Assembly: GCA_001769535.1 (NCBI GenBank)
Contig: MEOH01000003.1
Location: 1 to 51,715 of the forward strand
Direction: 5' to 3'
Length of the DNA: 51,715 bases
Source: Bacteroidetes bacterium GWF2_38_335
GTDB taxonomy: Bacteria; Bacteroidota; Bacteroidia; Bacteroidales; GWF2-38-335
Shown here: one piece after another, positions 1 through 51,715 of the stretch
How positions within the stretch are numbered: position 1 is the first letter of the stretch
Layout: every line of letters starts with the position of its first letter
Made by a program: the position numbers and the translations under genes
Notes under the pieces: model-generated
Databases searched by the model: none
What the model saw: only the letters and a program-made list of their open reading frames with translations
What the model was told of the DNA's origin: nothing

Positions 1-1
1 A

Positions 2-1861
2 GTTAATGCAGGAATAAACCAGACTGTATGTTCAAATAATGCAGTTGTAACACTGAACGGAAGTATAAGTGGCGGAGCAACAGCAGGCCAGTGGAGCAGC
101 TCTGGAACCGGAAGTTTTTCATCCATGACTGCAATGAATGCTACCTACACACCGAGTACAGCAGATACTGCAGCCGGAATAATAACCATAACATTATCCT
201 CGACAGATGGTTGTGCAGTTGTAACAGATAACATGACCATCACCTATACAAATGCGCCATATGTTTTGGCCGGTCCCGACCAGATAGTATGCCAGTCCAC
301 ACCTACAACCGTTCTGAACGGAACCATCGGTGGCGGATCAACCACAGGAATCTGGACCAGCACAGGCACTGGATCATTTACACCAGGAGCAACAACCATT
401 GATGCTACATACAACCCAAGTGCAGCAGATATTACAGCCGGAAGTGTGACTCTGACATTAACATCAACAGCTAACGGGACCTGTATTGCGGTTGCCGATG
501 CTATGATCATTACAATAACTTCGGCACCTGTAGTAAATGCAGGTACAAATCAAACTGTTTGTGCGGTTACACCAAATGTTACATTAAGCGGAAGTGTAAC
601 AATAGGAGCAACAACAGGGAACTGGACAAGCTCAGGAACAGGATCATTTACACCATCTTCAGCAGATTTAAATGCAACATACACTCCGAGTGCAGCAGAT
701 ATAACTGTCGGGACAGTCACTTTAACACTCACTGCCACCGGAGGTTGTTATCCTGAAACTGATCAAATTGTAATAACGATAACACCATCACCCATTGTAA
801 ATGCCGGAATTGACAGAACAGTTTGTGCAAACAATGCTGTAGTAACTCTGAACGGAAGTGTTACAGGCGGAGCAACAGTTGGCCAGTGGAGCAGCTCAGG
901 AACAGGCAGTTTCTCATCACTGACAGCAATGAATGCTACCTATACTCCGAGTTCAGCAGACACAGCAGTTGGAACAGTTACCATCTCACTTTCATCAACA
1001 GATGGATGTGCTGTTGTTACAGACAACATGGTGATAACCATCACCAATGCACCATATGTGAATGCGGGAGTTGACCAGATTGTATGCGGAGTAGGAGCGA
1101 CCGTAGTGCTAAATGGAACCATTTACGGTGGATCAACCACAGGAATCTGGACAAGCACAGGAACAGGATCATTTACTCCTGGAGCAACAACCATTGATGC
1201 AACATATACACCAAGTGCAGCAGATATCACGGTAGGGACGGTAACATTTACCCTGACATCAACAGCCAATGGAACATGCATTGCAGTAAATGATGCTATG
1301 ATAATTACAATTACTCCACCACCAATAGTAAATGCCGGAGTTAATCAGACTATTTGCAGTAATAACCCTGTTGTCAATCTTTCAGGAAGTGTAACAGGCG
1401 GAGGTTCAACCGGAAATTGGTTTTCAAGTGGTACCGGAACATTTAGTCCTTCTACAACTGCATTAAATGCGACTTATACGCCAAGTAATGCTGATACTGC
1501 TTCAGGTACAGTAACCTTAACTTTATTTTCAACTGATGGTTGTGGTGTTGTTACAGATAATATGGTTATCACAATAACAAATGCTCCATATGTTTTAGCA
1601 GGAACCGACCAGATTGTTTGCCAGTCAAGCCCGGCAGTAACACTAAATGGTACAGTAACGGCAGGTTCGACAACCGGAATATGGACCAGCACCGGAACAG
1701 GATCATTTACTCCAGGAGCAACAACCATTGATGCAACATACAATCCAAGTGCAGCAGATATAACAGTCGGAACTGTTACTTTGACTTTAACATCAACATC
1801 AAATGGTAATTGCTTGGCAGTAAACGACCAAATGTCAATAACAATATTACCGACACCTGTA
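2..1861 (+). repeat. higher-order duplicated block in the giant repeat gene
   Basis: Eight consecutive repeat units start at 2, 263, 533, 797, 1058, 1328, 1592 and 1862. Units 1, 4 and 6 resemble one another (STDGCxVVTDNM segment), as do units 2, 5 and 7 (TGTGSFTPGATTIDATY segment), and units 3 and 8. Unit 1 to 4 and unit 2 to 5 are both exactly 795 bases apart; unit 4 to 6 and 5 to 7 are 531 and 534 apart. Multi-unit blocks have therefore been duplicated, not single units. Later units (after about 2.1 kb) are much more diverged. Confidence 0.8.
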
Positions 1862-4800
1862 GTGGATGCAGGTTCGAATCAGACGGTATGTGCTTCTTCG
1901 CCAAACGTGAGTCTGATTGGTTCAGTAACAGTTGGTTCAACAACAGGAAACTGGACAAGTTCTGGTACTGGAACTTTTTCACCAAATTCAACAACCCTGA
2001 ATGCTACCTATGTACCGAGTGCTGCGGATATTTCTGCTGGAAACGTTTCTCTTACCCTTACTGCAACGGGCGGATGTTCCTCACCAACAGATTTAATAAC
2101 TGTTACAATAACTCCTTTGCCAGTAGTGTCTGCAGGTATTGATCGGACGATATGTGAGACAACAGCAAGTATAAATTTAGCAGGGTCTGTGACAGTTGGT
2201 GGAACAACAGGAAACTGGACCAGTTCGGGCACAGGAAGTTTTGCTCCATCATCCACCATATTAAATGGTACATACTCACCAAGTGCTGCAGATATTGTAG
2301 CAGGAAATATTACGTTGACACTGACTTCGACAAATGGTTGTGATGTTGTTTCTGATTTTATGATTTTGCATATTATAACACAGGCAGATGTGAATGCAGG
2401 TATTGACCTTACATATTGCAGCAATAATGCCATTGTCAACCTGTCAGGTATTGTGAATGGTGCAGCAGGGACAGGAAACTGGACTACTTCAGGAACAGGG
2501 TCATTTTTACCTAACTCAACAACACTAAATGCTACCTATTTACCAAGTGATGCAGATACTGCAAACGGAACGGTGACTCTTACATTAACATCAACAAGTA
2601 ATGGTCCTTGTCCGGCAGATGTTGATAATCTTATTCTTACTTTGACTCCGTCGCCATATTCCATTGCTGGAACAGATATTTTTGTTTGTGCCAACAATGC
2701 AGATGCTGCATTGGATGGATCTGTATGGGGTGCTTCATCAACAGGTATATGGACGAGCTCAGGAACCGGATCATTCAGTCCGTCATCTTCCGATTTGGAT
2801 GCAGCGTACACTCCTTCTGCAGTTGATATTATTGCTGGCATTGTAACTTTAACACTGACTCCTACCGGAATCGGATCCTGTTTATCAGTAAATGATCAGT
2901 TGCTGCTTACAATTACACCGGCTCCTACGGCCGATGCAGGTGATGATATTTATCTCTGCAATACTGATGTGGCATCTTTGAATGGTGGAATTATTCTTGG
3001 TGCAGGAACAGGTATCTGGTCAAGTTCAGGGACAGGAACCTTCAGTCCGTTAAATACAGATTTAAATGCTACATATACCCCGGGGAGTGCTGATACGCTT
3101 GCAGGATCGGTTACACTGACTCTTACATCAACAAATAACGGTGGATGTCTTGCAGTATCTGATGAACTTGACATTATTTTCACTCCAAGACCAATTGTTG
3201 ATGCGGGTGCAGATCAGATAATCTGTGCAAACAATACTGCTGTGTTAAATGGCAGTGTATCGGGAAGTTCAACAACCGGTCATTGGATAACCAGCGGAAC
3301 AGGCGTGTTCATGCCTTCAGATACAGCACTTAATCCCACGTATATTCCAAGCGATGAGGATGGTGTTGCCGGTACAGTTACATTAACATTACATGCTACA
3401 TATGCCTGTTATCAATCAGATAATCTTGTTGTTACTCTAATGACACCACCTACAGTAGTTGTTGGTAGTGATATTGAAATTTGTGAAACGCAGGCATCAG
3501 TAAATGTGAGTGGAACGGTTAGCGGAGTTACAACAACCGGAGTCTGGACAACTTCAGGTAATGGAACCTTTACTCCTTTAACGACCAGTCTGAATCCGAC
3601 CTACACATTTAGTGCAGAAGACATCACATCAGGAAATGTAACACTTTACCTTACTTCAACAGTAAATGGTGATTGTCTTTCTGAAACAGACAGTTTGATT
3701 GTAACCATGGATCGCATGGCAATTGTTGATGCCGGAGCAGATATCACAACTTGTGCAAACAACGCAGAAGTGCTGATTAATGGGTCTGTTTCTGGTGGAT
3801 CAACAACCGGAAACTGGACATCATCTGGCTCAGGAAGTTTCAGTCCGGTGTCAAACATAAATGCATCTGAATATATTGTTACTGATGCTGATACAACTGC
3901 CGGATTAGTTACATTAACACTATCATCAACAAATAACGGAAGCTGTCCTGTTGTTTCAGACCAATTGATTGTAAATATTACACCTTCACCATGGCTTAAT
4001 GCGGGAACTGATTTAACAATTTGCGGAAATAATGCTATTGCAAATCTAAATGGTTTAGTTGGTGCAGGGGCGACAGGAGGAGTATGGAACACACTAGGTG
4101 CAGGAACTTTTTCACCTGATGAAAATTCACTAAATGCAGATTATATTGCGTCAACTACAGATACAATATCTGGAAATGTGATACTTATTCTTACAACAAC
4201 CGGAAATGGTGATTGTCTTGCTGTTACTGATACATTGGAAATAACAATTACTGATCAGCCATTAGTTGAAGCGGGAGATAATCAGATTATTTGTTATAGT
4301 CAAAATGCAATTGTTGAAGGAATCATTAATGTTGCAGCGTCCGGAGCAATATGGACAACTTCGGGTGACGGTACGTTCATTTTGGACACAGATCTTTCAA
4401 CCGAATACACACCTGGTGTAAATGATGAATCCAACGGCACAGTTACTTTGTATCTTACAACAACTGGTGTTGGTAATTGTATCCCTGTTGTTGATTCAAT
4501 AGAAATAGAGATAACTTCACAGCCTGTTGTTGATGCAGGGATTGATGAAACTATTTGTAGTAATTTAACATTATCATTGAACGGCTCAGTATTGGGAAGC
4601 TCAACAACAGGTATCTGGTCAACTTCAGGCACCGGAATATTCATGCCAGATAATACATCGCTTAATGCAGTTTATTATCCCAGTGTAGCTGACACAACTT
4701 CTGGAAGTGTAATTCTTACTCTAAGCGCAACAAACTCATGTGTTTCAGAAGATCAAATGGCATTAACTTTGACCGATGCTCCTTTTGTAAATGCCGGAAT

Positions 4801-7800
4801 AGACCAGATAATTTGTGCAGATGTTGAAACTGTTACCCTGTCAGGAAATGTTTCAGGAGCAACTTTAACCGGCCAATGGTCAACACTTGGTACAGGAAAT
4901 TTCTCTCCGGATGCTACAGATTTAAATGCTTTATATAATGTAAGCAGCGCTGATAGTTTGGCAGGATTTGTAGAACTGATTCTTGAATCTACAAATAACG
5001 GAACCTGTGCTGTGGAATATGATACCTTGATTGTGACTATTACTGATATTCCGGTTGTTGAAGCAGGTGAAGATCAGACTGTTTGTGCTACAAATAGTGT
5101 TTCTTTATCAGGAAGCATTACAGGCATAGTAACCACAGGTGTCTGGACCAGTTCAGGAACCGGCATCTTTACACCAAATGCAACAGCACTCAATGCGGTT
5201 TATCATCTGAGCGCTGCTGATACTGCAGCAGGAACAGTAGTTTTAACATTGTCTTCAACAGGATCATGTACTGTAATTTCTGACAATCTGAATGTAACAA
5301 TTACTCCGGCTCCTTTTGTGAATGCTGGTCCTGATCTTACAGTTTGTTCCAATAATGCAAATGCCCTTTTATCAGGAAGTGTGTGGGGGGCAACCACAAC
5401 TGGAATATGGTCAACATCAGGTACAGGAATTTTCAGTCCATCAAGCACAGATTTAAATGCAGTTTATATGCCAAGCGATTTGGATACTGCCTCCGGAATT
5501 GTAAATCTGACACTTACATCAACATCGAATGGTGATTGTATTGCCGGTAATGATATGCTGGTACTGACTATTTCCAATGCCCCGATGGTTCTTGCCGGAG
5601 ATGATGATGTGATTTGTAGCGGAGATAATTATACTTTATCAGGCGTTATTTATTCATCCTCCGGTGAAGGTGAATGGACAACTTCAGGTGACGGCACATT
5701 CATGCCTTCAGCAAATGAATTGAATGCAGTTTATGAACCTGGTTTGGGAGATAATGCAGCAGGTTTTGTAATCCTGACGTTGACTTCGATAAATATTGGA
5801 ACCTGCAACGCTGTTAATGATGAAATAACTTTGTCTATCACTCCGCGTCCAAATGTTGATGCTGGAGAAGATCAGATTATTTGCAGCAATAACACAGTGT
5901 TTTTATTAGGTTCAGTGACAGGAAGTTCTACAACAGGTTACTGGGAATCATCAGGAACCGGGTATTTTGTTCCTGACAGTACTGATTTTACTGCTGAATA
6001 TGTACCCAGTGCCGAAGATACAGCATCAGGATCTGTGTTTTTTACACTTCATTCGACTAATTCATGTGATGCTACGGATGATATGCTGCTGACACTGACT
6101 GTTGGTCCACATGTGGATGCAGGTGATGATCAGGTGATATGTGTATCTGAAAATTCCGTTTCTCTTGAAGGCAGTATCTGGGGTGCAACAACAACAGGAA
6201 TATGGCTGACCTCCGGTACTGGATATTTTACACCTGATTTTACCGAATTAAATGGTGAATATCATATTAGTGCAGCCGATTCTGCCGCAGGAACTGTTCA
6301 ACTTGTTTTGGTTTCAACAAACAACGGTGATTGTCTCATTGAAACTGATACGATTGTAATTGGAATTACCGACATACCGGTTGTCGATGCCGGAACTGAC
6401 CAGGTTGTTTGTGCAAATAATGATGTTCAGCTTGCTGGTTCTGTTGCAGGCGTTGTTACATCAGGTGTTTGGACAACATCAGGAACAGGTTATTTTGAAC
6501 CCGACAGTGCACAAATGGATGCTGTATATGTTTTAAGTACTGCTGATACAGCAGCAGGGTACGTTCAACTCAGTTTGACTTCAGTCGGATCATGTGTTGA
6601 TGTGATAGATGTGATGGATATTACAATTACTCCGGCACCATTTGTAAATGCAGGCCCAAATGTAATTGTGTGTGCCAATAATCCAAATGCTGTTCTTTCA
6701 GGAAATATCTGGGGTGCAACGACAACAGGTATTTGGTCCAGTTCAGGTTCAGGAACCTTTGTACCCTCTTCCACTGATTTGAATGTAACATATATTCCAA
6801 GTAACGCTGATACAACAGCCGGAGGTGTTACAATTACATTAACTGCAACAGGAATAGGGGATTGTTCTCCCGTTTCAGATGTTCTGGTAATTACTTACAC
6901 CAACCCACCGATTGCAAATGCAGGAAACAATATTTATGCTTGTAATGATAATAATGTAAATTTATCTGGCGAAATTCTTTTTGGTGCAGGCACAGGTACA
7001 TGGACAACAACTGGTGCGGGCGGTTTTGTAAATGTAGATTCACTCAACTCATATTACATTACCAGTCCTTCAGACACTGTTGTAGGTTCAATACTCATGA
7101 TTCTTACTTCAACTAATAACGGAGGATGTATAGGTGATTCAGATACATTAACTGTTTATTATACTCCGAGACCATTTGTTGAATCAGGTGCTGATATGGA
7201 AATATGCTCTAATGACACCTTGAGTATATCAGGAATTGTTTCGGGCAGTTCGACAACGGGTTTTTGGTCAAGTTCGGGATCTGGAATATTCCTGCCAGAC
7301 AGCAGTTATTTAGCAGCACAGTATGTTCCTTCTCTTGCAGATGCAGATACAGGTTTTGTATATATTACACTTACTTCAACAAATGCTTGTTCGACAGAAG
7401 ACTCATTCCGTCTGGATTTCATTTATGCACCTGTCGCAAATGCAGGTAGTAACCAGTCGGTTTGCCCGGGTGACAATATGGTGAGCCTTTCAGGTTCAGT
7501 TACAGGAGTAGATTCGTCTGGTGTGTGGACTACTTCGGGTACAGGGGCATTTGTTCCTTCTGACACAGTTATGAACCCAATATATGTGTTAAGTGTACTA
7601 GATATTGAAAATGGGGGCGTAAATATTTATTTGACATCAACAGGTTCAGGAGCTTGTGGTACATCGATAGATACAATGCATGTTTCTGTTTTAGGTTTGC
7701 CTGAAAATTTTGCAGGAGATGATTTTTTTGCATGTGGAAATTCAGACGCCTCACTTGTCGGTACAGCATCTGATACAACATCCTATTGGGAGACATTAGG

Positions 7801-9514
7801 CAGTGGTTTATTTTTGCCAGATAGCAGCGCATTGAATGGATATTATTCATTTAGCACTGCCGATACAATTGCAGGATTTGTAAATATTGTTCTTCATACC
7901 TCAAACGTATGTGGTTCAGTTGAAGATACAGTATTAATTACAATTACTCCGGCGCCATGGGTTGATGCAGGTACTGACCGAATAATCTGTAACACATATA
8001 CTGAGATTGAGTTGTCAGGAATTGTTACAGCAGGTGCCACAACCGGAATGTGGACCACATCGGGAGATGGTTCGTTTAGCCCGTCAGACAGCGATTTTAA
8101 TGCTGTTTATTTTGTAGGAAGTGTTGATACTACTGTCGGATCGGTTACACTTTATCTGACAAGTACCGGAAATGGCGATTGTAATGCGGTTATGGATTCA
8201 TTAGTAATAAGCATTCTTCCTGCTCCTGAAGTTTATGCAGGAGAAGACTTTTCTGTATGTAATACTGTTTATGCTGGTATTGAAGGTATTGTGAATTCTG
8301 CTTCAGGAACAGGTACATGGTCAACGACCGGTGATGGAAGTTTCTCTCCGAGTGCCGATTCACTTTCAAGTACATACAATGCAGGAGATGCTGATATTTT
8401 AGCAGGTGAAGTTAATCTGGTTCTGATAGCTACCAATCTTGGCGAATGCCTTACGAATACAGATACTGTTATGGTAACATTCATAGGTTCTGAAAGTGAT
8501 GTTGAAATTGATGATTCTGTATTTATTTGTTTTGGAGATAGTATAATGATTACCCCTGTCGTATCTGGTGATACGGGAACATTTTACTGGACAACTGGTG
8601 GAGCAGGATTTTTCTGGCCAAATGATTCAACCGCAAATGTAGTTTATAATCCTGATTCAACTGATATGGATACTTCAAATCTATACATATACATGGAGTA
8701 CCATTATGTTTGCGGAACAATAAATGATTCAATGAAATACACTGTTTACTATAATCCTGATGCGCAAATATATTCAGCACCAGATTGTAAATCAATGAAC
8801 ATTCATTTTGCCGACAGTTCAACAGTTAATGGAGGTTATATCATTGAATGGGAATGGATGACGGGTGATGGTAATTCATCAGCCGACTCTTCGTTTAATC
8901 ATGAGTATGCTGATATTGGTGACTTTGATATCAGTCTGGTTGCTACATCTGATAAAGGTTGTCGTGATACAGTAACATCAATAGTAAGTGTCTGGACGCC
9001 AACAATAGCCGGTTTTAGTGTTGAGGATACTATAGTTATTTCTGGGCAGGTTATTGAATTTACTGATGAATCAACCGGAGCAGTTTCCTGGTATTGGACA
9101 TTTGGTGATCAGACAGGCACTTCAGATGAACAAAATCCTGTTTATTCATATGGTATTCCGGCAAACTACAATGTGTGGCAATTTATTGAAGCACAAAACG
9201 GTTGTACAGACAGTACATCAATGACTTTTGTGATAATTAACAACGGGTATGCGGTGCCATCAGCATTTTCTCCAAACGGGGATAATCTGAATGACTTCTT
9301 TTTCATAAGAGGTGGCCCGTTCAGTGAATACGACCTTCGGGTGTTTAACTCCTGGGGTCAGCAAATTTTTATTTCAACGGATCAAAACGTTCAATGGGAT
9401 GGCACCTTTAGAGGAAAGGATCAGCCAGAAGGAGTGTATATTTACACATTCAAGGGCAGGACAATTGATGGAGATATGATTGATCAGACAGGTGATATTA
9501 CAATAATCAGATAA
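2..9514 (+). CDS. giant tandem-repeat surface protein with T9SS type B C-terminal domain (5' partial)
   Basis: The frame is open from base 2, so the start lies before the window; 3170 residues are visible. About 32 units of 87-90 residues follow one another, each opening with V(N/D)AGxDQxxC, then a central xWTSSGTGxFxP block, LNATYxPSxAD, TLTLTST and a second Cys near the end. A degenerate unit follows (about residue 2830), then two PKD-like stretches (about 2920-3075, with WxFGD and WxTGDG cores), then a gliding-motility-associated CHU_C domain from AFSPNGDNLND (about 3086) to the end. CHU_C domains are the type B signals of the type IX secretion system, so the protein is expected at or beyond the outer membrane. 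The repeats resemble PKD/Ig-like beta-sandwich adhesin repeats; they are not SprB-type repeats. It lies 10 bases upstream of a porP/sprF gene. Adhesin or gliding role is inferred; ligand unknown. Confidence 0.9.
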   Translation, partial: VNAGINQTVCSNNAVVTLNGSISGGATAGQWSSSGTGSFSSMTAMNATYTPSTADTAAGIITITLSSTDGCAVVTDNMTITYTNAPYVLAGPDQIVCQSTPTTVLNGTIGGGSTTGIWTSTGTGSFTPGATTIDATYNPSAADITAGSVTLTLTSTANGTCIAVADAMIITITSAPVVNAGTNQTVCAVTPNVTLSGSVTIGATTGNWTSSGTGSFTPSSADLNATYTPSAADITVGTVTLTLTATGGCYPETDQIVITITPSPIVNAGIDRTVCANNAVVTLNGSVTGGATVGQWSSSGTGSFSSLTAMNATYTPSSADTAVGTVTISLSSTDGCAVVTDNMVITITNAPYVNAGVDQIVCGVGATVVLNGTIYGGSTTGIWTSTGTGSFTPGATTIDATYTPSAADITVGTVTFTLTSTANGTCIAVNDAMIITITPPPIVNAGVNQTICSNNPVVNLSGSVTGGGSTGNWFSSGTGTFSPSTTALNATYTPSNADTASGTVTLTLFSTDGCGVVTDNMVITITNAPYVLAGTDQIVCQSSPAVTLNGTVTAGSTTGIWTSTGTGSFTPGATTIDATYNPSAADITVGTVTLTLTSTSNGNCLAVNDQMSITILPTPVVDAGSNQTVCASSPNVSLIGSVTVGSTTGNWTSSGTGTFSPNSTTLNATYVPSAADISAGNVSLTLTATGGCSSPTDLITVTITPLPVVSAGIDRTICETTASINLAGSVTVGGTTGNWTSSGTGSFAPSSTILNGTYSPSAADIVAGNITLTLTSTNGCDVVSDFMILHIITQADVNAGIDLTYCSNNAIVNLSGIVNGAAGTGNWTTSGTGSFLPNSTTLNATYLPSDADTANGTVTLTLTSTSNGPCPADVDNLILTLTPSPYSIAGTDIFVCANNADAALDGSVWGASSTGIWTSSGTGSFSPSSSDLDAAYTPSAVDIIAGIVTLTLTPTGIGSCLSVNDQLLLTITPAPTADAGDDIYLCNTDVASLNGGIILGAGTGIWSSSGTGTFSPLNTDLNATYTPGSADTLAGSVTLTLTSTNNGGCLAVSDELDIIFTPRPIVDAGADQIICANNTAVLNGSVSGSSTTGHWITSGTGVFMPSDTALNPTYIPSDEDGVAGTVTLTLHATYACYQSDNLVVTLMTPPTVVVGSDIEICETQASVNVSGTVSGVTTTGVWTTSGNGTFTPLTTSLNPTYTFSAEDITSGNVTLYLTSTVNGDCLSETDSLIVTMDRMAIVDAGADITTCANNAEVLINGSVSGGSTTGNWTSSGSGSFSPVSNINASEYIVTDADTTAGLVTLTLSSTNNGSCPVVSDQLIVNITPSPWLNAGTDLTICGNNAIANLNGLVGAGATGGVWNTLGAGTFSPDENSLNADYIASTTDTISGNVILILTTTGNGDCLAVTDTLEITITDQPLVEAGDNQIICYSQNAIVEGIINVAASGAIWTTSGDGTFILDTDLSTEYTPGVNDESNGTVTLYLTTTGVGNCIPVVDSIEIEITSQPVVDAGIDETICSNLTLSLNGSVLGSSTTGIWSTSGTGIFMPDNTSLNAVYYPSVADTTSGSVILTLSATNSCVSEDQMALTLTDAPFVNAGIDQIICADVETVTLSGNVSGATLTGQWSTLGTGNFSPDATDLNALYNVSSADSLAGFVELILESTNNGTCAVEYDTLIVTITDIPVVEAGEDQTVCATNSVSLSGSITGIVTTGVWTSSGTGIFTPNATALNAVYHLSAADTAAGTVVLTLSSTGSCTVISDNLNVTITPAPFVNAGPDLTVCSNNANALLSGSVWGATTTGIWSTSGTGIFSPSSTDLNAVYMPSDLDTASGIVNLTLTSTSNGDCIAGNDMLVLTISNAPMVLAGDDDVICSGDNYTLSGVIYSSSGEGEWTTSGDGTFMPSANELNAVYEPGLGDNAAGFVILTLTSINIGTCNAVNDEITLSITPRPNVDAGEDQIICSNNTVFLLGSVTGSSTTGYWESSGTGYFVPDSTDFTAEYVPSAEDTASGSVFFTLHSTNSCDATDDMLLTLTVGPHVDAGDDQVICVSENSVSLEGSIWGATTTGIWLTSGTGYFTPDFTELNGEYHISAADSAAGTVQLVLVSTNNGDCLIETDTIVIGITDIPVVDAGTDQVVCANNDVQLAGSVAGVVTSGVWTTSGTGYFEPDSAQMDAVYVLSTADTAAGYVQLSLTSVGSCVDVIDVMDITITPAPFVNAGPNVIVCANNPNAVLSGNIWGATTTGIWSSSGSGTFVPSSTDLNVTYIPSNADTTAGGVTITLTATGIGDCSPVSDVLVITYTNPPIANAGNNIYACNDNNVNLSGEILFGAGTGTWTTTGAGGFVNVDSLNSYYITSPSDTVVGSILMILTSTNNGGCIGDSDTLTVYYTPRPFVESGADMEICSNDTLSISGIVSGSSTTGFWSSSGSGIFLPDSSYLAAQYVPSLADADTGFVYITLTSTNACSTEDSFRLDFIYAPVANAGSNQSVCPGDNMVSLSGSVTGVDSSGVWTTSGTGAFVPSDTVMNPIYVLSVLDIENGGVNIYLTSTGSGACGTSIDTMHVSVLGLPENFAGDDFFACGNSDASLVGTASDTTSYWETLGSGLFLPDSSALNGYYSFSTADTIAGFVNIVLHTSNVCGSVEDTVLITITPAPWVDAGTDRIICNTYTEIELSGIVTAGATTGMWTTSGDGSFSPSDSDFNAVYFVGSVDTTVGSVTLYLTSTGNGDCNAVMDSLVISILPAPEVYAGEDFSVCNTVYAGIEGIVNSASGTGTWSTTGDGSFSPSADSLSSTYNAGDADILAGEVNLVLIATNLGECLTNTDTVMVTFIGSESDVEIDDSVFICFGDSIMITPVVSGDTGTFYWTTGGAGFFWPNDSTANVVYNPDSTDMDTSNLYIYMEYHYVCGTINDSMKYTVYYNPDAQIYSAPDCKSMNIHFADSSTVNGGYIIEWEWMTGDGNSSADSSFNHEYADIGDFDISLVATSDKGCRDTVTSIVSVWTPTIAGFSVEDTIVISGQVIEFTDESTGAVSWYWTFGDQTGTSDEQNPVYSYGIPANYNVWQFIEAQNGCTDSTSMTFVIINNGYAVPSAFSPNGDNLNDFFFIRGGPFSEYDLRVFNSWGQQIFISTDQNVQWDGTFRGKDQPEGVYIYTFKGRTIDGDMIDQTGDITIIR

Positions 9515-9524
9515 TTCAAAAGCC

Positions 9525-10520
9525 ATGAAAAGGAATATAATTATATCAGCAATAGTAATGATGATCACAACTGGATCATTGCAATCTCAGGATCATCATT
9601 TTTCGCAATTCGATGCGACACTTCAATACCTTAATCCGGCTTTGACAGGAATGTCATGGGAAGGGCCTTTTGACTGGCGTGCAAATACATCATGCCGTTC
9701 GCAATGGGGTAGTATTGCCAGTCGGCCATTTACAAACCAGCTTCTGGCCTTCGATATGCCATTTAAGAAAGAATATGGTTTGGGTGGCTATATTGTCAAC
9801 AATTCGGCGGGTTCAGGACATTTGAATACTCTTAATTTCATGTTGGGGGGTGCATATGAAATTACCGTTGATCCAAGCGAAGTACATAATCTGTATGTTG
9901 GTGCCCAACTTGGTTTGTTACATAGGAGTGTAAGGGTTTCTGAATTGTTTTTCGATAGTCAGTATTCTTACTCAACAGGTACCTATGATGCCGGAATTTC
10001 AAGTGGTGAAAATATCCCTGATAAAAGTATTGTCAGGTTTGATGCCAACTTTGGTTTTTACTACGTCTATAATGAAAAAAACAATACATTGAAACCTCAT
10101 GGAGGCCTTAGTCTGTTTCATGTTGTAATGCCAAACGAGTCACTAACAGGGTTAAAAACAAGAATGCCTATCAGATGGATATTTACTGCCGGTACCGAGT
10201 ATATAATTAACGAACAGTTTAAACTGATGCCCGACTTTATGGTTCAGTGGGAAGCAAAAGCTGTTGATTTTGTTATTGGAACCCTTGCAGGATATCTTAT
10301 TAAGGATACTGAATACCGTGTTTTATCAGGATTTTCATACAGGAATAAAGATGCTGTAATTATTCATTTAGGGTTAAATCATAAAAGATGCTGGTATAGA
10401 ATGAGCTATGACTTAAATACTTCCTACCTTAAGGCATACACAAAAATGAAGGGGGGATTGGAATTTTCTGTAATTTATTTGTTTCAGGGAAAAGAGGAGG
10501 TTGGAAGAACTTTTATTTAG
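9525..10520 (+). CDS. PorP/SprF family type IX secretion membrane protein
   Basis: 331 residues with an N-terminal signal peptide ending near LQSQ, followed by the family hallmark QDHHFSQFDATLQYLNPALTG and a beta-rich body typical of an outer-membrane barrel. PorP/SprF proteins help deliver T9SS cargos that carry type B (CHU_C) C-terminal domains and are often encoded directly after such a cargo. That is the arrangement here: the start lies 10 bases after the stop of the giant repeat protein, so the two are probably co-transcribed and this protein is probably its dedicated partner. Length is normal for the family. The partner assignment is inferred from position. Confidence 0.92.
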   Translation: MKRNIIISAIVMMITTGSLQSQDHHFSQFDATLQYLNPALTGMSWEGPFDWRANTSCRSQWGSIASRPFTNQLLAFDMPFKKEYGLGGYIVNNSAGSGHLNTLNFMLGGAYEITVDPSEVHNLYVGAQLGLLHRSVRVSELFFDSQYSYSTGTYDAGISSGENIPDKSIVRFDANFGFYYVYNEKNNTLKPHGGLSLFHVVMPNESLTGLKTRMPIRWIFTAGTEYIINEQFKLMPDFMVQWEAKAVDFVIGTLAGYLIKDTEYRVLSGFSYRNKDAVIIHLGLNHKRCWYRMSYDLNTSYLKAYTKMKGGLEFSVIYLFQGKEEVGRTFI

Positions 10521-10602
10521 TCAACATGCAATAAGATGCAGGATGAACTGGTTTTGCCGAACGCTTTCGTATTAAGCTTCAACGTTTGCCAGGATAGTAA
10601 GA

Positions 10603-10638
10603 AAAGAAGCAATCATAATTACTAATGATTGCTTCTTT
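10603..10638. terminator. bidirectional terminator between convergent genes
   Basis: Perfect 14-base inverted repeat (AAAGAAGCAATCAT, 10603-10616, pairing with 10625-10638) around an 8-base loop. It has A/T-rich ends and sits between the stop of the porP/sprF gene and the stop of the minus-strand gene at 10658. Confidence 0.8.
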
Positions 10639-10657
10639 ATTTAATTGAAAATCCTGA

Positions 10658-11929
10658 TTAATTAAACGACTTGACTATAAGTTCAAAATCTTTTAACGAC
10701 ATTCGCTGCATAGCCAGTCCCTCTTTATTGTCTAATCCGGTAAGAAGCTGCTTATAACCCACCAGCATCTCATTTCCGTCTTTCTTAAAAGCCATGATGG
10801 TGACTTTTTTACCTCTTGGTACTTTTTCAAATTTAATCGCTTTGTCAGCATTAAAATAATAACCGGGAAGAATCGACTTCATATCATGAAATACCATGCA
10901 AACTGTTGTTTTTTCATCTATACGGTCAACCTGGACAAATAAATCCTGGGTATTTTCGACTTCATAAAAAAGATCACAGTTGATCCATCCCAGATTACTT
11001 GATTTCATCAAAATACCGATCATTTGCTCGTTTTCTCCCCAATATTCTCCCGGGACTTCAATATTGCTTTCACCGTTGATTTGCCCAACATTGCCTTCCT
11101 TGTCTTCTGCCCAGTTGACCACATTGTCTTTTTCGTTTCCTTCAAAAACTTTCCAATTATCATCATACTTTACCGGCATCGTAATATCAATTTGCATTCC
11201 GGGCCTCAATTCAAGCTCCCTTCCATTACAAAAAGCCTTGATGTAAATCATTCCGCCCGAAACCAGCATTTTTCGGTTGCTTAAAGTTGTTAGTCCGGCA
11301 TTGAACATGTCTTCTTTTGAGTAAAATTCCCATACAGAAATGTTCAGTGTGTCGCATGATGCCATCTCACAGCCTGTGTAAAATGCATTTTCGGGAAACC
11401 GGATTGTGGTGCCCTGACTGCAATAAACAAAATCTTCGTAGCACGGCGATATTATGAATTTTTGCTCTTTTGCCGGATCGAGTACCGGACCTTCGCCAAC
11501 TGCATATTTTGTTGGCGCATCCGACGATTTGTAAACCAAAATTGAATATTCTCCATTCTGGTTTGTAAATGACCTGTAATCAATGGCGTCTTTTTTCTTT
11601 TTATCAAAAGGTACGATTATTCTTTTCATATCTTTTTCCATTACACCTTTTTCCAGTAAATACTCATAGGCCAGGTCTGCTCTTGATTTTGAAAGCGTTG
11701 TTTTACATCCGGTGTTCTTGTTTTTACATTCGTCCTTACTCAGAAAAGTGAATATCAATTCTTCACCATACGGTATTTTATCGTATGCCTGATCAATATA
11801 ATATTTCACTTCAAAGGTAATTACGTTGGAAGATTGCGGAAACATGATAAATGCTTCAGGGATTTCCTTGTTTTGACCCACTGCTGAGGATAAAACAAAA
11901 AACATTAACAAAATGGCCGGCGTTTTCAT
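10658..11929 (-). CDS. secreted protein with OmpA-like N-terminal region and ZU5-like segment
   Basis: 423 residues with a clear signal peptide (MKTPAILLMFFVLSSAVGQ). Residues about 28-110 read like an OmpA-type peptidoglycan-binding fold (FPQSSNVITF, then SKSRADLAYEYLLEKGV, comparable to the LSxxRAxxVxxYLxxxG signature), but the usual NxxLS/GxTD residues are weak. Residues about 170-265 resemble a segment common in Bacteroidota surface proteins (IRFPENAFYTGC through SGGMIYIKAFCNGRELEL). The C-terminal third is not recognised. It is monocistronic and convergent with the T9SS genes, sharing their terminator. Probably periplasmic or cell surface; function unknown. Confidence 0.7.
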   Translation of the reverse strand: MKTPAILLMFFVLSSAVGQNKEIPEAFIMFPQSSNVITFEVKYYIDQAYDKIPYGEELIFTFLSKDECKNKNTGCKTTLSKSRADLAYEYLLEKGVMEKDMKRIIVPFDKKKKDAIDYRSFTNQNGEYSILVYKSSDAPTKYAVGEGPVLDPAKEQKFIISPCYEDFVYCSQGTTIRFPENAFYTGCEMASCDTLNISVWEFYSKEDMFNAGLTTLSNRKMLVSGGMIYIKAFCNGRELELRPGMQIDITMPVKYDDNWKVFEGNEKDNVVNWAEDKEGNVGQINGESNIEVPGEYWGENEQMIGILMKSSNLGWINCDLFYEVENTQDLFVQVDRIDEKTTVCMVFHDMKSILPGYYFNADKAIKFEKVPRGKKVTIMAFKKDGNEMLVGYKQLLTGLDNKEGLAMQRMSLKDFELIVKSFN

Positions 11930-12078
11930 GGTTTTGAGTTTTAAGTTAATTTGTTGATTAGCAGATATGCAAATGAGCTGATGTGCAGATGCGCTAATTT
12001 GTCCCTTTAATTTTAAATTACTAAATTGCAGGTAGATGTTGTTTCATAAAATGGCTTTATACTTAAAACATTTATATA

Positions 12079-12603
12079 ATGCAATACAAGACCAAAAGGT
12101 TCGCTGTGCGGCCATGGAATTTTGACGACTGTCAGGATTTGGCATTCTACGGTAATAACAAGAAGATTTATGACAATCTTCGTGACGCATTTCCATATCC
12201 ATACACCTTGAAAAATGCTGAAAACTGGCTAAAATTGGCGCCCTATGAAAAAAATTATTTGCTTCGGGCAATTGAAATTGACGGGCATGCGGTGGGTGGA
12301 ATAGGTGCTATTTTTAAAGATGATGTGTACCGAAAATCCTGCGAAATTGGCTACTGGCTTGCAGAACAATATTGGGGCAGGGGAATAATGACCGAAATTA
12401 TTAAAAAGCTGGTTAAGCATATTTTTGAAAAACATGATGTGGTCAGGGTTTATGCTGCCATTTTTGAATCGAACAAGGCATCAGCAAGGGTTTTGGAAAA
12501 AGCCGGACTGAAACTCGAAGCTGTGCATAAAAAAGCTGTGTTCAAAAATGGTGTCTTTATGGATGAGTTGATGTATGCGGTTGTCAGGTTAAAAAATGAG
12601 TGA
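12079..12603 (+). CDS. GNAT family N-acetyltransferase (RimJ/RimL type)
   Basis: 174 residues spanning a whole GNAT domain. It begins with the YKTKRFAVRPWNFDDCQDL strand-helix start, contains the acetyl-CoA pyrophosphate loop EQYWGRGIMTEIIKKL (about 95-110), and then the NKASARVLEKAGLKLEA segment typical of RimJ/RimL-like enzymes that acetylate protein N-termini or small amines. The substrate cannot be read from the sequence. It stands alone between two minus-strand genes; no partner genes are evident. Cytoplasmic. Confidence 0.88.
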   Translation: MQYKTKRFAVRPWNFDDCQDLAFYGNNKKIYDNLRDAFPYPYTLKNAENWLKLAPYEKNYLLRAIEIDGHAVGGIGAIFKDDVYRKSCEIGYWLAEQYWGRGIMTEIIKKLVKHIFEKHDVVRVYAAIFESNKASARVLEKAGLKLEAVHKKAVFKNGVFMDELMYAVVRLKNE

Positions 12604-12793
12604 AAAAAATTACACAAAATTACTTGCAAAAATGTGGAAATAATCACGGAATTGCATGATAAAATGGGAAATCAAGTAAATAGAACCAAAACTGATTAAC
12701 TGGAAAACCAGTAAAGCAGAAGTCTATTAATTCTGAAATGAACCAAGCAGTAGGATAGTAATAGGCTAAATAAAACAACAGGAGATATAACAA

Positions 12794-14065
12794 TTATCTC
12801 ACTGTCAAAGTTTTTCCATCAGAAGATTTATCTACTTCTCCGATTGTCTTTGCAGAATCCTTTGATTGATTTTGATTATATGCCGAAATTCGATATCTCT
12901 TGCTTTTGTATAATTGAATGTTTGCAGTACTTCCGGGCTGAACTGAAGTAATGCTTTCTGACATTGTGGTTAGGTCGGTTTGAATAATGTAAATTGTTTG
13001 CCCGCTGTTTTCATTGGATATACTGATAGAAAAACTATTATCTGAAAAACCACTGCCAACGGGCTTTTGCTGCTCCAGATACTGATTTCTTTCTGCAATG
13101 GTCATTTTATTCAATTTTTCTTCCTGCTGCCTTAAGTCTTCATTTTTCTCTGCTTCACTGCCTTTTAATTCGTATTCATTATATAATTCAGCCAACATGG
13201 TTTGGTTTTCGGAAAATTTCAGTTTTGCCGCTTCATCCACATTCAAGAGAAATACTCCCTTAATATTTTTTATTTTATAATACTTGTCGGATTGTAGTTT
13301 TGCAGTAACCTCCAATTCTATTTCAACACGATGCTCTCCCTCCGAAAGCTCCTTGAAAACCGAGGAAATAACACTGCTGAAGTTTCGGGAAAGGATGTCA
13401 TTATAACCTGAAATAATTGAATTCGCATTTTTGTAGTTTGTTTCAATGGATTCAAAAAAAGCTTTTTCAGGAACGATTGCCAATATCAAATCTTTTTGGC
13501 TGTACGGGAGTTTAAAAAACTCTTTTTCTCTAAGTTTGACGTTTGACTCATTCCCACCTTCCTTAGTGTTTACTTTTATTGTTACCCGATAATATTGCAA
13601 TCCGGAGGCATCCTCTTTAGGCATCAATTCATACAATGATTTTCCAATATTTAATTTTGCATAAATTGCATCTTCTCCACTAAAGGAAATGATATTGGCA
13701 TTTGCGATGTTATAATCGTTGGTGAATGTAAGATAAGCAGGTTCAATAATATCAGCAAATGCTCCATCTGAAAAATTTTCTGTAACGGTTTTATTTTCGG
13801 CAGCCAATGTTTGTTGCTCTTTGGCTATCTCATCAATTATTGATGGTTTTGAATCAGTTTGATTTCCGTCAGTGGTTTTTGTATCGGTGGTTTGTGAATT
13901 GCTATTTTGGTTTTCGTCCTTGTTTTTGTCGTTTTTCTTTTTGCTTACTTTGTCAACAGCTTTGTTAGTTATTTTGTTTAAATCAATCTGTGAGAAGCTT
14001 TTTAAGGGATTAAAATATAGAATAACAAAGGTCATCAGGATAATAATAATTGATTTTTGTTTCAT
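12794..14065 (-). CDS. secreted protein of unknown function with charged linker
   Basis: Start chosen at the ATG at 14065, because MKQKSIIIILMTFVILYF is a good signal peptide; an in-frame ATG 17 codons upstream would add a lysine-rich tail. The mature N-terminus is rich in Lys, Asp, Asn and Gln (residues about 40-80), a likely flexible linker. About 80-320 is a mixed alpha/beta region with a glutamate-rich helical stretch (YNEYELKGSEAEKNEDLRQQ). The last 90 residues look like a small beta-sandwich (SGQTIYIIQTDLTTM to the end). I do not recognise the family. It is the last gene in a minus-strand run after hypF, separated by 93 bases from it. Likely periplasmic or surface located. Confidence 0.6.
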   Translation of the reverse strand: MKQKSIIIILMTFVILYFNPLKSFSQIDLNKITNKAVDKVSKKKNDKNKDENQNSNSQTTDTKTTDGNQTDSKPSIIDEIAKEQQTLAAENKTVTENFSDGAFADIIEPAYLTFTNDYNIANANIISFSGEDAIYAKLNIGKSLYELMPKEDASGLQYYRVTIKVNTKEGGNESNVKLREKEFFKLPYSQKDLILAIVPEKAFFESIETNYKNANSIISGYNDILSRNFSSVISSVFKELSEGEHRVEIELEVTAKLQSDKYYKIKNIKGVFLLNVDEAAKLKFSENQTMLAELYNEYELKGSEAEKNEDLRQQEEKLNKMTIAERNQYLEQQKPVGSGFSDNSFSISISNENSGQTIYIIQTDLTTMSESITSVQPGSTANIQLYKSKRYRISAYNQNQSKDSAKTIGEVDKSSDGKTLTVR

Positions 14066-14158
14066 GGCTTTTGTTTTTTGTTTTTTGTTTGTTTTTGTAA
14101 AAATATTATTTTTCAATTAGATACAAAAGAAAAATATGAAAAATTGAGGAAATATGAC

Positions 14159-16402
14159 TTAATAAATGCTGTTTTTGCCAACCACCATCTGCCCCAAAGC
14201 AATTCCTCCGTCATTTGATGGAACCTGCTCGTTGGAGTAAACTTCAAAGTGCAGTTTATTCAATTCTTTTTCAACGTTCTCAAGCAAATACCTGTTCTGG
14301 AATGTTCCACCCGATAAGCATATTTTATTAATTCCGCTTTCTTTTCTGATTTTTTCAGCTGTTTCAATTATAACGGTAATGATCGTATTGTGGAATTTTG
14401 CAGAAATAATCCCGATTGGGATTTTCTTTTCCAAATCGGCAACAATTTCTTTTATGGTCTTAATGAAAGAAATGTCATCTGCAACTTCATAGTTGTACTT
14501 TTCTTTTACTCCGGGTTCAATTATTGCCTCAAGCCGCATGGGCGCCTCGGCATGAAAATCTGCATGGGTACACAGGTTAATTATTGCCGAAACAGCGTCA
14601 AATAATCTGCCGGCACTGCTGCTCAGCGGACAGTTGATTTTCTTGTCTATGGCCTGCAGCAATAGAGCTGTTTTTTCATGGTCGAGCTGCTTTACGAATG
14701 GGATGTCTTTTTTCAGGAAGTCTTGTCCGTAGGCCTTATAGAGAAAGGAAACGCCCATTCTCCATGATTCTTTCGCGGCCTTGTCTCCTCCGGGCATCGG
14801 AATGTACTCAAAATGGGTTTTTCTTTGGTAGTTTTCGTAGTCGCAAACCATGAATTCGGCTCCCCAGATATTCCCGTCATCTCCCAGTCCGGTGCCGTCC
14901 ATGGCAACCCCAATTACTTTTTCATCAAGTCCATGTTCTGCCATGCACGAAGCAATGTGTGCATGGTGGTGCTGTACCTCAATGATTTTTAGTCCGGTTT
15001 CCTTTGCATACCTCGTTGACAGATAATCGGGATGCAGATCGCAAACCATAACCTTTGGCTCAACCCTGAAGAGCTTTTTAAACCGCTCAAGTGATTCGGA
15101 AAAAAACTCCAGTGTTTCCATGTTTTTTAAATCTCCGATATGCTGGCTCATGATCGCCTGATGGTCTTTTCCCACGCAAAAACAATTCACCAGTTCGGCT
15201 CCGGTGGCAATGATTCCGTCAACACTGAAGTTAAAGGTAAACGGACCGGGTACAAATCCTCTGGAACGCCTTATCAGTCTGGGTTTATCGTTTACTGCGA
15301 ATACCACTGAATCGTCAGTCCGGTTATATATTTCGCGGTTATAGGAAAGCACCGCATCGCATATTTTTCCAAGCTTTTCACGGGCGGTTTTATCATCAAT
15401 CACAATGGGTTCATCTGAGATGTTTCCGCTGGTAAGAACAATGGCATCAGTCCTGAGTTTTTCAAATAAAAGATAATGCACAGGCATATAGGGCAACATG
15501 CAACCAATGGTGTTAAATCCCAAACAAACAGATTGGGCAAAATCTTTTTTCTTTTTGAGAAGGATAATGGGTCTTTGCCACGAGCTGATTTGTTCCTGTT
15601 CAGTTTGTGAAACAAAGGTATATTCCTTTACTTTTTCAATATTTCTGAACATCACAGCAAAGGGTTTGCTTTCCCTGATTTTATTTTTTCTAAGCCGGTT
15701 AACAGCATGCTCATTTGATGCATCACAGGCAATAAAATATCCACCAATACCTTTGATTGCAACAATTTTCCCTTCGTTAAAAAGATTTGCAGTGTGATTT
15801 AAAATGGATTTGAAATCAGTAATTTCAGACTTGTTGTCATGAAGAATATAAGATGGTCCGCACACCTCGCAAGCAACAGGTTGTGCATGAAAGCGACGAT
15901 CCAGAATGTCGGTGTATTCTTTTCGGCAATCATCGCACATCACAAAGGGCAGCATGGTGGTTTTTTCGCGGTCGTAGGGGAGGTCTTTGATGATGGTGAA
16001 CCTCGGACCGCAGTTGGTGCAGTTGATGAATGGGTAGTTGATGCGGTTCTTCTGGACTTTCATGTCGGCAAGGCAGTCGGGGCATACGGCTATGTCCGGA
16101 CTAACATCCGTGATGGCATCGGAGGTGTTTTTGCTTTTAACGATGGTGAATTCCGTGAAGTTTTCTGCATCGACATCTGAAATGTTCATTGAAACAATTT
16201 TTGAAGCCAATGGTGCTTCTTTTTTGATGGATTGAACAAAGGCCTCAATTTTTTCGACATCGCCCTGAGCGCATATGTAAACCCCGTCGTTGCGATTGTC
16301 AACCCAGCCGGTTATTCCATTGCGTGCGGCAATGCGGTAAATGAACGGCCTGAAACCAACGCCCTGCACAAGACCTTTGATATGGATGTTTATTGTTTTC
16401 AA
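14159..16402 (-). CDS. hypF: carbamoyltransferase HypF
   Basis: 747 residues, full length. HypF converts carbamoyl phosphate to a carbamoyl adenylate and passes it to HypE, the source of the cyanide ligands of [NiFe]-hydrogenases. Domains in order: acylphosphatase (1-88; GVGFRPFIYR with Arg18 and GWVDN with Asn36), two zinc-finger pairs (CPDC at 107-110, CTNC at 128-131, CDDC at 156-159, CEVC at 178-181), a YrdC-like domain (about 195-380) and a Kae1-like C-terminal domain with the HHHAHIA metal motif. The start is TTG: an in-frame stop lies six codons upstream and no ATG or GTG intervenes. No other hyp or hydrogenase gene is in the window. Confidence 0.95.
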   Translation of the reverse strand: MKTINIHIKGLVQGVGFRPFIYRIAARNGITGWVDNRNDGVYICAQGDVEKIEAFVQSIKKEAPLASKIVSMNISDVDAENFTEFTIVKSKNTSDAITDVSPDIAVCPDCLADMKVQKNRINYPFINCTNCGPRFTIIKDLPYDREKTTMLPFVMCDDCRKEYTDILDRRFHAQPVACEVCGPSYILHDNKSEITDFKSILNHTANLFNEGKIVAIKGIGGYFIACDASNEHAVNRLRKNKIRESKPFAVMFRNIEKVKEYTFVSQTEQEQISSWQRPIILLKKKKDFAQSVCLGFNTIGCMLPYMPVHYLLFEKLRTDAIVLTSGNISDEPIVIDDKTAREKLGKICDAVLSYNREIYNRTDDSVVFAVNDKPRLIRRSRGFVPGPFTFNFSVDGIIATGAELVNCFCVGKDHQAIMSQHIGDLKNMETLEFFSESLERFKKLFRVEPKVMVCDLHPDYLSTRYAKETGLKIIEVQHHHAHIASCMAEHGLDEKVIGVAMDGTGLGDDGNIWGAEFMVCDYENYQRKTHFEYIPMPGGDKAAKESWRMGVSFLYKAYGQDFLKKDIPFVKQLDHEKTALLLQAIDKKINCPLSSSAGRLFDAVSAIINLCTHADFHAEAPMRLEAIIEPGVKEKYNYEVADDISFIKTIKEIVADLEKKIPIGIISAKFHNTIITVIIETAEKIRKESGINKICLSGGTFQNRYLLENVEKELNKLHFEVYSNEQVPSNDGGIALGQMVVGKNSIY

Positions 16403-16409
16403 TGGAAGA

Positions 16410-16417
16410 CAAAATTA
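16410..16417 (-). promoter_or_regulatory. -7 box upstream of hypF
   Basis: Reads TAATTTTG on the minus strand, an exact match to the Bacteroidota TAnnTTTG box. Only 7 bases separate it from the TTG start, so the transcript would have almost no leader. No convincing -33 TTG is seen. Confidence 0.4.
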
Positions 16418-16427
16418 GTATTTTTAT

Positions 16428-16520
16428 GGATATTTGCCTTCGGCGATTCTGGATATTTGCGGGATTGGATATTTGTCTTTGGCGAGATTGGATATTTGCT
16501 TCGCGATATTGGATATTTGC
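16428..16520. repeat. irregular array of GGATATTTGC motifs
   Basis: Five copies of GGATATTTG(C/T) start at 16428, 16451, 16467, 16490 and 16511, separated by 6-14 bases of related but varying sequence (CTTCGGCGATT, TCTTTGGCGAGATT, CTTCGCGATATT). The spacing is 16-23 bases. The array occupies the gap between hypF and the next minus-strand gene, upstream of the hypF promoter. Confidence 0.75.
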
Positions 16521-16554
16521 TTTGTGACCAATCGGTTGGCAGATTGAGTTGCTT

Positions 16555-17049
16555 TTATGCGCGTTTATTGGTCCTGATGACTTTTATTAAATAAATAATT
16601 ATAACAGGTAAAAACGAAATCAAGCAAGCTTTATAAATTATCTCCGGGTTAATTAAATGATAAAACGGATTTTCGTTTACAGGAAAAAATGGATTAATAT
16701 CCTTGTATAAAAATGAATCAATAAGAACATGCAGCCAAATTCCCAAAACACCTGAAATAACTGCTTTTCGTAGGTTTTTTGTGTAATCTAAAGCAATCAG
16801 TTTCATACCCCAATTTATGGGTTTGAAGGCGTAATAACCTAAAGCTCCAAATATTGTCCCGATAATAATTCCCGACAGAAAAGTATGGGCATAGCCATGC
16901 AGCGGATAATTTAAATTGAATACCATTACCATTAACGGTTCAATATCTACGATTACATTGGCCAATATGAAAATGGGAATGTCGATATACCTGTTTAGGG
17001 GTAAGGAAATTAGTGCGCTTGGTCCGAAATGTAACGGTGTTATTGGCAT
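16555..17049 (-). CDS. YdjM-like (metal-dependent hydrolase family) membrane protein
   Basis: 164 residues from the ATG at 17049. This start is preferred over a TTG at 17073 because the family begins MPITPLHFGP, and because the TTG overlaps a -7 promoter box. Several membrane segments are visible (about 25-45, 55-75, 95-115, 135-155). Conserved polar motifs fit the LexA-regulated YdjM-type family of membrane-bound presumed metal hydrolases: VDIEPL, HGYAHTF, and LHVLIDSFLY. His and Asp residues in these motifs are the likely metal ligands. The physiological substrate is unknown. It precedes hypF on the same strand but appears to have its own promoter. Confidence 0.7.
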   Translation of the reverse strand: MPITPLHFGPSALISLPLNRYIDIPIFILANVIVDIEPLMVMVFNLNYPLHGYAHTFLSGIIIGTIFGALGYYAFKPINWGMKLIALDYTKNLRKAVISGVLGIWLHVLIDSFLYKDINPFFPVNENPFYHLINPEIIYKACLISFLPVIIIYLIKVIRTNKRA

Positions 17050-17070
17050 AAATCTAACATTATTGTTGTC

Positions 17071-17078
17071 CAAAGATA
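17071..17078 (-). promoter_or_regulatory. -7 box upstream of the YdjM-like gene
   Basis: TATCTTTG on the minus strand, an exact TAnnTTTG match 21 bases before the ATG at 17049. It supports that ATG as the true start. Confidence 0.45.
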
Positions 17079-17465
17079 TAATTTTTTGCTGTGTGAATTA
17101 TTTTCTGAAAAGAACTGCCCCGTTGCAAGCAAACGGGGTATCAACTTAGGATTTATTATATTTCCGCCCAAAGGGACGAGGAATCGAGTTTACGAGCTTC
17201 GCAAACGCTGAACCGCGTGCCGCATTAGCTTTAGCGGTGGCGCAGCTTAATGCGAAAGCGTTCGGCGAAGCCAATAAAACCTTAGAGATCCCTCGGCTTC
17301 CCTCGGGATCAGTTCGACTAAATAATTTCAGTTCACTATCGTTCCTGAAATTATAGTCTCACTGATTTAATTTTTGTATTGTAAGTGATTATTTTTTAAG
17401 AAAATAGATTGATTTTAGATTTTTTTTTGTAATATTGATATTGAATAATTCTAAGCAGCTATATC
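17079..17465. other. noncoding gap with structured GC-rich patch
   Basis: No gene is seen. From the left it holds a short hairpin (CCCCGTT 17118-17124 with AACGGGG 17132-17138) without a T-run. Next comes a GC-rich structured patch (about 17161-17310), and then a 10-base-stem hairpin (ATAATTTCAG, 17322-17331, pairing with 17345-17354). The last 100 bases before the next gene are very AT-rich. Confidence 0.7.
17196..17271. ncRNA. possible structured RNA or fossil repeat (nested inverted repeats)
   Basis: Outer arms GCTTCGCAAACGCT (17196-17209) and AGCGTTCGGCGAAGC (17257-17271) pair with one internal irregularity. Inside them CGCATTAGCT (17221-17230) pairs with AGCTTAATGCG (17244-17254) with a one-base bulge. 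The nested fold and the local GC content, well above the flanks, suggest a stable RNA or a decayed mobile repeat. No family was recognised. Confidence 0.35.
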
Positions 17466-18875
17466 ATGATTTTAAGAATATTTTTTATTTGGATATTTTT
17501 CATTTCCATTACTGGAAATTCCCAAACACTAATCGGAACAAGCTACAGTCCCGATGCCACAGCAAATCATAACCAAAGAAAAATTGTAAGAGATTCGGCT
17601 GAAAAAATTTTTGTAGTATTTGTTGATACCTTTAATCTGGAAAACGTTATTAAAGGGGTTTGGTTGAACATAGAAACGGGTGATTGGAGCAGTGAATTGA
17701 TGATTTGTAGCGGATTTAACCCGACAATTTCAATATCAGAAGAAGGAACAAAACATTTAGTGTATGAATCGAATGATTCTTTAACCAGAATAATGTACAT
17801 CAATTCTGAAAACTTTATTGATTGGGGTACACCTGTTGAGTTAAGCAATTCGTTATTAGTGAGTAGATTACCTGTTGCTGATGTGGATTCATCCGGAAAT
17901 CTGAATATTTTATGGATTCAGGAAAATGAAGATATGACAGAATCCTTAATTTACAGAAACGTTTTAAACGGAACTCTTTCTGATCCGATTACCGTTACAA
18001 CCAAGTCCGAAATAATTGATATTGCAATTGCAAATCACTTGGATTATTATGATGATAACCTGTATTTTGCTATTCAGTTTGATGGTGATTCACTGCATTT
18101 TTTCAGAACTGACAATGCGTTTTCATTTCTTGATACATTAATTGAGGATAAAGGCAGCATGCCGGGTATTACTTATAATTCTGTTGCAGGAGGTTATGGA
18201 GACGAATCTTTAAGGGTTTTATATCTTAATTCATCGTCTCAAATTGTTGAGGGAGAAATACTTACATATTATGATGAAATTTTTTTTGAAACAATGGCCT
18301 ATGAAAATGTAGATGTAATTTGTGTGGATGATTTGATACCTTGTATTGGTTACAGTTTCATTATGCTTAAATCCGGAGTGTTATACCATGTTTTTTCTTA
18401 TGGGACTGATTTGGGATTAAGATATGAACTTGATACAATTGACTCAAATCCCATTAATCCTTCAATTGCTTATAAACGATTCAGCTTTGATTGTATTGAT
18501 TACATCTGGATGGAAGACAATGGAGATGGTTATAATATCTTCTACAAACGCGATGAAAAGCATATTTGGCTTGGTGTTAAAGATGTGAAAGAAACTGATG
18601 TTTTTAGTATTTCCGGTTATCCAAATCCTTTTACAGATAAGATTAACATTGAAATCAGGACCGATGAAAAAAATCATCCGGTTGTGAAAGTAATGAATAC
18701 AAGTGGTCAATACATCAGGTTACTTGATATCAGATTAACCCATGAGGGAAAGTATTGCTATGAATGGGATGGAACAGATCAAAAAGGAAAAAAGGTTGAC
18801 AGTGGCACTTATATAATTACTTGTCTGTCAGAGAAAATTAAAACTTCCAGAAAGGTGTTGTTTGTGAATAAATAA
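17466..18875 (+). CDS. secreted protein with T9SS type A sorting domain
   Basis: 469 residues. A signal peptide (MILRIFFIWIFFISITGNSQ) is followed by about 350 residues of repeated beta-strand blocks with recurring aromatic and Asp patterns (for example GNLNILWIQENED and FDCIDYIWMEDNGDGYNIFYKR), which read like a sialidase- or exo-alpha-type beta-propeller. The last about 80 residues (YPNPFTDKINIEI ... DSGTYIITCLSEK ... KVLFVNK) form a Por-secretion-tail type A C-terminal domain, so the protein should cross the outer membrane by the T9SS and be anchored or released at the surface. No catalytic motif was recognised; the propeller reading is an inference. Confidence 0.8.
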   Translation: MILRIFFIWIFFISITGNSQTLIGTSYSPDATANHNQRKIVRDSAEKIFVVFVDTFNLENVIKGVWLNIETGDWSSELMICSGFNPTISISEEGTKHLVYESNDSLTRIMYINSENFIDWGTPVELSNSLLVSRLPVADVDSSGNLNILWIQENEDMTESLIYRNVLNGTLSDPITVTTKSEIIDIAIANHLDYYDDNLYFAIQFDGDSLHFFRTDNAFSFLDTLIEDKGSMPGITYNSVAGGYGDESLRVLYLNSSSQIVEGEILTYYDEIFFETMAYENVDVICVDDLIPCIGYSFIMLKSGVLYHVFSYGTDLGLRYELDTIDSNPINPSIAYKRFSFDCIDYIWMEDNGDGYNIFYKRDEKHIWLGVKDVKETDVFSISGYPNPFTDKINIEIRTDEKNHPVVKVMNTSGQYIRLLDIRLTHEGKYCYEWDGTDQKGKKVDSGTYIITCLSEKIKTSRKVLFVNK

Positions 18876-18876
18876 A

Positions 18877-18916
18877 CGAATTACGAATAATGAACACCGA
18901 ATTTCGAATTACGAAT
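18877..18916. repeat. short direct repeat CGAATTACGAAT
   Basis: Two copies of the 12-mer CGAATTACGAAT at 18877-18888 and 18905-18916 between the stop of the T9SS cargo and rex. Short intergenic repeats of this kind are common in Bacteroidota; no function is evident. Confidence 0.6.
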
Positions 18917-18947
18917 GAAATTAATTTTGTGAATCCTTTGGTATTTA

Positions 18948-19577
18948 TCACCTCACAAAATAACTAACCTTTTCCAGCTTCGAAACAGGATCAAACTCCT
19001 CAAGATAAATGTCTTTTGGCAGGTCAAGTTTATACGGAGTGAAATTGAGAATTCCTTTTATTCCGGAATCAATCAATATCCTCACAACACTTTCGATATC
19101 TTCAGTTGAAACGGCAAGAACAGCTATGGAAACATCATGTGTTTTAATGATTTCACCGAGCTGCATGATGCCGTAGCAGGGAATATCCGTAAATGCATTG
19201 TTTTCTTTTTTTGGAATATAATCAAAAGTTGCGACAATGCTGAGGCTCGACTCTTCACTTAAAAAATACTCTGTGGCTGCGGCGCCCAATCCGTCAATTC
19301 CGATGAGCACTGCATTTTTCTTTGATTCGGCACTCAGTCGGCTGTTTATAACTTCAATCAGCTCATTTACCGGATACCCTTTTCTGTTGTTTCCATGACA
19401 ACCAATGAGCATCAGGTCTCTTCTTACTAAAACCGGACTGATATTTAAAACCCTGGCCAGATCATGAGAAAAAATATGCGGCTGCTCAAGATATAAATAC
19501 TTCAGCAACAGTCTGCGGTACTTGAAAAACCGCTCAATGGTGTTATCGGGAAGGGTGGTTACTGCAGCTTTTTCCAT
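18948..19577 (-). CDS. rex: redox-sensing transcriptional repressor Rex
   Basis: 209 residues, normal length. The winged-helix half (about 8-80) has TIERFFKYRRLLLKYL, SHDLARVLNISPVLVRRDL and GNNRKGYPV, matching the Rex DNA-binding signature. The C-terminal half is a Rossmann fold that binds NAD(H); its glycine loop reads GIDGLGAAA instead of the more usual GxGxLGxAL. Rex represses fermentation and respiration genes until NADH/NAD+ rises. The start overlaps the 3' end of the upstream TPR gene by 19 bases, so the two are translationally linked. I saw no canonical Rex operator in the window. Confidence 0.93.
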   Translation of the reverse strand: MEKAAVTTLPDNTIERFFKYRRLLLKYLYLEQPHIFSHDLARVLNISPVLVRRDLMLIGCHGNNRKGYPVNELIEVINSRLSAESKKNAVLIGIDGLGAAATEYFLSEESSLSIVATFDYIPKKENNAFTDIPCYGIMQLGEIIKTHDVSIAVLAVSTEDIESVVRILIDSGIKGILNFTPYKLDLPKDIYLEEFDPVSKLEKVSYFVR

Positions 19578-22207
19578 TGTTTCAGATAAGCTTTGCTTAA
19601 GTATGAAAAGTATTTTGAACCATTGGTGTAGTTCACTACCAACTGTTTTGGATTTGCTCCGGCATTTTTCTTGAAATCTTCGATGGCCAGACGGGTTCCG
19701 AGAGTTGTTTGACTGTTTTTGGTGTTTTTCTTGTTATAGGTTTTTCTTTCAAGCTCTTTCATATAATCAAGACTATTCTTGTAATCATTTTTGTCAAGAT
19801 AATAGTTTGCGGCATAGTTGATCATTGGTGCGCTTGTCTGTTTGAAAAACTCATGAAAACCCATATGTTTTATTCCAAGAACTGCAACGTTATTGGTGTA
19901 ATAATGCCTTTCAAATTCCTGATAAGCCTCGATTGCCTCTTTAAATTGGTCATATTCCAGGTGTTTATCCACTTTCTGACCAAGTTTCTGGTAAACAGAA
20001 CCGGGAAGAATTTCAGATCTTTTATTTTCGGCATCCTTGGTCGAAATCTCACACTCGCTGTTTTTTGCAGCAAAATCAAGAGCTTCATTCAAATAGTTTT
20101 CAGCAATAATATAACTTGATTCTTTGATTTGAGCAATGGCATCTGCTACCTTTTTATCATATTCGGCCTGTTTATTGCGACATTCCTGTGAGAATATTTT
20201 GTTTTTCAGATCAGTTGCCATTTTTTCAAGCTCAAGATCGGCCTGCATTTCGTATTGTGTAATCATGTTTTTAACCAGCGTATAATATTCACGGGCAGCT
20301 TTCAGATCATTAACCTGAACTTTAGCTGTTCCCGATTCAATATTTTTAATGCAGATATTCTTTGCAGCTTTTGTGAGATTTGGTTTTAGCTTACTGTTTG
20401 TTTTTATTTCATAGGAAAGCTCAATGACACTGGCTTTTTCAAAGTTTTTCAGCGCTTCGTCATAGTTTTTCTGTTCCAACAGGTTAAAACCGGCTTTGAA
20501 AAAATCATCATATTGTTTTTGTTTGATGTCTAGAATAAGTTTTGCTGCCTGGTCACTAACAGCCAGCTTGTTCATTTCCTGATAGTTTTTTGCCTGAAAA
20601 AACAAATATTCTGCCTGCACCGGATCGGCCATTTTTGCTCTGGCTTCCTTAAGCATATCAAGATAGATGTTCGTTTTGGTGCTGAAAATATTTTGGTTAA
20701 GCTCCTCGGTACAGGGGATAGCCGGATTTGATGAGCAAATTTCGCCTGCCTGGTCATAGTATCCCAGTGCTTCGGTATATTTTTTTGCTTTTGATGAATT
20801 GTTGCCGTAATATATCAACATGTTGTACAGGTTTGTTTCAACCTGATTAAGAGGTTCAATTTGAGTAATATAAGCTGAATTGCTTTTTACAAAAAATTTG
20901 GTGTTTTTTATGGTCTCTTTGGCTTTCTCAAAATTACCGGCACTGATAAAATCGGTTGCAGTTTTCAGATAATCATCATATTGCGCATTTAGCACAGTGG
21001 AATAACCATTTTTCAGTTTTTCGTTGCAAACCAGTCCGGTTGTACTTTCGCAAACATTTTTCGCTTTGTTTAAAACATCAACCGCTTCGTTATATTTTTT
21101 ACCGTTTGACAGTTCAAGCGCATATTTAATCATATCATCATAAATGGTATAGGCCAGCTCAACTGCCAACTGACGGGTTGATGGGTCGGGACTGAGTTTG
21201 TTCAAAATATCCCGTACACGGTCGGTGGCGTCGGCAAATTTTCCCTGATTGTAATAGATTTTTGCAAGCTGATAGTGTGCCGGAGCAAATATCATATTGG
21301 CATTGATCGATTTGTTGAACAGCGCTTCGGCCTCGCCGGTTTTGCCGTTTACCAGCATCTCAAGTCCGCGGTTGTAATAAATCTGGTGCAAGTTGTTCAA
21401 AGTATAATAAACATCTGTTTTTGCCTGATTGTGAATCTGTTTCAGATCACTAAACTTGTTCATAAAATTAATCGGATCTCCGGCTGTCAGATTCAATCCT
21501 GCAGGAAAATTCCAGGCATTCAGATCATTAATCATGATTTCAATATTGTCAATGACAGATTTGTATTCGTGAATCCTGTCAAGGTCGTTGGGGTTGATTT
21601 TTTCAATATCCAGAAATGCTTTCTGCATCTTTACATCTGAAGCCTGGTACTCATCAATCATCTGCAGATAGTCCTCGAATGCTTTTGCATCGGCATCGCT
21701 GTATTTGAAAACCTTGTTGACTATTTCCATCTTGTAATTGGTGGCGCCGGTGGTATCATTCTCAATGTAATTAAGAAAGGTTATGGGCGTGCCTGCAATC
21801 TCAACATTGTTAAAATCGAATGATTTAATGGGGATCAGACTGGTAGTCATCCAATTCATTTTATAACTTACGGTGCGGGGAAGGAGATATCCCGATATCT
21901 GAAATCCTTTATATACAATGTCTCCAGAGTAATTAACATCTTCAAGTGTGGCCAAAAACTCAACTTTTCCGGGTTTGGTTACTATTTGCAGCTTTTGCTT
22001 GTATGAAAAAGTATATCTGACAGTATAAACTGAAACGCCCTTTCCGTCGGCATATCGTTTAATAATCCTGTTTCCCGGTGTCATTCCGTCTCCTGCTTCA
22101 TATTTTACCAGATATGATTCAGGTCTTGTTTCTTCAAAAGCAATCATGGATTGTGAAAAAACGCCCAGACTAATTGCAGTCAGTAATAAAGTGTAGATAG
22201 TTCTCAT
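19559..22207 (-). CDS. secreted TPR-repeat protein
   Basis: 882 residues with a signal peptide (MRTIYTLLLTAISLGVFSQ). Residues about 20-150 form a beta-rich domain I do not recognise (YLVKYEAGDGMTPGNRII ...). The remainder is almost entirely alpha-helical with tetratricopeptide-like repeats, clearest at GLEMLVNGKTGEAEALF and APAHYQLAKIYYNQGKF (about 285-330), KYTEALGYYDQAGEIC (about 475) and NYDEALKNFEKA (about 580). Pairs of Cys recur in the helical part, consistent with a periplasmic location. TPR proteins scaffold protein complexes; the partner is unknown. It overlaps rex by 19 bases. Upstream lies a 247-base gap shared with the divergent citrate lyase genes. Confidence 0.8.
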   Translation of the reverse strand: MRTIYTLLLTAISLGVFSQSMIAFEETRPESYLVKYEAGDGMTPGNRIIKRYADGKGVSVYTVRYTFSYKQKLQIVTKPGKVEFLATLEDVNYSGDIVYKGFQISGYLLPRTVSYKMNWMTTSLIPIKSFDFNNVEIAGTPITFLNYIENDTTGATNYKMEIVNKVFKYSDADAKAFEDYLQMIDEYQASDVKMQKAFLDIEKINPNDLDRIHEYKSVIDNIEIMINDLNAWNFPAGLNLTAGDPINFMNKFSDLKQIHNQAKTDVYYTLNNLHQIYYNRGLEMLVNGKTGEAEALFNKSINANMIFAPAHYQLAKIYYNQGKFADATDRVRDILNKLSPDPSTRQLAVELAYTIYDDMIKYALELSNGKKYNEAVDVLNKAKNVCESTTGLVCNEKLKNGYSTVLNAQYDDYLKTATDFISAGNFEKAKETIKNTKFFVKSNSAYITQIEPLNQVETNLYNMLIYYGNNSSKAKKYTEALGYYDQAGEICSSNPAIPCTEELNQNIFSTKTNIYLDMLKEARAKMADPVQAEYLFFQAKNYQEMNKLAVSDQAAKLILDIKQKQYDDFFKAGFNLLEQKNYDEALKNFEKASVIELSYEIKTNSKLKPNLTKAAKNICIKNIESGTAKVQVNDLKAAREYYTLVKNMITQYEMQADLELEKMATDLKNKIFSQECRNKQAEYDKKVADAIAQIKESSYIIAENYLNEALDFAAKNSECEISTKDAENKRSEILPGSVYQKLGQKVDKHLEYDQFKEAIEAYQEFERHYYTNNVAVLGIKHMGFHEFFKQTSAPMINYAANYYLDKNDYKNSLDYMKELERKTYNKKNTKNSQTTLGTRLAIEDFKKNAGANPKQLVVNYTNGSKYFSYLSKAYLKQWKKLQ

Positions 22208-22416
22208 GTCTTTTAGTTTCTGTTAATTGTTTTATTGAAAAAACTGTGCCAATTCAATGTTTTGTTAATGTTAATGATTTACAAATAATGAATTAAATCT
22301 CAATAAACCAGTTAATTAAATAAGTAATACAGGTTGAAAAGAACCAATGTAAAACATTCGCTAAAATAACAAGAATAAATTTATTAATTCTAATTTTACG
22401 GATGATTACAAATAAA

Positions 22417-22424
22417 TATATTTG
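22417..22424 (+). promoter_or_regulatory. -7 box upstream of citDE
   Basis: TATATTTG, an exact TAnnTTTG box, 30 bases before the ATG at 22455. The rest of the 247-base divergent gap (22208-22454) is AT-rich and shows no further clear signal. Confidence 0.5.
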
Positions 22425-22454
22425 TGAAATAAAGAAATTAAATATTCAAGGATA

Positions 22455-23678
22455 ATGACAAAAACGATTGCTACTTCAGGCAGCGAAGGACCCAAGGTCA
22501 GGTCCGATTGCCATATTACCCTGGAAATCACCAAAACAGGCGGACTCCAGATTGAGCTCCTCAGTAAAGTTAAGACTTTATATGGAGATGATATTCTGAA
22601 GCAAACAAAAGAGATTCTTTCTTTTTTTGGAATAAAAAATGCAAAAATCAAAGTGGATGATAAAGGTGCTTTGCCTTTTGTAATTGCTGCCCGTATTGAA
22701 TATGCTGTTCATCAGGTGGTAAAAACCGATAAGGAATACTGGCCCGACATGCTGAAGCAGAACAAATATAAATCTTCTGCCGAAAGATTCCGTTTTTCGC
22801 GACTCTATCTTCCGGGAAATACTCCGAACCTCATGCTGAGTGCCGGCATTCATCAACCAAACGGCATCATTCTCGATCTTGAGGATGCTGTTGCTCCGGC
22901 TAAAAAAGATGAAGCACGCTACCTTGTCCGCAATGCCCTTCGTCAGGTTGATTTCTATGGTGCCGAAAGAATGGTTCGCATCAATCAGGGTCAGCGCGGT
23001 ATTGATGACCTGAAATTTCTGATTCCGCATAACGTTCACCTTTTACTGGTTCCCAAATGCGAAGATCCTGCCTACATTAAAAAGCTGGATGTTGAAATTG
23101 AAAAAATCAAAAAAGTCCATAAAATTAAAGATCCGGTATTTTATATGCCAATCATTGAAAGTGCTATGGGCGTTGAAAAAGCTTATGAAATTGCCACTGT
23201 ATCCAAAAACGTGGTTTCTATGGCCATCGGATTGGAAGATTTTACTGCCGATTTGGGTGTGAAAAGAACCAAAGAAGCTACTGAATCTTTCTTTGCCCGA
23301 GCCCGTCTGGTCAATGCATGCAAAGCAGCCGGAATTCAGCCCATCGACTCCGTATTTTCAGATGTTGGAGATATGGAAGGCCTTGCCGCCAACGTGAAAA
23401 TGTCCAAATCACTGGGCTTCGAAGGTATGGGTTGCATCCACCCGAGACAGATCAGGGTTATCCACGAAAACTTTGCTCCCGAAGCAGACGAAATAGACAA
23501 AGCCAAAAAAATTGTCAATGCGTTTATTGTTGCCGAAGAGCAGGGGCTGGGTGTTGTTTCTTTGGGAACCAAAATGATTGACCCACCTGTTGTGAAAAGA
23601 GCTCAGAAAACCATTGATCTGGCAATTAATTTAGGACTAATTTCAAAAAACTGGAGGACTGAAGATGAAAAAAAGTAA
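22455..23678 (+). CDS. citDE: citrate lyase acyl-carrier (gamma) and beta subunit fusion, CitD-CitE
   Basis: 407 residues. Residues 1-90 match CitD, the acyl carrier protein of citrate lyase: SDCHITLEI, then a helix, then VDDKGALPFVIAARIEYAV (the family has VDDKGALDCVIRARLEAAV). Residues about 110-400 are CitE, the citryl-ACP lyase: RSxLYLPGN-type start, IILDLEDAV (139-146), MVRINQ, IIESAMGV, GLEDFTADLG and GCIHPRQ, all metal/CoA site motifs of the HpcH/CitE family. The enzyme splits citrate to acetate and oxaloacetate together with CitF, which overlaps it by 14 bases. In free-standing CitD the prosthetic-group Ser sits in ESSD or ESGD; here the region reads KVRSD (Ser17), one place off unless a gap is placed. 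No citC, citX or citG lies nearby. Confidence 0.88.
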   Translation: MTKTIATSGSEGPKVRSDCHITLEITKTGGLQIELLSKVKTLYGDDILKQTKEILSFFGIKNAKIKVDDKGALPFVIAARIEYAVHQVVKTDKEYWPDMLKQNKYKSSAERFRFSRLYLPGNTPNLMLSAGIHQPNGIILDLEDAVAPAKKDEARYLVRNALRQVDFYGAERMVRINQGQRGIDDLKFLIPHNVHLLLVPKCEDPAYIKKLDVEIEKIKKVHKIKDPVFYMPIIESAMGVEKAYEIATVSKNVVSMAIGLEDFTADLGVKRTKEATESFFARARLVNACKAAGIQPIDSVFSDVGDMEGLAANVKMSKSLGFEGMGCIHPRQIRVIHENFAPEADEIDKAKKIVNAFIVAEEQGLGVVSLGTKMIDPPVVKRAQKTIDLAINLGLISKNWRTEDEKK

Positions 23679-25224
23679 AGAAGTAAAAAATGCAGCCGGC
23701 CGAATGATTCCCGTTGAAGTGAACGGAAAGCCGGTGATACCATATCAGGGTGTCGGAAAATACCGCCCCACAGGAAGACGATTTGCTCCGAAACTTGTTT
23801 CATGCGCCGATTATCCCGCCGACGGAAACAAATTGGTTTCCAGTCTGAAAGAAGCTCTGATCAAAGCCGGGTTAAAAGACGGAATGACCATTTCAACCCA
23901 TCACCATTTCAGGGATGGCGACATCATCGGAAATCTGATTTTTGATATTGCCCACGAAATGGGAATTAAAAATCTGGTTTGGTTTCCTTCTGCTTCCTTT
24001 TCATGCCATGCCCATCTGATTCCCTATCTTGAAGATGGTACCATCAACCGAATTGAGGGGAGTATGAACGGACCACTTGGACGTTTTACATCCGAAGGCA
24101 AAATGAAGGGTGTTGGTGTTCTTCGTTCTCACGGTGGCCGTTATCAGTCTGTTCAGGATGGCGAAGTGCAAATTGATATTGCAGTCATTGCCGCCCCAAC
24201 TGCCGACCCGTTTGGCAATGCCACCGGCGATCGTGGTCCTGCAGCATGCGGACTATTGGGTTTTGCCCTGGCCGATTCGCAATATGCCGAAAAAGTTATT
24301 GTGGTTACCGACAATCTGATTCCGTTCCCATGCGTACCATGGCAAATTCAGGGTAACTATGTTGATTACGTGGTAAAAGTTGACAAAGTGGGTATTCCCG
24401 AAAAAATTGTTTCCGGTACTACCGAAATTACCAAGAGTCCGGACCGGCTGCTGATAGCCGAAATGACAGCCATGTTCTGTGATGAAGCCGGAATAATTCA
24501 GGATGGCTTTTCATATCAGGCGGGAGCAGGCGGAACAGCCCTTTCAATCGGTAATTTCTTTGAAAATATTCTGCGCGAAAGAAAAATAAAAGCCCGTTTC
24601 ATTCGCGCCGGCAGTAACAAATATCCGGTAAAAATGCTCGAAGACGGTTATGTTGATTACATTCTGGACGGCCAGACCTTCGACCTTGAGGGCGTGCGCT
24701 CCATGCGTGAAAACCCCGGGCATCTGAACACTTCTCCGTTTACCAGCTACAACTATCATGGAAAAGGTAATTTTGCATCCATGGTTGATGTGGTCATACT
24801 TGGTGCCACTGAGGTAGATGTTAATTTCAATGCCAATGTGGTTTCACATTCAGATGGTTATTTGCTGCATGGTATCGGCGGCTGGCAGAACTGTATTTTC
24901 TCAAAATGCACCATTCTTCCAATTCCTTTATTCAGAGACAGAATTCCCATCATTGTGGATGATGTGTTCACACTATGCGGGCCGGGCGAACTCATTGATG
25001 TCATTGTTACCGAAAGAGGTATTGCCATCAATCCGCTGCGCAAAGACCTCATCAAAAAAATGAAAGGCAGCAAACTGCCCATCAAAACCATACAGCAACT
25101 GAAAGCCGAAGGCGAAGCCATCTGTGGCAAACCCCAAAAACCCAAAACCACCGACGAAATTGTGGCCATTGTTAAATGGGTTGATGGAACGGTGATTGAT
25201 GCAATTCGGAAGATTGTGAAGTAG
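23665..25224 (+). CDS. citF: citrate lyase alpha subunit (citrate CoA-transferase)
   Basis: 519 residues, normal CitF length. CitF swaps the acetyl group on the acyl carrier for citrate to give citryl-ACP. Family motifs run throughout: NAAGRMIPVEVNGK at the start, THHHFRDGD, RSHGGR, APTADPFGNATGDRGPAACG, SYQAGAGGTALSIG, and TERGIAINPLRKDL near the end. The 14-base overlap with citDE implies translational coupling. A strong hairpin follows the stop. With citDE it provides all three catalytic functions of citrate lyase. Confidence 0.95.
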   Translation: MKKSKEVKNAAGRMIPVEVNGKPVIPYQGVGKYRPTGRRFAPKLVSCADYPADGNKLVSSLKEALIKAGLKDGMTISTHHHFRDGDIIGNLIFDIAHEMGIKNLVWFPSASFSCHAHLIPYLEDGTINRIEGSMNGPLGRFTSEGKMKGVGVLRSHGGRYQSVQDGEVQIDIAVIAAPTADPFGNATGDRGPAACGLLGFALADSQYAEKVIVVTDNLIPFPCVPWQIQGNYVDYVVKVDKVGIPEKIVSGTTEITKSPDRLLIAEMTAMFCDEAGIIQDGFSYQAGAGGTALSIGNFFENILRERKIKARFIRAGSNKYPVKMLEDGYVDYILDGQTFDLEGVRSMRENPGHLNTSPFTSYNYHGKGNFASMVDVVILGATEVDVNFNANVVSHSDGYLLHGIGGWQNCIFSKCTILPIPLFRDRIPIIVDDVFTLCGPGELIDVIVTERGIAINPLRKDLIKKMKGSKLPIKTIQQLKAEGEAICGKPQKPKTTDEIVAIVKWVDGTVIDAIRKIVK

Positions 25225-25226
25225 GC

Positions 25227-25258
25227 ATATAACCCCGGCCTTCAGGCCGGGGTTATAT
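25227..25258. terminator. strong hairpin after citF
   Basis: Perfect 14-base stem (ATATAACCCCGGCC, 25227-25240, with 25245-25258) and a TTCA loop, 2 bases after the citF stop. It lacks a long T-run. Its core resembles two hairpins at 51241 and 51476 (CCCCGGCTTTCAAGCCGGGG type), so it may be a repeat that also serves as the citrate lyase terminator. Confidence 0.6.
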
Positions 25259-25421
25259 GAATATTATCAATACAAAAACCCAAACTTGGATTTTCGGGTC
25301 ATGCCCGATTTCTATTCCGTCAGAAACAATCCAAGAATCATTTGTTTCCCTGATTTGTTTTCTTGTATTGTTTTTTACCGCCGATTTCGAAAACCATATT
25401 GTTTATCTGAAAAAAATACTA

Positions 25422-25443
25422 TAATTCAAGGCCTACAGCCTTG
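25422..25443 (-). repeat. REP-like hairpin element, copy 1
   Basis: On the minus strand CAAGGC, loop TGTAG, GCCTTG, then AATTATAG. Six-base perfect stem. Confidence 0.65.
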
Positions 25444-25466
25444 ATGTTCCCGGTCGGCCTGCGGTC

Positions 25467-25493
25467 TACCGTAATTTAAGGCCTACAGCCTTT
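25467..25493 (-). repeat. REP-like hairpin element, copy 2
   Basis: On the minus strand AAGGC, loop TGTAG, GCCTT, then AAATTACGGTAG. It carries the full 3' tail. Confidence 0.7.
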
Positions 25494-25570
25494 TGGTGAC
25501 GGTGGATTAATATTTACCTGCGGGTTAAAATGAATAATTTTCAACCAGGCAATAAATTTGTCATATCGAC

Positions 25571-25604
25571 AATGAATTTGCTTGTTGGGCAATAATTTGG
25601 GTAG
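25571..25604 (+). repeat. REP-like hairpin element, copy 3 (degenerate)
   Basis: AATGAATTTGCTTGTTGGGC followed by AATAATTTGGGTAG. The stem and loop are altered but the overall layout and the GGTAG end are kept. Confidence 0.5.
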
Positions 25605-25610
25605 AAAAAC

Positions 25611-25645
25611 AATGAATTTGCCTGTATGGCAAAAATTACGTTGTA
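25611..25645 (+). repeat. REP-like hairpin element, copy 4
   Basis: AATGAA, then TTTGCC, loop TGTAT, GGCAAA, then AATTACGTTGTA. Six-base perfect stem. Confidence 0.6.
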
Positions 25646-25723
25646 AAAAAGCAATGAAATATTTTCAATCAGGCAATGAATTTTCATGTTAAATATGAAA
25701 AACTATATTTTTCTATATAGCAG

Positions 25724-25757
25724 AATGAATTTGCCTGTAGGGCAAGAATTACGGTAG
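25724..25757 (+). repeat. REP-like hairpin element, copy 5
   Basis: AATGAAT, then TTGCC, loop TGTAG, GGCAA, then GAATTACGGTAG. Stem and tail are intact. Confidence 0.7.
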
Positions 25758-25783
25758 AAAAAAACAATTATGTTTTTTTCAAA

Positions 25784-25810
25784 CATGCCTGTAGGGCATG
25801 AATTATTTAG
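25784..25810 (+). repeat. REP-like hairpin element, copy 6
   Basis: CATGCC, loop TGTAG, GGCATG, then AATTATTTAG. Six-base perfect stem; it is the copy nearest the transposase gene. Confidence 0.65.
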
Positions 25811-25914
25811 TCATTCCCTATTGTATTATTAATATTTTATAAAAAAATGAAAAAATATTTTTAGAAATAAATTTTTCTATTTATAATTGCATAAAATTAT
25901 GTAAATATAACATT

Positions 25915-26385
25915 ATGAAACCAGGAGTATATACGCAATTGTTTATTCAATTGGTTTTTGCAGTAAAAAACCGCAAGTGCCAGCTCGAAGAACCAATAAA
26001 AAATGATGTATTCAGATATATAAGCGGAATACTAACAGAAAAAAAACAAAAATCAATTATCGTAGGAGGTTGCAGAGACCATATCCATGTCTTTTTCGGA
26101 TTACATCATACAACATGTATTTCAGAAGTAGTAGAAGAAATAAAGAAAAGCAGCTCAATTTTTATTAACAGTAATTTCCGGTTAAACGAAAATTTTCATT
26201 GGCAAAACGGATATGGAGCTTTTTCATATAGTAAATCGCATGTTAAAAATGGTTATAATTATATTCTGAATCAAGAAGAACATCATAAGACAAAAACTTT
26301 TAAATCAGAATATATCAGTATGTTAGAAGAATATGAAATAAAATATGATAATAGGTTTTTGTTTGATTTTTTTGAAAATGATTAA
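25915..26385 (+). CDS. IS200-like Y1 (HUH) transposase, REP-associated type
   Basis: 156 residues, one whole Y1 transposase domain. The HUH motif is DHIHVFF (His56 and His58), and the catalytic tyrosine helix reads NYILNQEEHHK (Tyr116, Gln120), followed by the typical TFKSEYISMLEEYEIKYD ending. Such enzymes cut and rejoin single-stranded DNA next to small hairpins. There is no accessory TnpB and no obvious pair of IS200 ends. Instead six similar hairpins lie directly upstream, and more lie at 51 kb, which fits a RAYT, a single-copy transposase that mobilises REP elements. Catalytic residues look intact. Confidence 0.88.
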   Translation: MKPGVYTQLFIQLVFAVKNRKCQLEEPIKNDVFRYISGILTEKKQKSIIVGGCRDHIHVFFGLHHTTCISEVVEEIKKSSSIFINSNFRLNENFHWQNGYGAFSYSKSHVKNGYNYILNQEEHHKTKTFKSEYISMLEEYEIKYDNRFLFDFFEND

Positions 26386-26627
26386 ATTCATTAATCCTTT
26401 CTCACGCTTAAATCCGCATTAATTAGACATCTTATTTCATGGCTGTCTTATTTACTTTTGATCCTCTTTTTTGATTATATTAGTATGCTTAACAGGGACA
26501 ACTATATTCTGTCTCAATGGACTAATTAGTATACCTTCATTGTTATGGGTTCATGTGTAAAACACAAATCCTAAACCCAAATAATCAATAATTATCCCTA
26601 TATTTACCACCCGAAAAAAGATAAGAA

Positions 26628-27653
26628 ATGTTTAAGCAGGATATATATATTTCATCTCCCGAAATCAGAACAGCTGAGCGGAAAATGTCTAATGACGACA
26701 TTTTTGAACTTGTAAAGAAAAATTACACCGGCGATAAAAGGGAACTGAAAAATATACTGCAGGGTATTAAAATGATTTTCAGATATTGCGATTCAAATAC
26801 CCGCTATTTCGGGACTGCCGAAAACAAAAAACCACTCGATTATTGCATTGACCCGGCTCTTTCCCTGATGAAAAAACACAATATTTTTCCTCAGGATATT
26901 GATCTGGTTGTTTATGGGGGCATTTTTCGTGAATATTTTGAACCTGCAACTGCTATGGAAGTTGCAGCAAAACTGGGTGTCCAGAAAGTCCATGCCTTTG
27001 ATGTAACCTCTGCCTGCTCTGGCTTTCTTCAATCTACCTATGTTGCCGCAACTTTGATGCAGAATGATCCGACAATTAACACCGCACTCATTTGTGCCGT
27101 CGATTTTCCTGAGGTTGCCATTGATTACGATATACAATCTTTTGATGAACTGGCTACTAAGGCAGCCGGACTGACCCTTGGCAGTGGTGGTGCTGCATGG
27201 TTTTTACAGAGGAAACCTTTTCAAAACGGCGGGGCAAAACTGCTCACCGCCCGAAATGTTTCCTTACCCCAGAACTATGAAATATGCCAAACACCCGTTT
27301 TTGGAAAGTTTAGATCACAAAATCGTGAATTGTTTGAGTTAGGAAGAAAACATGTGCCCGCTTTAATTCGTGAAATAACTTCTGACCTGGGATGGAAAAT
27401 TGAAGATGTGGATTACTTTGTATCACATCAGGCCGGAAAAAAGATCATTACCGAGCTGGTAAATGATTTGGGTGTGAGCATGAAAAAAGCTCCGGTTACC
27501 CATAACCTCTACGGAAACACCGTGAACATCACCATTCCCATGACCATGGACTTCCTGGTTAAAGAGGGAAATGTGAAAAAGGGAAACAAAATAATTATGA
27601 CCACCGTGGCAGCAGGGTTTACCATGGTTGCCCTGGCGGTTGAATGGTCCTGA
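26628..27653 (+). CDS. KAS III-like 3-oxoacyl-ACP synthase family protein
   Basis: 341 residues, thiolase fold. The catalytic triad of FabH-like enzymes is visible: Cys130 in VTSACSGFLQ, His267 in SHQAGKK, Asn297 in HNLYGNTVN. The oxyanion-type glycine motif LGSGGAAW (184-191) is present, and the C-terminus ends TTVAAGFTMVALAVEWS. FabH-like enzymes condense an acyl-CoA with a carrier-bound extender; homologues such as OleA make other lipids. The sequence is not a close textbook FabH, so a specialised lipid or secondary-metabolite role is plausible. It overlaps the possible start of the downstream sulfotransferase gene, which suggests a shared pathway. Confidence 0.82.
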   Translation: MFKQDIYISSPEIRTAERKMSNDDIFELVKKNYTGDKRELKNILQGIKMIFRYCDSNTRYFGTAENKKPLDYCIDPALSLMKKHNIFPQDIDLVVYGGIFREYFEPATAMEVAAKLGVQKVHAFDVTSACSGFLQSTYVAATLMQNDPTINTALICAVDFPEVAIDYDIQSFDELATKAAGLTLGSGGAAWFLQRKPFQNGGAKLLTARNVSLPQNYEICQTPVFGKFRSQNRELFELGRKHVPALIREITSDLGWKIEDVDYFVSHQAGKKIITELVNDLGVSMKKAPVTHNLYGNTVNITIPMTMDFLVKEGNVKKGNKIIMTTVAAGFTMVALAVEWS

Positions 27654-27655
27654 TA

Positions 27656-28729
27656 ATGAAACGAAATTTCGAATTTCTGAATGTTTATTTCCGCACTTTT
27701 GGCTTCAAACCTAAGTTTATATTTTTTTTGTTATTCAGACTTTTTTTCAGGACTTTCATTGAAATCTCCTGTTTTTTTGACAGGATTTTCTTTTCAGATT
27801 CTAAAAAACAAAAGCTGAAAAATCCGGTTTTTATCATGGGACATCCCCGCAGCGGGACTACCTTTTTACATAGGTTTATTGCTGAAAACAATTCCTCTTT
27901 CAGGGGAATAAAACTATGGGAATTATTGATCCCGTCTATATTTGCAAGAAACCTTATTTCTCCTCTCTTTAAAATGTTTCCTTCACTCACTAAGAAGAAA
28001 CTTTATGATCCTGCGATTCATAAAACCGGTTTTATGTTTGAAGAAACCGATGATGCAGCCGTGTTTTTCAGGTATTTCGACGGATTGTTTTACTGGCTTT
28101 TTGTTTCAGCATGGAAAAAAAATCCAACAAGAAACATTGAGCAGGAACTGAAGAAAATTGCCGGAAATGAAAAAAATATCAGGTTTTTAAACGTTTTATA
28201 CCGGAAACACATGCTGAATGACAACCGGCGGCTCATTTCAAAATCTTTTTCTTTTATTTTCAATTTAGAGGAGATCAAAAAAAGCAATCCCGATGCAAAA
28301 TTTATTTTTATGGTCCGCGACCCCATGGAAACAATTCCTTCGGCTATGTCGCTCGAGCGGAGCATACAAAATCAGCTGAATGGCTTTTCCGGACTAAAAA
28401 AAGAAAAACAGCTTGCGTATTTTGGAATTGTTTATCAGGCATCACAATTCTTTTACAAATCCTTTGAAGAAATTATTAAAAATAAAGAGGATTCCATTCT
28501 GGTAATCACTTATAACCGTTTAAAAATGAATTTTGGGGAAACCATGAAGGAAATTATTGGTTTTACGGGAATGGATTGTGATGAGCAATTCCTTGACAAA
28601 ATAAAAGAGCAGGAAGCCAGACAGAAATCATTTGCATCGGAGCATAAATATTCTCCGGAGGAGTTTGGATTATCAGAAGAAATGATCAAAAGGGATTTTG
28701 ATTTCATTTACAGGAAGTATAATTTTTGA
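27656..28729 (+). CDS. sulfotransferase family protein (PAPS-dependent)
   Basis: 357 residues from the ATG at 27656 (MKRNFEFLN); an in-frame ATG four codons upstream overlaps the previous gene. The 5'-phosphosulfate loop is PVFIMGHPRSGTTFLHRF (about 57-74) and the 3'-phosphate motif is FMVRDPMETIPSAMSLERS (about 220). The N-terminal 50 residues are hydrophobic and aromatic, suggesting membrane association. These enzymes move sulfate from PAPS to a hydroxyl or amine. The acceptor is unknown; the coupled KAS III-like gene suggests a lipid. Relatives with the same fold transfer to many acceptors, so the substrate is speculative. Confidence 0.82.
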   Translation: MKRNFEFLNVYFRTFGFKPKFIFFLLFRLFFRTFIEISCFFDRIFFSDSKKQKLKNPVFIMGHPRSGTTFLHRFIAENNSSFRGIKLWELLIPSIFARNLISPLFKMFPSLTKKKLYDPAIHKTGFMFEETDDAAVFFRYFDGLFYWLFVSAWKKNPTRNIEQELKKIAGNEKNIRFLNVLYRKHMLNDNRRLISKSFSFIFNLEEIKKSNPDAKFIFMVRDPMETIPSAMSLERSIQNQLNGFSGLKKEKQLAYFGIVYQASQFFYKSFEEIIKNKEDSILVITYNRLKMNFGETMKEIIGFTGMDCDEQFLDKIKEQEARQKSFASEHKYSPEEFGLSEEMIKRDFDFIYRKYNF

Positions 28730-28753
28730 TTCTGAATGAGGATGCTTTCTCTA

Positions 28754-29620
28754 TTAAGCAACAATCAAATTCAATGCAGCTGGGTTTAAACTAATTTTAA
28801 TATCTCCATCCACGACAAAGGGTTCGCCGTCGGCATGAAATTCCATTTTTCGCTGATTTCTGATAATAAATTGCGTACCTTTTATATAATGGATATGTTT
28901 TGATTCATGAATGGTGCCGTTAAAAAGTCTGTAAACAAGTACCGGAATATGAATCAGTAAAAATGGTTTAAGAATTACCAATTCCATTACTCCGTCATTT
29001 AATGAAGATTCAGGAGAGATCAGTGCTTTGTTTCCCCATTGATTTGAGTTGGCAAAACTCAGCAGAAATGCTTTTGTGGAGAGTTCATTGTTCTCAGTTT
29101 CAATAGTGTAATTTGCTGATTTGTAAGAAAAAAACTCAGATATTATAATTCTCAGGTATGAAAAAAAACCTCTTTTTTTTGATTTGGAAAAAAGATTTGC
29201 AATATGCGCATCAAATCCGGTTCCCGACATATTAACTGAAATTCTGTCATTAATACTGATGGTATCTGCTTTAATGGTTTTTCCGCTATAAACCAATTTA
29301 ATTGCGTCTATTGGATTTGTTGGTATTTTCAGAAATCTGGCAAGTCCGTTTCCCGATCCTGTTGGGATTATTCCCATTTCAATACTGGTTCCAGACAGGG
29401 CAGAAGCCACTTCATTGACTGTTCCGTCGCCGCCAACAGCCACAACGATTTCTGCTCCGTTTTTTACAGAATCTTCGGTAATTTTTTTTGCATGATTGCA
29501 GTATTCAGTGGTTTTAATTGAAATTTCATAACCTTCGGGAGATAAACTGCTGATTAGTTTTTGCAAATCAGTTTTTTTTCTCCCTGAAACAGGATTGATT
29601 ATGAAAACAACTTTTTTCAT
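28754..29620 (-). CDS. diacylglycerol/lipid kinase family protein
   Basis: 288 residues. Contains the DAGK catalytic motifs in order: INPVSGRKK at the N-terminus, VAVGGDGTVNEVASAL (about 60-75), PTGSGNGLARFL (about 87-98), and the ADGEPF segment near the C-terminus. It is of the DgkB/YegS/BmrU type, soluble or peripheral on the inner membrane, phosphorylating diacylglycerol or a related lipid with ATP. Its start overlaps the stop of the upstream LTA-synthase-like gene by four bases (ATGA), so translation is coupled. In Firmicutes the DAG released by LtaS is recycled by DgkB, a suggestive parallel. Confidence 0.88.
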   Translation of the reverse strand: MKKVVFIINPVSGRKKTDLQKLISSLSPEGYEISIKTTEYCNHAKKITEDSVKNGAEIVVAVGGDGTVNEVASALSGTSIEMGIIPTGSGNGLARFLKIPTNPIDAIKLVYSGKTIKADTISINDRISVNMSGTGFDAHIANLFSKSKKRGFFSYLRIIISEFFSYKSANYTIETENNELSTKAFLLSFANSNQWGNKALISPESSLNDGVMELVILKPFLLIHIPVLVYRLFNGTIHESKHIHYIKGTQFIIRNQRKMEFHADGEPFVVDGDIKISLNPAALNLIVA

Positions 29621-31536
29621 TTGGAATCGGGAACCATTTTGTTGTCAAGCATCCTGGTGTTATAAACCTGAATAACAGCTTTAAGGAATGTTTCCATTTT
29701 GTCTTTGATGGCAGTTTTTTCGTTCATCAGATTATTATCCAGATTATAATCATCAATGCCCCATAAAGCAAGGCAGTTTTCCCCGTCGAAGGTAATCATG
29801 TAACCATCTTTCTGCATTTGGTAGTACTCATTAATATATTGCAGTGCAAACTTTGGACTTTTTGCATTAAAAACGGAATTTCCAAAACAAAGAAACCTGC
29901 CATTATAATTGAGGTAATCAAGAACTGAGGGGGCAATATCACATTGTTGTGCAATTTCGGTTCTTTTTCCTTTGAGCAGGGAGTCGGCAGGATGGAAAAA
30001 CGCTATTGGAATCCTGAAATTTCCCATTTGCTTATAATATTCGGGTTTGATTGCCTGACCAGTATGATCGGCCACTAAAACAAACAAGGTGTTTTTAAAC
30101 CAGTCTGTTTTCGATGCTTTTTCAAAAAACTTTTCAAGAGCAAAATCTGAATATTCTATTACTCTGGTAATATTTACAGGGCCTTCCTTAAATTTATCTT
30201 CATAGCGATCGGGGACAGTATAGGGATGGTGCGAGGATAAAGTAAAAACCGAACTGAAAAAAGGCTGTTTGAAACTGCTGAGTTTATCGCAAAAATATTG
30301 AAGATATTCTTCATCAAAAATACCCCAATTGCCATCAAAATCCCTGTCTTTTTCAGGATATTCATTTGAACCGTAATATTCTTCAAATCCTGCAATTTTA
30401 ACGAAATCATCAAAACCCATTGTTCCGTTTTTGCCTCCGTGAAAAAAGGATGTGTGGTAACCTTTTTCTTTTAAAACAGAAGCCAGACTGCTGATCTTGT
30501 TTACCGAGAATTGAGAGGATACATAGGAATTGCTCATGAGGGAAGGTATCCCTGAAAAAATTGCAGGTAAAGCTTCAATGGATCTTTTTCCATTGGCAAA
30601 TCCATTGGTGAAAACCAGTGATTTGGATAACAACGAGTCAAGAAAAGGAGTGTATCCTTTACTTTTAGTGATATAACTGACATATTCCTGAGAGAAACTT
30701 TCAAGAATAATAATTACTACATTATGGTATTTAAATTCTCCTGTGTTGTTGTATTCTGTCAAGGGGTTAAAATATTTGTATTCTTCACCATTGTTGAAGT
30801 ACTTAACCCGCTCAAGATCGGCTTTGTTGATGGTCCGGATTATCGTAAAAGGAGTGTTGAGAACAAGCGGAATATATTTAACCTCAACATATTTTGCTGA
30901 GCTCAAAATGTTCAGCGGTTGCACTCTAAGCCCCCTTGAAATGGTTATCAAAACGGCAAAAACCCCCAACATTATTAATGTCTGCATTCCTGAAAGGGAA
31001 AGTCTTCTTTTTAACGAAGATTTATTAGGTTCTTCAGGAATAGCTTTAAGTTTTGGATATAGGTACCAGGTTGCAACAATTAATCCAATCCAGATAAGCA
31101 AAATATACCAAAAGCCTTTAAGAAATTCAGGGAGCAGGTTTCCGGTTTCTCCTCCGCCAGCATTCAGAAAGTCCAAAATGTCAGATGTGGATCTTTTGAA
31201 ATTAAATCTGAAATACTCTGAATCAATGAAATTTACAAGGATAAGTAATGAATTTATGACAGTGTAAAGAATTTTTAAAGACAACTGATATGACTTACGG
31301 TTTTTGAAATTTCCGGGCATCAGACTCATAAAGATAAAAGGGAAGTTGAAAGCCAGTATTACATAAACATCATATTGAAGTCCGAAATATAGAACCTTTA
31401 TACTTTCAAAAAAAGAGATATCTGAAAAATAGTTGTAATTAAGAATGAAAAAGAAAATTCTTGACAATTCAAATAATGCCAACAGAATAAGAAATCTGTA
31501 AAAAAATGCTTTAATATGCGGAAAATAATACTTCAT
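29617..31536 (-). CDS. LTA synthase family phosphoglycerol/phosphoethanolamine-type transferase
   Basis: 639 residues. Five N-terminal membrane segments (about 10-33, 45-75, 88-105, 140-160, 183-200) precede a large periplasmic sulfatase-fold domain. Metal and active-site motifs: ILESFS (Glu279), NGKRSIEALPAI (Ser319), SSHHPY (about 436) and VADHTG (Asp490, His491). In Gram-positive LtaS the nucleophile is Thr in GKTS; here that position is Arg and the neighbouring Ser319 is the probable nucleophile. The family hydrolyses phosphatidylglycerol-type lipids and moves the head group to a glycan or lipid. Coupled by ATGA overlap to a DAG-kinase-like gene. The exact donor and acceptor are unknown. 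Confidence 0.85.
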   Translation of the reverse strand: MKYYFPHIKAFFYRFLILLALFELSRIFFFILNYNYFSDISFFESIKVLYFGLQYDVYVILAFNFPFIFMSLMPGNFKNRKSYQLSLKILYTVINSLLILVNFIDSEYFRFNFKRSTSDILDFLNAGGGETGNLLPEFLKGFWYILLIWIGLIVATWYLYPKLKAIPEEPNKSSLKRRLSLSGMQTLIMLGVFAVLITISRGLRVQPLNILSSAKYVEVKYIPLVLNTPFTIIRTINKADLERVKYFNNGEEYKYFNPLTEYNNTGEFKYHNVVIIILESFSQEYVSYITKSKGYTPFLDSLLSKSLVFTNGFANGKRSIEALPAIFSGIPSLMSNSYVSSQFSVNKISSLASVLKEKGYHTSFFHGGKNGTMGFDDFVKIAGFEEYYGSNEYPEKDRDFDGNWGIFDEEYLQYFCDKLSSFKQPFFSSVFTLSSHHPYTVPDRYEDKFKEGPVNITRVIEYSDFALEKFFEKASKTDWFKNTLFVLVADHTGQAIKPEYYKQMGNFRIPIAFFHPADSLLKGKRTEIAQQCDIAPSVLDYLNYNGRFLCFGNSVFNAKSPKFALQYINEYYQMQKDGYMITFDGENCLALWGIDDYNLDNNLMNEKTAIKDKMETFLKAVIQVYNTRMLDNKMVPDSK

Positions 31537-31552
31537 TCAGATATAAAAAGAA

Positions 31553-31580
31553 AAAGAGCTGCTTGGGAAAACAGCTCTTT
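31553..31580 (-). terminator. terminator of the Ig-like lipoprotein gene
   Basis: Nine-base stem (AAAGAGCTG, 31553-31561, with 31572-31580), 10-base loop, followed on the minus strand by CTTTTTCTTTTT. It lies between the lipoprotein stop at 31600 and the start of the LTA-synthase-like gene. Confidence 0.8.
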
Positions 31581-31599
31581 AATATAAAGTAATGTTGTT

Positions 31600-32352
31600 T
31601 TATTGTTTTACGTAAATTTCCTCATAATTGACAGCAGGTGCCCAGGTAACATCTTCAACCAGTACTACGTCAGCTAAAGTTGATTTACTCATACTAAATT
31701 TGATGTTCATTGTAATATCAGAGCCTGAAATAACAAGTTCTGAAAGATGTTCGCCTTCAGTGGTTTTTCTGCCAACAACACGGTACCAGTATCCATCGGT
31801 ATCTCTGAAAACATCCTGGCTTAAAACAATAATTTTCTTTGTTACGGTAGATGGTGAATCATCTACGTCATCAGGTTGAATTTCAGCATTTATTCCTAAG
31901 TTTAATGCGCAAAAATTAGAAAATTTAAGGAAGTGGTTTTCTGTATTTGAAGGTTTTGGAGTTGTGTTGTATGTGGTATCAAGACTAGCTCCGAAATATT
32001 TACTTACGCCATAAGCAAGGCAATAAGTTTCAATGGTATTTTTTACATTTACCGTTCTGGAAACAGATGCACTGTTGCCTTCATCATCGGTTACGGTGTA
32101 AACAAGTTCGTATTCTCCTCTTTTATCTTCGTCAAATGATCCAAATTCTGTAGTTACACTGGATGTGATATCACCGTCTTTATTGTCTTCCGCGGTATAT
32201 CCCGGTTCAGCGTACGCATCATTCAGTGTATGAATATAAGGATTGTCACCGATAAGAAATATTTTAGGTGCTATTTCATCCTTTTGCTTGCATCCGGAAA
32301 TTAACAGTCCGGCTACAATAACCATAAACAGTACATTCAGAAGATTTTTCAT
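31600..32352 (-). CDS. lipoprotein with DUF5011-type Ig-like domain
   Basis: 250 residues from the ATG at 32352, chosen because it gives a good lipoprotein signal (MKNLLNVLFMVIVAGLLISGCKQ, lipobox LISGC); the open frame continues upstream but codes for improbable sequence. Residues about 35-105 form an Ig-like domain of the cadherin-like DUF5011 kind (AYAEPGYTAEDNKDGDITSSV ... YELVYTVTDDEGNSASVSRTV). The C-terminal 140 residues are unrecognised and beta-rich. It is likely an outer-membrane-anchored surface lipoprotein, perhaps part of a carbohydrate-binding or surface complex, but no SusCD pair is nearby. It has its own terminator. Confidence 0.75.
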   Translation of the reverse strand: MKNLLNVLFMVIVAGLLISGCKQKDEIAPKIFLIGDNPYIHTLNDAYAEPGYTAEDNKDGDITSSVTTEFGSFDEDKRGEYELVYTVTDDEGNSASVSRTVNVKNTIETYCLAYGVSKYFGASLDTTYNTTPKPSNTENHFLKFSNFCALNLGINAEIQPDDVDDSPSTVTKKIIVLSQDVFRDTDGYWYRVVGRKTTEGEHLSELVISGSDITMNIKFSMSKSTLADVVLVEDVTWAPAVNYEEIYVKQ

Positions 32353-32829
32353 TGCAATTGTTGAATTTAAGTTATACAAAACATGGTAAAAATACATAAT
32401 ATTTTTAAAAAATGAACGAAAAAGTAAAAAATACACATAATTAGCCCGAAAATATGGTTTTGTAAGATGAACAAATAGGGAAAAAATGAGATTTTGAATT
32501 CCTGTCAAAAAATAATGTGCCCTGCATGTACGGTCTTGCCTCTGCAAGACCTCATAGTATATTTAAGAATTAAAGAAGCCAAAAACAAAATCTCCTTTAA
32601 TGAGAAAATGATCCGTAAAACCTTTTTTTTTGTGATAGTTATTACTTATATTTATTAAAATATTATTGACTAAAACGCAAAATATTTCCATGAATACAGT
32701 TATTTATATGACGTGTTAAAAAATACTGTTTTTAAACAAGGCAATCAATGAATAATATCATAGTCTGTTTTTTGTGATGAACATATATATTATATACATT
32801 TGCTACTCTAAAAAATAATTCATTTCGTT
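32353..32829. other. divergent noncoding gap
   Basis: AT-rich region between the lipoprotein start and mce. It contains an orphan hairpin (GGTCTTGC 32532-32539, loop CTCT, GCAAGACC 32544-32551) with no T-run, and the mce promoter at its right end. Nothing else was recognised. Confidence 0.7.
32771..32802 (+). promoter_or_regulatory. promoter of the methylmalonyl-CoA decarboxylase operon
   Basis: TTTG at 32771-32774 and TACATTTG at 32795-32802, 20 bases apart. This matches the Bacteroidota -33 TTG / -7 TAnnTTTG pattern with normal spacing. The box ends 27 bases before the mce ATG. Confidence 0.65.
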
Positions 32830-33240
32830 ATGAAACCTACTCACATTGAACACATTGGAATTGCAGTTACAAATCTGGACGAGGCGATAAAATACTATGA
32901 GGGTATTTTGGGTTTGAAATGTTACGCAGTCGAAGAGGTTAAAGACCAGAAAGTTAAAACTGCTTTTTTTATGGTTGGCCAGACTAAAATCGAATTGCTT
33001 GAATCTACTGATCCTGAAGGTCCCATTGGCAAGTTTCTTGAAAAAAGAGGAGAGGGGATCCATCACATTGCATTTGCTGTAAATGATATTGAGAGCAAGC
33101 TTGCTGGTTTACAGGAAAAAGGAATCAAACTTATTGATACAACCCCAAGAAAAGGTGCCGAAGGTTTGGATATTGCTTTTCTGCATCCCAAATCCACGTT
33201 TGGAGTACTAACTGAAATCTGTGAAAACAAGAAGAAATAA
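32830..33240 (+). CDS. mce: methylmalonyl-CoA epimerase
   Basis: 136 residues, glyoxalase/vicinal-oxygen-chelate fold, usual length. Metal-ligand positions are visible: His8 (HIEHIGIAV), His78/79 (GEGIHHIAF) and Glu129 (LTEIC). It interconverts the (R) and (S) forms of methylmalonyl-CoA, linking methylmalonyl-CoA mutase to the decarboxylase encoded next door. It is first in the operon, 29 bases before mmdA. Confidence 0.95.
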
Positions 33241-33269
33241 AATAATCTGAATTAATATAAAAGTATAAA

Positions 33270-34829
33270 ATGCCCATCGAAGATAAAATCAAACAACTGG
33301 TTGCACTACGTGCTGAAGCTCGTTTAGGCGGAGGAGAAAAAAGAATTGAATCACAGCACGGCAAAGGAAAACTAACTGCCAGAGAGCGCCTTGAATTATT
33401 GCTTGATGAAGGTTCTTTTGAAGAATTTGATATGTTTGTTCGTCACCGCTGTAATAATTTCGGACTCGAAAAGGAAAGTTATCCCGGAGATGGTGTAGTA
33501 ACTGGGTTTGGGACGATTGAAGGCAGGCTTGTTTATGTGTTTTCCCAGGATTTTACAGTTTTTGGAGGATCACTCTCTGAAATGTTTGCAAAGAAAATTT
33601 GCAAAGTAATGGAAATGGCTATGAAAATGGGTGCTCCGGTTATCGGAATCAACGACAGTGGCGGCGCCCGTATCCAGGAAGGTGTAATGAGTCTGGCCGG
33701 TTATGCCGATATTTTCCAGCAAAACATCAATGCGTCAGGTGTCATTCCACAAATTTCTGCAATATTTGGTCCGTGCGCCGGCGGAGCAGTTTATTCTCCG
33801 GCTTTGACCGACTTTAATATCATGTCTAAGGATACCAGTTATATGTTTGTAACCGGACCAAAAGTTGTGAAGAGCGTTACCGGTGAAACGGTTACTACCG
33901 AAGAACTTGGTGGTGCAAAAGTACACAGTACCAAATCAGGAGTTGCTCATTTTGTATCTGATAATGAGCAAGAAGGAATTAAGTTAATAAGAAAACTGGT
34001 TACTTATCTTCCCCAAAACAATATGGAAGATCCTCCACTTGTTGCATGCACCGATCCGGTTAACCGTAAAGAGAAAGCCCTCAATGAAATTATTCCGGAT
34101 AACCCCAATAAACCCTACGATATTAAGAAAGTAATAGAGTTGATTGTTGATGACAGGGATTTTCTTGAAGTACACAAAGATTTTGCACCAAATATTGTTA
34201 CTGCATTTGCCAGATTTAATGGCATGTCGGTGGGCGTAGTTGCCAACCAGCCGGCTTTTCTTGCTGGTGTTCTGGATATTAATGCATCCCGCAAGGCAGC
34301 AAGGTTTGTCAGGTTCTGTGATGCATTTAATATTCCCCTTGTTACTTTGGTTGATGTGCCCGGATTTCTTCCAGGTACTGCTCAGGAATACGGAGGAATT
34401 ATCCTGCATGGCGCAAAACTCCTTTATGCATATGGTGAAGCAACCGTGCCAAAAGTATGCGTAACACTGCGGAAATCATACGGAGGTGCGCATGACGTCA
34501 TGAGTTCCAAACAACTCAGGGGTGATATTAATTATGCGTGGCCATCGGCTGAAATAGCTGTTATGGGACCGAAAGGAGCCATTGAAGTTTTGGAGGGAAA
34601 AGCGATTTCTCAAATTAAAGATCCCGTTGAATTAAATAAATTCATTGCCGAAAAAGAAGAAGAATACAGGGTGAAATTTGCAAATCCATATAATGCCGCC
34701 AGCGTTGGATTTATTGATGATGTGATTATTCCTGAAAACACAAGAATCAGGATTATTAAAGCACTGATGTCACTGGCTACAAAAAAGGACGTGAATCCGC
34801 CTAAAAAACACTCAAATATTCCATTATAA
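33270..34829 (+). CDS. mmdA: methylmalonyl-CoA decarboxylase / acyl-CoA carboxylase carboxyltransferase subunit
   Basis: 519 residues, whole carboxyltransferase with both crotonase-like halves. Motifs: [71 protein letters not shown], then [16 protein letters not shown] and [10 protein letters not shown] in the second half. It moves the carboxyl group between methylmalonyl-CoA and the biotin carrier. With an OadB-type pump encoded downstream, the expected role is Na+-pumping decarboxylation to propionyl-CoA, not ATP-dependent carboxylation; no biotin carboxylase gene is present. Confidence 0.93.
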
Positions 34830-34841
34830 TTCGGGTAACTT

Positions 34842-35273
34842 ATGAATTCAAAACATGAACAGGCAATATCAGAAGTAACCATGGAAGATAATGTAAAGGA
34901 TACAAAAGAAAAAATGGCAATGGCAACATTGGCTTTACATCTGTCATCAGACCAGAATGGAATTAATGAAAAGATTGCTGCGTGTGCACTTTCACTACAC
35001 CTTAATTCGGGTTGCAGTCAAAATGAAGAAATCGCCCTTGCAGCTCTTGCAATGTATCTTGAAAATTCAGGAAGAAAAATTACAAGTGAGGAAATGGCAG
35101 TCATGGCACTGACAATCTTCCTTGGAAAAGAGGAATTTGAAAAATCTCAGGTTTTATTTAACAGACCTGCAGGTATTCAGGTTAGTCAGTGGAATTCAAA
35201 GCCCTTTATGATGCGACAGGTTCCGCAAAGAATACCCGGATACCACCCATATTCAAATTACAAGAGATTTTAA
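34842..35273 (+). CDS. unknown helical-repeat protein in the mmd operon
   Basis: 143 residues, no signal peptide or membrane segment. Residues about 20-105 hold four similar helices of about 20 residues with the pattern (E/K)(E/K)(M/I)Axx(A)LxxxL: KEKMAMATLALHL, EKIAACALSLHL, EEIALAALAMYL, EEMAVMALTIFL. The C-terminal 35 residues are Pro/Arg/Tyr-rich and probably extended. It lies between mmdA (12 bases upstream) and the biotin carrier (26 bases downstream), so it is very likely an accessory or structural part of the decarboxylase. I do not recognise the family. Confidence 0.7.
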   Translation: MNSKHEQAISEVTMEDNVKDTKEKMAMATLALHLSSDQNGINEKIAACALSLHLNSGCSQNEEIALAALAMYLENSGRKITSEEMAVMALTIFLGKEEFEKSQVLFNRPAGIQVSQWNSKPFMMRQVPQRIPGYHPYSNYKRF

Positions 35274-35299
35274 TAATAACCAATAATAGCAAAATTAAA

Positions 35300-35755
35300 A
35301 TGAAAAAGTACAGTTTTAGTGTTAACAATGAAGATTATAACGTTGAAATTCTGAGTATTGAAAACGGAAATGCAAAAGTAAGCGTTAATGGTGATGTGAT
35401 TAATATCAGAATCAATTCTGAAGCTGGTCAGGCACCTGTTACAGTTGCTGCTCCTGCAAAAGAAGCTCCAAAAGCTGCTGAAGCTGCACCAGCTGCGAAA
35501 GTCGAACCCGAGCAACCAAAGAAAATTGAAGGTAAGCTGAAAGGTTCTATTAAATCTCCACTGCCTGGTATTATCCGCGCTATTAATGTAAAAGTTGGTG
35601 ATGTGGTAAAAATTGGTGACAGCGTATTGGTTCTTGATGCCATGAAAATGGACAATAACATCAATGCTGATGTTGCAGGAAAAGTTCTGGCAATATGCGT
35701 GAATTCAGGTGATTCAGTGATGGAAGGTGATGTTTTATTAGAACTTGGCGAGTAA
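35300..35755 (+). CDS. mmdC: biotin carboxyl carrier protein of methylmalonyl-CoA decarboxylase
   Basis: 151 residues from the ATG at 35300; the longer open frame overlaps the previous gene and is not protein-like. An N-terminal beta domain (1-40) is followed by an Ala/Pro/Lys/Glu linker (45-75), then a lipoyl/biotinyl domain with the attachment motif DAMKMDN (Lys116) and SPLPGIIRAINVKVGD before it. It ferries carboxybiotin between MmdA and the membrane pump OadB/MmdB. Same operon, 8 bases before the TerC gene. Confidence 0.95.
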   Translation: MKKYSFSVNNEDYNVEILSIENGNAKVSVNGDVINIRINSEAGQAPVTVAAPAKEAPKAAEAAPAAKVEPEQPKKIEGKLKGSIKSPLPGIIRAINVKVGDVVKIGDSVLVLDAMKMDNNINADVAGKVLAICVNSGDSVMEGDVLLELGE

Positions 35756-35763
35756 ATTTTATT

Positions 35764-36840
35764 ATGAATACACATTTATTATTTTGGCTTTCATTTGTCG
35801 TACTCTATCTCATTGTATTCTGTATTGACATGTATGTAACCGGTCGCCGTAAAGGAAATATGACCGTTAGTATAGCTTTAAGATGGACTGCCCTTTGGGT
35901 TGCGATTGCAATCGGATATGGGGTGGCCATACTTCTTTTCTACCCGCAGAACCCTGATACCAATGTGTCTACACCCAATATTCTTTTCATGAAGTTTATT
36001 TCGGGTTATTTGACGGAGTATTCGCTTTCGATTGACAATCTATTTGTTTTTATCATGATTTTCTCGCTCATGGGCGTACATGAGAAAAATCAACCTAAAT
36101 TGCTGAAACTTGGTATTTTATTGTCAATTGTTCTCCGCATATTATTTATTTTGGTTGGAATGGAGCTTGTTCAGCGATTCCATTGGATAATATACATTTT
36201 TGGAGTAATACTGCTGTGGACTGCTTATAAAATGGCCTTTACAAGCGAAGACGACCAGGTTGATCCTAAAAATAACTTTCTATATAAAACCGCCGGAAAG
36301 CTTTTCAGGGTTGACCCGGATATGCATGCTTCTCATTTTTTCAGAAGAATTGATGGCAAGTTTTTTATTACAACTATTTTTCTTGTTTTTCTTGTCATAG
36401 GCTCTACAGATGTATTGTTTGCAGTTGACTCTATCCCCGCTATTATTGGAGTTATCAAGGAAGGGGCTGTAAATATTTTAACTGCTGAAGAGGAAAATTT
36501 CATTGCCATTACTTCCAATGTATTTGCTGTAATGGGGCTTGTTTCCCTATTTTTTGCCCTTAAGGGAATTATGGGAATGTTCAGGTATCTTAAAACCGGA
36601 GTCAGTTTTATTTTGCTTTTTATTGGCGTAAAAATGCTGCTTCCTGCATTACAGTATGTTCATAAGGAAACCGGAGAATCTATTGAAAACTTTTTTAAAG
36701 AATATTCCTGGGTATCTTTAGTGGTAATTCTTTCATCACTTTTATTTTCAATATTGCTGTCAATAATTATTAAAGAGAAAAAAGAGATTGAAGATTTAAA
36801 AGAACAAATAGAAGATCTTAAAAAAGAAGATCATAAATAG
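35764..36840 (+). CDS. TerC/Alx family integral membrane protein
   Basis: 358 residues with about nine membrane segments. Family motifs: YLTEYSLSIDNLFVFIMIF (about 78-96) and GSTDVLFAVDSIPAIIGV (about 214-231), whose Asp residues line the presumed metal path. TerC/Alx proteins are linked to manganese export and to tellurite or pH stress. A charged C-terminal coiled stretch follows the last membrane segment. It sits inside the decarboxylase operon, 8 bases after the biotin carrier and 43 bases before oadB, an unusual place. Role in the pump (metal supply, membrane assembly) is speculative. Confidence 0.9.
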   Translation: MNTHLLFWLSFVVLYLIVFCIDMYVTGRRKGNMTVSIALRWTALWVAIAIGYGVAILLFYPQNPDTNVSTPNILFMKFISGYLTEYSLSIDNLFVFIMIFSLMGVHEKNQPKLLKLGILLSIVLRILFILVGMELVQRFHWIIYIFGVILLWTAYKMAFTSEDDQVDPKNNFLYKTAGKLFRVDPDMHASHFFRRIDGKFFITTIFLVFLVIGSTDVLFAVDSIPAIIGVIKEGAVNILTAEEENFIAITSNVFAVMGLVSLFFALKGIMGMFRYLKTGVSFILLFIGVKMLLPALQYVHKETGESIENFFKEYSWVSLVVILSSLLFSILLSIIIKEKKEIEDLKEQIEDLKKEDHK

Positions 36841-36869
36841 AAAATAACATATAAAATAACTTAATCTAT

Positions 36870-36876
36870 AAAGGAG
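36870..36876 (+). promoter_or_regulatory. Shine-Dalgarno site of oadB
   Basis: AAAGGAG seven bases before the ATG at 36884. SD sites are uncommon in Bacteroidota; it confirms this start. Confidence 0.6.
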
Positions 36877-36883
36877 AAAAAAA

Positions 36884-38002
36884 ATGGATAGTGGCTTATT
36901 TTCTGCAATTACTGATATAACCTGGCAACAATGCGTTATGATACTGGTTGGCGGGTTATTGATTTATTTAGCCATTGCTAAAGAGTATGAACCCAATTTA
37001 CTTTTGCCTATCGGTTTTGGCGCTATTCTTGCCAATATCCCGTATTCATCGGCAATTGGTGAAGAAGGAGCTCTGACTGTATTTTTTAATGCAGGTATTA
37101 TGACTGAAATATTTCCGCTGCTGATATTTGTTGCGGTGGGAGCGATGATCGACTTTTCTCCATTGTTTAAAAATCCATTTCTGCTTTTATTTGGAGCAGC
37201 TGCACAATTTGGAATCTTTTTTACAATGGGATTGGCAACATTATTGGGATTCGACCTGTTTGAATCAGCCTCAATTGGTATAATTGGCGCTGCTGATGGA
37301 CCAACTTCAATTTTTGTTGCAACCCGTTTTGCGCCTGATTTACTTGGACCGATTTCTGTAGCCGCATACTCTTATATGGCTTTGGTTCCAATTATTCAAC
37401 CACCGGTAATTAATGCCTTAACTTCAAAAAGTGAAAGAAAAATTCGCATGGTTGGTAAAGCTAAAACGATTTCAAGAACTACATTGGTACTTTTCCCGAT
37501 TATAGTGACGATTTTTGCCGGACTAATAGCCCCGTCATCAGTAGCGCTGATCGGATTTCTGATGTTTGGAAACCTGATCAGGGAATCCGGTGTTTTGAAC
37601 AAACTTTCACTGGCTGCCCAAAATGAATTGGCCAGTATAGTTACCATTCTTCTGGGTATTACAATTGCCTCAACAATGACAGGCGACAGATTCTTACAAC
37701 CAGCAACTTTAATGATTATTGGATTGGGTTTGGTTGCTTTTGTTTTTGATACTGCAGGTGGTGTGCTGTTTGCTAAACTAATTAATATGTTTGTTCCAAA
37801 GCATATGAAAATAAATCCAATGGTTGGTGCTGCAGGTATCTCTGCATTTCCAATGTCTGCCAGGGTTATTCACAGCATGGGACAAAAAGCTGATCCCACT
37901 AATTACCTGTTAATGCATGCGGTGAGTGCCAACGTGGCAGGTCAGATTGGCTCGGTAATCGCCGGCGGTTTAATATTATCATTAGTTCCATACTTTGCTT
38001 AA
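36884..38002 (+). CDS. oadB: sodium-translocating decarboxylase beta subunit
   Basis: 372 residues, about ten membrane segments. Family signatures: YEPNLLLPIGFGAILANIP, IGIIGAADGPTSIFVATRFAPDLLGPI (about 131-158; contains the Na+ site region) and AAYSYMALVPIIQPP. It decarboxylates carboxybiotin and exports Na+ across the inner membrane, conserving energy. Gene order (mce-mmdA-x-mmdC-terC-oadB-oadG) and the absence of a biotin carboxylase support the methylmalonyl-CoA decarboxylase complex; MmdB would be an equivalent name. Confidence 0.94.
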   Translation: MDSGLFSAITDITWQQCVMILVGGLLIYLAIAKEYEPNLLLPIGFGAILANIPYSSAIGEEGALTVFFNAGIMTEIFPLLIFVAVGAMIDFSPLFKNPFLLLFGAAAQFGIFFTMGLATLLGFDLFESASIGIIGAADGPTSIFVATRFAPDLLGPISVAAYSYMALVPIIQPPVINALTSKSERKIRMVGKAKTISRTTLVLFPIIVTIFAGLIAPSSVALIGFLMFGNLIRESGVLNKLSLAAQNELASIVTILLGITIASTMTGDRFLQPATLMIIGLGLVAFVFDTAGGVLFAKLINMFVPKHMKINPMVGAAGISAFPMSARVIHSMGQKADPTNYLLMHAVSANVAGQIGSVIAGGLILSLVPYFA

Positions 38003-38006
38003 ATAC

Positions 38007-38012
38007 AGGAGG
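38007..38012 (+). promoter_or_regulatory. Shine-Dalgarno site of the oadG-like gene
   Basis: Perfect AGGAGG seven bases before the ATG at 38020. It supports translation of this very short gene. Confidence 0.65.
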
Positions 38013-38019
38013 ATATATT

Positions 38020-38169
38020 ATGTTTTTAAATATTGATCTCACCAACTTTAATAAAGCTTTAGAAGTTACAGGAGTTGGCATGCTTGGAATTTTCATTTTT
38101 ATGGTAATTTTTTATGTTTCAATTATTGGAATTGATAAAATGTTCCCGGCTAAAAAGGATAAAAAATAG
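38020..38169 (+). CDS. short OadG/MmdD-like gamma subunit
   Basis: 49 residues. Reads as a short amphipathic start (MFLNIDLTNFNKALEV), one membrane helix (about 17-38, VGMLGIFIFMVIFYVSIIGI) and a lysine-rich cytoplasmic tail (FPAKKDKK). This is the layout of the gamma/delta subunits (OadG, MmdD) that stabilise Na+-pumping decarboxylases, but it is at the short end for the family and has no Pro/Ala linker or zinc-binding tail. It lies 17 bases after oadB, with a perfect SD site, and is followed by the operon terminator. Confidence 0.78.
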   Translation: MFLNIDLTNFNKALEVTGVGMLGIFIFMVIFYVSIIGIDKMFPAKKDKK

Positions 38170-38190
38170 TAAAGCTGTTTGTTTATTATA

Positions 38191-38225
38191 AAAAAAAAGC
38201 CGTGATAATTATCACGGCTTTTTTT
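38191..38225. terminator. bidirectional terminator of the mmd operon and the NfeD gene
   Basis: Perfect 20-base palindrome (38199-38218, GCCGTGATAA and its complement) flanked by eight A on the left and seven T on the right. It lies between convergent genes and works in both directions. Confidence 0.9.
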
Positions 38226-38235
38226 GTTTGTCTGG

Positions 38236-39618
38236 TCATACCTGTACAACATATATCTGACCGGCTTCATATTTAATCACTTTAACCGGTTGGTCTTTTT
38301 CAATATAACCCACTTCTGATTTAGCATCGTATATTTCGTTGTCTACCATTACTTTGCCGGCCGGACGAAGCATGGTTGTGGTTACTCCGGTTTTGCCGAT
38401 AAGTTGCGATCTGGTTCCGTCAACACCTACATATCCTTCAGATTTTTCCTGTGTGGTGCTTAAAACAAACTGACTGCCACGGCCGGTTGTAAGAATTCTC
38501 TTTCCAAAATAAACTGAAAAGAAAAAGGAAGCGAACATGGAGATTGAAACTACCATAAGCGATTTGAAAGCTGCGTAGAGAGAAGATTCGCTGAAATTAA
38601 ACCCGTCATTTTCAACCATGCTCAAAGTTAAACCGGCTATGGTCAGAATAATTCCCGAAATTCCGGCTACACCGAAGCCCGGAATGACAAATATCTCAAG
38701 TGCAATAAGTATTATCCCTCCAAGGAAAACCAGAATTTCCCAGTTGTCAGCCAGTCCTTCAACATATAATGGTGCAAAATATAATACAGCAGCAGTTATT
38801 GCAACAGCCAGCGGAAAACCAATTCCGGGTGACTGAAGTTCAAAATAAATTCCGCCAATTATCAGCATTATTAAAATTCCCTGTAGAAAGGGGTTTGTGA
38901 GAAAACCGATCAGCAAATCAAGAGCAGTGGGTTCATAAATGTATACTTCGTATTCTTCAAATTTTGCTTTTTTCATGACATCTTCTATGTCGTTCACAAT
39001 ACCTTCGCAATACCCGTATTTTATTGCTTCATCGACCGAGAATGTGATTACTTTACCGGTATCGGTTATTCCTTTAATAAAAATATCCGGATCAACCATT
39101 CCCTCTGCTATCAATGGATCCCGTCTCCATTTTATAACAGTGTCTGTCAGCGAATAAATGGTGTCCTTGCCATGAAATTCGGCTGTGGCCCGCATTTTTT
39201 TTCTCATATAGGACTGGTATTTATCAGGGGCGAGTTCTCCGTTTTGATCTACCACCGAAGCAGCTCCGATACTTGATCCCTTACGCATATAAATACTGTC
39301 GCATGCTAGTGAAATCAATGCGCCGGCTGATGCAGCGTTGTTTTCGATATAAACATAAACCGGAATGGGGCAATTCAAAATTGTTGTCCGGATACTGTCG
39401 GCGGCATCAACCATTCCTCCATATGTATTCATGTGAATTACAATTAGATCGGCTTTCATTTCAACAGCTTCCTTAAATGCCTTTTTTGTTTGCCGTCTTA
39501 GTCCTTCATCTATTTCCTGCTTCATTTCAAACATGTAAATAAGCTTTTTTTTCTTATTTTCTTGTGAAAATGCACTCAGAACGATGAGCATGGTAAGTAT
39601 GAAAAGATAAATTCTCAT
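38236..39618 (-). CDS. NfeD/ClpP-class membrane serine protease
   Basis: 460 residues. Signal peptide, then a ClpP-like protease domain (about 25-220) with HMNTYGGMVDAADSI (about 62-76) and the catalytic Ser97 in ENNAASAGALI; Lys140 or Lys141 (SYMRKKM) is the likely general base of a Ser-Lys dyad. Four membrane segments (about 240-345) and a longer hydrophobic one near 360-380 follow, then a C-terminal OB-fold NfeD domain (about 395-460, GKTGVTTTMLRPAGKVMVDN). The family cleaves stomatin-like membrane proteins; no stomatin gene is adjacent here. A -7 box TAACTTTG lies 23 bases upstream. Confidence 0.88.
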   Translation of the reverse strand: MRIYLFILTMLIVLSAFSQENKKKKLIYMFEMKQEIDEGLRRQTKKAFKEAVEMKADLIVIHMNTYGGMVDAADSIRTTILNCPIPVYVYIENNAASAGALISLACDSIYMRKGSSIGAASVVDQNGELAPDKYQSYMRKKMRATAEFHGKDTIYSLTDTVIKWRRDPLIAEGMVDPDIFIKGITDTGKVITFSVDEAIKYGYCEGIVNDIEDVMKKAKFEEYEVYIYEPTALDLLIGFLTNPFLQGILIMLIIGGIYFELQSPGIGFPLAVAITAAVLYFAPLYVEGLADNWEILVFLGGIILIALEIFVIPGFGVAGISGIILTIAGLTLSMVENDGFNFSESSLYAAFKSLMVVSISMFASFFFSVYFGKRILTTGRGSQFVLSTTQEKSEGYVGVDGTRSQLIGKTGVTTTMLRPAGKVMVDNEIYDAKSEVGYIEKDQPVKVIKYEAGQIYVVQV

Positions 39619-39641
39619 GGTATTCAGGTTTAACTATTCAT

Positions 39642-39649
39642 CAAAGTTA
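39642..39649 (-). promoter_or_regulatory. -7 box upstream of the NfeD gene
   Basis: TAACTTTG on the minus strand, an exact TAnnTTTG match 23 bases before the start at 39618. Confidence 0.4.
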
Positions 39650-39675
39650 ATCAAAATTTGGTGGATGACATTTCT

Positions 39676-39724
39676 AAGATAAAATAAAAAAAGCGCATTT
39701 ATTGCGCTTCTTTTATTTTATCTT
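39676..39724 (-). terminator. long terminator hairpin after the TPR/PD40 gene
   Basis: 22-base stem with one mismatch (39676-39697 with 39703-39724), loop TTTAT, GC core AAGCGCA/TGCGCTT flanked by A/T tracts. It lies just after the stop at 39747 on the minus strand. Confidence 0.8.
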
Positions 39725-39746
39725 TTGCCACCTTGTCACCTAATCA

Positions 39747-41375
39747 TCATTTCTCCTTATCCAGAAGCAAATGTTTAATCAGTGTAGGTGTATCGTTTTC
39801 ACCTTTTGGTAATTTAAACTTCACAATAAGTGGTTTGTAACCTTTTTGCCTGACTGTTACTTCATATTTAATATCAGCAGGAAGGGTTACAAAATAATTG
39901 CCGTTTTCATCAGATGTGATAATCTTGGTTTTGTTGTTTGTCTGGTCGGTAATTTCAATGGATGTTTTAATTGGTTCACTGGTTACTGCATCAACAACAG
40001 TTCCGCGAAGTATGGCCATTGGAGGTGCAGAAATATCAGTATCAGCAATTTTATTATCATTGAATTCAACTTCGTAAATATCATATTTTCCCTTGCCGCC
40101 TTCGCGTGTACTTGAGACATATGCTTTGTCGCGGTTGGTATTGAAAACAAAGTGAATTTCTTCCTTGGTTGTGTTGATTGGATATCCCATATTTTGGGGA
40201 ACAGACCATTTGCTGCCATCCCAGTATGTCATGAAAATATCATGTTCTCCCATGGTGTTATGTCCGTCGGAACTGAAAAACAGGGTTTTGCCGTCGGGAT
40301 GAATGTACACGCCGATTTCATCATACTCTGTATTTATTGGATAGCCAAGGTTTTCCGGTTTTCCCCAGGAACCATCTTCCAATCTTTTTACCATATAAAT
40401 ATCACCATGACCAAAGCCACCTTTTTCACGTTCACTTACAAAAAACATTGTGCCACCATCTGCTGTAACGCATGCTGAGGATTCAAAATAGGTAGAGTTG
40501 ATCATTTTATTTTCGGGCTCAAATGGTTTTGGTTTCGACCATTTACCATCTTTCAGCTTTGAATAATAAATATCACCGGATTTTGTTTCCTCATTGTTCT
40601 TGTAAATATAGATTGTGTTTCCATCGGGCGACAAACTGGTATTAGCATCGTGCTTATCGGTGTTTATGGGTTCTCCGATGTTTACAGGTGTTCCCCATGT
40701 TTTTTTATCATCATCCCATTTTGAAATATAAATATCATCATAATATTCTTCAACATTATAGTCAATGGTACCTCCTGTTGTGGATGGATTCCTTGATGTG
40801 AAAATCAGCGTTTTGGAATCGGCGCTAATTGACGGACATGCATCTGTGTAGGCAGAATTGACTTGTTCAAGGTTTTTAATTTGAACGTTGACGGGCTTTT
40901 CCATTAACTCTTTCGCTGTATGACACTGACGAAGAAGTACGTTGACAAAATGGGTTTCATTTTGTTTTGGATTCAGCGTTCTTTTATAATTGTAATAAGA
41001 CTCAATGGCTTCATCAAGTTTTGTGTTGTATTGGTATGCTTTTCCCATAAGGAAATAAACATCGGGAGCAACCATTGAATCTAATTTAATGGAATTTTCC
41101 AGTAAAACCAGTGCAGTGTCCATTTCCCTGATTTCAAGGAAACATTTACCCATCCTGTAGTTGAGCATGGCATGTTTTGGGTTTTGCCTGTGCAGGTCAC
41201 GGTAAACTCTTAATGCACCATAATAATCGCCGTCATTAAATTTTAACCAGGCGGAGGCCATTTTTATCTTAAAAGGATCTTTTTTGTCATCATTGTTTCC
41301 GTCGTCCTGTGCTTTTGCAAACTGACAGACAGAGAGGAAAACAACTGTAAGTGCGAATAAAAACAATCTTTTCAT
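39747..41375 (-). CDS. periplasmic TPR / PD40 beta-propeller / CarboxypepD-like protein
   Basis: 542 residues with a signal peptide ending near CQFAKAQ. TPRs occupy about 35-155 (AWLKFNDGDYYGALRVYRD, NYRMGKCFLEIREMDTALVLL, DVYFLMGKAYQYNTKLDEAI). A five- or six-bladed WD40-like PD40 propeller follows (about 170-430), with recurring blades of the form SxDGxTIFFxSxR. The C-terminus is a carboxypeptidase-regulatory-like beta domain (about 445-535, LRGTVVDAVTSEPIKTSIEI). This order is that of the T9SS protein PorE and related OmpA proteins, but the usual C-terminal OmpA peptidoglycan-binding domain is absent. It lies 105 bases after mqnA. Confidence 0.8.
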   Translation of the reverse strand: MKRLFLFALTVVFLSVCQFAKAQDDGNNDDKKDPFKIKMASAWLKFNDGDYYGALRVYRDLHRQNPKHAMLNYRMGKCFLEIREMDTALVLLENSIKLDSMVAPDVYFLMGKAYQYNTKLDEAIESYYNYKRTLNPKQNETHFVNVLLRQCHTAKELMEKPVNVQIKNLEQVNSAYTDACPSISADSKTLIFTSRNPSTTGGTIDYNVEEYYDDIYISKWDDDKKTWGTPVNIGEPINTDKHDANTSLSPDGNTIYIYKNNEETKSGDIYYSKLKDGKWSKPKPFEPENKMINSTYFESSACVTADGGTMFFVSEREKGGFGHGDIYMVKRLEDGSWGKPENLGYPINTEYDEIGVYIHPDGKTLFFSSDGHNTMGEHDIFMTYWDGSKWSVPQNMGYPINTTKEEIHFVFNTNRDKAYVSSTREGGKGKYDIYEVEFNDNKIADTDISAPPMAILRGTVVDAVTSEPIKTSIEITDQTNNKTKIITSDENGNYFVTLPADIKYEVTVRQKGYKPLIVKFKLPKGENDTPTLIKHLLLDKEK

Positions 41376-41480
41376 TTTGTCGTAATGTTAATGTTTTCTA
41401 TTTCAGGCTAAAATAAGTTAAAAATTATTTATATACAATGTTAAATCAAAAATCTTTATTAACAGGGTGATCAGTCTTTG

Positions 41481-42233
41481 TCAGACTTTTGCTGCCAGTT
41501 CAAGGAATACATTTATAGCTTCACGCTTTTTATCATCCAATTCATACCTTATACTTTCTGTAAGATAACTTTTCAAATGTGCATCGCTTATTATTTTTGA
41601 ACTGTATGAATTTATTACATTGTCAATTTCACTGGTTCCTTTTTTTATGCTCTTATTGAATTCAATAAGATACTTTTTTGGTATTTTTTTGTTTGAAACC
41701 CATGCCGCGAATACAAAGGGCATATTTTTAAACTTAATCCATTCGTTCGATAGATCAATCTGATAACCAAATTGTTTGCCTATTTTGAATGCCCGATCAC
41801 CAATTACCAGTCCGGCTACAGTTTTCTGAATATTTTTCTCGTAATTTTCAGAGGCCGGAATAAATTCAGGGTTGATTCTCCAGTAATATCTGCACAATAT
41901 TTTCACGAGCTTCACCGAAGTCCTGGAGTGATAATCCAGATATATTCTTTCGATTCTATCAACCGGAACATCCGAAAGCAACAAAACTGTTTCAACATTA
42001 CCATTCGAAGAAAGACAATAATCTGAAATGATTTCTGCTGATGGTATTTCGGGTATTGCTGCAACAGGAACCAATCCAATATCAGCTTCGTCATGTATGA
42101 GTTTTCTTGCACATTCTGATGGAATATCGTTTGAAATAATACTGTTTTCAATAATATAATCAGAAGTTTCCAGGCCATATTTAAAAGGCATGGAATTAAT
42201 AAAGGATACTATAGAAATGCGTATTTTTTCCAT
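41481..42233 (-). CDS. mqnA: chorismate dehydratase (menaquinone biosynthesis, futalosine pathway)
   Basis: 250 residues. Periplasmic-binding-protein-like fold of the MqnA/MqnD family: ISIVSFINSMPFKYGL at the N-terminus, EADIGLVPVAAIPE (about 48-61), LDYHSRTSVKLVKIL (about 98-112), AGLVIGDRAF (about 138-148) and FVFAAWV. MqnA dehydrates chorismate to 3-enolpyruvylbenzoate, the first step of the futalosine route to menaquinone. Other mqn genes are not in the window. It is divergent from purB; a perfect promoter box lies only 8 bases upstream of the ATG. Confidence 0.88.
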   Translation of the reverse strand: MEKIRISIVSFINSMPFKYGLETSDYIIENSIISNDIPSECARKLIHDEADIGLVPVAAIPEIPSAEIISDYCLSSNGNVETVLLLSDVPVDRIERIYLDYHSRTSVKLVKILCRYYWRINPEFIPASENYEKNIQKTVAGLVIGDRAFKIGKQFGYQIDLSNEWIKFKNMPFVFAAWVSNKKIPKKYLIEFNKSIKKGTSEIDNVINSYSSKIISDAHLKSYLTESIRYELDDKKREAINVFLELAAKV

Positions 42234-42241
42234 TGACGAGG

Positions 42242-42270
42242 CAAAGATAGAATAATTAACCGAAAGTCAA
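42242..42270 (-). promoter_or_regulatory. mqnA promoter with near-zero leader
   Basis: On the minus strand TTG (42268-42270) and TATCTTTG (42242-42249), separated by 18 bases. The box ends 8 bases before the ATG at 42233, so transcription should begin within a few bases of the start codon. Confidence 0.55.
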
Positions 42271-42348
42271 TATAGTCCGAAAAACAAATTAATCCATGGT
42301 GAAATTGTAGATTATAAGGGGTTTACAGACTTTATGGGTTATGCGATC

Positions 42349-42376
42349 TTGATGGACAAAAAAATTACTACCTTTG
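42349..42376 (+). promoter_or_regulatory. purB promoter
   Basis: TTG at 42349-42351 and TACCTTTG at 42369-42376, 17 bases apart (slightly short). The box ends 22 bases before the purB ATG. Confidence 0.55.
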
Positions 42377-42398
42377 CACATCAACAAATCTAAAAAAA

Positions 42399-43742
42399 AT
42401 GGAATTGAATTCCTTAACAGCTATATCCCCGGTTGATGGCCGGTATCATGATAAAACAAAGGAACTTTCTGCTTACTTTTCTGAGTTTGCTCTGATCAGA
42501 TACAGGGTAAAGGTGGAAGTTGAATATTTTATTGCTCTTTGCAGCATTCCGCTTCCCCAACTTAAAAAAGCCGATAAAAAGAAACTCAGCAAAATAAGAA
42601 GTTTATACCTCAATTTTTCGTTGGCTGATGCTGAACAGATAAAGAAAATTGAGAAAACCACCAATCACGATGTTAAGGCAGTGGAATATTTTCTGAAAGA
42701 AAAATTTGAGGAACTGAATTTGAAGGAATTTTCTGAGTTTATTCATTTCGGACTTACTTCACAAGACATAAACAATACTGCTACGCCGCTTTCTATCAAG
42801 GAAGCTGTTGAATTTGTTTACATCCCGATGTTGCATAAAATTATTGGACGACTGAGTGAAATGGCCGGTGAGTGGGAAAATATACCTATGTTGGCCAGAA
42901 CTCACGGACAACCTGCCTCACCAACCCGTTTGGGCAAAGAAATTATGGTTTTCGTTGAGCGTCTGCAAAAACAATCAGGCATGCTGCAACTTGTTCCTTA
43001 TTCCGCCAAATTTGGCGGCGCAACCGGAAACTTCAATGCGCATCATGTTGCCTATCCTCAAACAGATTGGAACGATTTTGCCGATACATTTGTAAATAAT
43101 GTTCTTGGACTTGAACGTTCTAAACCGACTACCCAGATTGAACATTATGACAATCTGGCTGCATTGTTCGATAACCTGAAACGGATTAATACTATTCTCT
43201 TTGACTTGTGCCGCGATGTATGGACATACATTTCAATTGAATATTTCAGACAGAAAATTGTAAAGGGAGAGGTTGGATCGTCTGCCATGCCTCACAAAGT
43301 AAATCCAATAGATTTTGAAAACAGCGAGGGCAACCTGGGAATTGCAAATGCTTTTTTTGAGCACCTTTCTGCAAAACTGCCTGTTTCCCGTTTGCAAAGG
43401 GATCTTACCGATTCCACAGTCTTAAGAAACGTGGGTGTGCCGTTTTCGCATACCTTAATCGCTTTTAAATCCTTACTTAAAGGGCTTGATAAACTTATTT
43501 TAAATGAAAAAGCCATTAATGAGGATCTGGAAGCTAATTGGAACGTTGTGGCCGAAGCTGTTCAAACAATTTTGAGGCGCGAGGGTTTCCCAAAACCTTA
43601 TGAAGCACTTAAGGAACTTACCCGTAACAATCAGGGAATCACCAGGGAGTCACTGCATTTATTTATCGATGGCCTCAATATTTCCAATGAAGTGAAAGAA
43701 GAACTAAAGAAAATATCACCTTATAATTACACTGGTATTTAA
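42399..43742 (+). CDS. purB: adenylosuccinate lyase
   Basis: 447 residues, the length of the E. coli-type enzyme. It cleaves adenylosuccinate to AMP and SAICAR to AICAR, releasing fumarate. Motifs: NSLTAISPVDGRYHDKT at the start, GLTSQDINNTA, RTHGQPASPTRLGKE, and the superfamily signature GSSAMPHKVNPIDFENSEGN. Its stop overlaps the ATG of the ABC exporter by one base (TAATG), implying co-transcription. Confidence 0.97.
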   Translation: MELNSLTAISPVDGRYHDKTKELSAYFSEFALIRYRVKVEVEYFIALCSIPLPQLKKADKKKLSKIRSLYLNFSLADAEQIKKIEKTTNHDVKAVEYFLKEKFEELNLKEFSEFIHFGLTSQDINNTATPLSIKEAVEFVYIPMLHKIIGRLSEMAGEWENIPMLARTHGQPASPTRLGKEIMVFVERLQKQSGMLQLVPYSAKFGGATGNFNAHHVAYPQTDWNDFADTFVNNVLGLERSKPTTQIEHYDNLAALFDNLKRINTILFDLCRDVWTYISIEYFRQKIVKGEVGSSAMPHKVNPIDFENSEGNLGIANAFFEHLSAKLPVSRLQRDLTDSTVLRNVGVPFSHTLIAFKSLLKGLDKLILNEKAINEDLEANWNVVAEAVQTILRREGFPKPYEALKELTRNNQGITRESLHLFIDGLNISNEVKEELKKISPYNYTGI

Positions 43743-45565
43743 TGCGCAATATTAATAAAATACTTAGCTATCTTAAACCATACTGGGTAAAGGCGGTTTT
43801 AAATATAATTTTTGATCTGATTTCTGTTTTTTTTAGTCTGTTTACAGTTGTAATGGCTGTTCCTTTTCTGAGCGTGCTTTTCGATAATGATAAGGTGATG
43901 AAGGTCACAGGCGATCTCGAATTTACAGCTACCTCAATAAAGGAGCATGGATATTACCTTTTGTATTCAATAAAACAGGAGGAAGGTGCCCACATGGCCT
44001 TGCTATATCTTTGTCTGGTTATCATTGTTATGTCTTTGTTCAGAAATTTGTTCAGGTATCTGGCTCTTCATGTTTTGGCTGATATCAGAAATAATATTGT
44101 CAGGGATATCAGAAACAGGTTGTATAACAAGATTTTACGCTTGCCAATTTCTTTCTACTCCGAAGAAAAAAAGGGAGATATAATTTCCCGTATGAGCAAT
44201 GATGTTCAGGAAATTGAAGCATCCATCATGAGCTCCCTTGAAATGCTGTTCAGAAGTCCGCTCGAAATAATAATATACATGGGAGCATTGTTCATGATGA
44301 GCACACAGCTCACCATTTTTGTGATTGTTTTGCTTGCCGTGGGCGGATATGTGATCGGAGCAGTGGGCAAATCACTGAAAAAACAATCGCGTACTGGGCA
44401 ACGCAGGGTTGGCGGATTGCTTACAATTATCGAGGAAACTCTTTCTGGATTAAGAGTTATCAAAGCTTTTAATGCTGAAGAAAAGTCATATAAAAACTTC
44501 AAAAACCAAAACGATAAATATGCCAATACTATGGTGAGTATTTACCGCAAAAGGTTTCTCGCCAATCCGCTTAGCGAATTTATGGGGACAGCCATTATGG
44601 TCATGATTATGTGGTATGGAGGAAAATTGGTGTTGACCGGCGATATAAACATGAATTCAGAGGAATTGATCGGTTATTTGCTGATGTTTTACTTTGTTAT
44701 CACACCCGCCAAATCATTTTCTACAGCATGGTATAACATTCAGAAAGGACTGGCTTCTGTTGAAAGGGTTGATATGATCCTTGAAGCAGATGATAAAATT
44801 TACGAAAAAGAAAATCCAATTGAAGTAAAAGAATTTAATAATTCAATAGAATTCAGAAATGTATCCTTTAAATATGCCGATGATTACGTTTTGAAAAATA
44901 TTAATCTGAAGATAGAAAAAGGAAAAACAATTGCTCTTGTTGGGCAGTCTGGGTCAGGAAAATCAACACTTGTTGACCTTATCCCGCGTTTTCATGATGT
45001 AACGGAAGGAGAAATACTGATTGACGGAATTTCTGTAAAAGACATTAAAATTAAAAACCTCAGGAACCTCATTGGATTTGTAAATCAGGAACCTATTTTA
45101 TTCAACGATACATTTTTCAACAACATTGCCTTTAGCAGTGACTTAGCAAATCCGGATAATGTTATCGGAGCAGCAAAAGTGGCCAATGCACACGATTTTA
45201 TTATGGCAAACCCCGAGGGATATGAATACAATATTGGCGACAGGGGTGGTAAATTATCGGGCGGACAAAGACAAAGGATCAGTATCGCGAGAGCTGTTTT
45301 TAAAAACCCTCCGGTTATGATTCTGGATGAAGCCACTTCGGCACTTGATACAGAATCAGAAAGACTGGTTCAGGATGCTTTATACCGTTTGATGGAAAAC
45401 CGGACTTCGATTGTGATAGCGCACCGACTCTCAACCATAACCAATGCCGATGAAATTTGTGTGCTCAATGAAGGCGAAATTGTTGAACGTGGCAGACACG
45501 AAGAATTGCTTGCCCTTAACGGGTATTACAAAAAACTGCATGAAATGCAGATGTTTTCTGCTTAG
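43742..45565 (+). CDS. MsbA-like ABC transporter (fused permease and ATPase)
   Basis: 607 residues, a half-transporter that should act as a homodimer in the inner membrane. Six membrane segments lie in about 15-330. The ATPase domain has Walker A GQSGSGKST, Q-loop FVNQEPILF, signature LSGGQRQRISIARAVF, Walker B VMILDEATSALD and H-loop VIAHRLSTI. It is of the lipid A/multidrug exporter type; lipid A flipping (MsbA) is plausible but not proven by sequence alone. It follows purB directly and converges with a small TPR gene, overlapping it by four bases. Confidence 0.92.
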   Translation: MRNINKILSYLKPYWVKAVLNIIFDLISVFFSLFTVVMAVPFLSVLFDNDKVMKVTGDLEFTATSIKEHGYYLLYSIKQEEGAHMALLYLCLVIIVMSLFRNLFRYLALHVLADIRNNIVRDIRNRLYNKILRLPISFYSEEKKGDIISRMSNDVQEIEASIMSSLEMLFRSPLEIIIYMGALFMMSTQLTIFVIVLLAVGGYVIGAVGKSLKKQSRTGQRRVGGLLTIIEETLSGLRVIKAFNAEEKSYKNFKNQNDKYANTMVSIYRKRFLANPLSEFMGTAIMVMIMWYGGKLVLTGDINMNSEELIGYLLMFYFVITPAKSFSTAWYNIQKGLASVERVDMILEADDKIYEKENPIEVKEFNNSIEFRNVSFKYADDYVLKNINLKIEKGKTIALVGQSGSGKSTLVDLIPRFHDVTEGEILIDGISVKDIKIKNLRNLIGFVNQEPILFNDTFFNNIAFSSDLANPDNVIGAAKVANAHDFIMANPEGYEYNIGDRGGKLSGGQRQRISIARAVFKNPPVMILDEATSALDTESERLVQDALYRLMENRTSIVIAHRLSTITNADEICVLNEGEIVERGRHEELLALNGYYKKLHEMQMFSA

Positions 45566-45765
45566 TCTATCAATCCAAGCATAGTTCCCGAAAGTTCGCG
45601 TTTTGCCTTTTCTGCAAAATCAAGTCCTTTCTTGTAAAGAGTCATTGCTTTCTGATAATCTCCGGTATTTTCGTAAAGCAATCCGAGCCGTATCACATTA
45701 TCAAAGTAAGATTCCTGTCTTTGCAGCTCGTTTTCAAGTTCATATATAGTTGTACTCATAGTCAT
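45562..45765 (-). CDS. small TPR protein
   Basis: 67 residues. One tetratricopeptide unit is clear (DNVIRLGLLYENTGDYQKAMTLYKKGLDFAEKA), preceded by a short amphipathic helix. No signal peptide. Its last four bases overlap the end of the ABC exporter gene on the other strand. An exact -7 box TATCTTTG lies at 45776-45783, ten bases upstream, which supports a real gene. Probably a cytoplasmic adaptor; partner unknown. Confidence 0.65.
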   Translation of the reverse strand: MTMSTTIYELENELQRQESYFDNVIRLGLLYENTGDYQKAMTLYKKGLDFAEKAKRELSGTMLGLID

Positions 45766-45775
45766 TTTTTTATTA

Positions 45776-45783
45776 CAAAGATA
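45776..45783 (-). promoter_or_regulatory. -7 box upstream of the small TPR gene
   Basis: TATCTTTG on the minus strand, an exact TAnnTTTG match 10 bases before the ATG at 45765; no clear -33 element. Confidence 0.45.
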
Positions 45784-45938
45784 GTGCTGTGATATTAACT
45801 GAATATTAAGGCTTTGTTATGTGATTTTGAAGTTTTTGGAATGTTGATATATCCACAAAGGAAAATTGACTTTGAAAATAAAATTGATCTGGCAATTTAT
45901 TTATTAGAAAAAGAAGCGTGTAAAAGTGAATTGATTTG

Positions 45939-45969
45939 TTGTTCAGGTAAAATTATATATTTAAACTTG
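45939..45969 (+). promoter_or_regulatory. possible promoter of the glycosyltransferase gene
   Basis: TTG at 45939-45941 and TAAACTTG at 45962-45969 (one mismatch to TAnnTTTG), 20 bases apart, ending 19 bases before the ATG. Confidence 0.35.
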
Positions 45970-45988
45970 CACATAAATTAAAGAAGCA

Positions 45989-46939
45989 ATGAAAATCAGT
46001 GGTTTTACCATGTGCAAAAATGCTGACAAACTGTATTACCCCATAAAGGCAGTTATAGAATCGGCTTTGCCCATTGTTGATGAGTTTGTTGTGGCGTTGG
46101 GTGACTGCGACAGTGATGACAATACCCGGGACCAGATATTGAGCATAAAATCAGAAAAGATTAAAATAATTGACACAGTTTGGGATATTGCAAAATTTTC
46201 CAGGGGAACTGAAAATGCACACCAGACTGACATTGCTAAGAGTCATTGCTCCGGAGACTGGCTTTTTTACCTTCAGGCAGATGAAGTGGTTCATGAAAAG
46301 TTCCTGCCTGTGATAAAAAAGCGATGCGAAGAACTGCTTTATGACAAAGAGGTTGAAGGATTGCTTTTTAAATACAGACATTTTTGGGGAGATTTTGACC
46401 ATTGCCACGACTCACATGCCTGGTATAAAAATGAGATACGGATTGTTCGAAACGATCCGGAAATCCACTCATGGGAATCAGCCCAGTCATTCAGGCGAAT
46501 TCCCGGTTTTGACGGTATTGATTACAGACAGAAAGTAAACACATACAAACTGAAAGTAGCAAGTTCGGGAGCCGAAATTTTTCATTATGGATGGGTAAGA
46601 CCTCCCGATTTGATGAAAAGAAAAAATACTGCATTGGATACCATTCATAAAGGAAAGGAGCGGGCAGATGAAATTGCAGCCAAAAAGCAAAAGGAAACTG
46701 ATTATGGACCGCTCAATAAAATTCCCCTTTTCAAAGGAACCCATCCAGCAGTGATGAAAGAGTGGATTGCCAGGTTTGACTGGGAAGATAAACTTCAGTA
46801 TTCAGGGGAAGTCAATCCCGACAGGGAAACCTATAAACATGAAAGAATGAAATACAAAATCCTGACTTTTTTGGAAAATAATTTTTTAGGTGGCCGATCA
46901 ATAGGAGGATTCAAAAATTATAAACTTCTAAATAAATAA
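45989..46939 (+). CDS. family 2-like glycosyltransferase
   Basis: 316 residues, soluble. Begins ISGFTMCKNADKLYYPIKAVIESALPIVDEFVVALGDCDSDDNT, a GT-A nucleotide-sugar fold with an acidic GDCDSDD turn; LQADE (about 91-95) stands in the place of the DxD metal motif. The C-terminal half is rich in charged and aromatic residues and includes FHYGWVRPPDLM. The family adds sugars to polysaccharides or lipids; donor and acceptor are unknown. A small anchored-protein gene starts 2 bases after its stop. Confidence 0.8.
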   Translation: MKISGFTMCKNADKLYYPIKAVIESALPIVDEFVVALGDCDSDDNTRDQILSIKSEKIKIIDTVWDIAKFSRGTENAHQTDIAKSHCSGDWLFYLQADEVVHEKFLPVIKKRCEELLYDKEVEGLLFKYRHFWGDFDHCHDSHAWYKNEIRIVRNDPEIHSWESAQSFRRIPGFDGIDYRQKVNTYKLKVASSGAEIFHYGWVRPPDLMKRKNTALDTIHKGKERADEIAAKKQKETDYGPLNKIPLFKGTHPAVMKEWIARFDWEDKLQYSGEVNPDRETYKHERMKYKILTFLENNFLGGRSIGGFKNYKLLNK

Positions 46940-46941
46940 CC

Positions 46942-47379
46942 GTGAACAAAAGATTATTGTCCATAGCTATAGCAATGTTTGTTTTTGGTGTTATAACTGT
47001 TTATCTCCTGTCTACAGGTAAAAGAAATCAGAAAAAGGAAGATGAATGTAATAAGCTGCTGCCCGATACCACAAATATGGTCAATGTGGGAGAAGAATTT
47101 TGTATTGTGCTGTCGTATCCGTCAGGAACAAACTATTATAATTATACGACAGAATACAATAAGGAACAAATAGAGTTTATTTCAAACGAGAAAAGGAATT
47201 CAAAAGAAGATTGTGATGGTTGTGTTATTATTGAAACATATAAATTCAGGGCAAAGAAAGAAGCAAAAACCTTTGTGGTGATCAAAGATGTATCAGAAGG
47301 AATGCAAAGGGGAGTGAAAACAGATACAGCCGGATTCAGAAATGACACACAATTGTTTAATATTGAAATTATCAGGTAG
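46942..47379 (+). CDS. small membrane-anchored or exported protein
   Basis: 145 residues from a GTG start 2 bases after the glycosyltransferase stop. One N-terminal hydrophobic segment (about 5-25, no lipobox) anchors or exports it. The rest is beta-rich with four Cys, two of them in a CDGC turn. The stretch VNVGEEFCIVLSYPSGTNYYNY, later FRAKKEAKTFVVI, loosely recalls chagasin-type (I42) protease inhibitors, but the NPTTGY and RPW motifs are not conserved, so this is only a hint. Followed by a strong terminator. Confidence 0.6.
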   Translation: MNKRLLSIAIAMFVFGVITVYLLSTGKRNQKKEDECNKLLPDTTNMVNVGEEFCIVLSYPSGTNYYNYTTEYNKEQIEFISNEKRNSKEDCDGCVIIETYKFRAKKEAKTFVVIKDVSEGMQRGVKTDTAGFRNDTQLFNIEIIR

Positions 47380-47400
47380 TTTTATATTCTCGGGAAAATA

Positions 47401-47432
47401 AAAAAAGCCATTATTTAAGTAATGGCTTTTTT
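47401..47432. terminator. bidirectional terminator between convergent genes
   Basis: Perfect 13-base stem (AAAAAAGCCATTA, 47401-47413, with 47420-47432) with a 6-base loop, A-run on the left and T-run on the right. Serves the small anchored-protein gene and rocD. Confidence 0.9.
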
Positions 47433-47449
47433 TATTGTGAATTTAATCG

Positions 47450-48682
47450 TTATTCAAATTGAGCCAATGATTTTTTGATAATTCCAACACATTCTATAAT
47501 TTGTTCCTCAGTTATCACTAATGGAGGAGCAAATCGAATAATATGTCCGTGGGTTGGTTTTGCAATCAGTCCGTTGTCTTTCATTGCAACGCATACATCC
47601 CATGCTTCTTTACCGTTCTTTGGCTTGATAATAACAGCGTTTAGCAATCCTTTTCCGCGAACGAGTTCAATCATATCAGAATTGATTTTTCTCAGTTCAT
47701 CCCTGAAAATTTTACCAAGTCTTTCTGCGTTTTCAGCCAGTTTTTCATCTTTTACAACTTCCAATGCAGCAATAGCAACTTTTACACCAAGCGGGTTACC
47801 GCCAAAAGTTGAACCATGTTCACCCGGTTTAATGCAAAGCATAACATCATCGTTGGCAAGAATACATGAAACGGGCAATACACCACCTGAAAGGGCTTTA
47901 CCAAGAATAAGAATATCCGGTTTTACGCCTTCATGATCGCAGGCCAGTAATTTACCTGTACGGGCAATACCGGTTTGTACTTCGTCAGCAATAAACAGAA
48001 CATTATTCTTTTTGCAAATGTCGTAAGCTTTCTTTAAATATCCTTCATCCGGAACATATACGCCGGCTTCACCCTGAATAGGTTCAACAAGAAAACCTGC
48101 AACAGTAGGATCACTGGCAGCTTCTTCAAGAGCCGGGATATTGTTATAGGGAATGGTAATGAATCCGGGTGTAAAAGGACCAAAATCTTTTCTGGCATCC
48201 GGATCTGTTGAGAAAGATACAATAGTTGTTGTACGACCATGGAAGTTGCCTTCGCATACAATAATTTTCGCCTGATTTTCGGGAATACCTTTTTTCTTGT
48301 AACCCCATTTGCGGCATGCTTTAATGGCTGTTTCATCACCTTCGGCACCTGTATTCATGGGTAAGACTTTATCAAAGCCAAAATATTTTGTTACATACTC
48401 TTCGTATTCGCCAAGAACAGAATTGTAAAAAGCCCTTGAGGTAAGAGTGATTTTTGATGCCTGATCGGTCAGTGCTTTAATAATCCTGGGGTGGCAATGA
48501 CCCTGATTAACAGCGGAATATGCTGAAAGAAAATCGTAATAATGCTTTCCTTCTACATCCCATACATGAACACCTTCGCCACGGTCAAGAACGACCGGCA
48601 GCGGATGATAGTTATGTGCTCCGTATTTGTCTTCGCGTGCAATGTAATCCTGTGTTGTCATTTTGTTCATAACTTCAGCCAT
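47450..48682 (-). CDS. rocD: ornithine--oxo-acid aminotransferase
   Basis: 410 residues, class III PLP aminotransferase. Starts [29 protein letters not shown], the typical OAT opening; contains [36 protein letters not shown] and the PLP lysine in [10 protein letters not shown] (Lys262), with GSTFGGNPL after it. It converts ornithine to glutamate semialdehyde, linking arginine, proline and glutamate metabolism. Met8 is an alternative start. No arginase or proline genes are adjacent. Confidence 0.93.
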
Positions 48683-48822
48683 ATTTAAGTAATTAATAAT
48701 GATTTACATTCGTCTTGGCAAATTTCCAAATAAGTTTCTGCATAACAAAATTTAAAATCAAATATCGACAAAGTAATTTTGCTAGAAATTAAATTTTACA
48801 TGTTTGATTTTCAGACAAGAAC

Positions 48823-48854
48823 AGCTAAAACATGTTTCTTAACATGTTTTAGCT
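48823..48854. terminator. perfect hairpin upstream of rocD, after the BatA-type gene
   Basis: 14-base perfect stem (AGCTAAAACATGTT, 48823-48836, with 48841-48854) and TCTT loop. No T-run follows on either strand, so termination is uncertain; it may be a protein site or repeat. Confidence 0.5.
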
Positions 48855-48861
48855 AGTTACA

Positions 48862-48915
48862 AGTTTGCAACTTGAAACTAGTTTGCAACTTGGAACTAGT
48901 TTGCAACTTGGAACC
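48862..48915. repeat. three tandem 18-base repeats
   Basis: AGTTTGCAACTTGAAACT, AGTTTGCAACTTGGAACT and AGTTTGCAACTTGGAACC in direct tandem, between the BatA-type gene stop and the hairpin. Each contains the partial palindrome AGTTTGCAACTT. Confidence 0.85.
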
Positions 48916-48922
48916 TTGAAGT

Positions 48923-50968
48923 TTATAGCAATCTCAATATCGCAATTTCTGCAAGAAGGAAAAACAAGGCTGCAAAAATGAACCATTTCCAGAGTTGGAT
49001 GCCTTCATTTATCGATTTCACTTCGCTTTGAATGGTATCAGCATTTCCTTCAAAAACTTTAAAATTTTTGTTTTGCGGTTGTCCGGCAAACTCAAGGAGC
49101 TCATCTTTCGAAAAACAAGAGAGGTCAGACTCTGTGCGGTCGTAATTAAATGAGAATACATATGCAGGCTTGTTGTTGTTCATTAAAACATAGTTTCCTG
49201 CAGTTCTGAGCTCGCTGTTGACAATAATTGAACTCCCTCCAATGTTTTGGCGCGTTTCGGGAATATAATCCACATTATTTTCTGTGCTTACAAGATGGAA
49301 AATATCATCGCTGTTTTTTGTTTCAACTTCGGGAACATCAATAACATTATTTTTTCCGATAAGATGGTAAATTTCTGAGGTTTCTTTCGCGTTACAGGCG
49401 ATATTGTAAAAAGTTGGGACAAACAAAGGGTGTCTTGCGAAATTTGATGATGAAGGATCAATTGAAAATGAAAAAGAATAAACTTTTCCCTTGTTGTTTG
49501 GGGTGCAGGCAAGGGCAGGAGAACCTGTTTTATCCCCGAGTATGGTTTCGGTCATGGATCTGCCGGAAGGGTTAATTTTCATTCGGGAAAAAAGGATGGG
49601 CAGACTTACATTTTCTTCAGTTTTTCTAAACACATTTTTATAAATTCTGCTTTGGAAGTTGATGGTTTTAACCTCAGTATCGGCAGTGTCGGTTTTTGAA
49701 TATGCCGGACTGTTTAGGGATGCCATCAGGTCATTGCAGGATTTGAGGTCGGTTTTGGCACCGGGAATAAATATCAGCGATCCACCTTTCTCCACATACT
49801 CGCGCAACTGCTGAATCAATCCGGATTGCACTTTTTCAGGTTCATTCAGAATTATTAAATCATTTTTTGGAAAACTGAAATAATCAATATTTTTTTCAGA
49901 TACTTCCTGAAAATTAAAGTAGTCATCCGCACTGAATAAAGTTGAGATATATTTCCCTGAAGGAACTGAATTTATTGATAATACATTGATTTTTTCGCTA
50001 ATCACATAACTGAAATAAAAAACATTGTCGTAGGTTATGGGGTAATCACTTATTTCAATCATGCCCTTAAAAAGTCCTTTTTGAGAATTGGTATAGGAAA
50101 GGGAAATGGTTTTTTCCGAATTGCTCTCAATATCAACACTTCCAATTGATTTTAGCGAGTCGTTGATGGATAATCTGACCGGAATTTTAAACTGGTTTTG
50201 GTCAGATTTGTTAACCACTTTGATAAAAAGCTCTTCCGGTTGATTGAAAATCCGGGCAGGTGATTCAAACCAGCATGAATCGATATAAAGATTTCCGGTT
50301 GACTGGTTTTTCATATGAACCAGATTATAAACAGTATTGCTGTCGGGCTTAATAAGTTTCAGAGATGAGGTACTTTTCTGAAAATCTGAAATAATATAGA
50401 ATGCCTGTTGTTTTCCTTTTTCGGAATTCAGAAAAAAGTTTTTTTGTTTTTCGACCACATCCCTGATGTCCAATGTGCGCGGAGAAACAGTCATTTCAGA
50501 AACATATTCAAGCAGTTTATCTGCTGTAAGCAAATGCATATGTCTGGTTTCCTGGTCATTGGTAATTAATAAAAACCTTGTTTTACGGTCATACATTCCT
50601 GTAATTTCTACCGCAAGATTTTTTGCTGCCTCAGCGAGTCGGCCGTTTTCACCCTCGGCATCCATGCTGAATGAATTGTCAATATATATACTTACAGTAT
50701 TATTTTCTTCGGAATTGGTTATACCGTCAACAGGAATAAACGGACGGGCAAATGCGAAAACAAGAGCAGTGATAAAAAGAATCCTGCACAAAAGAGTCAG
50801 CAGGTGTTTAAGCTGCGACTGTGCTTTTGTTTGTTCCTTAATATCACGTAAAAGTTTAGTATTGCTGAAATACACCACCTTGTACCTTCTGAAATTGAAC
50901 AGATGAATGATTACGGGAATCGACACCGCAAACAAAGCGAACAGAAACAAGGGGTTTGCAAAACTCAT
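48923..50968 (-). CDS. BatA-domain / vWA membrane protein
   Basis: 681 residues. The N-terminal signature of BatA family proteins is clear (NPLFLFALFAVSIPVIIHLFNFRR, membrane segment 1; second segment about 58-77, ending FARPFIP). A vWA-like domain follows (about 90-270) with a MIDAS-type DNSFSM (Asp-x-Ser-x-Ser), then a long periplasmic region including a GATase-like stretch (about 330-410) and a last membrane helix at the very C-terminus (about 660-680). Bat proteins were linked to aerotolerance in Bacteroides; precise role is unknown. No moxR or other bat gene is visible here. A -7 box TACTTTTG lies 15 bases upstream. Confidence 0.85.
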   Translation of the reverse strand: MSFANPLFLFALFAVSIPVIIHLFNFRRYKVVYFSNTKLLRDIKEQTKAQSQLKHLLTLLCRILFITALVFAFARPFIPVDGITNSEENNTVSIYIDNSFSMDAEGENGRLAEAAKNLAVEITGMYDRKTRFLLITNDQETRHMHLLTADKLLEYVSEMTVSPRTLDIRDVVEKQKNFFLNSEKGKQQAFYIISDFQKSTSSLKLIKPDSNTVYNLVHMKNQSTGNLYIDSCWFESPARIFNQPEELFIKVVNKSDQNQFKIPVRLSINDSLKSIGSVDIESNSEKTISLSYTNSQKGLFKGMIEISDYPITYDNVFYFSYVISEKINVLSINSVPSGKYISTLFSADDYFNFQEVSEKNIDYFSFPKNDLIILNEPEKVQSGLIQQLREYVEKGGSLIFIPGAKTDLKSCNDLMASLNSPAYSKTDTADTEVKTINFQSRIYKNVFRKTEENVSLPILFSRMKINPSGRSMTETILGDKTGSPALACTPNNKGKVYSFSFSIDPSSSNFARHPLFVPTFYNIACNAKETSEIYHLIGKNNVIDVPEVETKNSDDIFHLVSTENNVDYIPETRQNIGGSSIIVNSELRTAGNYVLMNNNKPAYVFSFNYDRTESDLSCFSKDELLEFAGQPQNKNFKVFEGNADTIQSEVKSINEGIQLWKWFIFAALFFLLAEIAILRLL

Positions 50969-50983
50969 ATAAAAAATGTAATA

Positions 50984-50991
50984 TGCAAAAG
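50984..50991 (-). promoter_or_regulatory. -7 box upstream of the BatA-type gene
   Basis: TACTTTTG on the minus strand, an exact TAnnTTTG match, 15 bases before the start. A TTG at 51014-51016 is 22 bases further on, slightly far. Confidence 0.45.
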
Positions 50992-51029
50992 TAGGTTTTT
51001 TAGTTATAAGTTACAAGTAGGAAAAGGGG

Positions 51030-51093
51030 AAAGTCCATCAAGTCGAAAGTCCATCAAGTCGAAAGTCTGTAAAGTTGAAAGTTCGTAAAGTTG
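51030..51093. repeat. 16-base tandem satellite (4 units)
   Basis: AAAGTCCATCAAGTCG twice exactly (51030-51045 and 51046-51061), then AAAGTCTGTAAAGTTG and AAAGTTCGTAAAGTTG. Further units of the same family occur at 51365-51395. Confidence 0.85.
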
Positions 51094-51106
51094 GGAGTTT
51101 GGAGTG

Positions 51107-51182
51107 GGAAGACCGAAGTCGGAAGCCGGAAGTCGGAAGTCGGAAGACCGAAGTCGGAAGACCGAAGTCGGAAGACGGAAGT
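51107..51182. repeat. 7-base degenerate satellite (about 11 units)
   Basis: Runs of GGAAGTC, GGAAGAC, CGAAGTC and GGAAGCC follow each other without break. It is a purine-rich microsatellite. Confidence 0.8.
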
Positions 51183-51215
51183 ATTGATCAACCCTTTAAA
51201 TCCAAAAAAGCAAAC

Positions 51216-51239
51216 GGCCTGTAAGGCCAGCTAAATTCA
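51216..51239 (+). repeat. REP-like hairpin element, copy 7
   Basis: GGCC, loop TGTAA, GGCC, then AGCTAAATTCAG. It matches the 25.4-25.8 kb family in layout, with an altered tail, and overlaps the start of composite repeat copy 1. Confidence 0.5.
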
Positions 51240-51368
51240 GCCCCGGCTTTCAAGCCGGGGTTTAATGATCAGATTAGATAAACCGCCGGCCAAAATGCCA
51301 TAAAAATCAAAAATAATATTCCGGCGGAAATAAATGATGAATTTAACAGAAGGTAAGATTATATAGTC
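51225..51368. repeat. composite repeat, copy 1
   Basis: 144 bases. Parts in order: GGCCAGCT(A)AATTCA; hairpin CCCCGGCTTTCAAGCCGGGG (51241-51260); CCGCCGG (51283-51289) able to pair with CCGGCGG (51321-51327); and AATTTAACAGAAGGTAAGAT (51340-51359) plus a short A/T tail. The same parts recur in copy 2. Confidence 0.8.
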
Positions 51369-51395
51369 CCATCAAGTCAAAAGTCCATCAAGTCG
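51365..51395. repeat. two further 16-base satellite units
   Basis: AGTCCCATCAAGTCA and AAAGTCCATCAAGTCG, the same family as the array at 51030, placed between the two composite repeats. Confidence 0.75.
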
Positions 51396-51459
51396 ATGAA
51401 GTTTTATCTTCCGCAACCCAGGCCTGACCACCTATGCTGAAGCTTTGGTGGTTAAAAAT

Positions 51460-51641
51460 GGCCAGCTCAATTCATCCCCGGCTTTCAAGTCGGGGTTATA
51501 ATTATAAGCCTGTAGGGCTTAAATTATGGTAGCCCCGGGCAATTGCCCAGGGGCCCGCCGGCCACAAACACATTAGAACAAAAAAAACCATTCCGGCGGA
51601 AATGAATGATAAAATTTAACAGAAGGTAAGATTATAAAGTC
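51460..51641. repeat. composite repeat, copy 2 (with embedded REP-like hairpin)
   Basis: 182 bases. Same parts as copy 1: GGCCAGCT(C)AATTCA, CCCCGGCTTTCAAGTCGGGG (51476-51495), CCGCCGG (51555-51561) pairing with CCGGCGG (51593-51599), and the AATTTAACAGAAGGTAAGAT block. It is about 37 bases longer in the middle, where a REP-like hairpin and a GC-rich hairpin (51533-51553, core GGGCAATTGCCC) occur. Confidence 0.8.
51501..51532 (+). repeat. REP-like hairpin element, copy 8
   Basis: AAGCC, loop TGTAG, GGCTT, then AAATTATGGTAG. Stem, loop and tail are intact, 25 kb away from the transposase gene. Confidence 0.7.
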
Positions 51642-51715
51642 TAATCCTACCTCCAAAACCAAAACCAACCAAAAATAATCAACACCCCTAAAGAACAAGG
51701 GTTGCAGAATATCGT

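What the first reader, a model, noticed from the sequence alone, without database searches (positions are those of the whole stretch)
25422..26385. REP/RAYT-like system: six covarying hairpins directly upstream of an intact HUH transposase
Six small elements share the layout stem-TGTAG-stem-AATTAyGGTAG. The stems differ (CAAGGC, AAGGC, TTTGCC, TTGCC, CATGCC) yet each stays fully base-paired, while loop and 3' tail are kept. Such compensatory change points to selection on the folded DNA or RNA. The adjacent single-domain Y1 transposase has both His of HUH and the YxxxQ tyrosine, and no TnpB or IS ends. In gammaproteobacteria, RAYTs act on REP hairpins that carry a GTAG tetranucleotide 5' of the hairpin; here a GGTAG lies 3' of it, on the same strand as the TGTAG loop. 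This may be a distinct Bacteroidota REP family with its own transposase.
Basis: partly seen in the sequence, partly recalled or inferred. Interest (0 to 1): 0.85.

Follow-up and report, generated by a model that had tools for sequence, protein, structure and literature searches.

The report
Tagged DNA hairpins with a transposase
A small single-strand-DNA transposase gene, common in its bacterial phylum, sits beside short DNA hairpins of a strict, repeated design that are also scattered through the genome, which suggests a self-spreading or housekeeping hairpin system in a protein group that was recorded as having none.

Summary
The observation largely holds: hairpins with compensatory stem changes lie upstream of an intact HUH/Y1 gene, with more copies elsewhere in the genome. 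Only three of the six carry GTAG. The protein has the signature (DH[IV]H, WQ, Y---Q--HH) of 'subclass 1.2' of Quentin et al. 2018, whose table gives its REPs as 'no'. Hairpins with GNA triloops lie near 66 of 84 such genes (80 relatives, 4 own) and 49 of 75 further ones. Their commonest fixed-distance tag is GTAG (also GTAA, ATAG), 14 nt 3' of the loop, the opposite side from canonical REPs. Units read A (tagged) then B (untagged), about 52 nt apart, and mostly point at the gene. One closed relative also has gene-free A-B-B'-A' palindromes. In 198 genomes of the phylum, tagged elements were found in 56 of 94 with the gene and 16 of 104 without. Most likely mechanism (inferred): the transposase binds and nicks these hairpins in single-stranded DNA. 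Cleavage and mobility were not shown. Verdict: new variant of a known kind.

The parts
25915..26385 (+). Y1/HUH transposase gene, 156 aa, subclass 1.2 signature (DHIH, WQ, YILNQEEHH)
   Evidence: Pfam PF01797 72.3 bits; NCBIfam IS200 50.2, below its 55 cut-off; H56, H58, Y116, Q120 invariant in 67 aligned proteins; AF2 model pLDDT 90.1 matches IS608/ISDra2 TnpA
25416..25443 (-). hairpin E1, GTA loop, GTAT instead of GTAG; second (B) member of doublet E2-E1
25466..25493 (-). hairpin E2, GTA loop, GTAG 14 nt after the loop (A type)
25577..25604 (+). hairpin E3, decayed loop (GTT), GTAG kept at the fixed distance (A type, read by eye)
25617..25644 (+). hairpin E4, TGTAT, no GTAG (B type, read by eye)
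25730..25757 (+). hairpin E5, GTA loop, GTAG (A type)
25784..25811 (+). hairpin E6, GTA loop, no GTAG (B type), nearest the gene
51505..51532 (+). dispersed A-type copy of the same family, 25 kb away, inside a composite repeat
51216..51228 (+). GGCCT-GTA-AGGCC hairpin in the same composite cluster

Best explanation
This is a REP/RAYT-like system of the IS200-side Y1 subclass 1.2. Shown: most of the gene's relatives examined are flanked by short hairpins with GNA (or GNNA) loops. A-type hairpins carry a GTAG-like tag (GTAG, GTAA or ATAG) starting 14 nt 3' of the loop; B-type hairpins lack it. They follow an order A(n)-B, about 52 nt apart, mostly pointing at the gene from both sides, and copies with the same order are dispersed between genes. 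Inferred: the transposase recognises the folded hairpin on the GNA strand when DNA is single-stranded (as on the lagging strand), reads the tag at a fixed distance as guide or cleavage site (the hairpin-linker-tetranucleotide order resembles an IS608 right end, partly recalled), and nicks or rejoins there, copying or rearranging the miniature units. The gene itself looks domesticated: chromosomal, few and mostly divergent copies, hardly seen in the plasmid and phage collections.
For: Hairpins (stem >=5, >=4 G/C) occur at 5.2/kb and 5.3/kb within 400 nt 5' and 3' of 84 genes, against 1.2/kb (1.6/kb noncoding) more than 1 kb away. GNA loops: 253 of 402 triloop hairpins within 500 nt, 53 of 332 beyond 1 kb; in 75 further non-redundant loci 182 of 313 near, 21 of 71 far; 4 classical IS200 controls 0 of 7. 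GTAG at +14: 47 of 254 GNA hairpins (13: 3, 15: 6, 17: 5, otherwise one or none per position from +4 to +42); with any NTAR tag 81 of 253 at +14 against 5-26 at the other offsets from +8 to +25, and 6 of 53 in far hairpins. Separate GNNA set: 10 of 47 (+14) and 8 of 47 (+15). Further loci: 17 of 182, and 11 of 40 GNNA. 5' control window 6 of 253, 3' window 59 of 253. Order: GTAG in the first of 32 of 67 pairs, in the second of 8; more than 600 nt from tnp AB 32, AA 22, BA 3, BB 2. Pointing at the gene within 150 nt: 127 of 147 and 84 of 93. Own genome: 22 places, reversed-pattern control 0. 198 genomes: 56 of 94 gene+ and 16 of 104 gene- have R2 matches (Fisher 8e-11). Even 400 kb of closed G170: 14 A-type, 13 intergenic; 400 kb of gene-free G061: 0. 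Protein-stem correlation over 56 loci r=0.33, 0 of 2000 permutations. Plasmids 2 of 72,556 records, phages 0 of 50,697.
Against: 18 of 84 and 26 of 75 genes have no GNA triloop hairpin nearby; some of the 18 have GNNA-type loops (e.g. L051, L069, L091, L097), and others, e.g. Marinifilum L072, L075, L083, show no hairpin. 38 of 94 gene-positive genomes have no R2 match. Tagged elements persist in 16 gene-free genomes; 6 of the 8 of these that one search covered have no IS200-family match either. Three relatives with no PF01797 keep 14-18. In the 60 closer relatives the association is weak (>=5 matches in 19 of 39 against 5 of 21, Fisher p=0.10; Mann-Whitney p=0.024). R2 was built from elements beside such genes, so genomes that supplied them may sit in the gene-positive groups. 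In the further loci GTAG has a second, smaller peak at +23 (9). Near-gene hairpins without GNA also have GTAG in the 3' window in 22 of 266. The window copy has no GNA hairpin downstream of the gene. Two of the four own genes are 81% identical, so the gene can duplicate. No empty site, no polymorphic copy, no biochemistry. Loci and hairpins are not independent, so p-values are overstated; the IS200 control has only 4 loci. The plasmid and phage collections may hold few hosts of this phylum, and one protein was the query.
Confidence: 0.75

Rival explanations
1. An ordinary IS200-group insertion sequence: the hairpins are its left and right ends and the dispersed copies are remnants or miniature derivatives of that IS.
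For: Protein fold closest to IS608/ISDra2 TnpA (Z 13, against 9.3 for the REP transposase 4er8). A-B-gene-B'-A' in relatives and A-B-B'-A' without the gene in G170 look like an element and its miniature form. Two of the own genes, L002 and L003, are 81% identical and carry the same hairpins.
Against: Flanking hairpins are inverted around the gene (127 of 147 point at it), unlike same-strand LE/RE of IS200/IS605 (recalled). The window's gene is 32-37% identical to the other three, so it has no near-identical copy here. 2 of 72,556 plasmid records and 0 of 50,697 phage records. NCBIfam IS200 score 50.2, below 55, although many relatives do exceed that cut-off.
Confidence: 0.12
2. RNA elements: hairpins act in transcripts as mRNA stabilisers, terminators or translational regulators of neighbouring genes.
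For: REPs can be transcribed (PMC12306157, passages); stems covary; RNA folding is favourable.
Against: No Rfam match at the gathering score in the window. Tags and loops have a strict strand sense and lie inverted on both sides of the gene and in tandem arrays. The tail consensus (ATNWTTGTAR) is not a terminator's T-run. DNA and RNA energy models do not separate the strands clearly, which neither helps nor excludes.
Confidence: 0.08
3. Passive repeats spread by another enzyme (for example a class 2 RAYT or the host of a miniature transposon), next to this gene by chance or as insertion hot spots.
For: Tagged elements exist in genomes without the gene (16 of 104).
Against: Nine of those 16 are in one genus (g99) that has gene-positive species G082, G227, G243, which fits loss of the gene. 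Stem sequences follow the protein. Two hairpin families in the own genome sit with different genes.
Confidence: 0.05

Closest known systems
REP / RAYT (TnpA_REP) REPtrons of class 2 (PMC6006769, sections 12 and 18 and passages; PMC8266576, passages; PMC3733652, section 16 and passages)
   Same: HUH/Y1 single-domain protein, hairpins flanking the gene and dispersed between genes, a GTAG tetranucleotide, inverted pairs, low-copy gene, several matched hairpin families per genome
   Different: GTAG is 3' of the hairpin at +14 from the loop, not 0-2 nt 5' of it; loops are GNA/GNNA; ordered A(n)-B doublets; protein has Y---Q--HH (class 1) not YxxNP
TnpA_Y1 subclass 1.2 (Quentin et al. 2018, PMC6006769)
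   Same: Motifs DH[IV]H, WQ, Y---Q--HH, about 150 aa, few copies, Bacteroidetes among its hosts
   Different: Published table lists REP 'no'; here REP-like hairpins are found. Their automatic search required GT[AG]G 5' of the hairpin, which would miss a 3' tag
IS200/IS605 (IS608, ISDra2)
   Same: Fold (Z 13); hairpin followed by a linker and a tetranucleotide resembles the IS608 right end (partly recalled)
   Different: No tnpB next to it, hairpins inverted rather than on one strand, the window gene has no near-identical copy here, hardly seen on plasmids
TIRtrons / TIRYT (Di Nocera et al. 2013, PMC3733652)
   Same: Y1 gene between inverted repeats that also form dispersed families
   Different: Most of those TIRs are described as unrelated to GTAG repeats; here the inverted unit is made of GTAG-tagged hairpins
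REPINs (PMC3116915; only the start of the abstract in a search listing seen)
   Same: Inverted miniature units without a gene (A-B-B'-A')
   Different: Four hairpins in two doublets rather than two REPs (the latter recalled); seen as a full quadruplet at 4 places in one genome and in the other polarity at one place in a second

Membership tests
Canonical REP/RAYT (class 2 TnpA_REP) | HUH/Y1 single-domain protein | tested here: met
Canonical REP/RAYT (class 2 TnpA_REP) | class 2 tyrosine motif (YxxNP type) | tested here: not met
   YILNQEEHH; 75 of 81 proteins Y---Q--HH; motif table seen
Canonical REP/RAYT (class 2 TnpA_REP) | GT[AG]G 0-2 nt 5' of the hairpin | tested here: not met
   GTAG lies 3' at +14 from the loop; within 30 nt 5' no GTAG starts closer than -10 in the 253 near GNA hairpins. 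GTGG was not counted
Canonical REP/RAYT (class 2 TnpA_REP) | hairpins flank the gene and are dispersed in intergenic DNA | tested here: met
   own dispersed copies outside ORFs of >=120 aa 22 of 22 examined
Canonical REP/RAYT (class 2 TnpA_REP) | strand-specific ssDNA cleavage of the REP | not testable with these tools
   needs protein
TnpA_Y1 subclass 1.2 | DH[IV]H, WQ, Y---Q--HH, about 148 aa | tested here: met
   window protein; 75 of 81 with the Y motif, 78 of 79 with [DN]HxH; table seen
TnpA_Y1 subclass 1.2 | clade position in the published tree | not tested
   no tree built with the published sequences
TnpA_Y1 subclass 1.2 | no REP association (as published) | tested here: not met
   published 'no'. 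A negative record, not a defining trait of the protein
IS200/IS605 insertion sequence (subclass 1.1) | IS200 profile above curated cut-off | tested here: not met
   window protein 50.2 of 55 bits; many relatives pass, so a weak criterion
IS200/IS605 insertion sequence (subclass 1.1) | LE and RE hairpins on one strand | tested here: not met
   mostly inverted around the gene in relatives; no GNA hairpin downstream in the window
IS200/IS605 insertion sequence (subclass 1.1) | near-identical copies in the genome | tested here: not met
   4 genes; the window's is 32-37% identical to the others; L002 and L003 are 81% identical
TIRtron / TIRYT | gene between long terminal inverted repeats | tested here: inconclusive
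   A-B-gene-B'-A' in relatives, downstream half absent in the window

The most novel reading that the evidence does not exclude
A second, independent origin of REP/RAYT-like systems, from the IS200 side of the Y1 family: subclass 1.2 proteins with 3'-tagged GNA hairpins in ordered A(n)-B arrays and A-B-B'-A' miniature units, common in the window's phylum (gene in 94 of 198 sampled genomes; taken to be Bacteroidota from named relatives) and present in records labelled Planctomycetota, Verrucomicrobia, Calditrichota and others.
Probability: 0.45. Interest if true: 0.75.

Novelty: new variant of a known kind. Interest (0 to 1): 0.62.

Why it matters
REP/RAYT pairs are the best-known case of a domesticated bacterial transposase living with its hairpins, and why they persist is an open question. 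A second kind, with the tag on the other side of the hairpin and a two-hairpin order, in a widespread phylum and in a protein group recorded as lacking REPs, gives a natural comparison: what is shared (ssDNA hairpin, GTAG, low-copy chromosomal gene) is likely essential, what differs is not. It also names the element well enough to annotate many genes now called 'IS200/IS605 family transposase' together with their repeats, and makes a simple cleavage test possible.

Tried and rejected
Rfam gathering search of the window: no match. PDB sequence search: no convincing match; the only transposase was 2fyx at E 0.84; fold comparison was needed. A first AlphaFold model with 4 sequences was poor (pLDDT 57.7) and was replaced by one with 67. 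DNA against RNA folding energies of six hairpins and their complements differ by 0.1-0.3 kcal/mol (DNA) and 0.5-0.9 (RNA), so they do not decide strand or molecule; the DNA parameter set may not hold a GNA bonus. That GNA triloops are unusually stable in DNA is recalled; only the title of Yoshizawa et al. 1997 was seen, in another paper's reference list. A promoter reading (Bacteroidota TTTG / TAnnTTTG, recalled) was considered because of TTTG in the tail; positions +18 to +29 carry at most 0.59 bits, so no second box is seen. A 5' guide sequence as in IS608 was looked for: only A-richness 5' of the stem.

Rows dropped or limits: hairpins inside genes; L122 and L143 (tyrosine motif not found in the reading frame used) and 8 redundant loci from the validation set (89 loci, 81 non-redundant, 75 used, 4 controls). 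Of 48 candidate A elements, 33 entered R2: those not 29 nt long and some near-duplicates were left out. GTAG and GNA were selection criteria for these, so their invariance in A4 is by construction. In some searches the tag is NTAR at +14. 67 of the proteins at hand were aligned for A5. R1 and R2 counts are lower bounds: at most 150 of 1047 candidates, 124 per genome or 37 were scored; 7 of the 30 R1 matches are the copies it was built from. The relatives sample gives a much weaker association than the phylum sample. PF01797 was searched in 7 of the 21 gene-negative relatives (4 of 7 have a match). The five of 14 G048 matches that one search lists lie within 300 nt of a contig end (contig lengths for C7 and C12), so a gene lost in assembly is possible there.

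PMC11194056 (passages) reports a 'RayT' gene near abeS in Chryseobacterium; no 'palindrom' in its main text. PMC12306157 (passages) tabulates REP counts for three Bacteroidota and does not use the word transposase in its main text. Bertels et al. 2017 was not read (recalled, and through PMC6006769).

Full report
What is there. The gene at 25915-26385 encodes a 156-aa Y1 transposase with DHIH, WQ and YILNQEEHH. Its neighbours are ordinary metabolic genes. Upstream lie six short hairpins. With the copy at 51505, stem changes are compensatory: 95.2% of cells paired, 4 of 6 pairs changed on both sides, covariation 0.683 against 0.260 in shuffles. Four strict GNA-loop hairpins in 25400-25914 compare with a shuffle mean of 0.015. 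Only E2, E3 and E5 carry GTAG; E1 (GTAT), E4 and E6 do not. Read along their own strands the six form three doublets, tagged then untagged: E2-E1 and E5-E6 by script, E3-E4 by eye, as E3 is decayed.

Copies elsewhere in the genome. A covariance model of seven copies finds 30 matches at E<=1 on 12 contigs, the seven included (150 of 1047 candidates scored). The pattern GCCTGKAGGGCTTANATTATGGTAG with up to 3 mismatches has 22 places, among them E2 and the copy at 51505, and the reversed pattern none. Twenty aligned dispersed copies begin sharply at the hairpin and stay alike for about 80-85 nt beyond the tag, through further palindromes. Of the dispersed copies examined, 22 of 22 lie outside ORFs of 120 aa or more (the copies behind L007 and L023 not examined). 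The genome has four Y1 genes. The other three carry a second hairpin family, GCCCTGAAAGGGC, with 20 exact copies genome-wide, 9 of them beside those three genes, and none of the reversed pattern. Two of these three genes are 81% identical.

The rule in relatives. Eighty relatives were fetched by protein similarity alone (the best 80 of 469). With the four own genes, hairpins are about four times denser within 400 nt than beyond 1 kb. GNA loops make up 253 of 402 near and 53 of 332 far triloop hairpins, and 66 of 84 genes have at least one near. The most frequent 4-mer at a fixed distance is GTAG at exactly +14 after the loop, 47 of 254; the GNNA-loop hairpins, not used to find it, show it at +14 (10 of 47) or +15 (8 of 47). 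A rise at +43 to +53 is what a next unit 52 nt on would give. Counting any NTAR, +14 has 81 of 253, the other offsets from +8 to +25 have 5-26, and far hairpins 6 of 53. Common tag forms are TTGTAG, TTGTAA, TTATAG, TGGTAG. In 75 further non-redundant loci: 49 with GNA near, GNA in 182 of 313 near and 21 of 71 far, GTAG at +14 in 17 and GTAA in 20 of 182, a smaller GTAG peak at +23 (9), and 84 of 93 within 150 nt pointing at the gene; four classical IS200 genes have 0 of 7. In the first set 127 of 147 point at the gene. Thirty-three A elements from the discovery set covary (72 two-sided cells against 21.9 shuffled; the number of pairs changed and of pair types does not exceed shuffles).

Order and arrays. 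Neighbouring hairpins on one strand are most often 47-56 nt apart, with a smaller peak at 28. More than 600 nt from a tnp match the order is AB 32, AA 22, BA 3, BB 2 (40 of its 60 loci were fetched around R2 matches or genes, which favours finding A but not its place before B). Some genomes have tandem arrays of period about 52 (G056:C139, G035:C121). In the closed genome G170 four dispersed places have A-B-B'-A' with spacings about 52-40-52; one place in G132 has the other polarity. A tnp gene of G170 sits inside the same layout, A-B-gene-B'-A' (L232). In an even 400 kb sample of G170, 14 A elements were found, 13 intergenic, 6 of the 14 within 1.5 kb of a known tnp gene (4 of its 5 genes had listed places); in 400 kb of gene-free closed G061, none. 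No full quadruplet fell in the even sample.

Gene and element across genomes. In 198 genomes of the phylum sample, all at least 95% complete, the gene (E<=1e-15) is in 94 and R2 matches (E<=0.05) in 72; 56 of 94 against 16 of 104 (Fisher 8e-11). Nine of the 16 exceptions are in one genus that has gene-positive species. In 60 closer relatives the link is weaker, and three genomes with no PF01797 match keep 14-18 matches. This fits gene loss with relic hairpins or assembly gaps, but counts against strict dependence. Because R2 was built from elements beside such genes, some circularity is possible.

Protein. 75 of 81 proteins have Y---Q--HH. The model (pLDDT 90.1) is closest to IS608 and ISDra2 transposases (Z about 13) and less close to the REP transposase 4er8 (Z 9.3). 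Protein similarity and stem similarity correlate over 56 loci (r=0.33, 0 of 2000 permutations). The window protein finds 2 of 72,556 plasmid records and 0 of 50,697 phage records; the share of this phylum in those collections was not checked.

Comparison with what is known. Quentin et al. 2018 (PMC6006769; sections 12 and 18 and passages read) define subclass 1.2 by these motifs, say it is generally without typical IS ends and mark REP 'no'. Their automatic search asked for GT[AG]G 0-2 nt 5' of the hairpin. Canonical REPs are cleaved at CT 5' or 3' of the structure, with GTAG crucial or contributing by system (PMC8266576, passages). Di Nocera et al. 2013 (PMC3733652, section 16 and passages) describe REPtrons and TIRtrons. 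The present system shares the logic but differs in tag side, loop, unit order and protein class, so it works like a REP/RAYT without meeting two of its defining features.

How it probably works. The GNA strand folds when single-stranded; the Y1 enzyme (a dimer in its relatives, recalled) holds the hairpin and reads the tag at a fixed distance; it nicks with Y116 and can join ends, spreading or rearranging A(n)-B units. The anatomy is shown; binding, cutting and movement are inferred.

Noticed in passing
25226-25259: A perfect 15-bp stem (CATATAACCCCGGCC-TTCA-...) just after the stop codon of the upstream CitF-like ORF; its CCCCGGC...GCCGGGG core resembles hairpins in the dispersed composite repeats.
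   Followed up: no
51000-51600: Runs of short degenerate repeats (aagtccatcaagtcgaaagtc, gaagtcggaa) next to a mosaic of palindromes including the REP copy at 51505.
   Followed up: partly
L001, L002, L003: The other three Y1 genes of this genome are flanked by a different hairpin family (GCCCTGAAAGGGC; 20 exact copies genome-wide) alternating with larger palindromes such as CACAGGGCAACGCCCTGTG; in L001 much the same hairpin set occurs on both sides of the gene.
   Followed up: partly
L153 (G056:C139), L152 (G035:C121): Tandem arrays of the tagged hairpin with a period of about 52 nt, close to five helical turns; in L153 some are followed by an inverted untagged hairpin.
   Followed up: partly
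genus g99 (e.g. G069, G098, G114, G129): Several species without the gene keep 19-36 tagged-hairpin matches, while sister species have the gene: a ready case for studying relic repeats.
   Followed up: no
L072, L075, L083 (Marinifilum): Three such genes with no GNA hairpins nearby; either another hairpin form or a lost association.
   Followed up: no
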